Origin: Verrucomicrobium spinosum DSM 4136 = JCM 18804
GTDB lineage: Bacteria > Verrucomicrobiota > Verrucomicrobiia > Verrucomicrobiales > Verrucomicrobiaceae
Direction of reading: 5' to 3'
DNA: 64,000 nt
Assembly: GCF_000172155.1 (NCBI RefSeq)
Contig: NZ_ABIZ01000001.1
Span: 6,047,105 to 6,111,104 of the forward strand
In this document: positions 1-64,000 of the stretch, piece by piece
Position numbering within the stretch: position 1 is the first letter of the stretch
How the letters are laid out: every line of letters starts with the position of its first letter
Translations under genes and position numbers: made by a program
The notes under the pieces: generated by a model
Databases searched by the model: none
What the model saw: the letters and a program-made list of their open reading frames with translations, nothing else
What the model was told of the DNA's origin: nothing

Positions 1-1
1 C

Positions 2-562
2 GTTGAGGAAAAGAATCCTGGAGGTCGTGGGCCTGGCGGCAACAGAGGCGGCGGCGGTGGCAACCGAGGAGGCGGCGGCGGCAACTTGGGACAGATGCTC
101 CGTCAGCCCGTTAAGGGCTCCATCTTCAGCCAGGCTTACACGCTGGACCAGATGATGAACCGTCAGGATTGGGAGTACTCCCCCCTGAACATCAACGGCA
201 TCTACAAGAACGTCATCCTCCCCTACTACCTGGATCAGAAACCAGCGGATGTCCCTGCCCAGTATGATGCGATGATCAACGCTGAGCTGACCATGCGAAA
301 AGGGACCATGAGCGAAACGGAGTTTGCCCAATACTACAAGGAAGAAGGTCCCGACCTCCAGTGGGGCAGGGCCAGCTACCTCCTCCAGCACAAGATCACG
401 CCAATTCTGGCCATGGCCGACATGCTCAAGATCATCCGTGAGAACCCCACCCACCCCAAGGCGGGCGGTTGGGTGAAACAACTTCGCGAGGCGGTCAACC
501 AGACCCAGATCCCCACCACGCCGACCTCCTCAGAGCCGGCACCCGCCGCCCCCCAAACCTAG
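2..562 (+). CDS. C-terminal part of a Gly-rich protein, 5' end outside the window
   Basis: The frame is open from the first bases, so the gene starts upstream. The visible part begins with a linker of about 25 residues built of Gly with Asn and Arg. A globular region follows with many Trp, Tyr and Met residues, including repeated hydrophobic helices such as MADMLKIIRENPTHP near the end. The tail is Pro/Thr/Ser/Ala-rich. I do not recognise the family. Gly-rich linkers of this kind join a folded domain to another domain or to a partner, but that is inference. A strong terminator follows the stop codon within 40 bases, so this is the last gene of its unit. Confidence 0.7.
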   Translation, partial: VEEKNPGGRGPGGNRGGGGGNRGGGGGNLGQMLRQPVKGSIFSQAYTLDQMMNRQDWEYSPLNINGIYKNVILPYYLDQKPADVPAQYDAMINAELTMRKGTMSETEFAQYYKEEGPDLQWGRASYLLQHKITPILAMADMLKIIRENPTHPKAGGWVKQLREAVNQTQIPTTPTSSEPAPAAPQT

Positions 563-598
563 CGGCAGGCAGGGTCACTCCCGGCCATCGTTTCCTAT

Positions 599-630
599 AG
601 CCGGACCCCCAGCGGGGCCCGGCTTTTTTA
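599..630 (+). terminator. Rho-independent terminator
   Basis: AGCCGG-A-CCCC / GGGG-C-CCGGCT arms around a four-base loop form a long GC stem followed by seven T residues. It ends the rightward gene upstream. It also lies just past the stop codon of the convergent murQ fusion, but there is no good T run on that strand. Confidence 0.9.
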
Positions 631-638
631 CGGCCGGA

Positions 639-2498
639 TCACGGCTGTTCAGGTGACCGGTGACTGCTGCCCTGCACCAGCCGGACCGCCTCCTTCACCC
701 GCCAGCCAGCCGTCTCCAGCATCGCCAGCGCCGCCGCCGCCTCGCATCCTGTTATTTCCCTTACCAGGCGTACCGCACGATCCTTGAGTTTCACATTGCT
801 CGCATTCAGGTCCACCATCAGATTGCTCACCACCTTGCCGGTGTGCACCATGGCCAGGGTGGTCAGCGTATTGAGCACCACCTTGGTGGCCGTGCCAGCC
901 TTCAGTCGCGTGGAGCCCGTGAGCACTTCCGGCCCCGTATTGACCCTCAAGATGCGATCTGGAGCGTGCTTCGGAGCCACTTCCAGCGCGGGATTGAAGC
1001 ACAACATGGCCGTGACCGCACCAAGCCGGCGGGCCTCATGCAAAGCCCCCCAGACAAACGGTGTGCGCCCGCTCGCAGCAATCCCCAGCACCACATCTCC
1101 ACGACGGACGCCGCGATAGCGCACCGCATCCGCACCTGCCGCCGAGTTGTCCTCCGCCCCCTCCACCGCCGACCAGATGGCCCGCCGGCCACCGGCCATG
1201 ATTCCTTGAACCTGATCCGGTGGCACGCGAAATGTCGGAGGACACTCGCTGGCATCCAGCACGCCCAGCCGGCCGCTGGTGCCAGCGCCCACATAATAGA
1301 GGCGCCGCCCCGCCTTGAAGGCGCGCACCGTTTGCTCAACCAGCCACTCCAAGTCCTCGGCCACCTCCAAGACCGCCGCGCAGGACGCTTCACTCTCCCG
1401 GATCATGAGGCGCACCGCCTCTGAAAGCGGCATGGTGTCCAGATGCATGGAAGCAGGATTGCGCTGCTCGGTGGGAGACTTTGCCAGTGAAGCCAGAGCG
1501 ACTACCTCCACATCGCTAGTCAACGGCGCAGCGCCTCGCGGACGAAGTGACTGCCCGGTCTGCAACAAGGGAGCCCGTGATCGGGCCAGTGCCACCGCCC
1601 CCCACACGCTTTCGCGGTCCAGGGGACGAATGCTTGATTGGGGTCGATGAATAGACAGCAGGCTGGACACTTCACCAGAAAAACGGGGCTGTTTGAGAAG
1701 CGTGCTCCCCGCCAGGATGTATTGCACCTTGGCGTCAGCATGCACCAGATGGTGCGTGCATCGGGCCGCCATGTCGGCAAGCTTTTGCGCAGCATCGTGC
1801 ACGAGCTGAGTGGCCAGATCGTCACCCCGGCCCGCCTCAGTGAAGACGGTGATCGCCAGCCGGGCAATCTCCTGTTTCTCCGCCTCCTGGGTCCACGGGA
1901 TCAGATCATCCGGATGATTCAGCAACAGAGCCTGCAAGATGGCCTCACCCAGGGCCGGGAACCGGCCGTTGACATCATGCTGGTACACCACCGCACGGAG
2001 AGCCTGGAGCGCGATGTCTGAGGCGCTGCCTTGGTCGCCTAAAATGTGCCCCCGCCCTCCCACTTTCACCACCCTTCCCTCGGAATTCCGACCATAGGCA
2101 CAAGAACCAGTTCCACTTAGCAGAAGCACACGGGCCTCCGCATCATCCGGCCAGTCGCCAGCGGCCTCCAGGGCGGTCTCAAGGTCATCAGTTGCCAGAA
2201 AGGGTGTGTCGGGCCAGATGCCTTGAACCAGATTCACGACCCTCCGCCGGTCGTCTTCATTGCGCAACCCCGCGAAGCCGCCGCCAATGGCGGAAGGAGC
2301 GATGGTGAGCCGGTCACGAATCGACTCAAACAGGTGAATGAGCTCTGCGGACGTGGCCAGCCGGATGTTGGCCGGCCCGAGATCGAAGCGATCGATCACT
2401 TCATTCTCACCTCGGACCGAAAGCACCGTCGTGTGAGTGGCTCCGGTTTCAATGCCCAGCCAGACAGGACCTGGCAGGCGGCTCGCAGCAGTGCTCAT
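639..2498 (-). CDS. murQ: BadF/BadG-type amino-sugar kinase fused to MurNAc-6-phosphate etherase (MurQ)
   Basis: This is a two-domain enzyme of about 619 residues. The N-terminal half has ASKHA kinase signatures: the phosphate loop GIETGATHT near residues 15-23, LLLSGTGSCAYG near 125, and GGRGHILGDQGSA near 147. This matches the BadF/BadG/N-acetylglucosamine kinase family, which includes MurK of clostridia. The C-terminal 300 residues are MurQ: the SIS-fold sugar-phosphate loop VGAGTSGRLGVLDASE, the two acidic active-site contexts DASECPPTF and AVEGAEDN, and the signature GSTRLKAGTATK. MurQ cleaves the lactyl ether of MurNAc-6-P to GlcNAc-6-P plus lactate. The fusion would therefore phosphorylate and then process recycled MurNAc in the cytoplasm. 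I chose the start at MSTAAS. An upstream start at 2591 adds 31 residues that look unlike the family. Confidence 0.9.
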   Translation of the reverse strand: MSTAASRLPGPVWLGIETGATHTTVLSVRGENEVIDRFDLGPANIRLATSAELIHLFESIRDRLTIAPSAIGGGFAGLRNEDDRRRVVNLVQGIWPDTPFLATDDLETALEAAGDWPDDAEARVLLLSGTGSCAYGRNSEGRVVKVGGRGHILGDQGSASDIALQALRAVVYQHDVNGRFPALGEAILQALLLNHPDDLIPWTQEAEKQEIARLAITVFTEAGRGDDLATQLVHDAAQKLADMAARCTHHLVHADAKVQYILAGSTLLKQPRFSGEVSSLLSIHRPQSSIRPLDRESVWGAVALARSRAPLLQTGQSLRPRGAAPLTSDVEVVALASLAKSPTEQRNPASMHLDTMPLSEAVRLMIRESEASCAAVLEVAEDLEWLVEQTVRAFKAGRRLYYVGAGTSGRLGVLDASECPPTFRVPPDQVQGIMAGGRRAIWSAVEGAEDNSAAGADAVRYRGVRRGDVVLGIAASGRTPFVWGALHEARRLGAVTAMLCFNPALEVAPKHAPDRILRVNTGPEVLTGSTRLKAGTATKVVLNTLTTLAMVHTGKVVSNLMVDLNASNVKLKDRAVRLVREITGCEAAAALAMLETAGWRVKEAVRLVQGSSHRSPEQP

Positions 2499-2638
2499 GG
2501 GTGTTCGGTGGGCAACTAGCCCCATAAAGATACGCCTTCTGGAGGCGGAGCAACCGTGAAAAACACAGCCCCTGGTGATCACGGTCATCAATTCAGCCTT
2601 AGAGGGTTAGCACGAGACCCTAAAACCCCGATAGAGGG

Positions 2639-2741
2639 TGAAAAACGCTGAAGATCAGCACGATCCAGCGAGGACGGCGGCCCTGGGCAATTCTGAGAAA
2701 GTTCGGAGACGAATGCATCGAATTGCAGCGATCTGAGAAAC
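2639..2741 (+). repeat. Left prophage end with transposase-type binding sites
   Basis: The inner site GAATTGCAGCGATCTGAGAAACTT (2719-2742, 24 bases) matches the right-end inner site GAATTGCAGAGATCTGAGAAACTT in inverted orientation with one mismatch. A second site, CAATTCTGAGAAAG, begins at 2689. A more degenerate one, GCACGATCCAGCGAGGA, begins near 2658. Site spacing is 40 bases, against 21 at the right end. Unequal spacing between the two ends is also a property of Mu attL and attR. The role as transposase sites is inferred. Confidence 0.75.
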
Positions 2742-2742
2742 T

Positions 2743-3069
2743 TCAGGCCCTCGGTGCGGCACTGTCCGTGGAGGCCGCCTTGCCGAGATCGGACTGCCAA
2801 ACCATCGCCAGGGAGAGCACCTCCTGAGAGTCGACGCCGGTGCCGATAAAGGCGCGGCCTTGACCACCGTTGACTAGCTCCAGCATGGCGGCCGTGACTT
2901 GGGGAGTGACCGCAATGGGCAACGTACTCATAGCCATGGGAGTGATCGGCCAGGTGACGGCGGCAGCAAACGCCTCGTGAGCCTCCGAGGCTTCCATGTC
3001 CGCCAGCCCATGAGCGATGGTGGTGGCCATCTGAGCGTCGATGTAGGTGGCAATGGCTGGCGTGGACAT
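2743..3069 (-). CDS. Small phage protein of unknown function, last early gene
   Basis: This 108-residue product starts at MSTPAIATYIDAQM. It is rich in Ala, Met and Thr, mostly helical in appearance, with no Cys and no membrane segment. I know no family for it. The stop codon lies two bases from the innermost left-end site, so the gene is the most distal one of the leftward early block. Genes in this position in Mu-like phages are usually non-essential accessory genes. Coding is supported by its position and compactness rather than by homology. Confidence 0.5.
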   Translation of the reverse strand: MSTPAIATYIDAQMATTIAHGLADMEASEAHEAFAAAVTWPITPMAMSTLPIAVTPQVTAAMLELVNGGQGRAFIGTGVDSQEVLSLAMVWQSDLGKAASTDSAAPRA

Positions 3070-3098
3070 GGGGCGAGTGTAATGGCCGCTGCATGGGC

Positions 3099-3116
3099 TT
3101 TGCAAGCCTCTTGCAG
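3099..3116. repeat. Copy 1 of the TTGCAAGG-type palindrome
   Basis: TTTGCAAGCCTCTTGCAG lies in the spacer between the methylase gene and the last early gene. It resembles three other spacer copies in the prophage (at 21404, 30329 and 37819), whose consensus is about TTGCAAGGCCCTTGCAA. This is the most degenerate copy. Confidence 0.45.
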
Positions 3117-3134
3117 CGGCCGTGCATTGAGGGC

Positions 3135-3971
3135 CTATACGGTGCAGGCGGCGGCGAGCTGGACCAACTTGGTGCGCTCCGAGGTGGCGGGTGCAGGCGT
3201 CTTGCGGATGATGATCTCCCCGAAGGTCTGCTTGCCCTTGGCCTGGGCCTGGTTGAGCGCCCCGTTGCGTGTCTTCACGGCGGTGGTGTGCCAGCCGTGG
3301 AAGAGGCGGCGGTTCAGTGGCGAATCGTCGACTGTGACGATCCAGTCCCCTTTCAGCTCGGCCACCTGGGCAGAGAACTTGGTCATCTGGGCCTCGTTCC
3401 AGCCATCGTAGCAGTCGACGTCGCTGACGGTGTACGGTGGGTCCATGAAGAAGAGCGTGCCTGGGGCGTCGTACAGGCGCAGCATGCGCTCGTAGGACAG
3501 GTTCTCGACGCTCACACGGTCAAGGCGAGCACTGAGGTCCCGGATGGCTTGCTGCACGTTCTCACGGCTTCCTGTGGCGGCACCGCCGCTGGTGCGGGAG
3601 ACGCCGTAGCTCGTCATGGAGGTCCCGAAGCCGATCTTGTTGCGGATGAGCCAACGGGCCGAACGCTGGAGATCCGTGAGGCCTGGTTGAGCAATGAAGT
3701 CCTTGAGGTTCTGACGGGCGTTGAGCGTCCACTGGAGCTCGGCGATCAGGGCCTCGGGATGGAACTGGACGCAGCGGTAAAGCGTGACCAGATCGCCGTT
3801 CAAATCATTGACCACCTCGACGGTGGACCTTGATTTTGCGAGGAGTACTGCGAGGCCACCAGCGAACGGTTCTACGTAAGCGGTGTGCTCTGGCAGTGGT
3901 AGGAGGTGCTTGAGCAGGCGGGATTTTCCGCCTGCCCAGCGGATGAGCGGTTTGGTGCGTTGCGCGGTCAT
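3135..3971 (-). CDS. Dam-type (D12 class) adenine-N6 DNA methyltransferase
   Basis: The 278-residue protein has the class layout. RWAGGKSRLL at residues 11-20 and YVEPFAGGLAVLL at 32-44 form the AdoMet-binding part. VVNDLNGDLVTLYR follows. The catalytic DPPY is at 177-180. It methylates adenine-N6 in duplex DNA and may protect phage DNA from host restriction, or alter host regulation; GATC as target is only a guess from the Dam-like fold. I chose the start at MTAQRTK because the 20 residues upstream are unlike the family. No partner endonuclease gene is adjacent, so it is an orphan methylase. It sits at the far end of the early operon, where Mu-like phages often carry modification genes. Confidence 0.88.
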   Translation of the reverse strand: MTAQRTKPLIRWAGGKSRLLKHLLPLPEHTAYVEPFAGGLAVLLAKSRSTVEVVNDLNGDLVTLYRCVQFHPEALIAELQWTLNARQNLKDFIAQPGLTDLQRSARWLIRNKIGFGTSMTSYGVSRTSGGAATGSRENVQQAIRDLSARLDRVSVENLSYERMLRLYDAPGTLFFMDPPYTVSDVDCYDGWNEAQMTKFSAQVAELKGDWIVTVDDSPLNRRLFHGWHTTAVKTRNGALNQAQAKGKQTFGEIIIRKTPAPATSERTKLVQLAAACTV

Positions 3972-4015
3972 TGGGGCGACTGACGCAATTCGAAGACTGA
4001 CGTTCAATGAATGAT

Positions 4016-4762
4016 CTATCGACCAAACCACTTTGTCAGGTGGTGCAGGGCATCTTTGGTTTTCTTAAAGATTGAAATCCCTGCGGTAGGTCCTGCACTG
4101 CTTCCGTTTGTGCTCCCTGTGGTAGGTCCTGCGCTGCTTCCTGATGTCGTGTCATCCGCCTGGAGCTCAACGTACGCTTCCTCCATTTGTTCAAGCAGCT
4201 GTTTGAGCCGTGTCAGCGTCTTACGGACGTCAGAACGATTTGCGGAATGAACTCCCATCATTCCTGTCTTTTCAATGGGTTTCGTTAGCAGATCATTGAT
4301 CTTCTCGACCCCGAAGCCATCCACTTGTTCCAATTTGAAGACTTGTGGGGCAAGCGCATGGAGCCAAGTGCGTTGCTGACAGATCAAGACCGGTAGAGCT
4401 GTTAATAGTCCTGCAAGCTGTGCATGCCTAGTCTGCTGCTTCATGAATCTCAGGTTGGAGCTGTACTCAAATTGCTGAAATATAAGCCCGATGAAAAGTA
4501 TGATGAAGGCGTAGGCCGCGAACTGCGCATTTAGGGAGCCAAAGATGTCACCAAATTGGCCCACCTCAGCCAAAGTCACAGTTTCATCGGCTTTAACTGC
4601 TTCCCCACCAGCGTTTGAGATCGCAATTTCCTGTTTGAATTTTTTGAGTCGATCCAGAGTCACCGAGGGGTGGGAGGTGGTCATCCAGTATACCAGAATA
4701 CCAATCGCCATGAGCGACAAACTGTAGAGAACACTGTGCCTTTGATGGTGCCTTTGATTCAT
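4016..4762 (-). CDS. Membrane protein with two transmembrane segments and a Ser/Gly/Thr repeat tail; probable moron
   Basis: The 248-residue product has a hydrophobic segment near residues 13-29 (LYSLSLMAIGILVYWM). A second lies near 82-100 (AAYAFIILFIGLIFQQF), after an extracytoplasmic loop of about 50 residues. A long charged helical part follows (KTLTRLKQLLEQMEEAYVEL), then a linker with a 12-residue in-frame repeat (GSSAGPTTGSTN, then GSSAGPTAG) encoded by a 36-base direct repeat at 4081-4142. Base composition is clearly less GC-rich than its neighbours. I recognise no family. A foreign-looking membrane gene at the end of an early block suggests a lysogenic conversion or exclusion function, but this is inference. 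Confidence 0.65.
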   Translation of the reverse strand: MNQRHHQRHSVLYSLSLMAIGILVYWMTTSHPSVTLDRLKKFKQEIAISNAGGEAVKADETVTLAEVGQFGDIFGSLNAQFAAYAFIILFIGLIFQQFEYSSNLRFMKQQTRHAQLAGLLTALPVLICQQRTWLHALAPQVFKLEQVDGFGVEKINDLLTKPIEKTGMMGVHSANRSDVRKTLTRLKQLLEQMEEAYVELQADDTTSGSSAGPTTGSTNGSSAGPTAGISIFKKTKDALHHLTKWFGR

Positions 4763-4838
4763 GGAGGCACCTATCATGCAATTTTGGCGTTCGCAATAGC
4801 CGTGAAACTTTCGTTAAACTGCGAAACGCAGCCTAGGT

Positions 4839-5114
4839 TTACTCCACCGTGGTCTTATGGGCGAGGGCTTCGACCTCGGAGCGGTCGAGGCGGAGGCGGG
4901 CCTTGGGCTTGGTCTGCTTGGCCGTGAGGAGTCCTTCCTTCACGTAGCGGTAGACGCTGAACTGAGAGCAGCCGAGGATCACGGCGGCCTCTTTGGCCGA
5001 GATCTGGGGCAGCTTGGGGACGGGCTTCCCGGCCTTAATCACCCAGGCACCATCGCTCCGCTGGAGGGCGATGGTGGGAAACTGAAATTCAAGCTGTGAT
5101 CCGGGGACGGGCAT
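4839..5114 (-). CDS. Helix-turn-helix protein of the excisionase/MerR type
   Basis: The 91-residue protein has a helix-turn-helix near residues 38-72: ISAKEAAVILGCSQFSVYRY, then VKEGLLTAKQT, then a basic stretch and SEVEALAHK. This order, with a recognition helix followed by a short wing and a closing helix, is that of the excisionase/MerR-like DNA-binding domains. It probably binds phage DNA as a regulator or as an architectural factor. It overlaps the upstream gene by one base, so the two are co-translated. The target is unknown. Confidence 0.7.
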   Translation of the reverse strand: MPVPGSQLEFQFPTIALQRSDGAWVIKAGKPVPKLPQISAKEAAVILGCSQFSVYRYVKEGLLTAKQTKPKARLRLDRSEVEALAHKTTVE

Positions 5115-5440
5115 CAGAGCAAGGTCAACTGTGGGTCAAGGGCTTTGCGCTGTTGCTCCGTAAAGTGTGCAAGCGCCTCTTGATAGCTGTACGCACGATA
5201 GACACCCTCACGGCCGCGCTGATCGCCCGCACCGTGCCACACCGTGATGAAGCCGAGCTGGAGCAGCTCCGTGGTGCGTGGGCGAAACGTGAGGATATCC
5301 ATGTTGGCTTTGGCCGCGATCTGACGGGTCGTGCCGGGGCCGTGTTGTTTCCACGCCTCATAGACCGCCAACCGCAGCTCACTGAGGCGAGACTGGAGGC
5401 TCTCCCACGTTTCGATTGAGTAGTCGATGGCGGTGTCCAT
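5114..5440 (-). CDS. Small phage protein with a winged-helix-like region
   Basis: The 108 residues include a probable winged helix around residues 35-70: GTTRQIAAKANMDILTFRPR followed by TTELLQLGFI and a short basic hairpin with Gly-Asp. This resembles regulatory or replication winged-helix domains of phages in which a turn after TELxxLG leads to the wing. I cannot name the family. It lies between two other small early genes with a one-base overlap downstream and one base upstream, so it belongs to the same message. Confidence 0.6.
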   Translation of the reverse strand: MDTAIDYSIETWESLQSRLSELRLAVYEAWKQHGPGTTRQIAAKANMDILTFRPRTTELLQLGFITVWHGAGDQRGREGVYRAYSYQEALAHFTEQQRKALDPQLTLL

Positions 5441-5441
5441 A

Positions 5442-5813
5442 TCAGAGGTCGTGGTATTTGAAGCAGGAGTCGAGGTATTCGAACTCGATGCGGGTGACGG
5501 TGGTTTGCGGGCTGCAGCCCTTGTGGGTCTTGCAGAAAAAGGCGATGAACTCGTCTGGTGTCATGTCTGGGAAACCTTCACGGGCGGTTTCGTTCGGTCG
5601 GTTGAGCAGGGCTGAAAGCGGCTCCCGGATGACGCTGATGATCTGGATCCGGCCGAGCTGCACGTGCTTCTCACCCTTCTTGAGGCCCATGCCCTTTTCG
5701 ATGCCCATCACGATATCACCCGCCTTGAGGTCAAGCCACCCGAGGCGACGGGTGACGTCTTTGGTTCGGGCCTTGAACTGCGGCGTCGTGAGGGCGAAGG
5801 ACATGCGCTTCAT
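5442..5813 (-). CDS. Small phage protein, ASCH-like
   Basis: The 123-residue product begins MKRMSFALTTPQFKARTKDV. It contains TRRLGWLDLKAGDIVMGIEK, then a basic segment ending in GRIQIISVIREPL, then a helical part with MTPDEFIAFFCKTHKGC. The order (FALTTPQ..ARTKDVTRR, L..GD, then IQIISV near the middle) is typical of ASCH-fold proteins found in many phages, which are thought to bind RNA or modified bases. The assignment is from this pattern only. It starts four bases inside the previous gene (ATGA overlap). A methionine three residues in (MSFALT) is an alternative start. Confidence 0.6.
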   Translation of the reverse strand: MKRMSFALTTPQFKARTKDVTRRLGWLDLKAGDIVMGIEKGMGLKKGEKHVQLGRIQIISVIREPLSALLNRPNETAREGFPDMTPDEFIAFFCKTHKGCSPQTTVTRIEFEYLDSCFKYHDL

Positions 5814-6061
5814 GGCTTGAGTGCCTCCTTGGCTTCGCGGTTGGCTGTAGTGACCTGCTCGAACTCTTCGACGGCCCGGGCGTACTGGGCACGGAGGACG
5901 GCGAGTGCCTGGTCCCACGTGAGCTCCCCTGCGGGTGGCAGGTTGTTGGCAGCGGCGATATCGACATCGACGCGGAGACGGAAGGTGCCCCAGTAGAGCG
6001 AGACACGATTCTGACGCAGCTCATCGGCCAGCGGAATGGGTTCGTGAGGTGGACGGGGCAT
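5810..6061 (-). CDS. Small hypothetical phage protein
   Basis: The 83-residue protein has a Pro-rich start, a strand-like middle (VSLYWGTFRLRVDVDI) and a long C-terminal helix (WDQALAVLRAQYARAVEEFEQV). No family recognised. Its stop codon overlaps the next gene's start as ATGA, and it lies six bases from the gene before it, so it is translationally coupled within the early operon. Confidence 0.55.
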   Translation of the reverse strand: MPRPPHEPIPLADELRQNRVSLYWGTFRLRVDVDIAAANNLPPAGELTWDQALAVLRAQYARAVEEFEQVTTANREAKEALKP

Positions 6062-6067
6062 GGCGGT

Positions 6068-6526
6068 CTATTTGCGGAGTTGCTTGAGCTTTGCCTCCAG
6101 GAGCTTGATGCGGCTCTTCTGGCTTGTGGGCGATTCGTTGGCCAGGCGTAGGGCCTCGAAGATGATGGAGGGCTCGTTGGTGTGAGGGAGGCTGGCGCGG
6201 CAGTCGTCGACGCTGGTGTGGACCAGGGCGAAGGCGGTGTGCAGGCCGTGCTCAGCGAGCACGCAGGCAGAGCAGAGGTCTGCCTTAACCCAATGGCAGG
6301 CCCTGCCATTGCGGTCGGTGCAGCCATGGCAATCCATGTCGGTGCAGTGGCAAACGCGGCACTGCCTCGGAGTGGTGAACTCGTGGCCCAGGAAGGCAGC
6401 GCGAGATCCGCAGCACATCGGAGGCTTGGTGTCTGGGAAGACCTTGGGCACGTAGAGGTCCGATTTGCAGACGCGGCAGAACCAGTGAATGCAGTCGTAC
6501 TGCTTGATGGGCTTAGGCTTGGCCAT
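6068..6526 (-). CDS. Cys/His-rich zinc-binding phage protein
   Basis: The 152-residue protein has at least 13 Cys and several His in pairs. An N-terminal CRVCKSD element is followed by MCCGSR, then by the block CRVCHCTDMDCHGC and CHWVKADLCSAC near residues 55-90. The second block (CRVC, then a C-x-x-C pair, then WV, D/E, DLCSAC) recurs in many phage and bacterial proteins and should hold one or two zinc ions. The C-terminal third is helical and basic (KSRIKLLEAKLKQLRK), possibly a coiled coil or nucleic-acid-binding tail. Function unknown. It overlaps the upstream gene by 14 bases. Confidence 0.65.
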   Translation of the reverse strand: MAKPKPIKQYDCIHWFCRVCKSDLYVPKVFPDTKPPMCCGSRAAFLGHEFTTPRQCRVCHCTDMDCHGCTDRNGRACHWVKADLCSACVLAEHGLHTAFALVHTSVDDCRASLPHTNEPSIIFEALRLANESPTSQKSRIKLLEAKLKQLRK

Positions 6527-6974
6527 GGGTGGAGTTCCTCCTGTTTCTGATGGTGTACATGAGCTGCCAGGTCTGCTTGGGGCTGGCCTGGGCGATGGAG
6601 CACTTGTAGGTGCTCATGCAGATGGCCTCGGCATAAGCTCGGTCGAGACCGGCCTTGGTAAGCTCGCTGTCGAGCTTGTGAAGGGCCTGGCGCTTGGGGT
6701 CGTTCTGGGCGCGCATGGTGCTTGCAAAGGCCTTGCCGCTGTCTCCAGCGAGAGACTGGAAGTGAGCCAGCAAGACGAGGTAGTCACCGTTGGTGGCCTC
6801 ACTGATGCGGCGGCCACAAGCGGCAATGGATTCGCGGCCGCGCCAGTCGGCTTCCTTCTCGTCAGTGAGGTCCAGCTCCTTGGCGCGGGTGTAGCCCTTC
6901 TTGGCCCACTGTGAGAGTGTGGCCTTTTGGAGATTGGTGAGGGGCTTGCTCAGCGTGGGGATGGGTTTGGGCAT
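6513..6974 (-). CDS. Hypothetical early phage protein, helical
   Basis: The 153-residue protein starts with a basic helical segment (LTNLQKATLSQWAKKGYTRA). A middle part contains GDYLVLLAHFQSLAG. The end, KQTWQLMYTIRNRRN, resembles the C-termini of phage proteins in which a Trp-rich helix is followed by a basic tail. I do not know the family. The leader carries the CACACGCC-ATG form of the recurrent early leader instead of a Shine-Dalgarno sequence. Confidence 0.55.
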   Translation of the reverse strand: MPKPIPTLSKPLTNLQKATLSQWAKKGYTRAKELDLTDEKEADWRGRESIAACGRRISEATNGDYLVLLAHFQSLAGDSGKAFASTMRAQNDPKRQALHKLDSELTKAGLDRAYAEAICMSTYKCSIAQASPKQTWQLMYTIRNRRNSTHGQA

Positions 6975-7025
6975 GGCGTGTGCGGGTTTGAGAAACCACT
7001 AATTGACGCTGATGAACGCTAATGG

Positions 7026-7370
7026 TCAGCCGTCGATGATCATCTTCAGTGTAGCTGCGAGGGCTTGGTCATCGTCACTCATGAGGTCTTGGGTGTCTGG
7101 GTCTTCGCAGACCTCGATGTAGTGACGGACGAACTGCTTCACCTGGCTGCGAAGTTCGCTGGTGAACTCCGGGCTGTTGGTGACGCGGTCTCTGACCTCG
7201 TCGTAGTAGTCATCCGCCCGGAGACGAGCCGTAGGATGAACTGTTTTGGCCATCAATAAGACGTCAGCCAGGGTTTGCGTCCCGATGCCCGCGAAATAGC
7301 GGAGAGCTGGGCTGGTGGCAAAGCGACGAAGGACACGGGTAGCAGCGTGGGTAACATCAGTGTTGGACAT
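7026..7370 (-). CDS. Hypothetical early phage protein
   Basis: The 114-residue product is helical and acidic toward the C-terminus (VCEDPDTQDLMSDDDQALAA), with a basic first third (ATRVLRRFATSPALRYFAG). No known motif. It starts directly after CCACGCCACGCC-ATG, the same leader as several other early genes, and is preceded on the message by a run of CACC triplets. Its position in the block is the only hint to function. Confidence 0.5.
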   Translation of the reverse strand: MSNTDVTHAATRVLRRFATSPALRYFAGIGTQTLADVLLMAKTVHPTARLRADDYYDEVRDRVTNSPEFTSELRSQVKQFVRHYIEVCEDPDTQDLMSDDDQALAATLKMIIDG

Positions 7371-7436
7371 GGCGTGGCGTGGGTGGTGGTGGTGAATGAG
7401 TGATGGAGCAGCTCCGGGGAGCTGCTCCAGTGAGGG

Positions 7437-7634
7437 TCAGGATTCGAGAGAGGTCTCGCCCAGGGCGCTGAGTTCGCAGCCCACTACAGCGAGGCCCATG
7501 AGGCCGTAGTCACCGAGACTCTTGACCGTGGTCTTGATGGCCTGGGCGGCCATAGCGATCTTGGCCTCTGCTTCCGGTCCCATCTGTTTGATCTGAAACT
7601 GGAGGGCGGCGAGTTGGAGTTCTTCTGTGGTCAT
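7437..7634 (-). CDS. Small hypothetical early phage protein
   Basis: The 65 residues are mostly one or two amphipathic helices (EELQLAALQFQIKQMGPEAEAKIAMAAQ) followed by a Gly-rich turn and a hydrophobic stretch (GLMGLAVVGCELSALG). The hydrophobic part is too short and polar for a sure membrane span. It starts three bases after the upstream gene's stop. No family recognised. Confidence 0.45.
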   Translation of the reverse strand: MTTEELQLAALQFQIKQMGPEAEAKIAMAAQAIKTTVKSLGDYGLMGLAVVGCELSALGETSLES

Positions 7635-7637
7635 GGC

Positions 7638-8030
7638 TCAGGGGTTGGGAAGGTTGACTTTGAACAAGGGAGCGGTGCGACGTTGGTGGTGCTGCTCCTC
7701 CAGCACTTCCGCACGGCCGTCGTAGAGGGCGCGGAGACGGGTTCGAGAGGTCACAACCCACAGGAGAGCGGACCAGTGGGCGAGGATCAGGGCGATGAAT
7801 CCCCAGGTCAATCCAGCGGGTGCCTCGGAGAGGAGGCCGCAGAACTGGCGGGGCCATTCCCACAGGCTGTCGGCCTGCGGGGCCTCAGCGGGCACGGTGG
7901 CCGCGCTGAGGTTGGGTGGGGCGTCCATGATGATGTAGAGGGGTTCCTCTGCGACATCCATGGGCGGCATGGTGGTGGTGGCGTTGTCGCCACCGAAGGC
8001 GATGAGAGCGGCCAGGAGCAGTGTTTTCAT
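7638..8030 (-). CDS. Small exported or membrane-anchored phage protein
   Basis: The 130-residue protein begins with MKTLLLAALIAFGG, which looks like a signal peptide or a first membrane segment. An acidic extracytoplasmic part of about 60 residues follows. A clear transmembrane segment lies near residues 75-92 (LTWGFIALILAHWSALLWVV), then a basic cytoplasmic tail with RTRLRALYDGRAEVLEEQ. The topology is sound; the family is unknown. In an early operon such a protein could act on superinfection or host envelope physiology, but nothing in the sequence decides this. Confidence 0.5.
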   Translation of the reverse strand: MKTLLLAALIAFGGDNATTTMPPMDVAEEPLYIIMDAPPNLSAATVPAEAPQADSLWEWPRQFCGLLSEAPAGLTWGFIALILAHWSALLWVVTSRTRLRALYDGRAEVLEEQHHQRRTAPLFKVNLPNP

Positions 8031-8046
8031 AGGCTTTGCAGTGGGC

Positions 8047-8076
8047 TTGCGGTTGAGGTTGCGGTTGAGGTTGCGG
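8047..8076. repeat. Short 12-base tandem repeat
   Basis: TTGCGGTTGAGG occurs twice, followed by a third partial unit TTGCGG. It fills the spacer between gam and the next gene of the leftward operon. On the message strand it reads CCGCAACCTCAA, a low-G leader of the same flavour as other leaders here. Confidence 0.7.
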
Positions 8077-8079
8077 TGA

Positions 8080-8697
8080 TCAGGCGGTGGCGACGGCGGG
8101 CTGGACGATTTCCGGTTGAAGGTCGAGATCGATCACGAACTTCTCTTCCTGAGTGACCTCCACGCCCATCGCTGAAAGGTCTGCCTTCAACTCCACCAGC
8201 TTGGTCTGGTCTCCGGACTTTTTGCAGAGTTCCTCCGTGGCCCGGTACTCGATGATGATGGCTTCCTTGTTGATCTCCTCCTTCGTGCGGACAAACTTTT
8301 TGACGTACTTCACGAAGGCCTTCACTGCGGCAAGAAACCCCTCCACGGTCTGCTTCTTCTTGGTGCCAGTGGGACGAACGAAGGTCACCGCAGGCGGTGA
8401 GGTGTGCCAGCCGATCTTGTGGCCACCGTAGAGCTCCACCTTCTGGCGCTTCTGAAACAGTTCGGGGTGACCCTCAGCATACTGCATGAGCACGGTCTCA
8501 TGCGCGTCCCTGAACGCGACGATAGGACGCGCTTTGTCGTCATATTTCTTCTTCAATTTCTCCACCAGTTTGGCGGCCTTGATTTCAAGCGCCTCCACCT
8601 TGAGGTGGGCCTCAATGTAGGAGGCCAGGCTGGCGCGGGCCTGGGCCTCGGTGGGGACGATGGCGGCGACGGTGCGAGATGTGGTACGTGTGCTCAT
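8080..8697 (-). CDS. gam: Host-nuclease inhibitor, Mu Gam-like
   Basis: The 205-residue product fits the Mu Gam family, which binds DNA ends as a Ku-like dimer and shields linear phage DNA from exonucleases. The match rests on the long basic first helix (LKVEALEIKAAKLVEKLKKKY), the central block ELYGGHKIGWHTSPP near residue 90, and a second long helix set with EEINKEAIIIEYRATEEL. IGWHTSPP corresponds to the conserved IGWR-type motif. It lies downstream of the transposase and ATPase genes in the same direction, as expected in the transposition module. The C-terminal extension is rich in acidic and hydrophobic residues. Confidence 0.8.
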   Translation of the reverse strand: MSTRTTSRTVAAIVPTEAQARASLASYIEAHLKVEALEIKAAKLVEKLKKKYDDKARPIVAFRDAHETVLMQYAEGHPELFQKRQKVELYGGHKIGWHTSPPAVTFVRPTGTKKKQTVEGFLAAVKAFVKYVKKFVRTKEEINKEAIIIEYRATEELCKKSGDQTKLVELKADLSAMGVEVTQEEKFVIDLDLQPEIVQPAVATA

Positions 8698-8725
8698 GTG
8701 GTATGTGGCGTTATAGGGTGATGGG

Positions 8726-9055
8726 TTACTCGGCGGTCATGAGGACGGCCTGGATCAGGGCAGTCACGCGGATGCGGCCTTCCTCGGTGAGGGTGTGGAA
8801 GTCACCGCGATGGGTGGCAATGAGGCGGTGACGGTGCAGGGACTGACGGACGGCTCCGAGCTCGGCCTCGCTCATGCCCAGCTCCTCCAGGAGCTGGTCT
8901 TCGCTCATGCCCCGGCTGTGTTGAGCCAGGGCCACGAGCACCAGGCTCGGAGCCACGGTGATCTTGGATGCGTGCAGGTATTGTAGGAGAGCGCGGGTGC
9001 CGTTGAGCACCTGCTGGGCTCCTGGCATTTCGGCGGGATCGTATTCGATGGGCAT
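8726..9055 (-). CDS. Winged-helix-like small phage protein
   Basis: The 109-residue protein (start MPIEYDPAEM) looks like a winged helix: helix QVLNGTRALLQYLH, then ITVAPSLVLVALAQHSRG, then EDQLLEELGMSEAELGAVRQ as turn plus recognition helix. The wing is HRLIATHRGDFHTLTEEGRI. The ending TLTEEGRIRV is common to MarR/ArsR-like domains. It is probably a regulator or an accessory DNA-binding protein of the early block. It starts after AAGCCACGCC-ATG. Confidence 0.6.
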   Translation of the reverse strand: MPIEYDPAEMPGAQQVLNGTRALLQYLHASKITVAPSLVLVALAQHSRGMSEDQLLEELGMSEAELGAVRQSLHRHRLIATHRGDFHTLTEEGRIRVTALIQAVLMTAE

Positions 9056-9075
9056 GGCGTGGCTTGGGTGGAGAG

Positions 9076-9270
9076 TTAGCGGAGGCACTTAGGACGAGAG
9101 GCATCACGGCGGCGGCGTTTCACAAGGCGAGCGTGCATGCGGTAAAAGCGCCGGCGGGTGATGCGCAGCGCGAGGTGGTGCTGCTGGCGCTCGGGGTAGT
9201 CAGCGGGCAAGGCATTGAAGCCTGCTTCGGCGAGGGCAAGGGTGTACTGGAGAGCTTCGGTGACGTTCAT
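9076..9270 (-). CDS. Small basic phage protein
   Basis: The 64 residues comprise an N-terminal helix (TEALQYTLALAEAGFNAL) and a strongly basic C-terminal half (LRITRRRFYRMHARLVKRRR). It may bind nucleic acid, but there is no recognisable fold. It starts directly after CCACGCCACGCC-ATG and lies between the ATPase gene and the winged-helix gene. Confidence 0.5.
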   Translation of the reverse strand: MNVTEALQYTLALAEAGFNALPADYPERQQHHLALRITRRRFYRMHARLVKRRRRDASRPKCLR

Positions 9271-9300
9271 GGCGTGGCGTGGTGATGGGTTCCAGGAGTC

Positions 9301-10272
9301 TTAGGACGGGTCTTCCAGGAGGCGGTAGTTCCGCACCAGGTGCTCGTGGGCGAGCTGGAAGGCTTTGGTCGGGGTCTTGGCCCCTTTGGTCATCAGCTCG
9401 CGGGCAATGCGGATCTGGTGCCACAGGGCACGCAGGCGGCCGTGGTGGGTGACGACGGTGGTGGCCAGGTCGAGCAGCTCGGCGACGGCCTCGGGCCAGA
9501 CGCGGGTGAGCAGCTCGCCAGCGGCTTCCTCGGCCTTGTCCTTGAGGTCGGCCTTCATGCGCACGCCGACGCGGCTGAACTGCTGGTCGTTCTCTTCAAT
9601 GGCGTCGAGCAGCTCGGGATTGCCGACCAGGGCAATGGGGCACCCGGTGGCATCATGGAAATCGAAGAGAGCCTCCCGGCCCACCCGGGTGAGACGATGG
9701 GCGTTGTCGATGATCAGCATGCGGCCGGACCCCTTCAAACGTTCCACGAGGAACGAGCCGCGATTCCCGTCACGCTTGCGGCGGTAGGCGCTGGTGTCGA
9801 TCTGACGCCAGATGGCGGTGATGATGCCGTTGGTATCTGAGCCACTGAAACGGCTCAGCGTGATCTGGAGGCTCAGCGGGGTCTTGCTGGTGTAGAGCTG
9901 GATGGCGCGGCTCTTGCCCACACCCGCGTCGCCGAAGATCAGACCGACGTGAGAGTTCTTGCGGATCAACTCCAGGGCGTTGTGGACCTGCTTGGTGACC
10001 AGCGTGGGAAAGGTCTCGATCTCCTGGATGACCAGGGCTCGCATTTCATCGAGCTTGATGAGGTCGCGGATCTTGAGCTCAATGCCGCCGACGTCGCCCT
10101 CAAAACGGTCGCTGAGGTAGCGGCTGACCATGGCCTCAGAGGCGTCGATGCGTTTGCCGAGGTCCTTGAGGGAAAGGCTCTCGCGGTCCTTGTACTTCTG
10201 GAGCTGCTGACGCAGCAGCTGGTCGATGGGCTTGACGCGGTCGTTGGCGGGCGTGGCGGTGGGCGGTGTCAT
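9301..10272 (-). CDS. MuB-like transposition target ATPase
   Basis: The 323-residue protein is an AAA+ ATPase with Walker A GDAGVGKS at residues 114-121 and Walker B MLIIDNAH at 185-192. A small helix-turn-helix lies at about 35-57 (LKDLGKRIDASEAMVSRYLS). Such an N-terminal HTH before the AAA+ core is the layout of Mu B protein and of other DDE-partner ATPases of the TniB/IstB group. It binds target DNA, activates the transposase and gives target immunity. I chose the start at MTPPTATP, directly after three CACGCC units. It is followed closely by a small basic gene and lies just downstream of the transposase gene, as in Mu (A then B). Confidence 0.88.
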   Translation of the reverse strand: MTPPTATPANDRVKPIDQLLRQQLQKYKDRESLSLKDLGKRIDASEAMVSRYLSDRFEGDVGGIELKIRDLIKLDEMRALVIQEIETFPTLVTKQVHNALELIRKNSHVGLIFGDAGVGKSRAIQLYTSKTPLSLQITLSRFSGSDTNGIITAIWRQIDTSAYRRKRDGNRGSFLVERLKGSGRMLIIDNAHRLTRVGREALFDFHDATGCPIALVGNPELLDAIEENDQQFSRVGVRMKADLKDKAEEAAGELLTRVWPEAVAELLDLATTVVTHHGRLRALWHQIRIARELMTKGAKTPTKAFQLAHEHLVRNYRLLEDPS

Positions 10273-10301
10273 GGCGTGGCGTGGCGTATGAGTTGAGGAA
10301 A

Positions 10302-12329
10302 TTACAGGTCGAAGATGCTGCACCCATCCCCAGCGTCCGGGGCGGGAGTGGTGGCCGGAATGATCATCACTGGCTCCTCGTCGAGGATGCTGGCGGCCTC
10401 GCGGGCGGCGGCCTTGCGCTTTGTCCTGGCCTCGTGCTCCTTGGGTGTTACGGGCAGACCCTTGATGACGCGGTCATTGTGCTCCTGCTGCTCGGCACGC
10501 TCGGCGGCCAGGGCCTCGGCACGGTGGGCGACGGGAGCCTCGACATCGGCATTCATCTGGCTGACGCGGCCCATGCGGCTGATGACGGCAGCGTGGTCAA
10601 TGCGGGTGCTGGCGACAATGCGGTGGAGCAGGCCGATGGCCGCGCCTGTGGTGTCGCAGCACAGGGCGATATCAGGAGAGAGCGGATTGGAGAAGATCAT
10701 GAACTGCTCACCCGGGCGGAGCATGATATCGCGGCCTGTGGAGGTCTTGGCGTGGGCGTCGTAGCGGAGGATCTCGCCGCCGCCGTAGACGCGGATCTCG
10801 CGGTCCTCGACATGGCGGACATGAGCCATACGGCCTGGCAGGATCTGATTCCAGGTCCAGGGCGTGAGGCGGGTCAGCTTGTGCTTTCCTCCATCCCACA
10901 CCTCACGGGGGCTGAGGTTACGGATCTCAATGAGCTTGTCCTTCTGGGCCTGGCTGGCGAAGGCCATGGTGATCAGCTCGGCCCTCTCGGGTGGGAGCAT
11001 GAGGAGCTGCTGCTGCATGTCCTCAATGGGCACAAACTGGTCGTCTCCCCACTCGGGCAGGCGGTAGAGGGTCTTGGTATGGCCGAGGGTCTTCCAGCCC
11101 TCCAGCGTGTGCCAGTGGCGGTCACGCAGGGCCTCCTTGAGATCGACCATCAGGCTCATGAACTGGGCCTCGGTGAGGACGGGCAGCTTGAGCAGGTGCC
11201 AGCGTTCCTGGGGCACCTTCTTGAGCAGCTTCTCCACGTAGGAGATGATGGCCTTCTGCTCCTCCGGGGATTCCTCACGGTTGCGGCCCGTGGCACCGGG
11301 AAGGGCGGCGATCATGTTTCGCCAGAGGTTGAAGACCGATTCACGTGATGCCTTGAACCGGAAGTTGCCCTTGGCAGGACCGTCGTAGATGAGGCCTTTG
11401 AGGGCGCGGTTGTCCATGCCGCCCTTGTCGATGATGATCTTCTTATCGGTCGCGGCCAGGAATCCCTCGGCCAGCTCATTGCGGACCGTGGCGGTCCCAC
11501 GCTCGACAATGACATGGGTGCCGAGGTCGGCCCGGTAGCCGTTGGTGGAAAAGTGGGTGAGGATCATCCAGAACGCGTCCTCTTCCTTGAGGCCGAGTTT
11601 GGAGCCGTCCTCCTTTTCCAGACGGGGCTGGAATCCATCCATGATCTCGTAGCCGCTGAAGAAGTCGAGCAGGTTGAAGGACTGGGGGCGGGCCACCTGG
11701 CCGTTGGACCAGGCGACATTGATGTCGTGGTACTGGTCATCAATCATGAGGACCTGGCCGACGTCCAGGCCGACGCGGGTGGTGTACACCTTGGAGAGCA
11801 GAGCCTTGGCCTTGCTGCGCCCCTGGCGGGCCAGGGTGCGCTCCACCTGGTCAGGGAGGTGCTTGGTCAGGTTCTCATAGCTCCACCCGCGAGGGTGCAG
11901 GCATCCGGGCTGGTTGGCCGGGGGCTCGCTGTAGCCAGGGATGACCGAGGCGGTATTTCCTCGACGCCACTGGCGCAGACGGTCCATCAGGACGCGGTAG
12001 GTCTGCTTGGCTCCGCCATTGCGCTGGAAGCGCTCGTACTCGCCCTGCCAGTAGCTGATGAAGGCCGGGGGCAACCCGCGCACATCACCTTCCCCCAGGT
12101 ACTTGGCGTACTTGCGCTTGTCGATGAGGCCGAGCACGCCCTCCTTTTGGTAGGCATAGAAGAAGCGGGTCAGCGTGGCCTGGCTCACGCCCCAGGCCTG
12201 GGCGAGGGTGCGGGATTGCGTAGTCCATCCGCGCCCAATGGCTGTGAGCTGCTCCATGCGGGCAGTCCAGAGCTGGACATGGGTGCGGGCCTCGGGTGGG
12301 AGGCATGAAGCGGTGATGGTGGAGAGCAT
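10302..12329 (-). CDS. MuA-like DDE transposase
   Basis: The 675-residue protein has an N-terminal HTH region (TLAQAWGVSQATLTRFFYAY). A central RNase H-type core begins at VGQVLMIDDQYHDI with the first Asp near 197-198. The second core element reads THVIVERGTATVR, placing Glu276 where Asp is usual. The third, FKASRESVFNLWRN, holds Glu330. The spacings of 78 and 54 residues are close to those of MuA (67 and 56). The mu-type C-terminal beta-barrel should be around GGEILRYDAHAKTSTGRD, followed by a basic helical tail that in Mu contacts B and ClpX. It catalyses strand transfer for replicative transposition. I chose the start at MLSTITASC to avoid overlap with the gene upstream. Confidence 0.85.
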   Translation of the reverse strand: MLSTITASCLPPEARTHVQLWTARMEQLTAIGRGWTTQSRTLAQAWGVSQATLTRFFYAYQKEGVLGLIDKRKYAKYLGEGDVRGLPPAFISYWQGEYERFQRNGGAKQTYRVLMDRLRQWRRGNTASVIPGYSEPPANQPGCLHPRGWSYENLTKHLPDQVERTLARQGRSKAKALLSKVYTTRVGLDVGQVLMIDDQYHDINVAWSNGQVARPQSFNLLDFFSGYEIMDGFQPRLEKEDGSKLGLKEEDAFWMILTHFSTNGYRADLGTHVIVERGTATVRNELAEGFLAATDKKIIIDKGGMDNRALKGLIYDGPAKGNFRFKASRESVFNLWRNMIAALPGATGRNREESPEEQKAIISYVEKLLKKVPQERWHLLKLPVLTEAQFMSLMVDLKEALRDRHWHTLEGWKTLGHTKTLYRLPEWGDDQFVPIEDMQQQLLMLPPERAELITMAFASQAQKDKLIEIRNLSPREVWDGGKHKLTRLTPWTWNQILPGRMAHVRHVEDREIRVYGGGEILRYDAHAKTSTGRDIMLRPGEQFMIFSNPLSPDIALCCDTTGAAIGLLHRIVASTRIDHAAVISRMGRVSQMNADVEAPVAHRAEALAAERAEQQEHNDRVIKGLPVTPKEHEARTKRKAAAREAASILDEEPVMIIPATTPAPDAGDGCSIFDL

Positions 12330-12357
12330 GAGAGTGGGAGCGGTTGAGGCGATGCGA

Positions 12358-12876
12358 TCAGGCAGCGCAGGCGATTTGTTTGGCGGCGGCCTCACGGGCG
12401 GCACGGCGTTTGCAGGCAAAGCGGAGGGAGACCCAGGCCCCACGTCCATGGCGCACGCCTGCGACATTGAGCAGGATGTCTATATCCCGCTGGTCGAGCT
12501 GGCAGAGTTCGCGGAGATAATCCTCATCATCCATCTGGCCAAGACGCAGGAGCTGACCCTCGGCAGCAGCAGTGACCACCTCAACGCGAGGTGGAACCTC
12601 ACTCCCAAGGATGACTGGGACGGACAGGGCGCGGAGGTATTCTGCCGCTGCTGGATCTTGAGCGATCTGCTGTCCTGCCATATCGCTAATGCGGATCTCG
12701 GGCTTCCAGCGCTGATCACAGTCTTCCAGCTTGGCACTCAGGGCCTGCATGGCGTCTTTGAGGCGCTTGGCCCAGGCGATGAACTTGAGGATGCCGTAGT
12801 CGTCGTCAGTGCCGCCCCGGGTGAGGTAGGCGCAGTACTCGAAGCCGTTGTGCAGGACTTGAATGTGGTAGTCCAT
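12358..12876 (-). CDS. Hypothetical early phage protein
   Basis: The 172-residue product starts at MDYHIQVLHNGFEYC. A short N-terminal strand-rich part leads to a long acidic middle with repeated Asp/Glu (LGQMDDEDYLRELCQLDQRD). The end is basic (SLRFACKRRAAREAAAK). No family recognised. It lies upstream of the transposase gene and starts after CCCACGCC-ATG. A second run of CCACGCC lies 20 bases further up. Confidence 0.5.
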   Translation of the reverse strand: MDYHIQVLHNGFEYCAYLTRGGTDDDYGILKFIAWAKRLKDAMQALSAKLEDCDQRWKPEIRISDMAGQQIAQDPAAAEYLRALSVPVILGSEVPPRVEVVTAAAEGQLLRLGQMDDEDYLRELCQLDQRDIDILLNVAGVRHGRGAWVSLRFACKRRAAREAAAKQIACAA

Positions 12877-12947
12877 GGCGTGGGTCGTGGGGGTGGTGGC
12901 GTGGCTTTGCATGGCGTTTGCAAGTGGGTTGACTGTGGACAAAACGG

Positions 12948-13277
12948 TCAGAGGTCTGCGGCGATGTAGTGGCCCCGGGAGGTGCGGGTGATGAAGTTTT
13001 CCAGGTAGAGGTTCTGGAGGATGTTGCTGACCTTGATCTTGTCGGCCCGGAGGATCATGACGATATCCTGCGAGCAGACTGGGATGCGGCTGGAGCGCAC
13101 CACGGCCAACACTTGCCCCACGAACCCACGCGGCCCGAGCCGCCGCCTGTTTTCGTAAGCCGCCTCACTGAGCAGGCTCCGTCTGGAGCGGCGGGGTGCC
13201 CGGGCGATGGCGACATGGACGGTTGACTCTGCCTCGCGGCAGATGCGGGACTGAGACCAGATGGGGTCGGTGATCAT
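12948..13277 (-). CDS. Winged-helix DNA-binding-like phage protein
   Basis: The 109-residue protein has a strongly basic first half (APRRSRRSLLSEAAYENRRR). The second half reads as a winged helix: GQVLAVVRSSRIPVCSQDIV, then LRADKIKVSNILQNLY as recognition helix, then ENFITRTSRGHYIA as wing. It may regulate the early operon or assist replication. It starts at ATAACGCC-ATG and is followed 71 bases later by the next gene. Confidence 0.55.
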   Translation of the reverse strand: MITDPIWSQSRICREAESTVHVAIARAPRRSRRSLLSEAAYENRRRLGPRGFVGQVLAVVRSSRIPVCSQDIVMILRADKIKVSNILQNLYLENFITRTSRGHYIAADL

Positions 13278-13281
13278 GGCG

Positions 13282-14370
13282 TTATTTCCCTTCTCCTTTC
13301 GTGGGTTTGGGTTTCTTGACTGGGGGGAGCTTGAAGTCCTTGCCGGGGCCTTCGTAGCCGACGTGGCAGCCCTTCCCGTACACCCGGGTCCAGGCCTCGC
13401 GCTCGGCGGCGGTGACCAGGATGTGGATGTTGCCGGGTGCTCCGGTGGGGGCGTCGGGCGGCCAGGTCACGAGGACCTCAGTGGTGCCCATTTCCTTGAT
13501 GGCGGTCGCGGCGTCCTTGAGCGTGGGGTGCTGCTTGGTCTGCGCGATGAGAGCCTTGGCCTCCTCGTCCAGGATCTGCTCCCGGGCCTCTGTCTCCCGG
13601 GCCTTGGCATCCTTGGTCTTGCTGGCGTGCATGGCCTTGGCCATGCGCTCCTTGGCCGTCTGCACCACGCCGAGCCAGTTGGTCAGCTCTTCTTCGAGGT
13701 CCTCAATGGACACGTGGCCCGTGATCTTCTGGTTGGGGTCACGGGCCAGGGGCAGGCTGTAGACCAGGGTTTCCCACTTGGTGATATTCTCGGTGCGGAG
13801 GCCGATCATGTGCTCGGTCACGCTGCCGAAGTAGCCCTGGGCCTGCTGCTCCGGGGTCTCGATGGGCTTGGTGGAGTTGCCGCCCTTGTGCCGGTCCTTG
13901 TCGAGGTTGGCTCCTGCGTCCTTGCGGGCGATGCCCAGTTCCTGCATCACCTCCTTGGCCGTCTTCCCGTCCGTGAGGTTCTGCACGGCGGCGGTGATTT
14001 CCTGCTGCTCCGCTTCGGTGAGGGAGGACAGTGGAGCGGTGAGGAGTTTCTCCTCCAGCTTCTCCAGCATGGGGATGCGCTTTTTTGAGCCCTCCGCCAT
14101 CAGGATGTACTTGGTGGCGGTGTCATCAGTGATGCCGACCTCCTGCTGTACGAGCTCGCCCCAGGAAATACCCGACGCGTTCGGGTTTTTGCGTCCCCGG
14201 GTCTCCCCGAGGTTCTTTTTGAGCCGCTTCAGTTCAAGGCCCATCAAGATCATGAGGCTGGAACCAGCCGTCAGGTGCATCTTGATGTGGCGGTAAAGCT
14301 TGCGGACGCCTTCGAACTCCTGGGACAGGGCAACGGTGGCTGCGGGCTGGGTGGTGAGTGAGCTAGTCAT
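13282..14370 (-). CDS. Large early phage protein with an HTH-like N-terminal half
   Basis: The 362-residue product starts with a long helix region containing LYRHIKMHLTAGSSLMILMG and LELKRLKKNLGE. The segment WGELVQQEVGITDDTATKYI then looks like a helix-turn-helix and resembles the DUF3102 type of phage DNA-binding protein. A second HTH-like stretch is AKEVMQELGIARKDAG. The C-terminal third is lysine-rich and ends in KPKPTKGEGK. I cannot assign a function. It is the second or third gene of the leftward early message, the position in which replication or regulatory proteins are expected. Confidence 0.55.
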   Translation of the reverse strand: MTSSLTTQPAATVALSQEFEGVRKLYRHIKMHLTAGSSLMILMGLELKRLKKNLGETRGRKNPNASGISWGELVQQEVGITDDTATKYILMAEGSKKRIPMLEKLEEKLLTAPLSSLTEAEQQEITAAVQNLTDGKTAKEVMQELGIARKDAGANLDKDRHKGGNSTKPIETPEQQAQGYFGSVTEHMIGLRTENITKWETLVYSLPLARDPNQKITGHVSIEDLEEELTNWLGVVQTAKERMAKAMHASKTKDAKARETEAREQILDEEAKALIAQTKQHPTLKDAATAIKEMGTTEVLVTWPPDAPTGAPGNIHILVTAAEREAWTRVYGKGCHVGYEGPGKDFKLPPVKKPKPTKGEGK

Positions 14371-14374
14371 GAAG

Positions 14375-14590
14375 TTAGGGCTGGGTGTCTTGAAGGCTTA
14401 GGGGCAGTTCCATTTGCAGGCGCTCTGCATGGCGGAAGTGGGCAGCGGCTACCTCGCACTTGGAGGCGAACTCGTGATCCTCCCGGAGTTGCCTCGAAGC
14501 CTCTTCTAGGATTTCCGCCCGCTCCCCCAATGACGGCACATCGGGGAGGTGCTTGAGGGCCAACCGAATCAGTTTGCCAGTGGCGTTCAT
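14375..14590 (-). CDS. Small helical early phage protein
   Basis: The 71-residue protein starts at MNATGKLIRLALK and is almost all charged helix (GERAEILEEASRQLREDHEF, then AAAHFRHAERLQMELP). No known family. Its start overlaps the stop of the Ner-like gene by four bases (ATGA), so it is translated together with that regulator. Confidence 0.55.
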   Translation of the reverse strand: MNATGKLIRLALKHLPDVPSLGERAEILEEASRQLREDHEFASKCEVAAAHFRHAERLQMELPLSLQDTQP

Positions 14591-14793
14591 GGTTGGATTT
14601 GAAGGTGGGTTGCGATGCGTGCCCTCAGATGGGGACAAAGCTCAGTGTCGATTGCCCATCGCACTGAGTTCCGATGGGAGCCCAGTTCCTTCGCCAGCTT
14701 GGTGATGCTGGAATCCCGGTCGATCAGGGCTTTGCGGACAGCCTTACCAAATTTTGATTGGCGGCTCTTTTGTGCTGTGTTAGGGTGCGCCAT
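14587..14793 (-). CDS. Ner/Cro-like early regulator
   Basis: The 68-residue protein is first in the leftward block and overlaps the operator region with its start codon. It is basic (KSRQSKFGKAVRKAL) and has a compact helix-turn-helix near residues 30-52: SITKLAKELGSHRNSVRWAI. Size, place and divergence from the repressor match Ner of Mu, which turns down early transcription. The sequence is too short to assign by homology with certainty. One arm of the first inverted repeat includes its start codon, so binding there could also block translation or early elongation. Confidence 0.7.
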   Translation of the reverse strand: MAHPNTAQKSRQSKFGKAVRKALIDRDSSITKLAKELGSHRNSVRWAIDTELCPHLRARIATHLQIQP

Positions 14794-14830
14794 AGTGCTC
14801 TTGCACTATGCAATAGCACACAGTGCTATT
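14791..14830. promoter_or_regulatory. Two perfect inverted repeats, probable operators of the lysis-lysogeny switch
   Basis: The first repeat is CATAGTGC-TCTT-GCACTATG (14791-14810), with 8-base arms. The second is AATAGCAC-ACA-GTGCTATT (14812-14830), also with 8-base arms. The four half-sites (ATAGTGC, GCACTAT, ATAGCAC, GTGCTAT) begin at 14792, 14803, 14813 and 14823, about one helical turn apart. They lie between the divergent Ner-like and repressor genes, 26 bases before the repressor start. I see no strong -35/-10 pair by eye. Confidence 0.75.
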
Positions 14831-14856
14831 TCGGCAAGACTAAAAATGACACACAG

Positions 14857-15717
14857 ATGGATTTTTCTGAGAGGTTGAAGGCGCTACGGACCCGTTTGGG
14901 TCTCACACAGAGGGATTTTGCAGAAAAGCTGAAGCTCAGTGTTGGTTATGTGTATCAGCTTGAGGCTGGGAAACGTGCACCGAGTGAGAGTCTCCTCGTG
15001 TTGCTCGATCTCATTGAGAAGGAAGCGGCGGCAACGCCCTCCCCACGTAGCAAAATGCGGGATGCTCGCGAAGCCAAAGGGTGGACGATCAGAGACCTGT
15101 CCAAAGCCACCGGATACGCCGTGGGGGTGCTTCAGGCCATGGAGGAGGCTTCAGGGCGTGCCAGTGAGAAGATGATCAATGCGATATCGACCGCATTGGG
15201 CATTCCAGTGGAGGATCTGATGCAAGGCTCTGATGCGCCCAAGATCATCGACGAGACTGGCCGCACTGGCACCATGGGGGCGATCCCCAATCTCCAAGTG
15301 CCGCCTGGGACAACGGCCCGGATCATCCCCCACTTGTCCTTTGCCCAGGCCGGGAAGATGGAGGCCTGTTGGGAGGATGGCGGCTATGAGTACGAAGGGC
15401 GTGTCGCTCTGAATGTCAAAGACCCAAAAGCGTTTACTGTCGAGATCCGAGGGGATTCGATGGAGGACAAGATTTCCCCAGGCGATACCATCATGGTCTA
15501 TCCCAGCAAGGAGCCTCGCAATGGAAGCGTCGTGCTGGCCCGCCTGACTGACGACGCTGGGGGGGATGTGTTTTGCAAGCTCTACACCGCTAAAAACCAG
15601 GGCAAGGAAGTGCTTCTTACCAGCTTTAACCCGGCTTACCCTCCGATGGAATATCGTCGGGAGGACTTCCGTTTTATCTATCCCGTTGTCGAAGTCAGGA
15701 AACCCTTAACCTATTGA
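14857..15717 (+). CDS. Prophage repressor with two HTH domains and an S24 self-cleavage domain
   Basis: The 286-residue protein carries an XRE-type HTH at residues 5-52 (TQRDFAEKLKLSVGYVYQLE). A second HTH-like domain lies at about 66-122 (WTIRDLSKATGYAVGVLQAM, then GIPVEDLMQ). The C-terminal S24 peptidase has Ser201 in IRGDSMEDK and Lys241 in DVFCKLYT. An Ala165-Gly166 pair (SFAQAGKME) suits the RecA-stimulated cleavage site of LexA/CI proteins. The prophage is therefore likely SOS-inducible, unlike Mu with its Clp-degraded c repressor. I chose the ATG at 14857, 26 bases from the operator. It is co-transcribed with the next gene. Confidence 0.9.
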   Translation: MDFSERLKALRTRLGLTQRDFAEKLKLSVGYVYQLEAGKRAPSESLLVLLDLIEKEAAATPSPRSKMRDAREAKGWTIRDLSKATGYAVGVLQAMEEASGRASEKMINAISTALGIPVEDLMQGSDAPKIIDETGRTGTMGAIPNLQVPPGTTARIIPHLSFAQAGKMEACWEDGGYEYEGRVALNVKDPKAFTVEIRGDSMEDKISPGDTIMVYPSKEPRNGSVVLARLTDDAGGDVFCKLYTAKNQGKEVLLTSFNPAYPPMEYRREDFRFIYPVVEVRKPLTY

Positions 15718-16371
15718 ATGTCCGCTATGAGCGATTCCAAGACGTTGTATCAGGTCCACACCGGCTCAGAGGAGCTTGGCCCGTTCACTCTCACGCAGCT
15801 GCGGTCCATGTGGAAGGCTGGCCAGTTCACTGCTGACTCCAATTGCCGCGTGGCGGGGAGGGATCAGTGGTTTCCCTTGATGCGGGTTGCCGAAAGGCAG
15901 CCATTCTTTACGCGGCTGAGGATCGTGGGGTTAACACTTATCGCGGGCGTGGTCACTCTTTACGGGCTGGCGTTTTGGCAGAACAACACTCGCGAAATGG
16001 CGGTGGCGGCGACACTGGAACGGTTTCCCAATGAGTATGTTTTCCCGGATGACCCCCTGGCACTGCGGTTTCGTGCATATGTACTTGAGAGGATGGCAAA
16101 GAGCATCGTCCGCAACGCGCCGTTCATGGGGGGGAATGTGCGCCCCGTTCATAGGCTTGCCGCTCAGGCGGTATCGTTGGCAAAAGACATGGTGGCGACT
16201 GCTGATGAATTGGGCGTGCCTGCTGAAGGCGTGAATGTGGATGATGCACAAAGAGAGGCAATCGAGCAAAAGGCATCGCCAACGAGCGACTTCATGTACC
16301 CATTGAGGGAAAAGCGTGTGGAGTTGATCAGAGCGCAAAATGAGCTGCTGAAGCAACTGAAGCAGCGCTGA
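15718..16371 (+). CDS. GYF_2-domain membrane protein co-transcribed with the repressor
   Basis: The 217-residue product has an N-terminal GYF_2 domain: YQVHTGSEELGPFTLTQLRS, then WKAGQFTADSNCRVAGRDQW, residues 11-58. Such domains bind proline-rich peptides in bacterial membrane proteins. One transmembrane segment follows (LRIVGLTLIAGVVTLYGLAFW, about 68-87), then a helical extracytoplasmic or periplasmic part of 130 residues. Its ATG follows the repressor stop with no gap (TGAATG), so it should be made in the lysogen. The alternative start is MSDSKTL three codons on. Genes in this position often modify the lysogen or exclude other phages; the sequence itself does not prove this. Confidence 0.7.
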   Translation: MSAMSDSKTLYQVHTGSEELGPFTLTQLRSMWKAGQFTADSNCRVAGRDQWFPLMRVAERQPFFTRLRIVGLTLIAGVVTLYGLAFWQNNTREMAVAATLERFPNEYVFPDDPLALRFRAYVLERMAKSIVRNAPFMGGNVRPVHRLAAQAVSLAKDMVATADELGVPAEGVNVDDAQREAIEQKASPTSDFMYPLREKRVELIRAQNELLKQLKQR

Positions 16372-16380
16372 TTGCCAAAC

Positions 16381-16470
16381 GGCCGCCAGTGTGCGATAAG
16401 GCGGCCTGAAATACTGAGTGCATCCCGACAAGTGCCCCTGCTGGGCCTGTCTGGATGCACTTTTCTTTTG
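16381..16470 (+). terminator. Terminator of the repressor operon, double hairpin
   Basis: A first stem is GGCCGCC / GGCGGCC (16381-16406). A second, long stem is AGTGCATCC / GGATGCACT (16417-16461) with an inner stem GACA..GCCC / GGGC..TGTC, followed by TTTTCTTTT. It separates the lysogenic transcript from the late block. Confidence 0.85.
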
Positions 16471-16511
16471 CGGATCATGCGGCTTTTGCGGGGTTGTTAG
16501 ACCCTCGTACC

Positions 16512-16553
16512 AAGTGGGGTTAAGAGGCGGGCGTTCCACCGAACGTCCCACTT
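16512..16553 (+). promoter_or_regulatory. Leader hairpin before the first late gene
   Basis: AAGTGGG (16512-16518) pairs with CCCACTT (16547-16553), enclosing GCGTTC-CACC-GAACGT. It lies 15 bases before the first late start codon. It could be a regulatory stem or an activator site; a late promoter could not be recognised by eye. Confidence 0.35.
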
Positions 16554-16568
16554 CAACCCACGCCGCCC

Positions 16569-17237
16569 ATGCCGCCCAACCTTGATTCGTTTCCCCGCCG
16601 TCGTCAGGACGCCCCGGCTCCTGAGCCTTCCTTTGCCACCCTTGAGCAGGTGGCCATCCAGAAGCCCCAGTTCCTCCAGGGGCACATGACCAAGCTTGGC
16701 CTGGTGCTCACGGGTCTGAGTTTGATCGGCGGCCTCTTCGGGATTGTGGTCCCGGCTGAGGAGTTGAAGGCCCTGGCCAAGACGGCCTCTGACAACTGGG
16801 GGGTGATCGGCACGCTCGTCGGTCTGGCCCTGGCCGCCTACGGCAAGATCCGGCGCAACTGGCGTCAGGACAATCTCGCTCAAATCATCGAGCCTGGCAT
16901 CGACCCCTATGTGGAGGAAGGCCGGGCCTCACAAGGTTCCCCTGCGGACATCAGCGGGAAAAGCGCGGCGGCGGACGGTGGGCCAGGCGTGGCGCGCACC
17001 GTCGCCGCGCTCCTGCTGGCAAGCTGCTTGCTGAGCAGCTGCGCCACGCAGAACTCGCCCATTCAACAGGCCATCGCGGATCGCATCCGGGGTGCCCTGG
17101 TGGTGCCAGAGTCGGGGCTCGTGGGCGGCATTGGTGCCAGGGCCTTGGGTGGGGCGGTGCCTACTACACCTTTTCAGGCGTTCTTTGCAGCGCCCTTGCA
17201 AAGTGGTGCCAACCTCAACCAGGGGGTGCAGCCGTGA
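16569..17237 (+). CDS. Phage membrane protein of the lysis region, with an internal lipobox-like part
   Basis: The 222-residue product has two hydrophobic segments near residues 42-60 (LGLVLTGLSLIGGLFGIVV) and 78-92 (WGVIGTLVGLALAAYGKI), as in small holins or Mu gp24-like proteins. Further on, about residue 141 onward, VARTVAALLLASCLLSSCAT looks exactly like a lipoprotein signal with a lipobox. A GTG at 16989 in the same frame could start it as a separate lipoprotein. The gene may thus be a fusion, or have an internal start. It opens the late block just after the terminator, overlaps the next gene by four bases and precedes an endolysin, so a lysis role is likely. Confidence 0.6.
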   Translation: MPPNLDSFPRRRQDAPAPEPSFATLEQVAIQKPQFLQGHMTKLGLVLTGLSLIGGLFGIVVPAEELKALAKTASDNWGVIGTLVGLALAAYGKIRRNWRQDNLAQIIEPGIDPYVEEGRASQGSPADISGKSAAADGGPGVARTVAALLLASCLLSSCATQNSPIQQAIADRIRGALVVPESGLVGGIGARALGGAVPTTPFQAFFAAPLQSGANLNQGVQP

Positions 17238-17623
17238 AAGGTGTTGTTTCCTCTCTCTGTCTGCCTGTCCTGCTGGCGTCCTGTGTGGTCCAGGGCGAGA
17301 AGATGCAGCGGCCTGATCAGTCCAGCTACACTTACTTCTATGGCCAGCTGGGCGGTGCGGCCAACGCGACCAGCTCCTCGGGTACATCGATCACAGCGGA
17401 CCTACAGAAGTCCTTCCAGGACTTCCTCGCCATGGTCGGCGTCTCGGTCGCCGCCTGGTCACAGGCTGCCATCGCCAAGGCCAAGGAGATCTCAACCCAA
17501 TACCAGGCGGGACAGCTCACGAAGCAACAGGCCCAGAGCCAAATGCATGCCCTCCAGATGGCTGAGTTGGCCAGCAAGGAGCGCATGGCCCTGACGCCCG
17601 TCACCGCAACCCCACTCCCCTGA
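17234..17623 (+). CDS. Small phage lipoprotein of the lysis cluster
   Basis: The 129-residue product starts at GTG (MKGVVSSLCLPVLLASC). Its signal sequence ends in LLASC at residue 17, a lipobox, so it is probably a lipoprotein attached to the inner or outer membrane. The mature part is Gln/Ala/Ser-rich and helical (KEISTQYQAGQLTKQQAQSQ). The size and setting suit an outer-membrane spanin subunit, but no spanin motif can be named and Pro-rich character is lacking. It lies three bases before the endolysin gene. Confidence 0.6.
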   Translation: MKGVVSSLCLPVLLASCVVQGEKMQRPDQSSYTYFYGQLGGAANATSSSGTSITADLQKSFQDFLAMVGVSVAAWSQAAIAKAKEISTQYQAGQLTKQQAQSQMHALQMAELASKERMALTPVTATPLP

Positions 17624-17626
17624 GCC

Positions 17627-18073
17627 ATGCCTACTCCTACCGTGAATCAACGCATCTATGCCGAGGGGCTCAAATACATTGGGGTCAAGGAATGGCCGGG
17701 GCCGAAGACCAACCCGCAAATCGCGGAGATGTTCCGCCTTGCGCCCGACTGGCTGGACCAAGACGACAGCAAGACTGCCTGGTGCGGGATCTTCCGGGGT
17801 ACCGTGGGGCACCTCACGGCCACGGGTGTGCCTGCTGAGCACTACCGGGCCGCCAACTGGCTCAACTGGGGCGAGCCGGTGAAACTGGATGATGCCCGCC
17901 AGGGTGACACCGTGGTCTTCAGCCGCACGGGCGGCAATCACGTGGCCATCTTTGACCGCCTGGAAGGCGACAAGGTCTGGGTCCTGGGTGGCAACCAGGG
18001 CAACGCCGTCAGCATCGCCCCCTATGCCCGCTCCCTGGTGCGCGGGGTGAGGCGGTTCAAGGAAAGTAAGTGA
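17627..18073 (+). CDS. Endolysin-like cysteine peptidase (NlpC/P60-CHAP type)
   Basis: The 148-residue protein has the catalytic arrangement of TIGR02594-type phage peptidases: Cys53 in TAWCGIFRG, His105 in GGNHVAIFDR, and an aromatic/Gly-rich strand VWVLGGNQGNAV. It probably cleaves peptide bonds of peptidoglycan for host lysis. There is no signal peptide, so it would need a holin. Membrane protein genes with holin-like features lie on both sides. It is close to the family's usual length. A role in entry instead of lysis cannot be excluded. Confidence 0.8.
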   Translation: MPTPTVNQRIYAEGLKYIGVKEWPGPKTNPQIAEMFRLAPDWLDQDDSKTAWCGIFRGTVGHLTATGVPAEHYRAANWLNWGEPVKLDDARQGDTVVFSRTGGNHVAIFDRLEGDKVWVLGGNQGNAVSIAPYARSLVRGVRRFKESK

Positions 18074-18101
18074 AGCGCCTCAACCTGACCCCGATTCGAG
18101 C

Positions 18102-18653
18102 ATGATCATTCCACCCATCTACATCGCCCCCTTCCTGGGCATCCTCTTCCTGTTCCTGGTCGACTTCGGGACGGCGCTGCTGCTGACATGGCTGTGCACC
18201 GTGGCCGTGGTCCACTTCGTGGAGGAGGTGCAGGGGGAGCTCTGGACCTACTTTGGCCGGATCTCAGGCAACCGCCTGGTGGAAGGCTTTGGGTTCATCG
18301 CAGGTGTGGTCTTGGTGGTGTTGCCTGCCCTGGGGCTCCAGGTGGTGGCCTCCTGGCTGACCTTCCGGCATGGCCTGCTCGCGCCTGACCCGGTGTGGCT
18401 GGGTGTGCTGGTGGGAGCCCTGGTGGGGGATGCCCTGGCATCCCATCTCTTGCTGGTGGCCCAGGGGCACACTCCCAACCCCGGCATCGGCAGTGCCCTG
18501 GTCTATGTGGTCCAGGGGGTCATGCTCACGGCCCTGTGCCAGCCCACCATTGCAGAGCATCCCTGGCTCGCAGGTCTCGGCTTCGCGGCCGGGGCGGGCT
18601 TCTTCGCCTCCGTGTTGCCCCTCATGCGGGCCACGGCACGACTGACCGCCTGA
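18102..18653 (+). CDS. Polytopic membrane protein, holin candidate
   Basis: The 183-residue protein has four or five hydrophobic segments: about residues 7-38, 60-85 (GFIAGVVLVVLPALGLQVVA), 97-118, 128-147 and 153-174. Loops are short and slightly charged. No family recognised. Its place right after the endolysin gene makes a holin or antiholin role plausible. More than three segments would be unusual for a classical holin, so another role such as a pore or envelope modifier remains possible. Confidence 0.6.
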   Translation: MIIPPIYIAPFLGILFLFLVDFGTALLLTWLCTVAVVHFVEEVQGELWTYFGRISGNRLVEGFGFIAGVVLVVLPALGLQVVASWLTFRHGLLAPDPVWLGVLVGALVGDALASHLLLVAQGHTPNPGIGSALVYVVQGVMLTALCQPTIAEHPWLAGLGFAAGAGFFASVLPLMRATARLTA

Positions 18654-18696
18654 AGGCGGAACTCCAACACTCAACACGACTCCCACGCTCCCACGT

Positions 18697-19179
18697 ATGT
18701 TATTTCCGCTACTCGCCGAGACCTTGCCCCAGACGCCCCCTGTCGATTCAGGCTTCTTCAAAGACTGGATCTCCATGGCGGTATTTGTCGGGGGGCTGGC
18801 TCTGGCCATCTACGGTCGGTTTGCCAGTCGCAAGGTGATGGTAGAGCCCAACCCTGTGCAGGTGCAGGTGCAGACTGCTCCCGTCTATGCGACCAAGGAG
18901 CAACATGAAGACCTGGCCAGGCGGATGGACCGCTTTGAGGCGAAGTTCGACAAGGCTTTCGAAGACCTAAAAAAGTCCCGGAGCGAGGATATTCAGAACC
19001 TCCACCGTCACCTGGATTCGGTGGTCAAGACGGTTGAGGAGCATTCCAAGGACGTCTCTCGCATGCACCAGGACTCGATCAAAACGGCGTTCGACCGGAT
19101 CAACGAAGTCTCTGAACAGGCCAGCAAGACGGAAGGCGTGGTCGAGATGCTGAGACAGAAAGGAGCCCGTTCGTCATGA
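18697..19179 (+). CDS. Mu gp25-like (DUF2730-type) membrane-anchored coiled-coil protein
   Basis: The 160-residue protein has one membrane segment near residues 26-42 (ISMAVFVGGLALAIYGRF), then a long charged coiled coil to the C-terminus (LARRMDRFEAKFDKAFEDLK and further heptads to about 150). This layout and its position before gp26-, gp27- and gp28-like genes agree with Mu gp25, whose role is not known. The topology also fits an inner-membrane spanin (Rz), which is the main alternative. It overlaps the next gene by four bases. Confidence 0.65.
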   Translation: MLFPLLAETLPQTPPVDSGFFKDWISMAVFVGGLALAIYGRFASRKVMVEPNPVQVQVQTAPVYATKEQHEDLARRMDRFEAKFDKAFEDLKKSRSEDIQNLHRHLDSVVKTVEEHSKDVSRMHQDSIKTAFDRINEVSEQASKTEGVVEMLRQKGARSS

Positions 19180-19442
19180 GCAATGCCAAAGCATCAGGAG
19201 AGCTGATCAAGGAAGTGCGGCGCATCTTGAGCGCCTTCCCGACTGGGAAGCGGGCCACGGCCCAGTGGCTGGCTGGCAAGATCAACAACGACACGCCCCT
19301 GGTCACCGACGAGGACCTGGTGAACGCCGCCCTGCTGTGGAACCAGGGCAAGGGTTATGTCTCTTACACCCACAACGAGGAGATGGACCAGGACGAATGG
19401 ATCCTGACCGAACGCGGCCGGAAACAAGAGGGATTGGCATGA
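19176..19442 (+). CDS. Mu gp26-like small winged-helix protein
   Basis: The 88-residue protein has a helical first part (IKEVRRILSAFPTGKRATAQ). A strand/wing part near the end (GYVSYTHNEEMDQDEW, then LTERGRKQ) recalls small winged-helix domains. The order gp25-gp26-gp27-terminase is the same as in Mu, which supports the assignment more than the sequence does. An AAAGGAG sequence lies 11 bases before the start, one of the few Shine-Dalgarno-like sites in the region. Confidence 0.55.
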   Translation: MSNAKASGELIKEVRRILSAFPTGKRATAQWLAGKINNDTPLVTDEDLVNAALLWNQGKGYVSYTHNEEMDQDEWILTERGRKQEGLA

Positions 19443-19445
19443 ACC

Positions 19446-19958
19446 ATGTCTACCAGGAAACCACGCGGAGACGCGAAACTCAAGATGCTATCAGACGAGC
19501 TCCAGGAGGAGATCTGGGAGCGTCAGAACAAGTCCACGCACGCTGCGGTGTGCAAGTGGCTGGCCGAGGAGATGGACGTCTGCACCTCGGTGGGTGCCTT
19601 GTCGGACTTCTATGCCTGGTTCTCGCTGCGACGGGATCTGCGGGAAGCGGACACGGAGATCACCGGTCTGATGGATCTCATCAAGGAGCGCGGCTCCAGC
19701 CTCGACTTGCAGCAGCTCCAGGAGCTGGAGCAGGCCCTCTTTCTGCTGCGTGCCCGGAAGAGCGGGGATTGGAAACAACAAAAGGCAGCGCTGGAGCTGG
19801 TGATCAAAGCCCAGACGGGAAAACGGGAGGATCGCAAGGTGGCGCTCATGGAGCAGAAGGTGGCCCAGGCCGACAAGGCCAAGGAGCTGCTCGGCGACAA
19901 GGCGCTCACTCCCGAGGAGCGGGATCGGAAGATGAAGGCGGTGTTTGGAATCTCATGA
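19446..19958 (+). CDS. Small terminase-like protein, Mu gp27 type (DUF3486)
   Basis: The 170-residue product is helical and basic at its start (STRKPRGDAKLKML). It fits the DUF3486 family by size, the pattern LSDELQEEIWERQNKSTH, and a following HTH-like VCKWLAEEMDVCTSVGALS with FYAWFSLRRDL. A long C-terminal helix holds KALTPEERDRKMKAVFG. It lies directly before the large terminase gene with an ATGA overlap. It probably recognises phage DNA for headful packaging started at a pac site near the left end, as in Mu. Confidence 0.75.
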   Translation: MSTRKPRGDAKLKMLSDELQEEIWERQNKSTHAAVCKWLAEEMDVCTSVGALSDFYAWFSLRRDLREADTEITGLMDLIKERGSSLDLQQLQELEQALFLLRARKSGDWKQQKAALELVIKAQTGKREDRKVALMEQKVAQADKAKELLGDKALTPEERDRKMKAVFGIS

Positions 19959-21310
19959 TGAAGTCTCCATTAGATCTCTTGCTGCCCTACCAGCGGAAGT
20001 GGGTGGATGATGAATCGCGGTTCAAGTATGGGCTGTGGTCCCGTCAGACCGGCAAGGACTTCTCCTCTGCGGCTGAGATCGTGCGTGACTGCAAGCTGCG
20101 AGACAAGACGACCTGGATGATCGCTGCACCGTCTGAGCGGCAGTCCCTGGAGACGCTGGCAAAGTGCAGTGAGTGGTCTGAGGCATTCGACCTGGCCAGT
20201 GAGGGCATCCGTGAAGAGCGTGATGGTCCCGAGGCGCTGCTGAAGCAGGGCGAGATCAAGTTTGCCAACGGCTCCCGGGTGATCGCGGTGCCTGGTCGGC
20301 CAGACACGGTGCGTGGCTTCAGCGCCAACGTGCTGATGACTGAGTTTGCGTTCTTCGAAGATCCTGACGCGACCTGGCGGGCGATCCTGCCATCCATCAC
20401 CAACCCGCTGAGGGGTGGCGAAAAAAAGGTGCGTCTCATCACCACGCCCAATGGCCAGGGCAACAAGGCACATGATCTTTGGACCAAGGAAAACTCCACC
20501 AAGCACAAGTGGAGCAAGCACAAGGTCACCATCCATGACGCGGTGGCCGCTGGTCTGCCCGTCGATCCCGAGGAGCTGCGGGCCATGCTGGATGATCCCG
20601 AGGGCTGGGCACAGGAGTACGAGTGCGAGTTCCTGGATGCTGCTGGGGTGCTGCTGTCCTACGAGCTGATTGGTTCCTGCGAGGCACCGGAGGCCACGAC
20701 GACACAGCCTGATGCATTCTGGGCCGCCCGCCCACAGTTCCCGCTCTATGCTGGGTGGGACTTCGCCCGAAAGAAGGATCTCTCCGTCCTGTGGACGGCC
20801 CAGAAGATCGGCCCGCTCCTGGTGACCAAGGAAGTGCTGGTCATGCGAGGCATGAGCACCCCCAAGCAGGTGGAGCTCGTGAGTCACCGCCTGAAAAACA
20901 TCACGCGCCTGTGCCTGGACTACACCGGAGCGGGTGTGGGCGCGGGCGATCTCCTGGTGGAGAAGTTTGGCGAGTGGAACTTCGACAAGCACCAGTTTGG
21001 CAAGGTGGAGCTGTGCACCTTTACCGACTCCCTGAAGCGTGACATCTTCCCCAGCCTGAAGGTGGCCATGGAACAGCGTGGCCTCCTCGTACCAGGCACT
21101 CGTGAGATCCGTGAGGACTTGCACTCCATGTATCGGGTGGTGACAGCGGCGGGCAACGTGACCTACCGCGCTCCTCACTCCCCCAATGGGCACGCGGACC
21201 GTTGCACTGGACTGGCTCTCTGCCGTCGTGCTGCGGGTACTGGTGGAGCTGTCGGCGGCATGCAGTCTGTGAAGTCTGCGCGTCCTCGTGAAAGGAGGAT
21301 GGCAGCATGA
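19955..21310 (+). CDS. Terminase large subunit, Mu gp28 type
   Basis: The 451-residue protein has an ATPase part with a Walker A variant (WSRQTGKD, residues 28-35), Walker B with Glu130 (NVLMTEF) and a coupling motif LITTPNGQG near 161-169. A C-terminal nuclease of RNase H fold begins at YAGWDFARKKDLSVL. It packages DNA into the capsid. The start is taken at MMKSPLDLL, overlapping the gp27-like gene by four bases. Its size is near that of Mu gp28 (about 550) but somewhat shorter; the end is a basic Gly/Ala tail after GHADRCTGLALC. Confidence 0.9.
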   Translation: MMKSPLDLLLPYQRKWVDDESRFKYGLWSRQTGKDFSSAAEIVRDCKLRDKTTWMIAAPSERQSLETLAKCSEWSEAFDLASEGIREERDGPEALLKQGEIKFANGSRVIAVPGRPDTVRGFSANVLMTEFAFFEDPDATWRAILPSITNPLRGGEKKVRLITTPNGQGNKAHDLWTKENSTKHKWSKHKVTIHDAVAAGLPVDPEELRAMLDDPEGWAQEYECEFLDAAGVLLSYELIGSCEAPEATTTQPDAFWAARPQFPLYAGWDFARKKDLSVLWTAQKIGPLLVTKEVLVMRGMSTPKQVELVSHRLKNITRLCLDYTGAGVGAGDLLVEKFGEWNFDKHQFGKVELCTFTDSLKRDIFPSLKVAMEQRGLLVPGTREIREDLHSMYRVVTAAGNVTYRAPHSPNGHADRCTGLALCRRAAGTGGAVGGMQSVKSARPRERRMAA

Positions 21311-21501
21311 TTGTTTCATCGCACATTCCAAGCCACAGAAACGGCCGCTGCTGCGTCGGGGCGAATCACCGCCCGAAGACCGGGCGTTTCGCCACGCGCC
21401 AAAATGCAAGGCCCTTGCAAGCGAATGCAAGGCCGTTGGGACGGTCATCCCATCGACCAAGGCAACTCGTGATCAGAAAGGGGGGCGTGAGCCATGTCTG
21501 A
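21307..21501 (+). CDS. Doubtful small basic ORF in the terminase-portal spacer
   Basis: The 64-residue frame starts at an ATGA overlap with the terminase gene and runs eight bases into the portal gene. It is rich in Arg, Asn and Pro, with two Cys side by side. It covers the palindromic repeat and so its residues repeat (NARPLQANARPLG). Composition looks like read-through of a repeat region rather than a gene. I keep it only because the overlap geometry is the one used by true genes here. Confidence 0.2.
   Translation: MIVSSHIPSHRNGRCCVGANHRPKTGRFATRQNARPLQANARPLGRSSHRPRQLVIRKGGVSHV
21404..21439. repeat. Copy 2 of the TTGCAAGG-type palindrome, with an extra half-site
   Basis: ATGCAAGGCCCTTGCAAG (21404-21421) is followed by a further ATGCAAGGCCGTTGG (21425-21439). 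It lies in the 180-base spacer between the terminase and portal genes. It shares its core with copies at 30329 and 37819. Confidence 0.7.
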
Positions 21502-23056
21502 CCGTCACCAAAGTGGACTGATCAACAAGCCTGCCACGGGCAATGCGGCCAGGCAGTGGAAGCAGACGCGCTACAACCCGTTGCGCAACTGCACGCCCGC
21601 CACGCTGAGCCGTGATCTCGACATGTTCGAAAGCGGCTGGGTTCGCAATGCTGCCTTGCTCTGGAATGCCATCATCGACCGCGATGACATGGTGCGCACG
21701 GTGGTGTCCAAGCGCACCAAGGCGGTGGCACATCGACCGTGGGACATTGTGCTGGTGGAAGAAGACAGCCCGGAGGCGCAGAGCCACAAGGATGCGCTGG
21801 AGACGTTCTTCAACCGGCTCACGGTGACCGATTGCCTGGACCTCAATGTCCGTGGCGGGTTCAGCTTGCTGGTGCGCCAGATGATGGGCGCGCAGATGCA
21901 CCAGTATGCGGTGCATGAGATCATCTGGAAGCCGGGCCGCGAATTGCAGGCCGAGCTGAAGTTTTGCCCACTGTACCTTTTCGAGAACACCGAGGGCAAG
22001 CTGCGCTACACCGGGCCGATGAGCCAGGCGTCTGGCATGGAACTGGATCCAGATGGGTGGATGGTCACTGTGGGCGAGGGTCTCATGAAGGCCATCTCGG
22101 TCTGCTGGATGTTCAAGAAACTCTCATTGGCCGACTGGCTCAACTTTAGTGAGCGATTCGGGATCCCGGGTGTGCATGGCACGACCAACGCGCAGATCGG
22201 CACCCCTGAATGGGATGCGTTCGTCACTGCCCTGGAGGAGTTTGCCAACGAGTGGGTCATGGCCTCCAGCACAGGCAGCGAGGTGAAGCTGATCGAAGCG
22301 GGCAAGACAGGGGAAGCCCCGTTCCGCCCAATGGTGGACCGCATGGATGCGGCCATCGCCCGCCTGGTGCGTGGAGGTGACCTCTCCACCATCAGCCGCA
22401 CGGACGGTGTGGGAGCCAGTCTGCAGGGCGAAGAATCGGGCATCCTGGAGAAGGACGATTGCGAGCTGATCTCCGACACGCTCAACATCCAGCTGACCCG
22501 CCAGGTTATTGCCTATGTCTTTGGGCCTGCGGTTGAGCCGCTGGCTTACATCAAGATTCAGCCCACTCCCGACCAGGACAACCGGGCGGAGATGGAGATC
22601 GACAACCACTTTGAAAAATTGGGCATCCCGCAGTCCAAGGCAGATATCGCCGAGAGATACGGCCGTACGCTGCCGGACGAGGGCGACGACCTGGCCGGTG
22701 AAGCGGGCAAGGCCCAGGCAGCGAGTGTGGCTGCTGCTGTCACAGCTGCCGCCCCTTCCACTACTGTGCTGGCCAATGAGGCCCCTGCTGAAGAGCAGGC
22801 CCTACGTGAGGCCGTGGTCACTGACCTGGCTCCGATCTATGCCGCCATCGCCAAGATCCTGGAGGCGGATGACGACCAGGACCTGGAGACACGTCTCCGC
22901 GAGCTGGACGGCAAGTGGGATGAGATCACCGAGGCCGTGCTGGATGGCGAGGCCACCGAGGCCGCCCTGAGCCGCATCCTGGGTGATGCCTTTGTTGAGG
23001 GCTTGAACCCTGTTGCAATCACCCGGGAAAACCTCGCCACCAAGACCAACCCTTGA
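21494..23056 (+). CDS. Portal protein, Mu gp29 type (DUF935)
   Basis: The 520-residue protein matches the DUF935 portal family: near the start RYNPLRNCTPATLSRDLDMF, then WNAIIDRDDMVRTVVSKRTK, then PWDIVLVEED. The middle has KKLSLADWLNFSERFGIPG. A C-terminal Ala/Thr-rich linker leads to a helical tail. It forms the dodecameric vertex through which DNA enters and leaves. Its place right behind the large terminase is the same as in Mu. The start is preceded by a G-rich AAAGGGGGGCG, a fair Shine-Dalgarno sequence. It overlaps the next gene by four bases if that gene uses its TTG. Confidence 0.9.
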   Translation: MSDRHQSGLINKPATGNAARQWKQTRYNPLRNCTPATLSRDLDMFESGWVRNAALLWNAIIDRDDMVRTVVSKRTKAVAHRPWDIVLVEEDSPEAQSHKDALETFFNRLTVTDCLDLNVRGGFSLLVRQMMGAQMHQYAVHEIIWKPGRELQAELKFCPLYLFENTEGKLRYTGPMSQASGMELDPDGWMVTVGEGLMKAISVCWMFKKLSLADWLNFSERFGIPGVHGTTNAQIGTPEWDAFVTALEEFANEWVMASSTGSEVKLIEAGKTGEAPFRPMVDRMDAAIARLVRGGDLSTISRTDGVGASLQGEESGILEKDDCELISDTLNIQLTRQVIAYVFGPAVEPLAYIKIQPTPDQDNRAEMEIDNHFEKLGIPQSKADIAERYGRTLPDEGDDLAGEAGKAQAASVAAAVTAAAPSTTVLANEAPAEEQALREAVVTDLAPIYAAIAKILEADDDQDLETRLRELDGKWDEITEAVLDGEATEAALSRILGDAFVEGLNPVAITRENLATKTNP

Positions 23057-23064
23057 TACCGATC

Positions 23065-24258
23065 ATGCACACCCGTCTTCTCACCGCTGCTGCCAGCCTG
23101 CTGCTCCGCCTTGTCTCGATGTTCCGTGCCGCGCCTGGTCGTGTGGCAATGGCCAATGAAGCCATCGCCAACGCCCTCCTGGGCGATGCCGGGTTCGAGG
23201 TGGTGGACCAGGGGCATCTGTTCGTGCCTTATGGCAACTACGCGCACAAGCTGGGGGAGCAGCGCTTTGATCAGGCGGCGGCCCAGCAGCTCGTCTCGAA
23301 TTTCAACAAGCCCTGGTCCCGTATCAAGCGTTTGGCCAATGTGGGCACGCCTGTCTACATCGGGCATCCTGACGTGCCAGGGCAAGGCCACCTGTATCCC
23401 GATGGCAAAGCCTATGCCTGGATCGAGTCCCTCCAGGCTGAAGCCACGGGCCTGCGCATCGTGCCCAAGTGGAGCAAGCCTGGGGCGGAGATGATCGCCA
23501 ACGCCCACTACCGCTACCACTCCGTGTACTGGGACGCCATGCCAGACGGCAAGGGCGGCTACCGCCCCGTCTACCTCATTTCCGTGGGCTTGACCAACAC
23601 GCCCAACATCCCTGTGCCCGCTCTCGCCAATGAGGCGGACAACACACCCACCAACGAAATCGCACCCATGAAACTAAGCCCTGAGCTGCTCAAACTGCTG
23701 GGTCTGGCTGAGACCGCCGATGAAGCGGCCGTCATCCAGGCTGTCACCAAGATCGTCGCCGACCTGGCCGCCCTTAAAGATGCCAAGACTGGCGCTGACC
23801 AGGCAAAGAAAGACGCGGAGGTCGCGAAGACGGACTTGGAAACTACCAAGACGGGTCTGGAAAACGCGGTCAAAGCCGCCCGCTCCGCCCGCATTGAGCT
23901 CGCCCTGGACCGCCTGGTCACTGAGGGCCGCGTGCTCCCCGCTGAGCGGACCGCAGAGTCCACCCGCCTGCTGGCCCTCGCCAACGATGCCGCCATCGGC
24001 ACCGAGCTGGAGACGCTCGGCAAGGCCGACCCCAAGCTCAAGACGAAGAGCCAGACGACCGAAGCCGCCGCCCGCCGTGCAGAGGCCTTGCAGCCGAAGA
24101 CGGACCCGACCCGTGCCCAGGCCATCGCCAACGCGGTGCAGGTGGAGCGGGACATCCTGGAGCGGACCTACCCAGGCAACCCCAACAACCACGCGCAGTC
24201 CTTCACCAACGCCCGCAGGAAGCATCCCACCGTTTTCCAGCCGCAGACGGCCGCCTGA
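23065..24258 (+). CDS. Prohead protease-scaffold protein, Mu gpI type
   Basis: The 397-residue product resembles Mu protein I: the protease part runs to about residue 200, with FVPYGNYAHKLGEQRFDQAA, then GTPVYIGHPDVPGQGHLYPD and GLRIVPKWSKPGAEMI, then HSVYW. Its C-terminal half is helical, Lys/Ala-rich and repetitive (AKKDAEVAKTDLETTKTGLE), as expected for an internal scaffold. In Mu a scaffold (Z) is made from an internal start of the same gene; here MKLSPELLKLLG at about residue 203 could serve as that start. A TTG 12 bases upstream is an alternative start of the full gene. Confidence 0.85.
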   Translation: MHTRLLTAAASLLLRLVSMFRAAPGRVAMANEAIANALLGDAGFEVVDQGHLFVPYGNYAHKLGEQRFDQAAAQQLVSNFNKPWSRIKRLANVGTPVYIGHPDVPGQGHLYPDGKAYAWIESLQAEATGLRIVPKWSKPGAEMIANAHYRYHSVYWDAMPDGKGGYRPVYLISVGLTNTPNIPVPALANEADNTPTNEIAPMKLSPELLKLLGLAETADEAAVIQAVTKIVADLAALKDAKTGADQAKKDAEVAKTDLETTKTGLENAVKAARSARIELALDRLVTEGRVLPAERTAESTRLLALANDAAIGTELETLGKADPKLKTKSQTTEAAARRAEALQPKTDPTRAQAIANAVQVERDILERTYPGNPNNHAQSFTNARRKHPTVFQPQTAA

Positions 24259-24314
24259 TCAGGTGGCAACACGACGGCACGGACCGCAACCCAGAACCCA
24301 CAGAACCCACCCAC

Positions 24315-24824
24315 ATGAAATACACGATGAAACAACTACTCGTGGCTGTTGCGACCGCTGTCGTCACAGCCGGTGACCGCCTGTTTGGCGGACGGCCCCG
24401 CCACGGCGTGGCCATGGCCAATACCTATGAGGAGGCAGTCGGCACGCATCACAGCGCCGTCGACCGCAAGGCGGAGGCCGCCATCACCACCCGCCATCTC
24501 CTCTACAAGAAAGGGACGGCGGACAACCAGGTCTCCGCCTGCGGAGCCGCTGAAATCCCCCTGGGCACGGTGGACAACATTGTCGATATCGATGAGCGCG
24601 TGAGCGTGCTCCTGCTCGGCAAGGGGTCCACCAAGAAGATGGTAGCCTCCGAGGCCATCACTGTGGGCGAGCAAGTCTTCACCGCCGCCGCTGGCAAGGT
24701 GCAAGATCTGCCTGCGGGTGCTGGCACCTACTACGGGGTCGGCACGGCACTCACTGCGGCGGGTGCAGACGGCGACCTCATCGAGGTGCAGGACTGCGTG
24801 CCTGTGAAGCTGGTCGTGACCTAA
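24315..24824 (+). CDS. Head decoration-like protein
   Basis: The 169-residue protein sits between the protease and the major capsid gene, where Mu-like and B3-like phages encode a decoration or DUF2190-type protein. After a basic, partly hydrophobic start (MKYTMKQLLVAVATAVVTAG), the body is Val/Gly/Ala-rich beta. GTHHSAVDRKAEAAITTRHL and GEQVFTAAAGKVQDL resemble the phage small capsid proteins that bind three-fold sites. The N-terminus also resembles a membrane or signal segment; the start may instead be at MANTYEEA, 34 residues in, which would remove it. Confidence 0.65.
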   Translation: MKYTMKQLLVAVATAVVTAGDRLFGGRPRHGVAMANTYEEAVGTHHSAVDRKAEAAITTRHLLYKKGTADNQVSACGAAEIPLGTVDNIVDIDERVSVLLLGKGSTKKMVASEAITVGEQVFTAAAGKVQDLPAGAGTYYGVGTALTAAGADGDLIEVQDCVPVKLVVT

Positions 24825-24921
24825 GCCCCAACCAATCAACTGCCGAGAGGGGAACGCCACCTGGGATCAGGCGTGACAGTCGGAGAGACGGCAATGGTTC
24901 AACTTCAAATTTCCATTCCAT

Positions 24922-25959
24922 ATGAAACAATCTTTTTATCTTGGTCCTGAAATGACGGCGTTCCACAACGCCGCCCCGGCCGACCTTTTCACCATGCGTG
25001 CAGGTATGATGTACGCATTGACCGACGAGACACTCGGCACCCTCCATGGCTTCGCCAACGACGCCAACCTGGACGCCGCCACGCTCTCTGAGCCGCTGCA
25101 ACAGTTCATCGCCACCATCGTGGATCCGACTGATTTGCTCGGCACCCTGGAATCCCTGGCTCCCTCAGTGCCAGCGGCCCGCCGCTTCAGCTACCGCACG
25201 CATTCCAACAAGGAAGCGTTCATGACGGATGACGATGATTCTGACATGCGTCAGATCGGTGGAGACTTCAAGACGGTCGACGCCAAGGGTGATGATGCGA
25301 ACGGCAAGACTCACAACAAGGGTCTGGCCATGGTCATCGATCACGATGAAGGTGGCGAGATGCCGGAGATCCAGCAGCGGGCCGTGGAGAGCCTGCGCAA
25401 CCGCCTCCTCCGCACCGAGATCATCCGCGTGCTGCGCATCCTTGATGCCAACGACAGCAACACCGGGGTGAACTGGGGACCGACCAACGCCGCTCGCGAT
25501 CCAGACGCTGACCTGTTGAGTCTCGTGGACGGTTCGGGAGACAAACGTGGCTTCAATCCGAGCCTCGTGGTGCTGGGTGGTGGAGCAGCTCTGAAACGAG
25601 TGATCGCCCTGCGCACCAAGACCGCGCCGGATGAAGTGGGTGCCCGTCTCACCGACGAGCAGCTCGCCGACTTCCTGAAGGTCGAGCGGGTGGTCACGCT
25701 CAACGCTCGTCGTCAGTCGACGGTGTCGACGAAAGCCAAGCTGCTGGGTGACGTCGCGTTCGCCTACGACGCTCGGAAGGGACTCAGCAAGGAGGATCCG
25801 TCCAACATCAAGCGCTTTGTGACGCCGACTACGAGCGGCCCGATGAGGGTGCACGTGATCCCGAAGATGAAGCGCACCCTGGTGGCCGTGGAGCACTACA
25901 GCGACATCATCTGCACCAGCGACGTCGGCATCGAGAAGCTGACCGTCACCTTCAACTAA
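24922..25959 (+). CDS. Major capsid protein
   Basis: The 345-residue product is long and of even composition, with a strand-rich C-terminal half and conserved-looking acidic loops. It has the position (behind protease and decoration genes, before a strong terminator) and size of a Mu gpT-like or B3-like major head subunit. Motifs that guide this are ETLGTLHGFANDANLDAATL, KAFMTDDD-type loops with RQIGGDFKTVD, and the ending VEHYSDIICTSDVGIEKL. HK97 fold is presumed, not shown. The gene has its own downstream terminator, which would favour high output from its promoter or limit read-through. Confidence 0.8.
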   Translation: MKQSFYLGPEMTAFHNAAPADLFTMRAGMMYALTDETLGTLHGFANDANLDAATLSEPLQQFIATIVDPTDLLGTLESLAPSVPAARRFSYRTHSNKEAFMTDDDDSDMRQIGGDFKTVDAKGDDANGKTHNKGLAMVIDHDEGGEMPEIQQRAVESLRNRLLRTEIIRVLRILDANDSNTGVNWGPTNAARDPDADLLSLVDGSGDKRGFNPSLVVLGGGAALKRVIALRTKTAPDEVGARLTDEQLADFLKVERVVTLNARRQSTVSTKAKLLGDVAFAYDARKGLSKEDPSNIKRFVTPTTSGPMRVHVIPKMKRTLVAVEHYSDIICTSDVGIEKLTVTFN

Positions 25960-25995
25960 GCCTGTTCTGCCCGGTTCATCGGGCCTGCTGACACC

Positions 25996-26043
25996 AGACA
26001 AGGGGCGTGGCTGCTCCGCTGCACTGCGCCCCTTGTCTTCTCT
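25996..26043 (+). terminator. Terminator after the major capsid gene
   Basis: AGACAAGGGGCG (25996-26007) and CGCCCCTTGTCT (26027-26038) make a perfect 12-base stem with a 19-base loop, followed by TCTCTTC. Transcription of the downstream tail genes must pass it or start anew. Confidence 0.85.
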
Positions 26044-26070
26044 TCAACTGTTGATTCCTGCATCCTGACC

Positions 26071-26547
26071 ATGTCACTCAAAATCTCATCACCTGGTGTG
26101 ATCCTGCTCTTCAAAGGGCGGGGCATTGTGAGTGGCCTGATCCGGCTGCAGACCCGCAGCGTGTACAGCCACGCGGCCCTGCTTTACCCCGACAACCACA
26201 CCCTTATCGAGAGCTGGCAGGGGGCCGGGGTACGGAAGAAAACCATCACCGACTGGGAGGGCGTGGATGCCTTCATTGTGCCCGGCATGACCGAGGCCCA
26301 GTGGAAGCAGGCGTTCCGGTTTGCGGAGGCGCAGATCGGCATGGGCTATGACTACCGATCTGTAGCGCGGTTCGTGTCACGTGTGTCTGCCCGGGAGAAT
26401 GAGCGTTGGTTCTGTAGCGAGCTCGTGTTCGCCGCCCTGCACCATGCCGGGGTGGATCTCCTGGCCCGCATCCCAGCCGCAGAGGTGGCTCCAGGGCACC
26501 TGGCCTGGTCAACGCTCATGCAGCCCGTGCAGCTCTCCACCATCTGA
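26071..26547 (+). CDS. YiiX-type permuted NlpC/P60 hydrolase in the head-tail module
   Basis: The 158-residue protein matches the permuted papain-fold family: an early catalytic His (His34 in SVYSHAALLY) precedes a late Cys (Cys115 in RWFCSELVF). The order His then Cys is the reverse of normal NlpC/P60. These are thought to act as amidases or thiol acyl-hydrolases on peptidoglycan, lipids or peptide links. It starts 33 bases after the terminator arm, so it opens the second late segment. The place among structural genes suggests a particle-bound enzyme used at entry, but this is inference. Confidence 0.75.
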   Translation: MSLKISSPGVILLFKGRGIVSGLIRLQTRSVYSHAALLYPDNHTLIESWQGAGVRKKTITDWEGVDAFIVPGMTEAQWKQAFRFAEAQIGMGYDYRSVARFVSRVSARENERWFCSELVFAALHHAGVDLLARIPAAEVAPGHLAWSTLMQPVQLSTI

Positions 26548-26551
26548 CCTC

Positions 26552-27016
26552 ATGGCCTGGATCACTCTCACTGATGAAGACTTGAAACGCCGCCTGGCCG
26601 CGGCGGAGTACACGGCGCTGCTCAATGCGGCCAAGCAGGCCAGCCAGGATCCCGCAGATCTGGTGGCCGAGGCCATAGAAGAGATCACCGGCAAGGTGCG
26701 TGGCTACGTGGCAGCCTGCCAGAAGAACACCCTGGGCGATGGCCAGACCATCCCCTCCGAACTGAAGGCCAGCGCCCTGGCCCTGGTGCGTGACTACCTC
26801 TTCACGCGCCTGCCCCAGATGGGCTCCCTGAACGACGCCCTGCGCCAGAAGGAAACAGAACGTGCGGTGGACGAACTCCGCGATGTGGCGGCTTGCAAGC
26901 TGGCCATTGTGCCGCCCCAGACGCCAGACGTGGAGCAGGCGGGGGGTCCCGCCATCAAGCTGGTGAAGAGCCGGCCCACGATTGCCAGCCGCAAGGACAC
27001 CAACGGACTCCTCTGA
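26552..27016 (+). CDS. Mu gp36-like head-tail joining protein (DUF1320)
   Basis: The 154-residue protein fits DUF1320 in size and in the segments LTDEDLKRRLAAAEYTALLN, ITGKVRGYVAACQ and SELKASALALVRDYLFTRLP. The last two are the hallmark of the family, where a helical bundle is followed by the ALALVRYxLFTRL pattern. It begins four bases after the upstream stop. The C-terminal tail with GGPAIKLVKSRPTI is variable. In Mu the protein belongs to the connector; its exact role is unproven. Confidence 0.8.
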   Translation: MAWITLTDEDLKRRLAAAEYTALLNAAKQASQDPADLVAEAIEEITGKVRGYVAACQKNTLGDGQTIPSELKASALALVRDYLFTRLPQMGSLNDALRQKETERAVDELRDVAACKLAIVPPQTPDVEQAGGPAIKLVKSRPTIASRKDTNGLL

Positions 27017-27020
27017 ACAA

Positions 27021-27965
27021 ATGGCCCTCTCCATCAAAGCCCAACCCATCAGCCAGGCACTGGCCCGCGCCGCAGAGCGTGGCCTGATGCCGACTGCCCT
27101 GGGGACGGCCCAGATCCGGGACCAGGTGGCCCAGCAGATCGTGCGCAATGCGGTGTTCAGTGCCCGGACGACCAATGCCTTCTACGTGCAGTTTCTGAAG
27201 GCGGCGGTGGAAAGGCTCCTGCAAGGGGGTCGAGGTAATGACTGGCCGCAGATCCGGCTGGAGCTGCGGATGCTCCTACAACGACTGGGCTACACACCGG
27301 AGAAGGGATTCCCTGGCGATGCCGCCCGGGGCGTGCCTCCTGCCGAGCCTGGCAGCCTGCGTGACCTCTCCTCTGACCTGCGCCTCAATCTGATCCTCAA
27401 GACGCAGGAGGAGCTCATGCGTGGAGCAGCTCTCCGCGCCCGTGGTCTGGATGGTTCGAGGGTTGATCAGTTCCCAGCGTGGGAACTGGTGCGACTGATC
27501 CCCAGGCAGGTGCCCCGTGGGTCCCGTGACAGTCGCACGAAAGGCTGGCCCCAACGGTGGGTCGAGGCCGGTGGCGAGCTCCGCAAGGGTCGCATGATCG
27601 CGCTCAAGACGGACCCGGTCTGGGATGGCCTGGGTGATAGTGCCACCTTCAGTGACGCCTTGGATGTCTCGCACCCGCCCTTCGCCTTCAACAGCGGCAT
27701 GGGCTGGCGGGAGATCCACTGGCGAGAGGCTCGTGAGCTGCTCGATACGCCATCACCCAGCCAGGTGGCCCGCCAGCCTGAGCAGGCACAGAAGGTGCCA
27801 GCCACCAAGCCGGAAGCGGTGATCCCGAAGAGCAAGTTCAGTGTGCGGGGTCTGGATGATGACCGTCGCGCCCGGCTGGCAGCGGCTCTGCGCAAGAGTG
27901 AGGCAAGGCATGGGGTGATCACCTCTGCGACCGTCTTTTCCATGGGAGGGCCAGTCGATGCTTGA
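27021..27965 (+). CDS. Phage head morphogenesis-like protein (MuF-like C-terminal part)
   Basis: The 314-residue product has a helical start (AQPISQALARAAERGLMPTA, then QIRDQVAQQIVRNAVFSART). A segment resembles the C-terminal part of gpF/MuF-type minor head proteins: SDLRLNLILKTQEELMRGAA followed by PAWELVRLIPRQ and a Trp/Arg-rich stretch. The family is inferred from this pattern and from neighbouring gp36- and gpG-like genes. In Mu, F lies just after the portal, so the order here differs. It overlaps the next gene by eight bases. Confidence 0.65.
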   Translation: MALSIKAQPISQALARAAERGLMPTALGTAQIRDQVAQQIVRNAVFSARTTNAFYVQFLKAAVERLLQGGRGNDWPQIRLELRMLLQRLGYTPEKGFPGDAARGVPPAEPGSLRDLSSDLRLNLILKTQEELMRGAALRARGLDGSRVDQFPAWELVRLIPRQVPRGSRDSRTKGWPQRWVEAGGELRKGRMIALKTDPVWDGLGDSATFSDALDVSHPPFAFNSGMGWREIHWREARELLDTPSPSQVARQPEQAQKVPATKPEAVIPKSKFSVRGLDDDRRARLAAALRKSEARHGVITSATVFSMGGPVDA

Positions 27966-28581
27966 AATCACCATCAAGATCGATGACACGGTCACGCAGG
28001 CCCTGAAGTTCCTCCTGGGGGATTTGACGGATTTGAAGCCGCTGAACAAGAGGATCGCGGATGCTGCTGAGGTGGTGACTCGTGAGCACATCCTCTTTCG
28101 TGCTGCCCCCACCCGCCATACGACTGCCGACCGGCTGGGAGCACAGCCCACGGGATACCTCATCCGGAGAGGCAACGCGATAGAGAGTGCGAGCAATGCG
28201 GAGGGGGCCACGGTCACCCTGGGCGGTGCGCCTGAAATCTTCGCCCGGGTGGAAGGGCCTGTGACCATCAAGCCTGTTAACTCCAAGTACCTGACCATTC
28301 CCGCCAGTGCCCAGGCCTACGGCCGCCGCGCCCGCGAGCTCCAGGGGCTGAAGCCGATCCGCCTGGGACGACACCTGGCCCTGGTGGAGGAGAGCGACAG
28401 CGGCCGACCCATCAAAGGCGACAAGTCTGGCCGCAAGATCGTGGTGCACTACTGGCTCAAGGAATCGGTCACGCTGCCCCAGGACCGGGGCCTGCTGCCG
28501 AGCGAAGAGCAATACACGGTGGCCGCTGAGGGGGCGGCGGCTGACATGCTGCGAGAGGACCTCGCCCAACTGCAATCTTGA
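27958..28581 (+). CDS. Virion morphogenesis protein, Mu gpG / HK97-gp10-like
   Basis: The 207-residue protein starts with a strand (MLEITIKIDD) and a long helix (VTQALKFLLGDLTDLKPLNK). Then comes EVVTREHILFRAAPTRHTTA with basic residues, as in the virion morphogenesis family, in which the helix is followed by HFRSG-like repeats. The middle strand part contains YLTIPASAQAYGRRARELQG. It probably binds the neck or tail tube. Proximity to gp36- and gp37-like genes supports this. Confidence 0.65.
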   Translation: MLEITIKIDDTVTQALKFLLGDLTDLKPLNKRIADAAEVVTREHILFRAAPTRHTTADRLGAQPTGYLIRRGNAIESASNAEGATVTLGGAPEIFARVEGPVTIKPVNSKYLTIPASAQAYGRRARELQGLKPIRLGRHLALVEESDSGRPIKGDKSGRKIVVHYWLKESVTLPQDRGLLPSEEQYTVAAEGAAADMLREDLAQLQS

Positions 28582-28590
28582 ATCTTGATC

Positions 28591-29331
28591 ATGAGCAACA
28601 CCTGGAACGACGATGTGATCAGCCTCCTGCAAGAGGACGTGTACGGCCGCTTGGCCAACGATGTGTTCTTCAGCGACATCCCTGTGCTGCTGGCTCGCAA
28701 GGGGCTGGTGGACAGTGACGTGGAACTGGCCCTGAGCGGGCTCAATGAGAAGGATGGCAAGGCAGGCTCCTGCGTGATCGTGCTGATGCCCGAGGTGGAT
28801 GCGCCAGAGGGGGAATCTCCCGGGCCGGTCATTGAGGTGGTGCAGTCCTTCCAGGTCATTGTGCGGCCGCTCATCGCTGATGACACTGCCAGCGGTGGCG
28901 TGGGGAAGAACGCCGAACAGATCGGGGTGAACGTGCTCAACCTCCTGCACCGCTATGTGCCCCGGCGTGTGGGCAACGTCCTCACCGCCGACAAGAAGCC
29001 GATGCGGCCGCTGCAAGCCCCAGTCCAAGGGGAGGTGCACTACCTGGTGGTGCTGCGACTGCGCACGGGGCTGGACCGCGTGAGGAAGGTGATGGAGCCG
29101 CAGATCACCCCGGGCGAAACCATCACCCTCACCTGTGGCACTGCTGGAGCTGAGATCTACTGGACGGCGGACGGCTCCTATCCCGGTCCCGCCAATGAGG
29201 CGGCCACGCTCTACAGCGGCCCGATCACGCTGCCCCCGGAGACGGTGTTCCCCATCGACTTCCAGGCGGTGGCCTACCTGGAGGGGATGATCCCCTCCGA
29301 CTGCAACTGGGCCCCCATCGCTGACGAATAA
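28591..29331 (+). CDS. Tail terminator-like protein with a C-terminal chitobiase-like domain
   Basis: The 246-residue protein has an N-terminal part of about 165 residues (VFFSDIPVLLARKG, QSFQVIVRPLIADD, LHRYVPRR, LVVLRLRTGLDR) like the tail terminators of Mu gp37 (DUF1834) type. The C-terminal 75 residues carry PGETITLTCGTAGAEIYWTA, then DGSYPGP, then LYSGPITLPPET. This is the pattern of the small Chb/HEX-type beta domain (CHB_HEX_C_1) found in bacterial surface proteins. Such a fused beta domain could decorate the tail tip. The start was set at MSNTW, two codons after a TTG. Confidence 0.65.
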   Translation: MSNTWNDDVISLLQEDVYGRLANDVFFSDIPVLLARKGLVDSDVELALSGLNEKDGKAGSCVIVLMPEVDAPEGESPGPVIEVVQSFQVIVRPLIADDTASGGVGKNAEQIGVNVLNLLHRYVPRRVGNVLTADKKPMRPLQAPVQGEVHYLVVLRLRTGLDRVRKVMEPQITPGETITLTCGTAGAEIYWTADGSYPGPANEAATLYSGPITLPPETVFPIDFQAVAYLEGMIPSDCNWAPIADE

Positions 29332-29369
29332 GCCCACCCCAACCACCCACCTCCCACCTACTAAAAGTT

Positions 29370-30308
29370 ATGTCTAGAACCGATATCTTGCGCGGCCCCG
29401 CGATCATCCAGTACCAGGCCCAGACCTTCTACTCCCAGGGCGACATCACGGTCACGCTGGGCCGCGAAACCTTCGCGGTGAACGTGGCCAACTTCGGCAA
29501 GGTCGACGACCGTGTTGACCAGATCATGCACCAGATCAGCTTCACCCCTGCGGGACAGTGGGCGGCCCTGGGCGTGCTCTTCCCCTATGCATCGGCGCTC
29601 ATTGGGTCCAGCGTCTTTGGCGCAGACAAGACAATCACCATCTGGACCATCGATGGCAAGAAGCGTGTGTACAAAGCAGGCGCGGTGACCAAGATGCCGA
29701 ACATCATGCTGGCGGCCACGAGGACGCTGTTTGGCGATGTGCAGTTCACCTGCCTGCATGCGGAGGCCAGCGCCTGGGCTGACGCCAACTCGCTCTTCAC
29801 CGACAGCACCGAGGCCTACCCGGGCGATGCCGCCTTCAACGCGGCCCAGATCATCACCCAGCCTTACACCTGCTCATGGGGTGAGGATGCGCCATGGGAC
29901 AGCTTCCAGACGCAGGAAGGCATTGCTGTGGAGTTCAACCTCCAGCTCAACCCGGAGACGAATGATCACAAGGGCCTGTTCGACTATACCTTCCAGTCCC
30001 TGGATGTGTCGGCGAAGTTCATCCCTGACGGGGTGACGCCCGCACAGGTGCTGGCCCTGCTGAAGCACCAGGGCGCTGGGGCCGTGCGTGGCGGGAGTAC
30101 CGCGACCACCAACAAGCTCAAGATCGCAGGCACGGGTGTGTTCGTCTCCCTCAGTGGAGCAGCTCCGATCCTGGGCAACGAGGCCTATGGTGCGAGTGTG
30201 CGCCGGGTGGGGCAGATGGAGTTCCGGGCCACCCGCACCTTCACTGGCGGAGTGGTGGATCCGCTCTTTGTGGTGGGGACGGAAGACCCTGATGAAGAGG
30301 GGGCCTGA
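29370..30308 (+). CDS. Major tail tube protein (predicted)
   Basis: The 312-residue product is strand-rich and of even composition: SRTDILRGPAIIQYQAQTFY, then DITVTLGRETFAVNVANFGK, then IMHQISFTPAGQWAALG. The start with LRGPAII, a long beta pattern in the middle and a C-terminal Ig-like part with GTGVFVSLSGAAP suit a tube protein of a long non-contractile tail. No sheath gene is seen next to it. It lies just before the basic repeat protein and two genes before the fibre, so it is placed in the tail module by context. Confidence 0.65.
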   Translation: MSRTDILRGPAIIQYQAQTFYSQGDITVTLGRETFAVNVANFGKVDDRVDQIMHQISFTPAGQWAALGVLFPYASALIGSSVFGADKTITIWTIDGKKRVYKAGAVTKMPNIMLAATRTLFGDVQFTCLHAEASAWADANSLFTDSTEAYPGDAAFNAAQIITQPYTCSWGEDAPWDSFQTQEGIAVEFNLQLNPETNDHKGLFDYTFQSLDVSAKFIPDGVTPAQVLALLKHQGAGAVRGGSTATTNKLKIAGTGVFVSLSGAAPILGNEAYGASVRRVGQMEFRATRTFTGGVVDPLFVVGTEDPDEEGA

Positions 30309-30328
30309 CAGGCCCTGACGCAACGCCT

Positions 30329-30346
30329 CTTGCAAGGCCCCTGCAA
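30329..30346. repeat. Copy 3 of the TTGCAAGG-type palindrome
   Basis: CTTGCAAGGCCCCTGCAA lies in the 50-base spacer between the tail tube gene and the basic repeat protein gene. It differs by one base from the perfect palindrome. Confidence 0.7.
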
Positions 30347-30358
30347 TGACCCGCCACC

Positions 30359-31087
30359 ATGGCCAGCCTCAACGACTACAGCGCCCGCAGCTCCTCCAAG
30401 TTCCAGGCCGCCAGTGCCCGACGCACGGCGACCTGGAAACAGAAGGATGCGGGGCGTGCGTTCGCCCGGGCGAGCCAGCGGCAGAGCGGGTTGTTTCTCA
30501 ATGCCTCGCGGAGGCAGAGCGCTGAGATGGCCCGCAGGTCACCGGGGGGGCTCTTCCGCCAGGCGTCGCAGCGCCAGAGTGAGGCCTTCATCGCGGCCTC
30601 CCAGCGGGCCTCTGCGGAGATGGTGCGACGGTCCCCTGGCAACCGCTTCCAGGAAGCGAGCCAGGCCCAGAGCAACCGCTTCCTGGAGGCCTCCCGCAGG
30701 CAGTCGGCCGAGCTGCTCCGCCGCTCGCCAGGCCGGGGGTTTGTAGAGGCATCGAGGGAGCAGTCTGCGGACATGATGAGGCGGTCACCAGGGCCAGCTT
30801 TCCAGCAGGCATCCCAGGCCCAGAGCGGCCGCTTCGTGGCCCGGTCCCAGGCGCAGGGGGAGCAGATGGACCGGCAAGCTCCCGGGGCTGAGTTCGTCCG
30901 CAGATCCCAACAGCAGAGCGCGGCCGCAGACCGGGGCAAGGCCCTGCCGGCCGGCCGCTCACGACGACCCCGCAATCTCCACACCATGCCCATGGCCCAG
31001 ATGCGGGCCAGCCAGGCGCGGACCCGCCAGACGACCAGTGCCGCAAAGCAGCAGATGCAGCAGGTCCGCATCAATGCCCCACGGTAA
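30359..31087 (+). CDS. Basic repeat protein with RRSPG and ASQxQS motifs
   Basis: The 242-residue product is built of repeats of about 31 residues. RRSPG occurs at residues 59, 90, 121 and 141 and a variant RQAPG at 172; between them stand ASQRQS- or ASRRQS-type motifs. It has no hydrophobic core and is very rich in Arg, Gln, Ser and Ala with few acidic residues, so it should be strongly basic and perhaps disordered or helical. I know no family. It lies where tail assembly chaperones are normally found, between tube and tape-measure genes. It may bind DNA or act as a scaffold. Codon use is GC-rich like its neighbours. Confidence 0.6.
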   Translation: MASLNDYSARSSSKFQAASARRTATWKQKDAGRAFARASQRQSGLFLNASRRQSAEMARRSPGGLFRQASQRQSEAFIAASQRASAEMVRRSPGNRFQEASQAQSNRFLEASRRQSAELLRRSPGRGFVEASREQSADMMRRSPGPAFQQASQAQSGRFVARSQAQGEQMDRQAPGAEFVRRSQQQSAAADRGKALPAGRSRRPRNLHTMPMAQMRASQARTRQTTSAAKQQMQQVRINAPR

Positions 31088-31138
31088 TTTCCTCGTTAGC
31101 CACCCACCCCTTCATCACCACCCACACCCTCCCACTCT

Positions 31139-31642
31139 ATGCGCGTTTACATCGGCACCTTCTACCTCGCTGGCGATCCCGCCCTGGGCGAGCACCGGAG
31201 CTCCTCCTGTGGGGAGTTCAACATGACTCCCCGCAGAATCCAGCAGCAAGTCGAAGGCTGGCAATGGGAGGTGCCCCAGTTCGCGGACCGGGGCAACCTG
31301 GCCCAGCAGGTGGAGTTCGACACCATCCGCCGTTTCGACAGCTTCGCCGAGGTCCATGAGTTCATGCGGTCGATCTCGACGGCCCATGCCTGGGAGGGCA
31401 CCGTGACTTTTCGCGAAGACGGTCCCATGCCTGGCACCTGGACGGAGTTCGACATTGCCAACTGCATCATCACCCCGCCGGTGATGTACCCGATGGGAGT
31501 GAGCCTGCGACTGCACTACAGCATCCTGGGCGGGGCCATCTCTCCCAACCGCACCGGCGTCTGGGGAGCCCGCATCACTGAGGGCGACGAGGAGCGCGAG
31601 ACCGAGGACGGCGGCATCCGCGTGCAGGAGGACGAAGCCTGA
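31139..31642 (+). CDS. Hypothetical tail protein
   Basis: The 167-residue product is strand-rich (MRVYIGTFYLAGDPALG, then GTVTFREDGPMPGTWTEF, then LRLHYSILGGAI) with an acidic C-terminal tail of about 20 residues. A long loop contains EVHEFMRSISTAHAWEG. No family recognised. It starts after an ACCCTCCCACTCT leader without Shine-Dalgarno. The position suggests a small tail or tail-tip component. Confidence 0.5.
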   Translation: MRVYIGTFYLAGDPALGEHRSSSCGEFNMTPRRIQQQVEGWQWEVPQFADRGNLAQQVEFDTIRRFDSFAEVHEFMRSISTAHAWEGTVTFREDGPMPGTWTEFDIANCIITPPVMYPMGVSLRLHYSILGGAISPNRTGVWGARITEGDEERETEDGGIRVQEDEA

Positions 31643-31713
31643 CCTGGCCCGAGCAGCTCCACCCACAGCAAGTTTCCACCCATAACCACAAGCCAACCCA
31701 ACCTGAGAAACCC

Positions 31714-33333
31714 ATGATGAAACACCTCCTCAAACCCACCCTGCTGGCCGCCAGCCTGGCTCTGGCGTTTTCGTTCGTCGCCCCTGATGCCCATGCCCAA
31801 CCCCCCAAGAAGATCAGGGACCTGACGGCCGCCAGCTCGCTGTCTGGCACTGATATCTTTGAGGTCACGGTTGACCCAGACGGCACCCCCGCAAGCCGCA
31901 AGGCGACGATCACGCAGATCGGTGAATGGCTGGACAGCGTGACGATGACGCTCACTGGCAAGACCATCGATGGCGGCAGCAACACGCTCTCCAACATCGG
32001 TCAATCATCCATCACCAACCTGGTGAGTGACCTGGCGGCCAAGCAGGCGGCAGACGCCACGCTGACCGCCCTGGCTGGGCTTACCACGGGCGCGGACAAG
32101 CTGCCGTACTTCACGGGCTCTGATGCTGTTGCCACCGCCGACTTCACGGCCTTTGCCAGGACCCTCCTGGATGATGCCGACGCCGCCACGGCCCGGGCCA
32201 CCCTGGGCATCACCAGCCCCCAGGAGAGCCTGACGGCCGTCGTGGATGCCAGTGGCAACGACAGCACCGGCACCGTGGGTGACCCGAGCAAGCCGTACCT
32301 GACGATTCAGGCTGCACTGGATGACCTGCTTGCAGCGCCGTCCACCTTTGAGATGCGGACTCTTCGTGTGCGGACGCTGGCGGCCACCGAGAGTGTGACG
32401 ATCCAGGAATACCCTGGGTATCTGTTCCTGGACCTTCTGCCTGGCTACAGCAACATGGGCAACTTCTCTGAGTTGACTGTGACGTGGGACGCTGGTGGGG
32501 GGCACTCCATCAATCTGTATCTGCGGGGGGAAATGGGGAACCTCACGGCTCCAGGCCAGTTCGTGAATCTCGTCGGGGTGGAGCAGGCAAAAGTGCAAAA
32601 CATCGTCATCACTGATGGATCGCTGGCGGAGAGCAATGCGGGTGGGAGCCTGCAAGCAGCAGGGCCATTGTTGCTGTCAGGTAACATCTACGGGTACGGA
32701 GCAGCCGGTGATATGTCCACCCCAGGCGTCCCCGGCAAGTCCGTGAATCTAGGAAATGACGTAAAATGGACTGGCGGCGGCAACAGCATCCAACTGGGTG
32801 GAGGCAGTGATGGCGGGGCTGGTGGTGGCTCGGCTGGGACGGTCACCATCAGTGGCAACGCATCCGTGGGTGGACAGAACAGCAACATGTTCTTGATCTC
32901 CAACCTCGACTGGAACACAGACGCCAAGACGGGCATCGTGCAGTACAACCGCACCTCCACGGACACTCTGACGGCGACATCCACCCAACTCGGTGGCTAT
33001 GTCGAGCTGCCGATGCCCGGGGTGTATCTGCTGTTTGGCCACGTCAATCTCCAGTTCGCCGCTGCCACATTCTCCAGCTCGCGGACCATGACCCTCAAAT
33101 TCCGCCGCATCAACAACACGGCGGCGGATGTGGGCGGCCCGTCTCTGACGCTTCCCACCCAGATCACGAGCTCGCAGACCCGATCCCTCGGCTCCTGCAT
33201 GATGCCGCTGGGCATCTACGTCACGCCCCGCTCGGGTGATCGCATCGCCATCTTTGGCGATGTGTCTGTGGTGCCCAGTGCTGGCTCTGCCGATGTGGTG
33301 GGGCTGAGCATCACTTCATTCAAGGCCAGCTGA
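31714..33333 (+). CDS. Tail fibre-like protein with an N-terminal signal peptide
   Basis: The 539-residue protein begins with a typical signal peptide: two Lys, a hydrophobic core LLAASLALAFSFVA, and cleavage after PDAHA at residue 28. Next come fibre-type segments LTALAGLTTGADKLPYFTGS and AFARTLLDDADAATARATLG, which are usual in phage tail fibres. A Ser/Thr/Gly-rich beta-helix-like region follows (VTISGNASVGGQNSNMFLIS), then a C1q/TNF-like head near 440-535 with GGYVELPMPGVYLLFGHVNL. The head should bind a receptor. A signal peptide on a fibre is unusual: the protein may be exported by the lysogen, or the start may be misassigned. Confidence 0.75.
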   Translation: MMKHLLKPTLLAASLALAFSFVAPDAHAQPPKKIRDLTAASSLSGTDIFEVTVDPDGTPASRKATITQIGEWLDSVTMTLTGKTIDGGSNTLSNIGQSSITNLVSDLAAKQAADATLTALAGLTTGADKLPYFTGSDAVATADFTAFARTLLDDADAATARATLGITSPQESLTAVVDASGNDSTGTVGDPSKPYLTIQAALDDLLAAPSTFEMRTLRVRTLAATESVTIQEYPGYLFLDLLPGYSNMGNFSELTVTWDAGGGHSINLYLRGEMGNLTAPGQFVNLVGVEQAKVQNIVITDGSLAESNAGGSLQAAGPLLLSGNIYGYGAAGDMSTPGVPGKSVNLGNDVKWTGGGNSIQLGGGSDGGAGGGSAGTVTISGNASVGGQNSNMFLISNLDWNTDAKTGIVQYNRTSTDTLTATSTQLGGYVELPMPGVYLLFGHVNLQFAAATFSSSRTMTLKFRRINNTAADVGGPSLTLPTQITSSQTRSLGSCMMPLGIYVTPRSGDRIAIFGDVSVVPSAGSADVVGLSITSFKAS

Positions 33334-33363
33334 CCCTGTTGACTCCTCACCCCTCCACGCCCC

Positions 33364-35319
33364 GTGCCCTACGTCATCAAGCTCACCACTCAAGCCGACA
33401 CTGCCGCCCTGAAACAGGTGACGCAGGGCCTGGAGGAATCTGCCAAGGCCGCTGAGGCGGCGGCAGATGGGATGGAGAAGGTGGGTGACAAGGCCACGGA
33501 GGCGGAGGGCGCGATCCAGCGGGCGGCCAAGGCGACCAAGGACTGGAACCAGCTGGCCAAAGAAATGGGAGCAGTGGCCGGGTCGCCCCTGGCCAGGGCT
33601 GCGGGGGATGATGAGGATGACCTCGACAGCTTCCTGGAGGGGATGAACGGGGGCGAGGGTGACGTCTCTGCCGCGGAGCGGAATGCTGAGCTGAAGGTCA
33701 ACCGGGAGACGGCCAGGCAGGATGCCATGCAGCGGGCCGCAGAGGCCATCGCAGCGGCCAAGGAAAAGACTGAAGAAGCCCTGGCCGAGCGGCGGCAACG
33801 CCGGATGGCGGAGGAGCAGCAGGCGTCCGATGAGGCCATGAAGTCCGGGGCCATGCGCATGGCCGCATGGGGCACGGCCGTCTTCGCCGCCGGTGCGGTG
33901 GCGAGGTCCGCCTTCCGGGGGTTTCTGGATCAGAACCCAGAGGTGGAGAAGAGCATCAGCCGCCTCGCGGCCGTGGCCCAGACGGAGCTGGGGCAGAAGT
34001 TCACCACGGCGGTGGAGTGGGCCTTCGGTGCGAACGCCGTGAGCAAACTGGAGAGCTTCTCCAAAATGATGACGGGCGCCGCTGATGTGGTGGAGGCCAT
34101 GGGCACGGCCTCGGCCACCGTCCGCGAGACCACCTTTGCTGAAGTGCTGCAACAGGAGTCCGACGCGATCGACAGGTGGAAGGGCAAGATGGATGAGCGC
34201 ACCGACTACCTGAAGCGGGAGCTGGAGCACGCCAAAGAGATGAGGAAGCTCATGCTCCAGCAAGACCTGTCCGACCTGGAAAAGGCAGACCTGCCAGAGA
34301 GTGAGAAGACGGCAAAACGCCGCCAGCTCCAGCGTGATGCGGGCTGGGATGAGCTGCAAATCAACGATGCGGCAAGGGCACGTGATGAGGAGAAAGTCAC
34401 GGCCAAAGCGACCCAGGCCGGGGAGGCCCAGGCAGAAGCAGAATACCGGCTGAAGCAGGCCCAGGAACTGGTGACCAAGCTGGAAACCAAGCGCATGGTC
34501 GAGGGGGAAATCACTGAGGGGAAGGCGGCTCTCTTCGCCTCGCCGAGCATCACGGATGCGCTGAAGCCAGGGGAAGTGGCAGCTGCGAAGCAGGAAGTGA
34601 AGAAGCAGATCGCCCGGGACCAAGATAGACTCAATAAGATCAATGACGAAGCCAAAGGCATCTTCAATGATCCGAATCTCCCCGATGAAACGAAGGACCA
34701 GCTGAGGAGCATCGACGACCAGGTGGGCAAGGGAGAATTACCCTTTAAGGAGGCGATAGAGAAATACCGCCAGGTCCTGGAGGGATTGCGCCAGGCGGAC
34801 AAGCAGGCCAAGGAAAACGGGAAAAAAGTGGCTGACGAATGGCAGAAGACCGTGGACCGCAATGTGCAGGACCGGGCCAACGAGGGAGAGCAGTGGCAGG
34901 AGAGGTCGGGCATGGAAGATGACAAGGCGGCGCAGCAGGCCGAGCAGCAGCGAGCCCAGGAAGATATCGGCGAGGCCCGCCAGGAGTTGGAGGCGACCGA
35001 CAAGTCAGTGACAGAAGATGCCAAGAATCTTGTGGAAGGGCTCAAGGCCCTGGAGGCCAAAAAGCGTGGCATCGACGACGCCACCGCCGACGCCATGGCG
35101 CGATTGGCTGCCAGCATCGAAGATGGGATTGCACCGCAGGAACTGCAAAAGGTCCAGGATGTCCTCAATAACATGGGTGGTGAAGTGGCGAACGGCTTCT
35201 CCGCCATGGCCAGCGCCATGTCATCTGTGGCACTCCGGCTGGAGAGCTCAACGAAGGACCTCAACGCAATCAAGTCCCGTCTGGAGGCCCTGGAGTCATC
35301 CGCGAGCGCCCAACGGTAA
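33364..35319 (+). CDS. Coiled-coil tape-measure-like protein
   Basis: The 651-residue product starts at GTG (MPYVIKLTTQADTAALKQVT). It is nearly all charged coiled coil (EESAKAAEAAADGMEKVGDK, EALAERRQRRMAEEQQASDE, and again from 250 to 620), with one hydrophobic part near residues 165-185 (RMAAWGTAVFAAGAVARSAF). This is the general layout of a tape-measure protein that sets tail length and forms a channel at entry. The length predicts a short tail, roughly 1.5 A per residue or about 100 nm. Identity rests on composition and place only. Confidence 0.6.
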   Translation: MPYVIKLTTQADTAALKQVTQGLEESAKAAEAAADGMEKVGDKATEAEGAIQRAAKATKDWNQLAKEMGAVAGSPLARAAGDDEDDLDSFLEGMNGGEGDVSAAERNAELKVNRETARQDAMQRAAEAIAAAKEKTEEALAERRQRRMAEEQQASDEAMKSGAMRMAAWGTAVFAAGAVARSAFRGFLDQNPEVEKSISRLAAVAQTELGQKFTTAVEWAFGANAVSKLESFSKMMTGAADVVEAMGTASATVRETTFAEVLQQESDAIDRWKGKMDERTDYLKRELEHAKEMRKLMLQQDLSDLEKADLPESEKTAKRRQLQRDAGWDELQINDAARARDEEKVTAKATQAGEAQAEAEYRLKQAQELVTKLETKRMVEGEITEGKAALFASPSITDALKPGEVAAAKQEVKKQIARDQDRLNKINDEAKGIFNDPNLPDETKDQLRSIDDQVGKGELPFKEAIEKYRQVLEGLRQADKQAKENGKKVADEWQKTVDRNVQDRANEGEQWQERSGMEDDKAAQQAEQQRAQEDIGEARQELEATDKSVTEDAKNLVEGLKALEAKKRGIDDATADAMARLAASIEDGIAPQELQKVQDVLNNMGGEVANGFSAMASAMSSVALRLESSTKDLNAIKSRLEALESSASAQR

Positions 35320-35334
35320 ACACACCTCAGCACC

Positions 35335-37038
35335 ATGGCAATCGAATGGCTCATCAATGACGAGACCCCAGAACACTGGGGGGTGACGCTGGGCACCCTG
35401 ACCCGCAACAACCAGGCGGTGGACGTGCTGTCCCTGCCCATCAATCGGGCGGCCGATGCGGTGATCCCTTTCGACTACGACCAGGTCATCACCCTGAAAC
35501 GCGATGGCGAGCCGTACTTCCGCGGGCGGGTGATGAGCCGGGTGGTGAGCGGCGAGTCTGCGGGCGATGGCATGACCATCGAAGTGGGCGGCCCGTGGTG
35601 GGAGCTCTCCCGCATGCCGTACGTAGTGCTGACGCTGAGCGTGGAGGAGACTCCCGAGAAGACCTACCGGCTGCGTAGCAACATGTCTGGCGGTGTGCGC
35701 CAGACGAGCCTGCAAATGATCCAGCAGGTGTTGGACTATGCAGTGGGCAAGGGCTTGGGCTTTCAACTCCAGGAGGAGCCGTATGTGCTCTCATCCTTCA
35801 AGCCGCCGCGCACCACGAAGCAGGACCGCCGCTGTGATGAGCTGATCCGCAGTGCCCTGACGGCCCACCCCGATACGGTGGTGTGGTTTGACTACAGCAC
35901 TGAGCCCCCCACCTTCCGGCTCACGACGAGAGGGGACGAGGGAACAACCATCAGCTTCACCAAAGGGGTGCCCCCGTTGCGGGCGGTGAACCTACAGCCC
36001 CGGCCGGATCTGGTGCCTAGTGGCGTGGTGGTGCGCTACGAGCGCAGCGGCACGGCCGTGAGCACAGATGGGAAGCGGCCCGCTGTGTTGGTGGATGCGT
36101 ACCCGCCGGAATCGGAGCCAGACGTGCTGGATGCCATCGCCATGACCATCACCCTCAAGAAGGGTGAGCACGCGCTGGCAGGCTATGCCCAGCGGCTCTA
36201 CACGGCCTTCTCCGTGATGCCCTGGGAGGGTGGCGTGCAGCTCTGGGCGGCCGATGGTGTGACGGGCCTGCACCCGGGGCAGAGCCTCAACATCACGAGC
36301 GACCAGGCGAGCTGGGCCACCATGGGGGCGATGGTGCAGACGGTGCAGGAGAGCCTGGACAACGGCTTCGTCAATGTCTCTCTGGGCCTGCCCCAGTACT
36401 GCGGCTACAAGCCCACGATCTGGACGATCACCCGCCGCCAGCATGAGGACCAGCGGGTGGATACCATCGACAGCGGGGAGACGGAGGAGTATGCGCCAGA
36501 GTTCGAGGAGACGGTACCCTCAACGGGCCTGACTGTGTATGCAGCCGACGTGAACGTGGACACGGGGACCTGCCAGATCCGGGTGTCGCCCGGATGGGTG
36601 AGCGCCTCGCACCTGGGCACCGAGGAGGACGAGATACCGCCCACGCTGGACACCACGGAGCTGGACTTTATACCGCCACCCTACATTGCCCTGGGCAAGG
36701 GTGGCACGGTGACGGTGTGGCTGGAGCTGGAGATCACCCCGACCATGACGGAGATGACCTTCACGGATGCCGAGGGGGAAGAGGTGGTGGAGTTCCGCCC
36801 TACAACACCGATGACCTTCGACCAGTGCCGCATCGTCTCAGGCTCCATGCCTGATGAGCAGATGTGGGACCTCGACTACGAGACGGGCGAGGTGAACCTC
36901 ACCCTGAAGCTTGCCCTGGCCATCGGCAGTGCCAGCTGGCCCGTGGATCAGGATGGACCGACTGTGAACCCTGAGAACGACGGCAATGTGGTGATGCTCC
37001 TCATCCCCCCAGGCGGGCTGATCCGCGTGCGAGCCTGA
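35335..37038 (+). CDS. Tail tip/hub protein (baseplate-like)
   Basis: The 567-residue protein begins with IEWLINDETPEHWGVTLGTL. Near the middle it has a pattern common in tail hub proteins: ALTAHPDTVVWFDYSTEPPT, FRLTTRGD, SGVVVRYER. A C-terminal beta part contains TWTITRRQHEDQ-like and VQTVQESLDNGFVNVSLGLP stretches. A hub or distal tail protein is the best guess from position behind the tape-measure gene and from the beta-rich, multi-domain look. It ends in a Gly/Ile tail with MLLIPPGGLIRVRA. Confidence 0.6.
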   Translation: MAIEWLINDETPEHWGVTLGTLTRNNQAVDVLSLPINRAADAVIPFDYDQVITLKRDGEPYFRGRVMSRVVSGESAGDGMTIEVGGPWWELSRMPYVVLTLSVEETPEKTYRLRSNMSGGVRQTSLQMIQQVLDYAVGKGLGFQLQEEPYVLSSFKPPRTTKQDRRCDELIRSALTAHPDTVVWFDYSTEPPTFRLTTRGDEGTTISFTKGVPPLRAVNLQPRPDLVPSGVVVRYERSGTAVSTDGKRPAVLVDAYPPESEPDVLDAIAMTITLKKGEHALAGYAQRLYTAFSVMPWEGGVQLWAADGVTGLHPGQSLNITSDQASWATMGAMVQTVQESLDNGFVNVSLGLPQYCGYKPTIWTITRRQHEDQRVDTIDSGETEEYAPEFEETVPSTGLTVYAADVNVDTGTCQIRVSPGWVSASHLGTEEDEIPPTLDTTELDFIPPPYIALGKGGTVTVWLELEITPTMTEMTFTDAEGEEVVEFRPTTPMTFDQCRIVSGSMPDEQMWDLDYETGEVNLTLKLALAIGSASWPVDQDGPTVNPENDGNVVMLLIPPGGLIRVRA

Positions 37039-37050
37039 CCCCTGACGCCC

Positions 37051-37815
37051 ATGCTGGACGAGCTGCTCTACGCTGAGATTACCGCTGCCGACCTGCTGCG
37101 GGAGTGGTATCCGACCCCGCCACTGTGCGTGCCGCTGGCTACAGGGGAATGGCGCGCCCAGTATGTGCACATGATCTTCGTCTACCAGATCAGGAACTGG
37201 GAGGACGATGAAACGCCACCGGCATGGGAGACGCTCGGCGTGACTGTGACCGATATCTTCCCGCTGCCCTTCTTCCGCCTGGCCAGGTTGCTGCGGCGCA
37301 AGCAGAAGCTCACCGAGGAGAGCGACATCGTGGTCACCACGCAGAGGGAGCAGGTGCGTTGGCGCTGGATCTGGCAGGTGGGTGACCATCCCATGCACTG
37401 GAACATGGTGCACATCAGGTGGCGCTATGAGGAGCGGCTGACGGTGAATGGTGCACCGAGCACCACGTGGGGTGACACCAACGAACACTGGTGGAAGGGC
37501 GCTGTGCCCGAGGGCTATGACCCTGGCATCAACACGACCTGGCCAGGGACGGACTGGGAAGAGACGCCCCTACCCGCAGTCCCTGAGCCTGCCGACCCTG
37601 GAGTGGGGATCACCAATTCCAACGAGGGGCAGACCTGGATGGACTGGGTGTGGCCGCATCGTGATGTGATCGCGCTGTACCCGCACTACCCGTTTGACGG
37701 GAGCAACTCCCTGTTTGCCCCTGGCTTCATTCCTGGGGCCTACGAGCCCGAGCACATCTATGGCCGCCCCAAGTCCAACGGGGTGTTCTACGGCCGCCCA
37801 CCGACCCCGCCGTGA
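37051..37815 (+). CDS. Last late gene, Trp-rich tail protein of unknown function
   Basis: The 254-residue product is rich in Trp, Tyr, His and Pro. It has a short helix start (LLYAEITAADLLREWYPTPP), then WRAQYVHMIFVYQIRNWEDD. A long loop of His/Trp residues follows (NEHWWKGAVPEGYDPGINTT), and the end, ALYPHYPFDGSNSLFAPGFI, repeats aromatic patches. Aromatic-rich proteins at the tail tip often bind carbohydrates or host receptors; no family is recognised. It is the last gene before the right end sites. Confidence 0.5.
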   Translation: MLDELLYAEITAADLLREWYPTPPLCVPLATGEWRAQYVHMIFVYQIRNWEDDETPPAWETLGVTVTDIFPLPFFRLARLLRRKQKLTEESDIVVTTQREQVRWRWIWQVGDHPMHWNMVHIRWRYEERLTVNGAPSTTWGDTNEHWWKGAVPEGYDPGINTTWPGTDWEETPLPAVPEPADPGVGITNSNEGQTWMDWVWPHRDVIALYPHYPFDGSNSLFAPGFIPGAYEPEHIYGRPKSNGVFYGRPPTPP

Positions 37816-37818
37816 CGT

Positions 37819-37838
37819 CTTGCAAGGGCCTTGCAAGG
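37819..37838. repeat. Copy 4 of the TTGCAAGG-type palindrome
   Basis: CTTGCAAGGGCCTTGCAAGG follows the last late gene by three bases. It is a near-perfect palindrome, about 43 bases inside the first right-end transposase-type site. Confidence 0.75.
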
Positions 37839-37880
37839 TGGGTGGGTGAAGGCTGCGAAACTGGAGCCGTGACGTGAAAG

Positions 37881-37934
37881 TTTCTCAGATCTCTGCAATT
37901 CTTTCTCAGATCGTTTGCGGCGTTACTCCTTTCA
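37881..37934 (-). repeat. Right prophage end with transposase-type binding sites
   Basis: TTTCTCAGA occurs at 37881 and 37902, the inverted form of the left-end TCTGAGAAA. The inner copy is extended to AAGTTTCTCAGATCTCTGCAATTC (24 bases). The outer one is followed by CGTTTGCGG and by a CCTTTCA end. Spacing between the two sites is 21 bases, i.e. two helical turns. Confidence 0.75.
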
Positions 37935-38056
37935 CCTTTTTTGGAGCCCTGTACCCGCCGGGCCCTCCAGGTTCATGAGTCAATCACGGCTCTCCCGTGC
38001 CCCCCCACTACGTCGCGCGCCCCTGACAACAATCCCTTGGCAGACACAGCCCCCCC

Positions 38057-38322
38057 GAACCCGGAGGGTTCACCATGAATAGCCACAGGTCGACCGAGCC
38101 TAGCGAGGGCTACCTGTGGATTCATCGCCCCGACGATCTACCGCGGAGCGGTAGGCCCATCATGCTGCCGCCCTCGCATGACCGTCCCGCTATTCACGAC
38201 ATCCGTCATTCGGACCCCATTGGCGTACCGCTCCGCGGTACAATGCGCACAACCGCTTTCCATGGGTAGTCCTCGCTCCGCTCGGCCGACCCATGGCTAC
38301 GCATGGCGAACCCTTCGGGTTC
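38057..38322. repeat. Palindromic host repeat element, copy A (266 bp)
   Basis: The left terminus GAACCCGGAGGGTTCACC, continuing to GCCA, is the same as in the copy at 49549-49792. The right terminus is a diverged form (TGGCTACGCATGGCGAACCC). Inside are inverted pieces around ACCGCGGAGCGGT and ACCGCTCCGCGGT. It carries no credible reading frame. It lies 122 bases beyond the proposed right prophage end. Confidence 0.85.
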
Positions 38323-38340
38323 ATGAGATAACTCGAGCAA

Positions 38341-38424
38341 AAGAACCAAGAACCAAGAACCAAGAACCAAGAACCAAGAACCAAGAACCAAGAACCAAGA
38401 ACCAAGAACCAAGAACCAAGAACC
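38341..38424. repeat. Tandem repeat, 12 x AAGAACC
   Basis: Twelve perfect heptamers follow copy A by 18 bases and end one base before the stop codon of the phosphoesterase gene. Seven-base units are typical of slippage-prone microsatellites; copy number is likely to vary between strains. It is not a CRISPR array, since there are no spacers. Confidence 0.95.
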
Positions 38425-38425
38425 C

Positions 38426-39307
38426 CTAAACCACATCCGTGTTCACCACATCAAAGCACGCGATCTCCGGCGGACACATGAAACGCACATGGTACTGGAT
38501 CGTGCCGATCCCCCGGTTCACATACAACCGGATGTTGTCCACGTCATAGAATCCGGCCTGGAACTTCACCCCCCAACTGGGAAGGCGCAGGGCACCGATG
38601 CCGGGAAGGCGAATCTGCCCTCCATGGGTGTGGCCGGAAGCCTGAAAGACGATTTGTTTCTCCCCCGCCAGATGACTGGCGTAGTCCGGCTCATGCACCA
38701 GCATGAGGGTCCGGTCGTCCGGCCTCAACCCCTGGGAGGCCACCGCCCAGTTGGGCCGACCACCCCAGACGCTCTGCAGCCCGGTCAGCACCACCTCGCC
38801 TCCAGCGCAAGGCACCCGCGTGTGCCGGTTCACCAGTACGTCAATGCCCTGTTTCACCAGGATGTTCTGAATCCGCCCCGGTTGGTGCCAGTGATCATGA
38901 TTGCCCAGGCAGGCGAAGACGCCGCAGGCGGACTGGAACCCACCCACCACCTGGCCAAATTCCTCGAACTTGTGGCTGGTGTTGGAGATGTAGTCTCCCG
39001 TCAGCATGATGATGTCCGGCTTGAGGGCATTTGTCCGCCGCACCACCTCCGCGAGGTATGCCTCCTCAAACAGGGGGTCAAAGTGAAAGTCCGTCAGGCT
39101 CACCGCCCGGAACTTCGCCGGAGCCCGACTGCCCAAAGCCAGACGCACATCGTGGCGATCCACTGTCACGCGATGGCGCTCAATGAGAGACGAGTAGCCG
39201 TAGGTCGCACCGCCCCCCATGATCATGGAGGGAGCTGCCAGCAGCCGAAACCGCTTCAGGAAGGCGCGTCGCTTTTCGCTAAAGGGGGTTCGAGGATCAG
39301 CGTTCAT
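38426..39307 (-). CDS. Metallophosphoesterase (YaeI/YkuE-like)
   Basis: The 293-residue protein has the calcineurin-like motifs in order: LTDFHFDP, GDYIS, LGNHDHW, HEPDY and GHTHGGQ. They bind two metal ions. An RR-containing N-terminal segment (SEKRRAFLKRFRLLAAPSMI) looks like a membrane or Tat-type export signal. YkuE of Bacillus is such a Tat-exported wall-bound phosphoesterase. The stop codon directly adjoins the heptamer tandem repeat. It overlaps the upstream beta-propeller gene by four bases (ATGA). Confidence 0.85.
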   Translation of the reverse strand: MNADPRTPFSEKRRAFLKRFRLLAAPSMIMGGGATYGYSSLIERHRVTVDRHDVRLALGSRAPAKFRAVSLTDFHFDPLFEEAYLAEVVRRTNALKPDIIMLTGDYISNTSHKFEEFGQVVGGFQSACGVFACLGNHDHWHQPGRIQNILVKQGIDVLVNRHTRVPCAGGEVVLTGLQSVWGGRPNWAVASQGLRPDDRTLMLVHEPDYASHLAGEKQIVFQASGHTHGGQIRLPGIGALRLPSWGVKFQAGFYDVDNIRLYVNRGIGTIQYHVRFMCPPEIACFDVVNTDVV

Positions 39308-40575
39308 GGGGTTCCCACGCAAAAAAGTGTATTCTGGGTGCGGATGAGGAGCTGACGACCATTCACCGCATAAGAAGCCAGCGACTTCTGACCCAAGGCA
39401 TTGGTGGAAAGCAGCTCCAGTTGGCGGCTCGCTTTGATGACGTAGCCATTGCCCAGTTCATCCTGAATGTAGATTTTGCCATCCGCGTACAAGGGCGAGG
39501 CCGAAGTCGCCCGAGCCACCCTCTCCTGCCAGAAGAGCTTGCCGGTCTTGGCCTCAAAGCACGAAACAATGCCGTTGTCCGCGACGGAGAAAAGATCTTC
39601 CCCCACGGCCAGCATGGAGGGCGTCAGCGGAGCCCCTTTCTCCATGCGCCAGACCACATGAGTTCCGGTGACATCGCCCTTGCCATCTGGACGAATGGCC
39701 AGGCCGGTGGGCCGGTCGTAGCCCGTGCTGAGGAACACCAGGCCCTGCGCATAGATAGGCCGTGGCACCACGGAGTAGCCTTCGTAGCTGACCTTCCAGA
39801 TCTCGCTTCCGTCTTTGGGATTCAAAGCGCTCACCACATTGCTGCCGGGAGAGACGAGTTGCTTCTCCCCCTTCACCTCGATCACCAGCGGGGTGGAAAA
39901 GGAGAACGTTTTCTTCGCCCCGGCCGTGCGATCCGTCTTCCACTTCATCTTGCCAGTGCGCTTGTCCAGCGCCACAACAAAGGGGTTGCTGGCCGCATCC
40001 GCAGGAAAGATGAGCAGATCATCCACCAGCACCGGACAAGCTCCACCACCGTGTACCGGACTGTAGGTGACTTGCTGGTTCTTCCATTGAACGTCCCCTT
40101 TCGTGTTCAGGCAGGCGGTGCCGAAATGGCCAAAATGAGCATAAATCCGGTCACCTTCCAGGACAGGGGTGGGGCTGGCGTAGCTGTTCTTACCGTGAAT
40201 GCCAAAGGTGTGCGGATCCTTGATGACAAACACCTCCCGATCCCAGATCGTTTTGCCATCCGTGGCGTTCAGAGCCATCACCCGGAGCGAGAAGGTATCG
40301 TGCGGATCCGTGGAGTCCTTGGCCCCTACGGCATTAGTGAGATACACCACCCCATCTCCCACCACAGGGGATGACCACGCTCTGCCGGGCAGGTCGGCCT
40401 TCCACGCGATATTCTCCGTGGTGGACCACTTCACTGGCAGGCCGACGGCATCGGAGGTGCCCTGCCGCGTCGGCCCGCGGAACTCAGGCCAACTGGCCTC
40501 ACCGGCGGGCGCTGACCAGGCCAGCGAAGTGCCGGCGACGAAGGAGAGGGTAAGCACAGCGCGGGTGAAGGTCAT
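39304..40575 (-). CDS. PQQ-like beta-propeller repeat protein, exported
   Basis: The 423-residue protein has a signal peptide (MTFTRAVLTLSFVAGTSLAW). It then has the pattern of planctomycete/verrucomicrobial PQQ-like quinoprotein repeats: WPEFRGPTRQG, WSSPVVGDGVVYLTN, ILDLDGRT-type DATDGKTIWDREVF, TGKLFWQERV. Such beta-propellers (BamB-like fold) bind partners or serve as dehydrogenase scaffolds. Catalytic residues are not evident. It is transcribed before the phosphoesterase and overlaps it, so both form an operon. Confidence 0.75.
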   Translation of the reverse strand: MTFTRAVLTLSFVAGTSLAWSAPAGEASWPEFRGPTRQGTSDAVGLPVKWSTTENIAWKADLPGRAWSSPVVGDGVVYLTNAVGAKDSTDPHDTFSLRVMALNATDGKTIWDREVFVIKDPHTFGIHGKNSYASPTPVLEGDRIYAHFGHFGTACLNTKGDVQWKNQQVTYSPVHGGGACPVLVDDLLIFPADAASNPFVVALDKRTGKMKWKTDRTAGAKKTFSFSTPLVIEVKGEKQLVSPGSNVVSALNPKDGSEIWKVSYEGYSVVPRPIYAQGLVFLSTGYDRPTGLAIRPDGKGDVTGTHVVWRMEKGAPLTPSMLAVGEDLFSVADNGIVSCFEAKTGKLFWQERVARATSASPLYADGKIYIQDELGNGYVIKASRQLELLSTNALGQKSLASYAVNGRQLLIRTQNTLFCVGTP

Positions 40576-40605
40576 AGTCGGGCAGGGTCGGCTCTGGCAG
40601 ATGAG

Positions 40606-41400
40606 TTAAACGGCGATCTCGGCCTTGATGGCCGGCCACGGGTCGTAGTTTTCCAGGGTAAAGTCCTCGAACTTGAAGCCATCGATGTCGCGCACCTCGG
40701 GATTGATCTTCATCACCGGCAGGGAACGCGGCTCGCGCTCAAGCTGCAATCGCGCCTGATCGAGATGATTGGCATAAAGGTGAAGATCGCCAAAGGTGTG
40801 CACAAACTCTCCGGGCTGCAGATCACAGACCTGTGCCACCATCATGGTAAGCAGCGCGTAGGAGGCGATATTGAAAGGCACCCCCAAAAAAAGATCCGCA
40901 CTCCTTTGGTAAAGCTGGCAGCTCAGGCGGCCCTGATCCACAAAGAACTGAAACATCAGATGGCAGGGCGGCAGAGCCATCTCCCCAATCCGGGCCACAT
41001 TCCAGGCACTGACGATGTGACGGCGGGAATAAGGGTTCTTCTTGATGCTGGCAATGACGTCCGCAATCTGGTCGTGCACCAGCCCATCCGCCCCCTGCCA
41101 GCGACGCCACTGTGCACCATAGACGGGGCCCAGGTTGCCCTCCTCATCCGCCCACTCGTCCCAGATCGTGACCTTGTTCTCGTGGAGGTACTTGATGTTT
41201 GTGTCCCCCTTCAGGAACCACAGCAGTTCATGAATAATGGAGCGAAGGTGCAGCTTCTTGGTGGTCAGCACGGGGAACCCGGCGCTCAAGTCATACCGGG
41301 ACTGCTCGCCAAATACGGAATAGGCCCCCACGCCGGTGCGATCCTGGCGGAAGTTGCCATGCTCCAGAACTTTCTTCAACAGGCGTTGATATTCGAGCAT
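40606..41400 (-). CDS. thyA: Thymidylate synthase
   Basis: At 264 residues it has the same length as E. coli ThyA, and the active-site Cys146 is in place ([13 protein letters not shown]). Other hallmarks are DRTGVG near residue 20, [17 protein letters not shown] near 52, GPVYGAQWR near 91, RRH at 126-128, [18 protein letters not shown] and HLYANH. It makes dTMP from dUMP with methylene-tetrahydrofolate. The start at MLEYQRL is chosen because it gives exact agreement with the family. No folA follows here. Confidence 0.97.
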
Positions 41401-41513
41401 GAGTAAGAGTGCACAGATGGGCTGAGGTTGCAACGATTAGACGGCAACATGTCCCGGATGCTCGCAGTTTCCCAAACAAACTTTTGGGCTCCGCTCAAAA
41501 TTCCCCCGTCCTC

Positions 41514-41939
41514 TCAGTCTCCAGAAGCAGACCGTACCCGGCTTCTTTGCTTCTTCACCTCACTGCGCTGGTGCTTGGTTTTCAAGATCCGCTCCTTCAG
41601 TCCCCGCGGCCGTTTGCGGTTCTGGCGCTTCTTTTTCTCCACTTCGTTCCGCCTTTCCAGCTTCACGGCAGCGAGCCTCTCCTCCAGCTTCGAGCACAAC
41701 TCCTCCCGCGCGACCACCCGGTTCAGGCTTTGAGATCGCTCCCGTTGACAGCGAACTTCCAGGCCGGTCGGCACGTGTGTGAGCACCACGGTGGAGGAGG
41801 TTTTGTTGATTTTCTGCCCCCCCGCGCCCGTGCCACGGATGAAGGTCTCCTCCAGATCTTCCTCCCGGATGCCCAGTTTGAGCATTCGCTGGTGGAGGGC
41901 GTTGTCGTCTGGAGCGGCCATGGCAGAATCTACCACCAT
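41514..41939 (-). CDS. arfB: ArfB/YaeJ-like peptidyl-tRNA hydrolase (release-factor domain)
   Basis: The 141-residue protein has GTGAGGQKINKT at residues 37-48, the GGQ-containing release-factor motif. A Lys/Arg-rich C-terminal tail (RRNEVEKKKRQNRKRPRGLK) follows, as in ArfB (YaeJ), which rescues stalled ribosomes by placing the tail in the empty mRNA channel. It lacks the codon-recognition domain of full release factors. MAAPDDNA six codons in is an alternative start. A different family with the same fold (RF-H type) is less likely as no RtcB gene is near. Confidence 0.85.
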   Translation of the reverse strand: MVVDSAMAAPDDNALHQRMLKLGIREEDLEETFIRGTGAGGQKINKTSSTVVLTHVPTGLEVRCQRERSQSLNRVVAREELCSKLEERLAAVKLERRNEVEKKKRQNRKRPRGLKERILKTKHQRSEVKKQRSRVRSASGD

Positions 41940-41981
41940 GTAGGAGGATGAAAAGACGCTTGTTCTTCGCCTCCTGAAATG

Positions 41982-42018
41982 CGAGACCCCGGCCTGCCGT
42001 GGGCAAACCGGGGTCTCG
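41982..42018 (-). terminator. Strong hairpin after the oxidoreductase gene
   Basis: CGAGACCCCGG and CCGGGGTCTCG form a perfect 11-base stem around a 15-base loop. It lies 23 bases beyond the oxidoreductase stop codon. No T run follows on that strand, so termination is likely only if the stem suffices. Confidence 0.6.
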
Positions 42019-42040
42019 AGAATAAGGCGGGAGGGTTGGG

Positions 42041-43405
42041 CTACACCACCTTGGTCACGCCAGGGATGGCGATCGGGTAGTTGCCCGATTCATCCGGCTT
42101 GCTCGGCGGCACGGTCTCCCAAGTCACTTTCGCCGGCATGAGCTGGATCTCGCTCTTGATGGCATCGTCCCACTTCACTTCCTTGCCGCCGTAGGTGGCC
42201 ATGCGCCCCAGAATGGAGGTCATGGTGCTCTCGGCGGTGTAGTAAGCGTCGTTCTTGGGCTTGTTGTTCAGGATGGCGTCCTGAAGCTCATTGTGCTCCA
42301 CCTGGTAGGGGTTCTCATCTTTCTGGCGGAAGTCATACTTCCAGATGACGTTGCCCTTGTAATCCGTGGCGTAGCACTTGTTGTCGTTCTTGAGGTACAA
42401 GATGCCCTTGGTGCCGTGGAATTCTTCGCGGATCTGGTTGAAGCAGCCCTTCTGGTGACGGCACTGGCTGTTCACACGCACGCCGTTGGCATAGGTGAAC
42501 TCGACGAAGTGGTGGTCGAAGATTTCTCCGTACTTGCCGGGGGTGTCGCCCTTCTTTTCCTTGCGGACTTCACGGCCGCCCATGCCCTGGGCACTGATCG
42601 GCGTGCTGCCGATGAACCAGTTGGCGATGTCGATGTTGTGCACGTGCTGCTCGGAGATGTGGTCACCGCAGAGCCAGTTGAAGTAGTACCAGTTGAGCAT
42701 CTGGTACTGCATTTCCGTCATGCCATCCAGGCGGTCCTTCACCCAGACGCCACCGTCGTTCCAGTAAACCTGGCCGCTGACGATCTCGCCGATGATATTG
42801 TTCTCCTTGACCTCTTTCAGAGCATCGCGGTAGCACTTCTGGTAGCGACGCTGAAGGCCGGTCGCCACTTTGAGTCCCTTCTGGTCAGCCACCTTGGCCA
42901 TCTCCAGCACCTTGCGGATGCCTGGAGCGTCCACGGCCACAGGCTTCTCCATGAACACGTTCTTACCGGCGTTCACCGCCGCTTCGAAGTGATAGGGGCG
43001 GAACCCGGGAGGAGTCGCCAGGATCACGAGATCGCACTCCTTGATCACCTTCTCATACCCGTCCAGGCCCACGAACTTGCGGTCGTCGGTCACAGCCACC
43101 TTGTCGGCGTGTTTGTTGCTCAGGTTGCTGTAGGAACCGTCGAGACGCTCCTTGCTGGCGTCTGCCATGGCCCAGAGCTTGAAGCCGCTGTTGGGGCTGC
43201 TCAGTGCCTGGTCTGCCGCGCCGGATCCACGACCGCCGCTGCCAATGAGGCCGATTTTAATATCCTTGCCGGAGGCGGCGAAGGCGTGAGTGGCATTGCT
43301 GAGAGCGACGCCAGTGCCCGCGGCGAGAGCCCCGCGGAGGAAGCCTCGACGCGACGCCTTTTCAGGCACGTAGATGGCATGGTGGTTGGATTCGTGCGTA
43401 GTCAT
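42041..43405 (-). CDS. Gfo/Idh/MocA-family oxidoreductase, Tat-exported
   Basis: The 454-residue protein has a twin-arginine signal (SRRGFLRGALAAGTGVALS, residues 18-36). Then comes a Rossmann start IKIGLIGSGGRGSGA and the family motif MEKPVAVD near residue 160. The C-terminal part has QHVHNIDIANWFIG, i.e. the His/Asp-containing signature. It probably oxidises or epimerises sugars with NAD in the periplasm. It is paired with the epimerase/TIM-barrel gene downstream of its promoter, a common pair in Verrucomicrobia and Planctomycetes that degrade sugars. Confidence 0.88.
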   Translation of the reverse strand: MTTHESNHHAIYVPEKASRRGFLRGALAAGTGVALSNATHAFAASGKDIKIGLIGSGGRGSGAADQALSSPNSGFKLWAMADASKERLDGSYSNLSNKHADKVAVTDDRKFVGLDGYEKVIKECDLVILATPPGFRPYHFEAAVNAGKNVFMEKPVAVDAPGIRKVLEMAKVADQKGLKVATGLQRRYQKCYRDALKEVKENNIIGEIVSGQVYWNDGGVWVKDRLDGMTEMQYQMLNWYYFNWLCGDHISEQHVHNIDIANWFIGSTPISAQGMGGREVRKEKKGDTPGKYGEIFDHHFVEFTYANGVRVNSQCRHQKGCFNQIREEFHGTKGILYLKNDNKCYATDYKGNVIWKYDFRQKDENPYQVEHNELQDAILNNKPKNDAYYTAESTMTSILGRMATYGGKEVKWDDAIKSEIQLMPAKVTWETVPPSKPDESGNYPIAIPGVTKVV

Positions 43406-43445
43406 GGTTGGAACAAGTTCACTTTAACGTGCACTTCACGCCATT

Positions 43446-44300
43446 CTATTCAGCCAGCGTGCTCTTGATCAGTTCGTAGCCTTCCGTATAAACTTCCTCA
43501 GGGGAGGAGAAGAAGTCACGCCACACGCGGGTGGCAGCGGCGAGGTCTGGCAGGGAGCCACCAAAGGCCTCAATCGTGAGCCAGCCATCATAGCCCAGCC
43601 CCTTCAGCTTGCGGATCGCCTCACGGCAGGGGGCGTGGCCCCGCCCGGGAGTGCCGCGGTCATTCTCAGAAATATGGACGTGGTTCAGCTTGCCTGAGTT
43701 GAACACGGTGTCGATGGCCCCTATCGGGTCCTTCTCCTCGATGTTGGCGTGGAAGGTGTCATACATCGTGCCGAAGTTCGGGTGGTTGACCCGCTTGGCA
43801 TAGCTGGCAGCCTGCTCCATCGTGTTCAGCAAGTGGGACTCGAAGCGGTTCAGGGCTTCGATCGCGCACTTCACCCCTGCGGCCTCAGCCACAGGCGAGA
43901 TCGCGCGGTGCACCTCGGCGGCGTGTTCCAGCTCAGTTTCCGTAGGGAAACGGCCGGTGAACTGGCCCAGCACCTGATAGTAAGGGCCGCAAAGCACCTG
44001 CACGCCCGCATTGTGGGCACACTCAAAGACGGACTTCAGGTGGTCGATCGCGCCCTGGCGGTTCTTGGCATCCGGGCTGATCGCGTTGTGTGCCTCGTCC
44101 GGAAGCACTGTCACCGCGGTGGCTTCCAAGCCATTGTCCTTCAACGCCTGCCCGATGGTTTTGAAGTGAGCGGGATCGCTCGTGTCAAAAATGGGGATCT
44201 CCAGACCATCATAGCCCACGGCCTTCAGTTTGGGGAACAGGGAAAAATTCTCTTCGGTCACGTGACCGGTCCAGAGCAACAGGTTAAATCCGATTTTCAT
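43446..44300 (-). CDS. Xylose isomerase-like TIM-barrel sugar epimerase/isomerase
   Basis: The 284-residue protein has the metal-ligand pattern of the D-tagatose 3-epimerase / hydroxypyruvate isomerase group. The pattern is Glu in KCAIEALNRFE, Asp and His in MYDTFHANIEE, His in LNHVHISENDRGTPGRG and Glu in LTIEAFGG. It isomerises keto-sugars. It lies 40 bases upstream of the oxidoreductase in the same direction, so both are probably co-transcribed. The substrate cannot be inferred. Confidence 0.88.
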   Translation of the reverse strand: MKIGFNLLLWTGHVTEENFSLFPKLKAVGYDGLEIPIFDTSDPAHFKTIGQALKDNGLEATAVTVLPDEAHNAISPDAKNRQGAIDHLKSVFECAHNAGVQVLCGPYYQVLGQFTGRFPTETELEHAAEVHRAISPVAEAAGVKCAIEALNRFESHLLNTMEQAASYAKRVNHPNFGTMYDTFHANIEEKDPIGAIDTVFNSGKLNHVHISENDRGTPGRGHAPCREAIRKLKGLGYDGWLTIEAFGGSLPDLAAATRVWRDFFSSPEEVYTEGYELIKSTLAE

Positions 44301-44495
44301 GGGACTGCGAGACTAGGGAGTCCCCGCGGGGGACGCAACTCCTCGGTGCGTGAAAATGTAGGCTAAATCAGACAAGGCAAAGCCGCTTGCAACGGTGCCT
44401 ATCACAGCGATAGTTAACCCCCGTTAATCATCTTTCGCTTGCGCTGGCGTACGGTTTCACCAGCATCTCCACCTCCACCTTCACCACTCCTTTCC

Positions 44496-45023
44496 ATGAA
44501 GCCCGCTCTGATCCTGGCTGCCGCCGCAGCCCTCTGCGTCGCCGCAACATCCTGCAAAACCACCAAGGGTGCCGCTGGTGGCGGTTCAGACTACCAGGAG
44601 TACACCAGCGCAGGGGCTGATGGCGGTTACAATCCCTATCCCGGCCAGCCCGGCTATCAGGAGTACACTGCTCCGAGCAAGACCAAGCCCCAGCCGACGC
44701 CGTCTTACGCGTCCAACAGCGCTCCCCAGTACCAGCAGTACACTCCGCCTCCGCAGCCCTCCTACACCCCACCGCCACAGCCGAGCTACACCCCTGCCCC
44801 AGCCAAGAAGAAAACAGTGGCCGCCAAGTCCACACCCAAGAAATCTCCTGCCAAAACCGCTGCCAAGAAGCCCGTGGCCAAGGGAGGCAGTTACACCGTG
44901 AAGCAGGGCGACACCCTCTACCGGATCGCCCTCAACAAGAAGACCACCGTGAGCAAGCTCAAGAGCGTCAACGGACTGTCCTCAGACACCATCCGCCCCG
45001 GGCAGACCCTCAAGATCCCGTAA
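44496..45023 (+). CDS. LysM-domain lipoprotein
   Basis: The 175-residue protein has a lipoprotein signal ending in AATSC with Cys20. A Pro/Tyr/Gln-rich linker with repeats follows ([21 protein letters not shown] twice). Then come a Lys/Ala-rich histone-like stretch ([15 protein letters not shown]) and one LysM domain near residues 130-174 ([20 protein letters not shown], then [17 protein letters not shown]). It probably binds peptidoglycan at the outer membrane. A terminator follows at once. An ACCTCCACC-type leader precedes it. Confidence 0.9.
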
Positions 45024-45059
45024 GTTCTCCCATAGAGGTCTCTCTCTCAAGACACCTCC

Positions 45060-45094
45060 AGCCAGGCTCCGCTGAGACGGGGCCTGGCTTTTTT
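45060..45094 (+). terminator. Rho-independent terminator
   Basis: AGCCAGGC-T-CCG / CGG-G-GCCTGGCT, then six T residues. It ends the LysM lipoprotein gene. Confidence 0.92.
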
Positions 45095-45117
45095 GTGTGC
45101 ATCCACCACCACCGAAC

Positions 45118-45384
45118 ATGCAGGTGACCGTCAACACCATCCTGCCCGGTTCCACCGGAACGGAGAGAGTCGCCGAGATGGCGCAAGGGCTCTTCCCGGA
45201 CCTGAGTGTGGAGGAAGCTGGACCCGAGTTTATGAAACGCGACCACCCGCTTTCCTTCATCGGCCGACTCATCAAACCGTGGGAGATCGCCGACTCGGTG
45301 GCCTTTGGCTCCAGCCCGCGAGCCTTCGCCACCAACGGAGCCGCACTCCGCGTAGATGGCGGGTTGGTGTATCACATAGCCTGA
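45118..45384 (+). pseudogene. Remnant of a short-chain dehydrogenase/reductase (C-terminal third only)
   Basis: The 88 residues match only the end of SDR enzymes: VTVNTILPGSTGTERVAE, then GRLIKPWEIADSVAFGSSPR and NGAALRVDGGLV. The NAD-binding Gly motif, the NNAG strand and the YxxxK active site, which must lie upstream, are missing. A LysM gene terminator fills that place. It is therefore a truncated gene, left after a rearrangement. An ATG in frame at the start means a short peptide could be made, but no activity is likely. Confidence 0.75.
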
Positions 45385-45461
45385 TCCCCTGAACTCCGCC
45401 TGCGTCACACGAGCCTCTCCATTTCCTTGAACCTTCGCAGACTGGACGCGAGCTGCGGCAC

Positions 45462-45863
45462 CTAACTCATCTCCAGCCGGAACTGGGCTCCTTGAGCCTT
45501 TGCGATCTTGAGCACTTCTACCAGAGCCATCAGGTCATCAGCCACAGCTTCGGGGGTCTCCAGAGCCTCTGCTGCATCGGGATTCTGAAGGATAACCCTC
45601 GCCAGTGACTCGAACGCGGCGATGCCTTGGGAACAGTCAAACCACTCTTCGCACGGTCCCAGCAGCTCGTCCAATTCGTCCGGGCCTCCTTCGAAGTCCT
45701 CAGGAATCTCACGGGTGTCACCGAATGAAGAAAGCGCCGGGATTTCATATTCCTCTGCCAGTTCATCCAGTGCCTCAAACTCCAGGGCCAGGTCTTCCCC
45801 ATGGCTGTCGAAGCTGGCATCTGACACAGGTGGATGGAAGACGGGATAGATTCCTAGACTCAT
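45462..45863 (-). CDS. Acidic hypothetical protein
   Basis: The 133-residue product starts at MSLGIYPVFHPPVSD. It is very acidic (SHGEDLALEFEALDELAEEY, then FEGGPDELDELLGPCEEWFD) and ends with a helical part rich in Ala, Leu and Lys. Small acidic cytosolic proteins of this kind are often immunity- or DNA-mimic-like, but I do not recognise the family. No partner toxin lies adjacent. Confidence 0.55.
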   Translation of the reverse strand: MSLGIYPVFHPPVSDASFDSHGEDLALEFEALDELAEEYEIPALSSFGDTREIPEDFEGGPDELDELLGPCEEWFDCSQGIAAFESLARVILQNPDAAEALETPEAVADDLMALVEVLKIAKAQGAQFRLEMS

Positions 45864-46042
45864 AGCGAAGGTGTTGAAAGTGAACTGGAGGGTTGTTAGT
45901 CCGCAGGCTGCGAGAAAAATTCGACAAATCACAGCACAAACCAACCCACCCGTCAATGTTCCCTCCTTTGAGATGAGGTGATTGATCTAGTGCGGTGTTG
46001 CCCACCTGAAGTTTCCCCACCCTGCTTGCGTATGAGAAGGTC

Positions 46043-49000
46043 ATGCACCTTCCTCGAGCACTCTACCTGCCCCTGATCTTCGCCAGTGGCTGGGGCGCAG
46101 GCATCTACGGCCAGGAATCCAAGGACCGTCTGGTCCGGGACACGGAGCTGCTCAGTGCAGTGCAGGAACAAGCCACCTTCCAGGTCCCGTCAGGATTTGA
46201 GGTGCAACTTTTCGCCGATGACGCCCAACTCGGCGGCAAACCGATCAATCTGGGATTTGACCGGCGCGGAAGACTCTGGGTCACAAGCACCCTGGAGTAT
46301 CCCTATGCTGTGCCCAAAGAGAGATGGGAAAACGGGGGTGTGCGCGCAAAAGGAGGACGCGATACCATTCGCATCTTGGAAGACTTGGACGGTGACGGTC
46401 GCGCCGACCGCTCCACCGTCTTTGCCAATGAATTGAACATCCCCACCGGCGTGCTGCCCTACGGCAAAGGCTGCATCGCCTGGAGCATCCCTAACATCGT
46501 CCACTTCGAGGACACGGACGAAGACGGCATTTGTGACCGCCGCACCATTCTCTTTGGACCGCTGGGCTACGAGAAGGACACCCACGGGATGATCTCCAGC
46601 CTGCGCCTCGGGCTGGACGGCTGGGTCTATGCCACCCACGGCTTCTCCAACACCTCCCACTTCAAAGCGAAGGATGGCATCCCCCTGGATCTCAACAGCG
46701 GCAATGTCTTCCGGTTCAACCCCGATGGTTCGAGAGTGGAACGCTGGACCACCGGCCAGGTGAACCCTTTTGGCCTATGCTGGGACTCGCGAGGCAATCT
46801 CTATTCCGCCGACTGCCACAGTTCCCCCATCTACCAGCTCATTCCCGGGGCATCCTATCCCAGCTTCGGCCGCCCTCACGATGGCTTGGGCTTCGCTCCG
46901 GTCATGTGTGAGCATGCCCACGGCTCCACCGGCATCGCTGGCGTGGTGTACCTGGATCAAAATGTCTGGGGGCCTGAATGGAACGATCACATGCTGGTGG
47001 GAAATCCCGTCACCTCCAGGGTGAACCAGGACCTGATCACCTTCACGGGCAGCACGCCGAAGGCGAATGAGAGGCCGGATTTTCTCACCAGCACGGATCC
47101 GTGGTTCCGCCCGGTGGATCTGCAACTGGGCCCGGATCGCGCACTGTACATCGCGGACTTCTACAATCGCATCATCGGTCACTACGAGGTGCCGCTGGAT
47201 CACCCAGGCCGGGACCGCGCCAGCGGACGCATCTGGCGGGTGGTGAAGAAGGATGCCACCCGTGCGTTGCGCCAGACCGCCCTGCACCAGATGACTACGG
47301 AAGACGTCATCACCAGACTCGGTGACGCCAGCCTCACCCTGCGGGGCCTGGCGGTGGCAGAGCTGAAAGAGCGGCTCAGCGGGCCTGCGGCAAGCGAGGC
47401 GCAACAGATACTGGAGAGAGTCGCCCCAGAGAATGCGCGGCAAAGCGCTTCAATGGTCTGGCTGGAGGCAGCCAGTAGGACAAGACCCTCCGGCGTCGAT
47501 CCGCTGGAAGCGATTCATCGTGTTCGCTCGCTCGCGGAAAAGAACACGTTCGATTGGACCCAGACCGATCCACACCTCCTCTCTGTCGTTCTGGAAACTG
47601 TCCCGTATCGAGATCACGCGCCGGAGGTCGGACAACTCCTCGACCTTCGCGCCCGGTTGCCTGAAGGTGATCTGCGCATGCAATACGCCTGGCGACTGGC
47701 CATGCAAAGCGTGTTGCGACGTCAGACAACCGCCGACTGGAGCTCGCTCGCAAAGGGGCGGCTGGATGAGGTTGTCGAGCGGGAACTCTTGCTCGTCGTC
47801 TGCGCCATCCCCTCTCCTGACTCTGCGCGATGGTTGCTGCGGCGCCTGCAGCAGTTCGCCTCCCCTGCCTACTTCCAGGCTGTGGGTGGCGCGGGTCCTT
47901 TGTTGGCCCACGTCGCCAGACAGGCAGGTCCAGAGCTCGAGACCGAGTTGGTGGAGCTGGTGGAAAAATGCCACCCCGGCGATCTGGATGCCCAGTTGGA
48001 ACTCTATGCCGCCATCACAGAGGGCAGAAAGCGGGCGGGGCAACCAGCTGGCCGCGCTGTGGAGAAATGGGCCGGAAGCCTGCAATCCGCCCTGCAGTCA
48101 TGGCTCATTCAGGTGAAGCAACCGGGCTGGGTTCGCACGGGCACAGGAAACAACCCCTGGGTGCTCCAGCAGCGGTCCAGTGAGGACGGGAGTGAGGGCG
48201 CCTTTCTGGGCAGCCTGCCTCCCGGCGGTGAGAAGCTGACAGGCACTCTACGTTCTCCAGATTTTGACCTGCCGGATCAACTTGAATTCTGGATCGCCGG
48301 ACACAGCGGCCCGACCAATCAACCACCTCACGGGCGAAACGTCGTAAGGTTGAGAGATGCGCTCAGCCATGAAATCCTGGCCACCGCCTGGCCGCCCCGT
48401 CAGGACCGGGCTCTCCCCGTGGCCTGGACGTTCTCCCGACAGAAAGAAGCTCTGAAAGCCTTGGGACAGGCCTTGCCTCGCGTTTACCTCGAACTCGTGG
48501 ATGGCGACAGTGGCACCGCCTACGCCTGGCTCGCGACGGGACGCTTCACCCCGCAACCAGTGGCCTATCCCGATGACGATGCACAGACCTTGAACCGGCG
48601 CATCGCGTCCCTGGCTCAACTGGTGCGAGACTTCCCCACGCCGCACGGAGTGAGTCAGTTGCAGAAGGTGGTAGCCCCCACTGGGTCCCTTGCCCCTGCC
48701 ACCCGGGCGCTCATTGCAGAAGCTCTCGTCACTGCCCAGCCCTCACTCCAGCCTCTCGCAGCACTGGCGCGGGAGGCGGAACTGGCACCGCTGGTCTTCA
48801 GCCTCCTCACGCAGCCGTCTCAGACGGCCGCACTCCTTGACAAGGCCTTCAAAGAACAGCCCTACCGCACCCAGGTGAAACTGGCGACCGCCATGGCCGC
48901 CACCCCGGAACAGAGCTCCCAACTGCTCAAACTGGCGCCCCCTCGCGTCCTGGCCGACCCCGTGGTCACTGGGAAACTGCAAGCGCTGAACCTGGCAGAC

Positions 49001-49510
49001 ATCACCCGCCGGTTGGATGAAATCACCCGCGCCCTGCCGCCAGTGAACGCCGGATTGGACGAAATGCTCAAAAGCCGCCTCACCGCGTTCACTCGTGAAC
49101 GGGGCAACGCCGCGGCAGGCGAACAGTTGTTTCAAACAAACTGTGCCGTGTGCCATCGTATCGGGGTGAAGGGCAACCTGGTAGGCCCCCAACTCGACGG
49201 CATCGGTGCACGGGGTGCCGAGCGGTTGTTGGAGGACATTCTCGACCCCAACCGCGCCGTGGACCCGGCGTTCCGGATGCACTTTGTGAAGAAGCGCGAC
49301 GGCGGTGTGCTGGGAGGCCTATTGCGACGGGAGCAGGATGACCAGCTCATCTTTGCCGATGCCGCCGGTCAGGAACATGCCGTAAAAAAGGCCGACATTG
49401 CCGAAGACCAGGAGTCACCATACTCCCTGATGCCCATGGGACTGAACGAAGTGCTGGCGGGGCAGGCGCTGAATGATCTGCTGGAATACCTCCTGGCCAG
49501 GAAATCGTAA
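46043..49510 (+). CDS. PVC-type membrane-bound dehydrogenase with C-terminal c-type haem domain
   Basis: The 1155-residue protein has a signal peptide (LPRALYLPLIFASGWGAGIY). A beta-propeller dehydrogenase-like part follows to about residue 400 (NLGFDRRGRLWVTSTLEYPY, GLDGWVYATHGFSN, GRDRASGRIWRVVK), of the TIGR02604/DUF7133 type. Then comes a HEAT-like helical stretch. At the end is a haem c domain with CAVCH at residues 1034-1038 and the TIGR02603 signature (LVGPQLDGIGARG, then DILDPNRAVDPAF and a C-terminal YLLARK). These proteins are numerous in Verrucomicrobia and Planctomycetes and may oxidise sugars in the periplasm. The start is preceded by GAGAAGG. Confidence 0.9.
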   Translation: MHLPRALYLPLIFASGWGAGIYGQESKDRLVRDTELLSAVQEQATFQVPSGFEVQLFADDAQLGGKPINLGFDRRGRLWVTSTLEYPYAVPKERWENGGVRAKGGRDTIRILEDLDGDGRADRSTVFANELNIPTGVLPYGKGCIAWSIPNIVHFEDTDEDGICDRRTILFGPLGYEKDTHGMISSLRLGLDGWVYATHGFSNTSHFKAKDGIPLDLNSGNVFRFNPDGSRVERWTTGQVNPFGLCWDSRGNLYSADCHSSPIYQLIPGASYPSFGRPHDGLGFAPVMCEHAHGSTGIAGVVYLDQNVWGPEWNDHMLVGNPVTSRVNQDLITFTGSTPKANERPDFLTSTDPWFRPVDLQLGPDRALYIADFYNRIIGHYEVPLDHPGRDRASGRIWRVVKKDATRALRQTALHQMTTEDVITRLGDASLTLRGLAVAELKERLSGPAASEAQQILERVAPENARQSASMVWLEAASRTRPSGVDPLEAIHRVRSLAEKNTFDWTQTDPHLLSVVLETVPYRDHAPEVGQLLDLRARLPEGDLRMQYAWRLAMQSVLRRQTTADWSSLAKGRLDEVVERELLLVVCAIPSPDSARWLLRRLQQFASPAYFQAVGGAGPLLAHVARQAGPELETELVELVEKCHPGDLDAQLELYAAITEGRKRAGQPAGRAVEKWAGSLQSALQSWLIQVKQPGWVRTGTGNNPWVLQQRSSEDGSEGAFLGSLPPGGEKLTGTLRSPDFDLPDQLEFWIAGHSGPTNQPPHGRNVVRLRDALSHEILATAWPPRQDRALPVAWTFSRQKEALKALGQALPRVYLELVDGDSGTAYAWLATGRFTPQPVAYPDDDAQTLNRRIASLAQLVRDFPTPHGVSQLQKVVAPTGSLAPATRALIAEALVTAQPSLQPLAALAREAELAPLVFSLLTQPSQTAALLDKAFKEQPYRTQVKLATAMAATPEQSSQLLKLAPPRVLADPVVTGKLQALNLADITRRLDEITRALPPVNAGLDEMLKSRLTAFTRERGNAAAGEQLFQTNCAVCHRIGVKGNLVGPQLDGIGARGAERLLEDILDPNRAVDPAFRMHFVKKRDGGVLGGLLRREQDDQLIFADAAGQEHAVKKADIAEDQESPYSLMPMGLNEVLAGQALNDLLEYLLARKS

Positions 49511-49548
49511 AGCCACCAACTAGGGAGAACAGACCCACCCACGCGCTC

Positions 49549-49792
49549 GAACCCGGAGGGTTCACCATGAATAGCCATGCGGTGAAACGAGCGTAGCGAG
49601 TGAAACCCATGGAAAATGTCAGGAGGAAACACTACCGCAAAGCGGTAGGCCATCAGCGCAGACAAACATCCCATGTGGGCAGCACCCGCCCAAGGCCTAC
49701 CGCTCCGCGGTAGCAGGTGTTAACGCTTTCCACGGGTTTGGCTCGCTAAACTCGCCTAACCCGTGGCTATTCATGGTGAACCCTCCGGGTTC
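49549..49792. repeat. Palindromic host repeat element, copy B (244 bp, perfect 29-bp terminal inverted repeats)
   Basis: The termini are GAACCCGGAGGGTTCACC...TAGCCA and its exact inverse. Sub-terminal parts (AGCGAGTGAAACCCATGGAAA against TTTCCACGGGTTTGGCTCGC) and central parts (TACCGCAAAGCGGTAGGCC against GGCCTACCGCTCCGCGGTA) are also inverted, so the element can fold into one long hairpin. No coding frame is seen. It fills the gap between two genes. No flanking direct repeat was found. Confidence 0.88.
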
Positions 49793-49853
49793 GAAATTCC
49801 AAACTTGCGTTGAGGGTCCGCTCGCCCCAACCTCCCCTCACTACACCCACGAT

Positions 49854-50645
49854 CTACGCCGGCTTCCGAAAGAATGCTGCCGCCGTTGCCCCGGTCTCAC
49901 TCACCAGATCCTCCAATCTCACTCCCCGCAATGAGGCCACGAACTCCGCCGTATTCGCCACATACGCAGGTTCATTGCGTTTTCCACGGAATGGCATGGG
50001 GGCCAGATAGGGGCAGTCTGTTTCCAGCATGAATCCGCCCGACGGCACCGCGCGGGCGCATTCCTGAATCACCTGCCCGTTCTTGAAGGTGACAATCCCG
50101 GTGAACGACACGAGGTGCCCGCGCTCAATCAAGGGCAACGCCTGCTCACTGCCCCCTGTGAAACAATGAAAGACCCCACGCAGCCGGTCTGACCACGGCA
50201 GAACTTGCGCGACTAGATCCTCAAAACTCTCCCGATTGTGAAGCACCACATTGAGCTTGAGCCCCGCCGCCAGCTCGAGCTGCCGCTCCAGGACAAACGC
50301 CTGCTGTTCTTTCCACGAATCCAGCGTGAAGCCCTCCGGGGGCTGGTGATAGTAGTCGAGGCCGATCTCCCCGATGCCGACCACTTTGGGGTGTCGCGCG
50401 AGATCCTTCAACTCTTCCACGAAGCCATCCCCCTTCACAGTGTCCGCGTCGCAGGGGTGAATGCCCACAGTCGCCTCCACCTCAGGATACATGTCGGCTA
50501 TCTCCAGCACCCGCTTGGAATCCTCCAGCGTGGTGCCGATGCAAATGATCCGCTTCACCCCCGCCGCCCGGGCCCGCTCGATGATCTCAGGCAGATCATT
50601 GGCGAACTGCCGGCTGGCAAGATGAGCATGGGTATCGGTGAGCAT
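49854..50645 (-). CDS. tatD: TatD-family deoxyribonuclease/hydrolase
   Basis: The 263-residue protein has the metal ligands in order: DTHAHL near the start, GIHPCDAD, GEIGLDYYH near residue 93, LHNRE, FHCFTGG and ETDCPYLAP. These are the TatD signatures, for a metal-dependent 3'-5' DNase or hydrolase of TIM-barrel fold. The length is usual for YabD/YcfH-type members. It ends near the palindromic element. Confidence 0.93.
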   Translation of the reverse strand: MLTDTHAHLASRQFANDLPEIIERARAAGVKRIICIGTTLEDSKRVLEIADMYPEVEATVGIHPCDADTVKGDGFVEELKDLARHPKVVGIGEIGLDYYHQPPEGFTLDSWKEQQAFVLERQLELAAGLKLNVVLHNRESFEDLVAQVLPWSDRLRGVFHCFTGGSEQALPLIERGHLVSFTGIVTFKNGQVIQECARAVPSGGFMLETDCPYLAPMPFRGKRNEPAYVANTAEFVASLRGVRLEDLVSETGATAAAFFRKPA

Positions 50646-50649
50646 GGGG

Positions 50650-50774
50650 GAAGCGTGTAGAGTTATGGGTTATGCGTTAGGTGGAAAGCTCACGATCTCA
50701 AGTTCCATCGTCGGCAATCCCGTCCTCACCAGCTCACAACCCATAACATCTAACCCCTAACCCTTAACCCCTGC
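50650..50774. other. Gene spacer with TAACCC-type inverted short repeats
   Basis: GTTATGGGTTATGCGTTAGG at the left and CCCATAACATCTAACCCC followed by TAACCCTTAACCCC at the right form imperfect inverted repeats and 7-base telomere-like runs. It could act as a weak hairpin between the two leftward genes. Nothing coding is visible. Confidence 0.5.
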
Positions 50775-51830
50775 CTAATTTTTCACACACCGGAAGCCGG
50801 TATGATCCGCACTGCTGTCCGGATCGTTGAACATCCTCGACCCTGGCCGGTAGCCGGTGCAGTAGAGAGGGCTGCACAGGAAGGATCCGCCTTTGATCAC
50901 CTTCTTTGGGAGATCCGGCTCGTTGGGATCGTACCCCACGCTGGGTCCGGGAGGGTTGAGCTTTGGGCTGTTGCGGAAGTAGTCGGGATGGAACCAGTCG
51001 GCGACAAACTCCCAGACGTTTCCTGCCATGTCATAGAGCCCGAATTCATTGGGCGGGAAACTCTTCACCGGCGCGGTGCCTTTGAAGCCATCCACGGCGC
51101 GATCTTCCACGGGAAAAGACCCTGTCCAAGTATTGGCCATCTTCACCCTCTGCTCACCATTCTCCCCCCAAGTAAAGGTGTTTCGCTTGGTGGGCCCTAC
51201 ACCCCCACGCGCTGCATACTCCCACTCGGCTTCCGTCGGCAGGCGCTTGCCCGCCCACTTGGCATAGGCCTCGGCATCCTTCCATGACACACAGACCACC
51301 GGGTGGTTCATACGTTCCTTGATGCTGGAGCTGGGGCCCTCAGGATGACGCCAGTCGGCCCCATGAATATAGCGCCACCATTCCAGGAAATTATCGAGAT
51401 TGGGCGGAGCCACCGCAGGCGGGGTGAAAACCACCGCCCCCGGCTTGAGTTGATCTGGCTTGATCATCGGCCGCAACCGTTCTGGAAAGTCCTCCACCTT
51501 CGGGACTCGTTCTGAAGTCGTGACATAGCCCGTGGCCTTCACAAATTCCTCGAACTGAGCGTTGGTCACCTCATGCTCGTCCATCCAGAATCCATCCACG
51601 GCGATCTCATGCACGGGACTCTCCTCCCGCCGCACGTTGTCGCCCATCAAAGCCTCTCCACCAGGAATCCAGACCATACCAGCCGGAGTCGCTCCAGGAG
51701 GAGTCCTGGAGGTATTCCTGGGGCCCGTGGGTTGACTGGAGGATGGTGAGCAATGGGTACCCAGCGGCAGAAGGCTCAATGACAAGAGACCAAAGATGCA
51801 ACGGGACAGAGGCAGGGAAACGACGGCCAT
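50775..51830 (-). CDS. Formylglycine-generating enzyme (FGE/SUMF1 family), exported
   Basis: The 351-residue protein shows FGE features: MVWIPGGEALMGDN near residue 52, HEVTNAQFEEFVKATGYVT near 85, CVSWKDAEAYAKWAGKRLPT, EWEYAARGG, GLYDMAGNVWEFV. GGSFLCSPLYCTGYRP puts the two active-site cysteines at 319 and 324. The five-residue spacing matches the human pair Cys336/Cys341, so it should oxidise Cys in sulfatases and is not a mere structural relative. It has a signal-peptide-like start (GLLSLSLLPLGTHC), so it may act outside the cytoplasm. No sulfatase gene is in the window. Confidence 0.85.
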   Translation of the reverse strand: MAVVSLPLSRCIFGLLSLSLLPLGTHCSPSSSQPTGPRNTSRTPPGATPAGMVWIPGGEALMGDNVRREESPVHEIAVDGFWMDEHEVTNAQFEEFVKATGYVTTSERVPKVEDFPERLRPMIKPDQLKPGAVVFTPPAVAPPNLDNFLEWWRYIHGADWRHPEGPSSSIKERMNHPVVCVSWKDAEAYAKWAGKRLPTEAEWEYAARGGVGPTKRNTFTWGENGEQRVKMANTWTGSFPVEDRAVDGFKGTAPVKSFPPNEFGLYDMAGNVWEFVADWFHPDYFRNSPKLNPPGPSVGYDPNEPDLPKKVIKGGSFLCSPLYCTGYRPGSRMFNDPDSSADHTGFRCVKN

Positions 51831-51899
51831 GAACTATTTATGTCAGTGTGGGGATCGGGGCAGCGGCGGTGACTTTGCCGCCCTTGGGAACGAGGCAAA

Positions 51900-53105
51900 T
51901 CAGGGATTCTGTCGCTCGTCTTTGGGCTTTGTGACGGTCGCCTCCACCGGGGGCGGCGGCGGCGGCAGATCCCATGCCGTCACCCACTCGTTTTTCTGCA
52001 GCGTAAATCCCATCGCCAGCAGGCGCTTCTCCATATCGGGCAGGTGGGCTGCGCCATAGAAGATGGCGAGGTGCTTTTTCCCCGCCTTGATCTGCTGCTG
52101 CAGGACGCGAAGAGCCACCTTGTTTCTCTCTGAAACAATGACGGTGCCGTCCCCTGACTCCATACCCGTCATGACCGCCTCGACACTGTCGAAGGTGCGA
52201 CCAAAAAGACGCTTGAGCTCTGTGGCGCTGTCCTTGCGGCAGAGGATCTCCAGGATCTTGAGCAATCCCGGCTGGCTGGCACTCGATTGCGGCTGGTTCA
52301 TCTGTACCTGCACGGCCTTGAGCCAGAGGGCAACGAATCCTTCGTTCCGCTGGTTTTGCATGACGGCGAACTCCGCGAGGCTCATATCGGCATGGACAAA
52401 ATTGGCCGCATGGTAGTCAATCACATCGAGCTGACCCTTCAGAGCCAGCGTGTTCTGGAGGGTGGCGTGCAGACCATGCAGCCAGGAGAGCTTGCCTGCG
52501 GCAGCGTCTTCCTCCGCCTCAAACGCCTCCTCAGCGGGAGTCGCCCCCGTCGTGCCCTTCATGTAAGCCTCAAGATCGGCAACCTTTTGCTCAAGGCCGA
52601 GTTCACGGGCTCCCCCCTTGGGCGCCGGGACCTTCTTTTCAGCAGGGGGGGCCGGTGCCGCAGGAGAGGCTGGCTTCGCGTCACCTGGCTTCTTGGCCAG
52701 ATCCTGCGGCTTCTGCCGGGCCTTCTCCGCAGCCAGTTCACGGCGCTCGCGTTGGCTGATGGGGCCGCCCACCATCTCATAGAGGACGACCTCGTAGCCT
52801 TTGAACGCCGCATTGAGCTTCTCGAAGTAAGCCTGGTCCGCCACATGGATCGCCCCGATCAGATCCACGACCAAGCCTTCTTTGTTCCGATACGAAGCAA
52901 TGCCCGTCTGAAGACGGGCTCCAGCATCGTCCTCAACAAAGCGGACAAAGTCCGTGCCAGCAGGCGCTTGGACAGCGGGAGCGACTTCGGTCGCGGAAGG
53001 CACCCCGACCGATGGCCTGGACTCCGCTACCGGATCAGCCGCCAGCAGCGCTGGTAGCAGGGGGATGGCCACAGCGGCAGCCGCAATAAGACGTCGGGGG
53101 ATCAT
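51900..53105 (-). CDS. TraB-like exported protein
   Basis: The 401-residue protein starts with a signal peptide (PRRLIAAAAVAIPLLPALLA). Two blocks resemble TraB/GumN proteins: VDLIGAIHVADQAYFEKLN and GYEVVLYEMVG near the start, and HLAIFYGAAHLPDMEKRL near the end. These carry the GxxH and Gly-His elements of the putative metallohydrolase site. Between them lies a Pro/Ala/Lys linker and a helical part. It ends in a Pro-rich tail. Tiki and TraB families are proteases or quenchers; the role here is not known. Confidence 0.7.
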   Translation of the reverse strand: MIPRRLIAAAAVAIPLLPALLAADPVAESRPSVGVPSATEVAPAVQAPAGTDFVRFVEDDAGARLQTGIASYRNKEGLVVDLIGAIHVADQAYFEKLNAAFKGYEVVLYEMVGGPISQRERRELAAEKARQKPQDLAKKPGDAKPASPAAPAPPAEKKVPAPKGGARELGLEQKVADLEAYMKGTTGATPAEEAFEAEEDAAAGKLSWLHGLHATLQNTLALKGQLDVIDYHAANFVHADMSLAEFAVMQNQRNEGFVALWLKAVQVQMNQPQSSASQPGLLKILEILCRKDSATELKRLFGRTFDSVEAVMTGMESGDGTVIVSERNKVALRVLQQQIKAGKKHLAIFYGAAHLPDMEKRLLAMGFTLQKNEWVTAWDLPPPPPPVEATVTKPKDERQNP

Positions 53106-53189
53106 GAAGCACATGCTAGCATGAGACCCGCCCCTTTCGCAAAACTTCAAAATTCAAACCCCAAACTTCGCCACCCCTGGCAGGGCCCC

Positions 53190-54131
53190 CTAGGTGGGCA
53201 TTTTTTTGCGGTTCACAAGATAGGCCCAGGCAATGAACGCCACCCCGATCAGGATCATGAACGTGGAGTAGAACTGCCCCTTGGTGATGCCCATGATAAG
53301 GCTGGAATCAGGCTCACGGAAGTTTTCACAGACGATGCGTGCGATGGCGTAAAGGATGAAGAAGATGCCAGTCAGGACGCCATTGGGGAGGTTCTTCACC
53401 CGGGTGCGGACCAGGAAGAGCACCGTGAAGAGGAAAGCGCCCTCTGCGAAGCCTTCATACAACTGGGATGGATGGACCGGGTGCAGGGCGGCTTCCAGCT
53501 TTTGCATCCCATCGGGGACCTGCTTCACCAGGGCAATAATGTCGGGGCTATGCTGGGGGAACACATCCCCGGCTGCCTGCAAGCCCCAGTCGGACGGGCG
53601 CACATCCATCTGATGAAGCTCAGTGGGGAACTTCATGGCCCATGCTACGTCCGTGGGCCGGCCGTAGAGCTCGCCGTTGATGAAGTTCGCCATGCGGCCG
53701 AACAGGATGCCCAGCGGCGCGCCCACAACGAGATTGTCCCCCAGCCCTGTCCAGGAGATCTTGTGTCGCCACGACCAGTAGAGAGTGAATAATGCCAGCC
53801 CCGCAATCCCGCCATGGCTGGCCATGCCGCCGTCCCAGAGCTTGAAGATGATGAGCGGACTACGAATGAACTCGTTGAAGTTGTATAGCAGCATGTAGCC
53901 AAGCCTTCCCCCGGCCACCACGCCAAACAGCGCCGCGTAGGTGATGAAGTCCCCCACCTGCTCCGCCTTCAGCTGCCCATAGCCCCGGCGGGCCAGTCGC
54001 ACCATCACGAGGTAACAGCAGTAGAACCCCAACACGTACGCCAGCCCATACCAATGGATCGCCAGGCTCTTGCTGAAGCGGATGACTTCTGGATTGAGAT
54101 CGTGGAGGTAGTAGGCGAGCGTGGCGGGCAT
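53190..54131 (-). CDS. lgt: Prolipoprotein diacylglyceryl transferase
   Basis: The 313-residue membrane protein has the Lgt signature GRMANFINGELYGRPTDVAW and an early essential His context (IHWYGLAYVLGFYCCYL). Other motifs are GGRLGYMLLYN, WDGGMASHGGIAGL and HPSQLYEGFAEG. It transfers diacylglyceryl from phosphatidylglycerol to the lipobox Cys of lipoproteins, such as the LysM protein above. The start is set at MPATLAYYLHDLNPE, as an upstream start would add a stretch unlike the family. Confidence 0.93.
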   Translation of the reverse strand: MPATLAYYLHDLNPEVIRFSKSLAIHWYGLAYVLGFYCCYLVMVRLARRGYGQLKAEQVGDFITYAALFGVVAGGRLGYMLLYNFNEFIRSPLIIFKLWDGGMASHGGIAGLALFTLYWSWRHKISWTGLGDNLVVGAPLGILFGRMANFINGELYGRPTDVAWAMKFPTELHQMDVRPSDWGLQAAGDVFPQHSPDIIALVKQVPDGMQKLEAALHPVHPSQLYEGFAEGAFLFTVLFLVRTRVKNLPNGVLTGIFFILYAIARIVCENFREPDSSLIMGITKGQFYSTFMILIGVAFIAWAYLVNRKKMPT

Positions 54132-54216
54132 TCGGGAAGGGGCTGAAACAAACGCAGGGCAGGGCAGCCCTGCAAAGCGGGCCACACCCATTAGTCACCC
54201 TGCCGGGGAAGGCAAG

Positions 54217-56283
54217 CTACATCGCAGGCACGGCCGCCAGCTCTTCCGGGGATGGGGCAGCTTCGGTCGGAGCGGTGAGCAGGTCAAAGAGGGTGAGCAT
54301 GCCCACCAGTTTCTGATCAGCATCACACACCACCGCCTTGCTCGCCCCCGTGCGAATCATCAGCTCGAACACTTCCGGCAGTGGCATGTGGGTGGCAATG
54401 ACCATGGCTCGCTTGATTGGCAGGTCCTTCACCAGCGTGCCTGGGTCCATGGCATGGTGTTTCAGCCATTCGTAGCAGTCGGCCCGACGCAGCAGCCCAC
54501 GCACCCGCCCTTCCGCATCCAGCACCGGATAGGTGCTGTGCCGCTCCCGGTGAAAAAGGTCCAGCGCTTTGTCCAGGCGATCTTCCTCATTCAGGGAGGC
54601 CAGTTGGCGCACCATCAGGTCACCTGCCGTGCCGCTGCGGGCCCGCTGGGGCAGTTTGGCCATCACATGCTCAATCTCCTGCGCACTGTCATAGGTCTCC
54701 GCTGTGCGGCGGAAGAGAGTGCTCAGGGAACCGATCGAGCTGACGAGCTTCTGGAAGGTGCGTTCATCGATGGCCACCAGGGTGCTAGGTTCCTTGGCAG
54801 TCGCAGTGTACCGCCAGATATGGTCCTCCAGCAGAGCCCGCTCGCCAAAGTGATCGCCCGCCAGAGCCGACTTCACCACCTCACCGCTTTCGTCAGTGAT
54901 GTCCACCCGCCCATTTTTCACGGCGTAGAAGGAGAAGGCAGGCTCTCCCTTATGAAACAACGGATCCCCGGCCTCCAGATGCATCTCCTCCATGGGCGAG
55001 GAGTATTGAGGCGTGAGGAGGTTGATATCCCGCGGGAAAAAGAGATCGAACGTCCATTCAGACATCACCCTGAGCTTCCGGTCCAGTCCCGGGAGCTTCA
55101 TCAAGTAGATGGTCCGCCACATGAACCAGGCGATGATTCCAGAAAAATGCCAGCCAAAGATCTCCGCCACCGCCTTGCGGTGACCAATGGAGGCCAGCTC
55201 TCCCAGCCCCGTAAATGCGAACGGAGCAAGTGACCGCCCCTGCAAGCAGGCCGCGATGTTGTCCCCCACCAACAGGCCCTGACGGTAGGCAAACTGTGCC
55301 GTCTCCGGGCACTTGCCGCCCCCCGCTTTCGGGAAGGAGGCACAATCCCCGGCTGCCCAGACATGCGTGCAGCCCTTCACCTGGCCGGTCGCCTCCACCA
55401 CCACATGCCCTTTTTCCAGCGGCAAGTCCCCAGACGCACCGAGGGCCAAAATTTGCGGATGGGGAGCATTCCCCACGGTGCAGACCACCGTGTAGGCATC
55501 GATTTTCCGCCCGTCATCCAGAATAACCGTGCGGGCGGTGGCCGCCTTCACCCGGGCTTTGAAGAGGATCTTCACCCCCATGTTCTGCAACTGGGTGCTA
55601 GTGTAGTCCGCCAGCTTGGCCGAAAGCATGGGCAGCACTTTCTCCCCGCTGTGCACCAGCGTGACACTGAAGTCCTCCGGTTGCACCTGCTCATAAAAGC
55701 GGCACATGGAGTGCAGCAGATCGATCATCTGGCCAGCCGTTTCCACCCCGGAGTAACCGCCGCCCACCACAATAAAGCTCAGCAAGTGGCGTCGAGTAGC
55801 CGCATCGGAGATCAGGTTGGCCTCCTCCATCCGGCCGATGATGGTGGCCCGCAGCTTCATGGCATCGCCGCAGTTCCGCACCAGATAGGCGTGCTCGCTC
55901 ATCCCGGGGATGCGGGTCAAATCCACCTCCGCACCCAGGGCAAAAACAATGTGATCGAACGTGAACTCCACCGTGCCAGCGGTCACCCCACCGTCCAACA
56001 GCAGCCGCTTTCCGGGCAGGTTCACCAATTTCACCAGACCCCGGAAGACATCCGCGCCGTCGCAGATGAGGCGGATGGGGTTCACGACATGCCGGGGGGC
56101 CAGGGAGCCTCCCACCACCTCCGGCAGCATCGGCTGGAAGACCATGTGATTCTCCCGTGCGATGACTCCTACCGATTTGCCGGTCCCCTCTAACCTTTTG
56201 ACCAACCGCTGGGCGCAGTACACACCAGCGAATCCGCCGCCAAGGATTAGAACGTCATAGTGCCGGGGGGAAGGTGAACTCAT
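54217..56283 (-). CDS. Type II NADH dehydrogenase fused to cNMP-binding and CBS domains
   Basis: The 688-residue protein has three parts. Residues 8-420 are NDH-2: FAD motif LGGGFAG at 14-20, NAD motif IVVGGGYSGVETAG at 171-184, TRIPGMSEHA and AAGDCASFP, then a membrane-associated helix (GIIAWFMWRTIYLMKLPG). Residues 425-545 are a cyclic-nucleotide-type sensor (GDPLFHKGEPAFSFYAVKNG, then GDHFGERALLEDHI). Residues 560-685 are a CBS pair (LDKALDLFHRERHSTYPVLD, then MIRTGASKAVVCDADQ). It should pass electrons from NADH to quinone, with activity tuned by a nucleotide. I chose MSSPSPRHYD as start. Confidence 0.9.
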   Translation of the reverse strand: MSSPSPRHYDVLILGGGFAGVYCAQRLVKRLEGTGKSVGVIARENHMVFQPMLPEVVGGSLAPRHVVNPIRLICDGADVFRGLVKLVNLPGKRLLLDGGVTAGTVEFTFDHIVFALGAEVDLTRIPGMSEHAYLVRNCGDAMKLRATIIGRMEEANLISDAATRRHLLSFIVVGGGYSGVETAGQMIDLLHSMCRFYEQVQPEDFSVTLVHSGEKVLPMLSAKLADYTSTQLQNMGVKILFKARVKAATARTVILDDGRKIDAYTVVCTVGNAPHPQILALGASGDLPLEKGHVVVEATGQVKGCTHVWAAGDCASFPKAGGGKCPETAQFAYRQGLLVGDNIAACLQGRSLAPFAFTGLGELASIGHRKAVAEIFGWHFSGIIAWFMWRTIYLMKLPGLDRKLRVMSEWTFDLFFPRDINLLTPQYSSPMEEMHLEAGDPLFHKGEPAFSFYAVKNGRVDITDESGEVVKSALAGDHFGERALLEDHIWRYTATAKEPSTLVAIDERTFQKLVSSIGSLSTLFRRTAETYDSAQEIEHVMAKLPQRARSGTAGDLMVRQLASLNEEDRLDKALDLFHRERHSTYPVLDAEGRVRGLLRRADCYEWLKHHAMDPGTLVKDLPIKRAMVIATHMPLPEVFELMIRTGASKAVVCDADQKLVGMLTLFDLLTAPTEAAPSPEELAAVPAM

Positions 56284-56392
56284 GCTCAGAAGACCATAGC
56301 AAGAATGGGGGCAAGGCGAGTGATGTTTTTGTCGCGTTGGGTAGCGGCGTGAGCCCTTGCCCAACTCTCATCATACGGATTCCAGGCACCGC

Positions 56393-57343
56393 TCACGCTG
56401 CCACAACCATGCCAATCACGCCTGCCACCGCGATAATCGCGCCAAGAACGCCGCGCCAGCCAGGACGATCCTGTTCCAGCCAATAGGAAAGTGGCATGAC
56501 CAGCAACGGCGTTGTGGCAGTGATGGACAGCACCACCCCGCTGCGCAACTCACCCAGAGCCCACTGAAAACAACTGACGCCCCCAATAGGCCCGCAAGTG
56601 GCGGCCACAAGCAACCAGAGCCATGCCCGTCGATTTATAACCTTGTTTGCACCTGGAATAAATTCTCGATCATCTGCGCCCCTCCTTCCACCTAGCCAGT
56701 TGGGTAGTTTCATCGAGAGACACCAGGTCAGCAGCGCAAAGCCCATCCCGGGCAGCACGCGCAAAAAAGCCTGCCCAATGCCGGTGACCACCAATCCCTC
56801 GCGGACCGCTTCTGCCTGCGCCAGGCGGCTTAATGCGGCCCCAAAGCCCTGCCCACAACCTGCCAGCAGTGCCAACAACACCCCCCAACGAACGGCCGAA
56901 CGATGCCCCGCACCCCTCAAGGCAGGAGGTAATCGCAGCCCCGCACTCAGGGCAAACGCCACACCGCACAAAATAACCCCGCCCATCAAGGCCTGATGCA
57001 GCGTCAGAAAAGTACCAACCAGCCAAATATCCCCTATGGTACCAAACAATGGCGCACTGCACAAATGCAGGAGCAGGGTAAGGCGCGCCCCCAGTCTCGG
57101 ATAGGCAAGAAAAAGCGCGACATCCCCCACCCCAAATCCTACAACGCCACTGTAGAACAATCGTTGCGCCGTACACGTAGTGAGATCCACCGGCCCAGTC
57201 CAGCACGCCAAACATCCCAATACCAGGGTCGCCAGCAACAGCCTCAGGGCGTTGGCTTTCAGCGCCCCCAGGCCCACTGCGGCCCTCTGCCCGCATATGC
57301 CTGAACCTGCGAACAAGATGGCAGTGAGGATGGCGGGCAGCAT
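56393..57343 (-). CDS. EamA-type (DMT) transporter
   Basis: The 316-residue protein has about ten hydrophobic segments in two halves, each with the five-helix EamA pattern: GVVGFGVGDVALFLAYPRLG and GGVILCGVAFALSAGL in the first, GPIGGVSCFQWALGELRSGV and TPLLVMPLSYWLEQDRPGWR in the second. The latter ends in GAIIAVAGVIGMVV. It probably exports or imports small metabolites. The start at MLPAILTAILF is preferred; a start 12 codons upstream is also open. Confidence 0.8.
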   Translation of the reverse strand: MLPAILTAILFAGSGICGQRAAVGLGALKANALRLLLATLVLGCLACWTGPVDLTTCTAQRLFYSGVVGFGVGDVALFLAYPRLGARLTLLLHLCSAPLFGTIGDIWLVGTFLTLHQALMGGVILCGVAFALSAGLRLPPALRGAGHRSAVRWGVLLALLAGCGQGFGAALSRLAQAEAVREGLVVTGIGQAFLRVLPGMGFALLTWCLSMKLPNWLGGRRGADDREFIPGANKVINRRAWLWLLVAATCGPIGGVSCFQWALGELRSGVVLSITATTPLLVMPLSYWLEQDRPGWRGVLGAIIAVAGVIGMVVAA

Positions 57344-57552
57344 GTCCCCTTGCGTTAGCAGCGACGTCAGGACAAGCAAGTCTCATCATCCCTCTCCTCG
57401 CGTGAGAACGAATTGCCCGGCATTTTCTCCGACCAGACCCCGCTCGACCCAATCCAGTTTTTCCGTCCACTACTCCACCACCCTAATGTATGATAGGTTT
57501 GATCCACCCAGTTTTTCCGTGAACGATGGTTCCGTGCTCCAGTCACAACTAC

Positions 57553-58413
57553 ATGAAGTCTCCTGCTGAACCTTTCGTTTGGTTTCGGGGCAATGTGGTG
57601 CCGCAAAGCGAAGCTCATGTGTCCCCACAGGATCAAGGGTTCTCAGTGGGTGACGGTGTATTCGAAACCCTAAAGACCTATAAGGGAAAACCTTTTTCCC
57701 TTATGCGTCATTGGAATAGACTGGTGAATTCCTGCCAAAAAATAAACGTCCAAACTCCCACTTTCATCGCATTTAAAGACATGATCGAGCAAACCATCAC
57801 CGCCAACCATCTGGAGGATGCGGATGCACGGGTGCGCGTGACCGTGACCTCAGGGGCGGGGACGTTGGGAGCCCCGCGAGGCGCGGTGGAGCCCACGGTG
57901 GTCTGCACGGCGGCGCAGGTGGTGGAGCGGGGAGATGCTGAGCGCGTGGTCATCGTCCCGTGGACTCGCAACGAGCGCAGCGCTCTGGCCGGGGTGAAAT
58001 CCATCTCGTACGGCGAGAATGTTATCGCCCTGAACCACGCCCGTACCCACGGTGCTGGTGAACCTGTCTTTGCGAACACGGCGGGGCATCTTTGCGAAGG
58101 TGCCACGACCAACGTCTTCCTCGTTCACCAAGGCAGCCTGCACACCCCGCCGCTCAGCTCAGGCTGTCTCCCCGGCATCACCCGTGAGAGGGTGCTGGAG
58201 CTCTGCCACGAGCACCGGATCCCCGTATTTGAAGACAATCTTCCCGTTTCCTCCCTGCGCGAGGCAGAGGAAGCTTTTTTGACGTCATCCATCCGCGAAA
58301 TCCATCCCATTTCGCATGTGGACGACATTCCCCTTTCCCTATGCCCTGGCCCAAAAAGCCTCCAATTGAGGGGCTTGTTCAGGAAGCTCATCAGCGCTCA
58401 CACTGACCCGTGA
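57553..58413 (+). CDS. Class IV aminotransferase (branched-chain aminotransferase/ADC lyase-like)
   Basis: The 286-residue protein has the PLP fold-type IV signature: FSVGDGVFETLKTYKGKPFS near the start, GVKSISYGENVIALNHAR with the catalytic Lys, and EGATTNVFLVHQGSLHTPPL with the phosphate-binding part. It ends in SIREIHPISHVDD. This is the D-alanine/branched-chain/aminodeoxychorismate lyase group, all of which share the fold. The exact substrate cannot be decided. The start at MKSPAEPFVWF is chosen. It is divergent from the transporter gene. Confidence 0.87.
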   Translation: MKSPAEPFVWFRGNVVPQSEAHVSPQDQGFSVGDGVFETLKTYKGKPFSLMRHWNRLVNSCQKINVQTPTFIAFKDMIEQTITANHLEDADARVRVTVTSGAGTLGAPRGAVEPTVVCTAAQVVERGDAERVVIVPWTRNERSALAGVKSISYGENVIALNHARTHGAGEPVFANTAGHLCEGATTNVFLVHQGSLHTPPLSSGCLPGITRERVLELCHEHRIPVFEDNLPVSSLREAEEAFLTSSIREIHPISHVDDIPLSLCPGPKSLQLRGLFRKLISAHTDP

Positions 58414-58507
58414 AACGCTCGTGCCAAAAACAGGCCCATCTGCCCCACCAAGGCATCATGGAGAACCCCAGCAAAACAACCAAGAAACCCTAACCCACCC
58501 ACTAACT

Positions 58508-58969
58508 ATGGCCAAAGATCCAAACAACCGTAACATCACCCGGATTGAAAACACCGGTGGTGAAGGCAAGCGCCCCGTGCGCGGCTTCGAAGTCCGCATC
58601 TATCGTCGCGGACAACGCTTCAACCAGTTCTTCTCTGACTCCGCCCATGGCGGCAAGAAGGGCGCCCTGGAGCAGGCTCGCACCGTTCGCGACAAGATGG
58701 AGAAGAAACTCAAACCCTACACCCGGCGTGAACTCGCGGAAAAGATCTCCGCCCGCAACACCTCCGGCTACCGTGGTGTCCGTCTCCGCAAGACCATCGT
58801 GACCAAAGACGACAAGAAATATGTCTATGAGCACGTTGAGGCTTCCTGGAGCCCCGAACCTGGTAAAGTGGTGAAGAAGTCCTTCTCCGTCGCCAAGCTC
58901 GGTCTCGACAAGGCTTGGGAACTTGCCGTCGAGTGCCGTAAGAAAGCCGTCTCCAAGATCAAAGGCTGA
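58508..58969 (+). CDS. Bacterial AP2-domain-like protein
   Basis: The 153-residue protein looks like a tandem of two AP2/ERF-like units. The first, residues 10-65, has RPVRGFEVRIYRRGQRFNQF and GALEQARTVRDKM. The second, about 80-152, starts with SARNTSGYRGVRLRK and continues with VYEHVEASWSPEPGK and KAWELAVECRKKAV. NTSGYRGV is the AP2 hallmark. Such domains bind DNA in plant factors and in bacterial homing or phage proteins. No nuclease domain is attached here. It is basic, and could be a small DNA-binding protein. Leader CCCACCCACTAACT has no Shine-Dalgarno. Confidence 0.75.
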   Translation: MAKDPNNRNITRIENTGGEGKRPVRGFEVRIYRRGQRFNQFFSDSAHGGKKGALEQARTVRDKMEKKLKPYTRRELAEKISARNTSGYRGVRLRKTIVTKDDKKYVYEHVEASWSPEPGKVVKKSFSVAKLGLDKAWELAVECRKKAVSKIKG

Positions 58970-59125
58970 TTTGCTGCGGGCCAGCGCCTGGGTGCTGGCC
59001 TGCCGTGAATGATCCAGCCGCGATCTGATCGCTGGGATTCCCTCCAAACGCTCTGTGCAAGAGCACCCCCATTGGGGGGAATCCCGCATTCAAAAAGAAA
59101 TCTCGCCAGACACCAGACCTGAAGC

Positions 59126-59180
59126 AAACCCCATCCTCAGCCGCCGCCATCGAGCGACGACCGGGCTGGGGTTTCTTGTT
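59126..59180 (+). terminator. Possible terminator
   Basis: AAACCCCA (59126-59133) and TGGGGTTT (59167-59174) are inverted, with GCC/GGC inside, followed by CTTGTT. The loop is long, so the call is weak. It lies downstream of the AP2-protein gene. Confidence 0.4.
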
Positions 59181-59218
59181 GGCCGGAGCCAGGCCTGCCG
59201 TTGGTCCCCGCCGGACAA

Positions 59219-59497
59219 CTACGGGGACGGAAGCCTCTCGTAAGCCTTGCCAGGCACCCGCAGAAGTTTAGTGCGGCTGGCATCCCCCCTCAAAAGGCTG
59301 ACTTCCCCCTTCGCACAGCCCAGCTGCTCCGCCAGAAAGCGGACCAGCTCCTTGTTGGCCTTCCCCTCCAGCGCTGGAGCCGCCAGTTTGACCAACAGTA
59401 CGCCCCTCCCCTGCTCATCCGCCCCCCAGCCAACGATCTCACTGCGACGCGCATTCGGCGTCACCTTGCAAGCCAGATTCACTGAGTCATCTCCCAT
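59219..59497 (-). CDS. DUF167 family protein (YggU-like)
   Basis: The 92-residue protein matches DUF167: VNLACKVTPNARRSEIVGWG, then LVKLAAPALEGKANKELVRF, then EVSLLRGDASRTKLLRVPG. The motif PALEGKANKEL is the family hallmark, and the length is typical. Function is unknown in all members. A leftward gene with its own short leader. Confidence 0.9.
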   Translation of the reverse strand: MGDDSVNLACKVTPNARRSEIVGWGADEQGRGVLLVKLAAPALEGKANKELVRFLAEQLGCAKGEVSLLRGDASRTKLLRVPGKAYERLPSP

Positions 59498-59725
59498 CAG
59501 AGGCTGACCTTAGAACGGCCTTCCCCAATACTCCAGGCCTGAATCATGTGAGGGAGGCCGACCAGAATACCGAGAGGGCGCTCCGCACAAGCCACGGTCC
59601 CCCTTCCTCCCCCACTTGTAAATCCTTCTAAAATCTTGTTAATCCTGTCTCCACGCGCACCCAGCCACCCTTGTCCCGCCGAATTTGGGTGACAACCACC
59701 CGCCCTCGTGCAAAATCCGCGTCCG

Positions 59726-60367
59726 ATGAATACCACGTTTCTCACCCTCCTCAGCGTCATCGCCATGAGCGCCGTCGCCCTTGCCGAAGACGGCTGGACC
59801 AGCATGTTCAACGGCAAAGACCTCTCTGGCTGGAAATCAAACGAAGAAGTGCCCGGCGTCTTCACCGTGGAAGACGGCAATCTCAAGGTCTCCGGCGGCC
59901 GCGCCCACATCTTCTTTGTCGGTGCTGATGGCAACGCCAAGTTCAAGAACTTCGAGTTTAAGGCCAAGTTCATGACCACCCCCGGTGCCAACGGCGGCAT
60001 CTACATCCACACCGCCTATCAGGAAAAGGGCTGGCCCGAAAAAGGCTATGAGTGCCAGGTGAACGCCACCCATACGGACCGCAAGAAAACGGGCGGCCTC
60101 TACGCGGTGCAGGACGTGCTCGACAACGCTCCCAACAAGGACAACGTCTGGTCGGACTACTACATCAAGGTGGAAGGCAAGCACATCACGATCAAAATCG
60201 ACGGCAAAACCACCGTGGACTGGACGCAGCCCGATGACTGGGATCCTACCAAGTCCCTCAAAGGCATGCCCGGCCGCAGCCTGAGCGAAGGAACCATAGC
60301 CATCCAGGGCCACGACCCCAAGAGCGTCGCTTTCTACAAAGATCTGGAGATCAAGCCTCTCCCCTGA
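59726..60367 (+). CDS. DUF1080 (3-keto-disaccharide hydrolase-like) exported protein
   Basis: The 213-residue protein has a signal peptide (TFLTLLSVIAMSAVALAEDG). It then has DUF1080 features: GWTSMFNGKDLSGWK near the N-terminus, GGIYIHTAYQEKGWPEKGYE in the middle, and KTGGLYAVQDVLDNAPNKDN. The domain has a concanavalin-like jelly-roll fold and is expanded in Planctomycetes and Verrucomicrobia, where some members cleave 3-keto-sugars. It is probably periplasmic, and could work with Gfo/Idh-type dehydrogenases such as the one at 42041, but that is inference. A terminator follows. Confidence 0.9.
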   Translation: MNTTFLTLLSVIAMSAVALAEDGWTSMFNGKDLSGWKSNEEVPGVFTVEDGNLKVSGGRAHIFFVGADGNAKFKNFEFKAKFMTTPGANGGIYIHTAYQEKGWPEKGYECQVNATHTDRKKTGGLYAVQDVLDNAPNKDNVWSDYYIKVEGKHITIKIDGKTTVDWTQPDDWDPTKSLKGMPGRSLSEGTIAIQGHDPKSVAFYKDLEIKPLP

Positions 60368-60411
60368 TCCAAGACCTGGCCAGGTCACTCGTCCCTCATC
60401 CGATCCAAACG

Positions 60412-60443
60412 AAAAAGGCAGCCCTCACCGGCTGCCTTTTTTT
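60412..60443 (+). terminator. Rho-independent terminator
   Basis: AAAAAGGCAGCC / GGCTGCCTTTTTTT around a six-base loop. As the stem begins with A residues and ends with T residues, it can work on both strands, for the DUF1080 gene and for the convergent FkbM gene. Confidence 0.93.
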
Positions 60444-60460
60444 GCGACTACCTCACGCTT

Positions 60461-61204
60461 CTACCTTCCCCTCCTCACGAAAATCGCATCCACCTGCCGC
60501 AACTGATTCTCCCTGGTCAAAGAGGCGTTGTAGAAGTTATGCAGATCAAAACCCAACTCGTGATAGAACCGTAGCGCTTCATCCAGCCGCTTCTGCCCCT
60601 GATAGGTCGGTCGGGTGATGATCTCAGAGTACAGCACCTGGATGTTTCCCATTGCACAAGCCGTTCGACCGCCCGCCATGACCAGGTGCTCCGCCCCTTG
60701 AACGTCGAGTTTGAGTAGATCGATCCGCGGGACCTCCAGTTCCTTCATCACGGCATCCAGCGTCCGGATCTCCACCGTCATGGTCCGCTGGGTCGTCAGC
60801 AGCCCCTCCCCCCAGGTCACCGCCCCTTCACCATCTGTTGGTAAAAGTGAGTTCGTCTGCTCATGTTCGTTCACGTGGAACGTCCGGGGCCCGTCCTCCT
60901 CGCCCAGACCATAGTTAAACACGCGAACCCTCGAGTCTCCAGCCACGTTCGCCTTAAGCACCTCAAACGACTCGTGGAAGGGTTCAAAAGAGTACACCCG
61001 GCTGTCCGGCAACAACTCGCGAAACGCCTTCACCATCATTCCATGGTGGCCCCCCACATCAAACACCACCGGCTCAATCACCCCGTTCATCAGGCGCTTC
61101 AGTTCCCCCATCGCCGACTTCCCCCCACCATCGCGCCGACAAGCAGTCTTCGAGATCGTATAGCCCAAACGACCCGCCATCGTCTTAATCACATCCTTCA
61201 ACAT
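60461..61204 (-). CDS. FkbM-family methyltransferase
   Basis: The 247-residue protein has an AdoMet-binding start EPVVFDVGGHHGMMVKAFRE, then VYSFEPFHESFEVLKANVAG, then the FkbM-type DLLKLDVQGAEHLVMAGG and IQVLYSEIITRPTYQGQ. O-methylation of sugars or lipids is typical of the family; the substrate here is unknown. It converges on the DUF1080 gene with a shared terminator. Start at MLKDVIKTM. Confidence 0.85.
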   Translation of the reverse strand: MLKDVIKTMAGRLGYTISKTACRRDGGGKSAMGELKRLMNGVIEPVVFDVGGHHGMMVKAFRELLPDSRVYSFEPFHESFEVLKANVAGDSRVRVFNYGLGEEDGPRTFHVNEHEQTNSLLPTDGEGAVTWGEGLLTTQRTMTVEIRTLDAVMKELEVPRIDLLKLDVQGAEHLVMAGGRTACAMGNIQVLYSEIITRPTYQGQKRLDEALRFYHELGFDLHNFYNASLTRENQLRQVDAIFVRRGR

Positions 61205-61818
61205 GTCGCGACCCATTGCACAGGAACGCGCACCTCACAACCTACAGCTTCGCAACATCCATATTCTCCACAATCCTCGAACCCAGCCAAACCCGCTTCC
61301 GCAAGTGCCACCCCCTCAAACCTCCACACTTTCCCCTCCCATTTTGCTAATTTTCCTCAGAACCTTTTGATCGATAGCCTCACCACTCCGCCCTTTGTCA
61401 CATACCCCGTCACGGCGGAATCGTTCTGCGGGCCTCCGCAGCAGATCCACCGGCCCCGCTGCACAGATTCCTCCGCTCAGTCCAGAACGCAGTCGATGTG
61501 CCTGCTCATCGCATCCTCTCCTTTCTCCAGAAGATGGGCATTGTCACCCCCGCCGCCCGGACCATCGCACACATCCGCCAAAACCATCAAGAGCGCTGCA
61601 ACAGCCCATTTCATGCGATTCAGCCCACCGACCATCTCCCTCTGAAACACGCTTTTTCAAACCTGATCCAGAGTCAGCCGGCCATCAGCCATTCCCAGCG
61701 ACTCTCGCCAGCGTGATTCCTCACACCGGAAATGGCAGGTGACTCACGTCGATGTCCACTGAAACGGGGCTGAATGCAACTCAGCTCCTCATCCCTTATC
61801 TCTTTCCCCTCTTCCCTT
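61205..61818. other. Gene-free stretch
   Basis: About 610 bases between the FkbM gene and a hypothetical gene. The sequence is C-rich and has only short frames with poor composition. I see no recognisable domain, RNA gene, terminator or repeat. Confidence 0.5.
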
Positions 61819-62232
61819 TTATTCGTCATACTCGCCCGGCTCAAACCGAATGGCTTGAAGGGCAGTCACCGGGCGGGGTTCATCGCTCTGGCCGATAAAC
61901 AGGTCGTAGGTCTCGCCGTTGTCCGTGGAGATGGAGTCATCCTGTAGCACATCGTGCCGGGGCTGCCCAGGACCCACGCCCTCTGCGTGCGCCGCAGGCA
62001 GGGCTTCCGCCAGGAACTCCGCCACTGCATGGGCCACGCCACGGTCTCCCTTGGCGCTGAACATGAAGTACGTCTCCGGCATGGTCTCCTGCGGCTGCTC
62101 CCAGGTGAAATAGTGGTTCAGCGTCTCCGCCAGCGCCTCCCGCACATCCGTATCGGTCAGCTCCTCATGATCTTGGGCCAGATCTTCAAGGGCTTGATAC
62201 AAATGGCCAACGGCGTCTCTGAGCGAGGTCAT
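61819..62232 (-). CDS. Hypothetical acidic protein
   Basis: The 137-residue product is acidic and helical at the start (LRDAVGHLYQALEDLAQDHE). A middle part contains TYFMFSAKGDRGVAHAVAEF. The end has NGETYDLFIGQSDEPRPVTA. No family recognised. It may bind partners through its acidic surface, but nothing decides this. Confidence 0.55.
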   Translation of the reverse strand: MTSLRDAVGHLYQALEDLAQDHEELTDTDVREALAETLNHYFTWEQPQETMPETYFMFSAKGDRGVAHAVAEFLAEALPAAHAEGVGPGQPRHDVLQDDSISTDNGETYDLFIGQSDEPRPVTALQAIRFEPGEYDE

Positions 62233-62709
62233 GGGGGTAGGTGATGAAATATTTTTTTGGCGAACGCAAGAATACCAGGGTGAGCCCTCTGCTCCTGCCC
62301 CGACCGCCCCGCCATATCACCCGAACTCCCTGTTGTCCACCCCCTCGCAGCACTTTTACCCGTTCCATCATCCCAAAGCACCACTTTTCCTCTTCAGGCT
62401 TTTGGGAAGGGTCCACCCCTGCCAGCATCCCGGCAGACGGTCTCGACAGATCCCGGCGGCGGTTCAGGATCTAACTTTTTCTCCTGAAAAAAATCGTCGC
62501 AGCCCGATCCAGATCAGGGCCGCATAGACCTCACCTCGGGGGCGCCACACTTCCATGCACGGCTCCTTCCCAGGGAACGGTTGCCGGTACGAGTCACTTT
62601 GATCTTTTCTGGCTTTTTTGAATCGAACCGCCCAGACGATCAATGCTGGCCCTGCAAGAAGTCGAAACAAAAAGCGCACAGGCCATCTTTCTTTTGCGCA
62701 CGACTTTGC
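62233..62709. other. Spacer with one possible small membrane-protein frame
   Basis: About 480 bases with low coding appearance. On the - strand, a 71-residue frame (62464-62679, GTG start) reads MRFLFRLLAGPALIVWAVRF and later VYAALIWIGLRRFF, with two short hydrophobic stretches. It may be chance. Nothing else seen. Confidence 0.3.
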
Positions 62710-63117
62710 TCAGCGTTCACTGCGCCCCTTGGCACCCACCAAATAGCCCACCACCATTTTCGTCACATCCGCCATGGCTTCGTAGTCCAGCATTTCAGGA
62801 AGATCGCTAGGCCGATGGTAGTGGGGGTTGCGAAAGTTGGAAGCGCCTGTCCACATGAGCGCCGGCAACCCGGCTTTCCAGAATGGAGTATGGTCGCTCC
62901 GCAACAGATCGCCAAAGACCTTCTCCAGGCCGCACAACACCTTCAGCGATACAAGGGGCGAGCGACTGCCCCATGTGCCCACCGCCCGCAATACTTTAGA
63001 TGCGATCCGGTTGGACTTGGAGTTGCTCACGAGACCGATAAAGTTTCCTTGATCCGGAAGGGAGACAGGCAGCCCCTTCGGCTTGCCCTGTGATCCCGGT
63101 GCTGTCGTAAAGGATAG
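62710..63117 (-). pseudogene. Remnant of an M28 metallopeptidase (C-terminal part)
   Basis: The frame reads through APGSQGKPKGLPVSLPDQGN, then FIGLVSN, then DLLRSDHTPFWKAGLPALMW and NFRNPHYHRPSDLPEMLDYE. This is the C-terminal half of M28 aminopeptidases that carry APGSQ, GNFIG and RSDHTPFW elements. The N-terminal half with the first zinc ligands is absent. The reading frame joins directly the out-of-frame end of the L,D-transpeptidase piece, so a deletion is likely. Confidence 0.75.
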
Positions 63118-63431
63118 ACTCCCTCTGGCGTCCGCTGGTCGCCTTCTATGGACTTTGCCCCCACTGGTTGTCCGCCCAAGGACACTAGATACACCACCAA
63201 GACCTTGTTATGTTTCCACACCGTCAGCGTCCGTTGCGACTTGATTACCACGAGCCGGTCAGCCCTGGTCCCCTTGGGCAACGGTGAGGCTGGCCAGTTG
63301 GCCCACACCAGAAGGAGGACCACCACGCTGGAGCCAGCCAAAACGGCTCGCGATCCAACTTTGAGAAACGACATGATCTCCAAACTGACCGGTCGCTGCG
63401 TCCCGGCAATCGCTTCTCTGTCCTTTGACAA
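63027..63431 (-). pseudogene. Remnant of an L,D-transpeptidase (YkuD), N-terminal part
   Basis: The frame has a membrane/signal segment (RAVLAGSSVVVLLLVWANWP). It then has the start of a YkuD domain: ADRLVVIKSQRTLTVWKHNK, VYLVSLGGQPVGAKSIEGDQ, RTPEGVYPL. After about 63113 the residues no longer fit the family and the catalytic HG..Cys part is missing. The frame runs on to a stop inside the M28 piece. The active enzyme would link peptidoglycan stems by 3-3 bonds. Confidence 0.75.
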
Positions 63432-63443
63432 GCACTGCGCTGA

Positions 63444-64000
63444 CTACGGATCCGCCAAGACGATCCATCGATGCAACGTCACCTTGGTTCCGAACCAATG
63501 GTTCTCATCCCGCCTTCCATCCAGCGTCGCTACCTTCTCCAGTCCAGGGTCCGCCTGGATCCAGCGATTCCCACCCACATAGACAAGCACATGAGCTCCA
63601 CCCTGAGTCACTGCCAGATCTCCCGGTTTCAGTCCGGCATAGTCCATCTCCTTCACGGTGCCCTTGCGCCCCAGTGATACCGTGTAGCCCCGGTAGCCTT
63701 CACTCAAGGCCTTCGCGCTGGCGTCATACCACCAATGCTCCAGCGCCATGCGTAACGCGCCGCCATCCGCGTGCCCCGTCCCATAGGCCATCAACGCTTG
63801 GCGCAAAGACCGGCGCGGCAGACCCGAGCAATCAATCCCTCGATACGCCTCCCCTCCCCAATGATAGGGTGAGCCCTCGAACCCCGACAATGCCTCCACA
63901 TAGCGTCGTCGCAGTTCCACTTCGTCCATCTTCCGCCCCGGCAGCAAGAACGGCAGCGCCACCAGTCCCGGCAGCATCGCCCAGCCAAGGCGAAACCCTT
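63444..64000 (-). CDS. NlpC/P60-type peptidoglycan endopeptidase, 5' end outside the window
   Basis: The visible part has YHWGGEAYRGIDCSGLPRRS with the catalytic Cys. Further on, LKPGDLAVTQGGAHVLVYVG contains the catalytic His, and NRWIQADP follows. These are NlpC/P60 features. A hydrophobic N-terminal segment (MLPGLVALPFLLPG) follows an open frame reaching the window edge, so the true start is not visible. It lies 12 bases upstream of the L,D-transpeptidase remnant, as a cell-wall operon. Confidence 0.75.
   Translation of the reverse strand, partial: GFRLGWAMLPGLVALPFLLPGRKMDEVELRRRYVEALSGFEGSPYHWGGEAYRGIDCSGLPRRSLRQALMAYGTGHADGGALRMALEHWWYDASAKALSEGYRGYTVSLGRKGTVKEMDYAGLKPGDLAVTQGGAHVLVYVGGNRWIQADPGLEKVATLDGRRDENHWFGTKVTLHRWIVLADP

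Follow-up and report, generated by a model that had tools for sequence, protein, structure and literature searches.

A very basic repeat protein gene in the variable slot behind a T5-type tail tube gene of a Mu-like prophage

INTRODUCTION

Tail assembly chaperones of the lambda gpG/gpGT type are encoded directly downstream of the tail tube gene and upstream of the tape measure gene. They involve a programmed frameshift into an overlapping second frame, bind the tape measure protein and are absent from mature virions. The place behind the tail tube gene is commonly regarded as a fixed site for chaperone genes. In the window studied here, 64,000 nucleotides of Verrucomicrobium spinosum DSM 4136 (contig NZ_ABIZ01000001.1, positions 6,047,105 to 6,111,104), this place is taken by a gene for a very basic repeat protein. 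We ask whether this gene is real, whether its product is a tail chaperone, how the same slot is filled in related phages and which role would suit the protein best.

RESULTS

The ORF at 30359-31087 is a real coding gene under selection. A second prophage in the same genome carries a copy that is 94% identical, and of the 39 differences between the two genes, 24 fall at codon position 3, giving a dN of 0.036, a dS of 0.121 and a dN/dS of 0.29. The same pair of prophages yielded dN/dS values of 0.16 for the tube gene, 0.19 for the conserved downstream gene that we call MRI (Table 1) and 0.09 and 0.19 for the two genes ahead of the tube, so that the five genes from 27958 to MRI range from 0.09 to 0.29. 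The probable tape measure gene diverges much faster than its neighbors (78% identity between the prophages; dN/dS, 0.59). Third-position G+C of the basic gene was 0.84, in line with the 0.73 to 0.85 of the other genes measured. A purine-rich stretch resembling a ribosome-binding site preceded only the portal gene among 10 starts examined, and its absence ahead of the basic gene therefore says little.

The encoded protein holds 45 arginine and lysine residues, 40 of them arginines, against 15 aspartate and glutamate residues (net charge, +30; pI 12.0). It is thus indeed highly basic and poor in acidic residues, as a first-pass annotation of this DNA had it, and shows the strongly basic composition asked of a histone-like protein. 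The 31-residue units with RRSPG and AS(Q/R)xQS motifs described in the same annotation were borne out as well: identities at lag 31 numbered 72, compared to a mean of 22.1 after shuffling (z, 11.6; none of 2,000 shuffles reached 72), lags 51, 62, 20 and 11 were also raised, and the motif [FLMYI]xx[ARN]Sxx[QA]S occurred nine times, against a maximum of three over 5,000 shuffles. The unit divides into 11, 11 and 9 residues (F..AS..QS.. / F..AS..QS.. / M.RRSPG...). Nearly every sub-unit opens with a large hydrophobic residue (F, M or L), and the statement that the protein has no hydrophobic core is therefore only partly right.

At the DNA level, the repeats are faint and form a single four-copy family of 60 to 80% identity. 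Residue identity exceeded base identity in two of three pairs of in-register units, and in two of six pairs when the out-of-register last unit was included. Since the three in-register units share only 58 to 68% of their residues and 58 to 61% of their bases, and since TRF detected no 93-nt array, the length of the 31-residue period, in the gene, the duplication is old. In the viral-contig relative described below (L012), two adjoining units are 84% identical as DNA, indicating that its array grew more recently than that of the window.

Apart from the two prophages, a single family member was found, in viral contig IMGVR_UViG_3300037044_000076 (L012). Its product is 45% identical to the window protein, whereas the tape measure proteins of these two loci share only 25% identity. 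The relative has the N terminus, the 31-residue units and the slot in common with the window gene and differs by one extra 11-residue sub-unit and by a long C terminus unrelated to that of the window. This C-terminal part (L012 6951-8237) is rich in Gly, Thr and Pro and carries degenerate GQGAK/RP.LRP repeats. The reading frame is open in all three copies.

The gene is rare: in the data searched, it occurs in two prophages and one viral contig. Scans of viral contigs with tube, basic, neck and MRI queries revealed no member beyond these three, and scans of genome contigs added none. Searches of 188 genomes of the class and 67 of the family, both including the window's own, likewise gave no further member and only weak matches. 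These matches, seven in the class search (E, 8.5e-4 to 0.009) and four in the family search (E, 0.008 to 0.031), covered parts of the protein and in several cases contained stops; they were set aside collectively, not one at a time, as compositional. Nothing in Pfam, PHROGs, NCBIfam, PDB sequences or 50,697 phage records matched the protein significantly, and the first four of these gave no significant match to a DNA- or RNA-binding family; the homolog search proposed by the first-pass annotation thus returned no known chaperone or capsid family. Some stray matches were taken to reflect composition: PHROG 17476 at an E of 0.24, NCBIfam HpnM at 0.023 and two PDB entries, namely a designed pore (0.062) and an adaptor protein (0.9). 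The titles and abstract openings covered by a literature search contained nothing on the basic repeat protein; other reports may exist.

Table 1. Features of the basic repeat gene and of the tail genes around it (window coordinates)
Feature	Coordinates	Strand	Evidence
Very basic repeat protein gene, 242 aa (ATG 30359, TAA 31087)	30359..31087	+	ORF, periodicity, dN/dS, homologs
Conserved N-terminal segment, residues 1-34 (MASLNDYS...DAGRA)	30359..30460	+	Kept in 45%-identical viral-contig relative L012
Repeat array, residues 35-187, 11+11+9-residue units, F..AS..QS motif and RSPG/APG breaks	30461..30919	+	Periodicity, motif count; 11-residue L012 insertion equals one sub-unit
C-terminal tail	30920..31084	+	Not kept in viral-contig relative L012
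Major tail tube protein, 312 aa, double-domain, T5 pb6-like	29370..30308	+	AlphaFold model, Foldseek, VIA-align
MRI gene, conserved, acidic, 167 aa; candidate distal-tail (Dit-position) protein	31139..31642	+	21-relative alignment; Dit suggested by position only
Tail fibre protein, 539 aa	31714..33333	+	PHROG tail fibre families, best E 2.9e-16
Probable tape measure protein, 651 aa, net charge -30	33364..35319	+	Sub-threshold Pfam TMP_N and PHROG tape measure matches, position, charge
Probable tail hub protein, 567 aa	35335..37038	+	Position after tape measure; no family match (Pfam, PHROGs, NCBIfam)

We then examined the setting of the gene. Support for the Mu-like nature of the phage, as first read, comes from its head genes, which match Portal_Mu (1.7e-56), the Mu-like protease family Mu-like_Pro (9.5e-19) and Mu Gp36 (1.1e-7). 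Searching Pfam, PHROGs and NCBIfam with the gene ahead of the basic gene gave nothing significant. The AlphaFold model of its product (21-row alignment; pLDDT, 86.1; pTM, 0.84) aligned over its whole length with the T5 tail tube protein pb6 (9iny_A; VIA-align Z, 17.5; 281 residues; rmsd, 3.6) and also with the P74-26 tail tube (8ed0_A; Z, 15.2). The T5 tube was the top hit of VIA-align and the fifth of Foldseek (9iny_A; E, 2.3e-7), the best Foldseek hits being T5/DT57C-type tail-tip proteins (E, 1.8e-10). As judged from the predicted fold, the gene encodes a tail tube of the T5 pb6/P74-26 double-domain type, here in a Mu-like phage, so that the basic gene, which starts 50 nt after the tube stop, does follow a tail tube. 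The C-terminal part of the gene ahead of the tube (28585-29331) matches a chitobiase C-terminal/Fn3-associated domain (Pfam E, 2.9e-8).

Further downstream, the probable tape measure protein showed sub-threshold matches to Pfam TMP_N (E, 0.034) and to a PHROG tape measure family (E, 0.084). The MRI protein was considered as a tube homologue and rejected (hhalign probability, 0.3%); its PDB profile search returned only an alpha-amylase (E, 0.33), and a PHROG tail fibre family came up for 1 of 21 members.

Scanning 29300-31800 for promoters gave a single sigma-70-like match, on the strand opposite to the basic gene; the host promoter type may differ from this consensus. Two terminator-like matches in the same interval, compared to 1.1 expected and thus at chance level, lie at 30246-30265, within the last part of the tube gene, and at 31749, within the fibre gene, and none lies between the basic gene and MRI. 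Because there is neither a same-strand promoter match nor a terminator-like match between the basic gene and MRI, the basic gene is probably co-transcribed with the tail genes. Rfam returned nothing over 28000-39000. Just past the tail genes, near the likely right end of the prophage, AAGAACC is repeated 12 times in perfect tandem (38341-38424). Elsewhere in the window, the ORF at 3135-4031 on the minus strand carries a DPPY motif and may encode a Dam-type DNA adenine methylase.

We next addressed the question of whether the basic protein is a tail chaperone. The heptamer GGGGGGG at 30544 is common to both prophages and absent from L012, which has GGGGGGT elsewhere, and no slippery heptamer is present in the last 198 nt of the gene, where the -1 frame is open. 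Downstream of the gene, this frame stays open for 90 codons in both prophages and for 4 in L012. Frameshifting from the tube gene into the basic frame was also considered and rejected, as the path is open in L012 only and stops close it in both prophages. No frameshift signal conserved across the two prophages and L012 was thus found, in agreement with the first-pass annotation. Comparison of the basic family with four chaperone-like slot proteins by hhalign gave a probability of 0.04%, in what is a weak test given a basic profile of three rows. Since adjacency to the tape measure gene, a conserved frameshift and a family match all fail, we do not class the basic protein as a tail chaperone. 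The position itself, which the first-pass annotation had called that of the chaperone, does lie behind a tube gene recognized by its fold, but the tape measure gene is not next and the slot is not fixed.

This last point follows from a survey of the slot in related phages. The tube was found by profile in public genomes and viral contigs, slot content was taken from the tube to the next conserved gene, and the counts rest on the 65 distinct tube loci used for the tree. Outside these 65 are 18 further tube matches, mostly partial, weak or no more than a few hundred bases from a contig end; one of the 18, G705, is a near-full-length tube match with about 900 bases beyond it. L063 (= L039), L059 to L061 (loci already counted) and L150 (= L167) were excluded as repeats, L159/L174 was excluded because it ends 355 bases past the tube, and L200, L201 and L202, found via the neck gene, likewise stand outside the 65.

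The gap between tube and MRI is at most 150 nt in 43 of the 65 loci and larger in 21; in L128 no MRI gene was found. Three of the 21 wide slots hold the basic family described here (window, second prophage and L012), and two (L167 and L170) hold another very basic repeat protein. In four (L168, L169, L171 and L172), an ORF of 128 to 164 aa is followed by the tape measure gene and only then by MRI, these being the four loci where MRI comes after the tape measure. Seven wide slots (L053, L069, L142, L143, L149, L155 and L158) contain a small ORF of 77 to 114 aa, L068 has a 243-aa ORF of another kind together with a small ORF, L147, L152 and L153 show a longer gap without a convincing gene, and L135 differs in gene order. 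In summary, small ORFs stand at 11 loci, other content at 6 and very basic repeat proteins at 3 plus 2. The slot behind the tube is thus variable and not a fixed chaperone position in these phages. Because 43 gaps are so short and other loci hold other ORFs, the basic gene is a lineage-specific accessory occupant of this tube-MRI slot. Its sister lineage L062, the nearest tube relative outside the basic clade, has a gap of 37 nt and no basic gene. As expected of a moron, the gene is therefore an extra one, absent at the same place from close relatives.

The basic gene is also missing from L201 (G000:C1:2430000-2446000), the third of the related prophage regions in this genome, so the host does not demand it. 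At the place of the tube, L201 has a different, 187-aa ORF, followed by MRI and by a second, weakly MRI-like gene (E, 0.005).

Among the other occupants, the 128- to 164-aa ORF of L168, L169, L171 and L172 is a candidate uncatalogued family of tail assembly chaperones, apparently helical; three of these ORFs had no significant Pfam or PHROG match. The slots of L200 and L202 hold a small gene of about 85 to 100 aa, and L142, L200 and L202 have smaller genes of a look similar to that of the longer ORF. Read from sequence and position, the small slot ORFs, most clearly those of L168, L169, L171, L172, L142, L200 and L202, may thus be helical and chaperone-like. The slot proteins of L143 and L053 look different, and that of L053 has an AKKAPAKK N terminus and a sub-threshold match to Pfam HC2 (histone H1-like; E, 0.0035).

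The second group of very basic proteins, those of L170 (216 aa, +33) and L167 (235 aa, +26), have TVAKVLT repeats in common (BLASTP, 2e-13). Kinship with the window family was rejected, as L170 and the window protein show no similarity (BLASTP E, 5.8). An 84-aa ORF lies beside the TVAKVLT gene in L170. The L170 protein had no relative among the viral contigs and, among 67 family genomes, matched only its own genome and that of L167. The tube tree unites the window, second-prophage and L012 loci in a single well-supported clade (support, 100/98), pairs L167 with L170 at a support of 98/55, not strong by both measures, and parts the two basic families by a branch with a support of 97/93. Two separate gains of basic slot genes are the simplest reading. 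The four of the five basic loci that have an assigned host all belong to the host family of the window, where very basic occupants fill 4 of 9 loci, compared to 1 of 56 elsewhere (Fisher p, 0.0009, with near-copies counted and the tree ignored). As the five basic loci reflect two clades, the test is not independent, and the concentration in one host family is suggestive at most.

Structure prediction of the basic protein alone, another check put forward by the first-pass annotation, gave six helices of 13 to 57 residues broken at SPG or APG, in a poor model (pLDDT, 50; three sequences). A helical fold is thus predicted, with little confidence. Net charges of the tape measure proteins were -30 in the window, -44 in L012, -29 in L062 and +3 in L170.

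DISCUSSION

What could such a protein do behind a tail tube? A role in tail assembly or in the virion is, we infer, the most likely one. It is favored by where the gene lies, by the lack of a same-strand promoter match and by what some other loci carry in the slot. The gene is coding and selected, stands directly behind a tube recognized by its fold and is probably co-transcribed with the tail genes; at other loci the slot is taken by small ORFs, of which several resemble chaperones in size and appearance; very basic repeat proteins have entered it in two separate tube clades; and the tape measure proteins of this clade are strongly acidic, and the low-confidence model shows helices broken at SPG or APG. 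Our overall, tentative reading is thus of a lineage-specific accessory gene, placed in the late tail operon of a Mu-like phage whose tube is of the T5 type, and of a helical product that would act on an acidic partner in tail morphogenesis.

The basic protein would form a row of amphipathic helices with RSPG turns between them. With one Phe, Met or Leu per 9 to 11 residues, each helix could present a narrow sticky stripe on an otherwise Arg-rich surface, and the helices might lie along an acidic partner, either the strongly acidic tape measure or the tube, making the protein an added or alternative factor of tail assembly. Several findings speak against a tail role. The tape measure of L062 is equally acidic (-29) and its locus has no basic gene, the basic protein of L170 goes with a tape measure of +3 and already has an 84-aa ORF alongside, the chaperone tests of frameshift, adjacency and family fail, the model is poor, a terminator-like match, at chance level, lies in the end of the tube gene, and L201 does without the gene. 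Charge pairing with the tape measure was accordingly set aside as the explanation: it fits the window and L012 but not L062 or L170, and is kept as a possibility.

The main and close rival to a tail role is nucleic acid binding, which we consider possible, if rather doubtful. The Arg-rich helices and RSPG turns would then bind phage or host DNA or RNA in the manner of internal or histone-like basic proteins, the protein being either packaged in the virion or produced at a late stage of infection. The charge of +30 over 242 residues with 40 arginines, the second very basic family in the same slot and the weak, sub-threshold histone-like resemblance of the L053 slot protein all point this way, whereas the window protein has no significant match to a DNA-binding family and its gene stands among tail genes, not head genes. 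The scaffold or nucleic-acid-binding role proposed in the first-pass annotation is possible.

A moron-like accessory gene directed against the host or competing phages, and parked in a permissive gap behind the tube, seems unlikely. It would agree with the short gap in most loci, with unrelated genes in others, such as the 243-aa ORF of L068, and with the excess of very basic occupants in one host family. Against it, the consensus scan revealed neither a promoter nor a terminator of the gene's own, although host promoters may differ, several other slot occupants resemble small chaperones, and the host family excess comes from five loci in two clades that are not independent.

That the protein is a genuine tail assembly chaperone whose sequence has diverged too far to be recognized is very improbable: the gene lies directly downstream of the tail tube and its product is probably helical, according to a low-confidence model, but neither a slippery site nor an overlapping frame is conserved, the tape measure gene does not adjoin it, the protein is basic and repetitive, and the comparison with four chaperone-like slot proteins gave no profile similarity, with a basic profile of three rows. 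A low-complexity ORF with little or no function, drifting, is hardly credible, since despite very few relatives and a dN/dS above those of the tube, MRI and the two pre-tube genes, this ratio is clearly below 1, the N terminus and repeats are kept, identity to L012 exceeds that of the tape measures and the frame is open in every copy.

These data show that the slot behind the tube is variable here, being nearly empty in most relatives examined and filled with different genes in others. Should the basic proteins serve tail assembly, they would be a kind of chaperone-like factor that belongs to none of the known frameshifted families; should they instead bind nucleic acid, a tail operon would be encoding an unusual cargo. 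A broader view is that, on at least two independent occasions, phages of a single bacterial family placed a strongly cationic, helical protein built of repeats behind the tube, in the slot where small chaperone-like genes stand in some relatives, and that this protein is a new, charge-inverted type of tail assembly factor lying along an acidic tape measure or tube. This view is speculative, and we regard it as quite unlikely.

Compared to known systems, the basic gene resembles those of lambda gpG/gpGT-type chaperones in lying directly behind the tail tube gene and in encoding a probably helical product. It differs from them in that the protein is very basic and repetitive, has no conserved frameshift or overlapping frame and no significant family match, and in that the MRI and fibre genes separate its gene from that of the tape measure. 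The chlamydial histone-like protein HC2 (Pfam PF07382) offers an analogy only, through the weak, below-cutoff resemblance of the L053 slot protein, and does not match the window protein. The TVAKVLT family is likewise very basic, built of repeated units and found in the same slot and the same host family, while being richer in lysine and having a small upstream ORF alongside.
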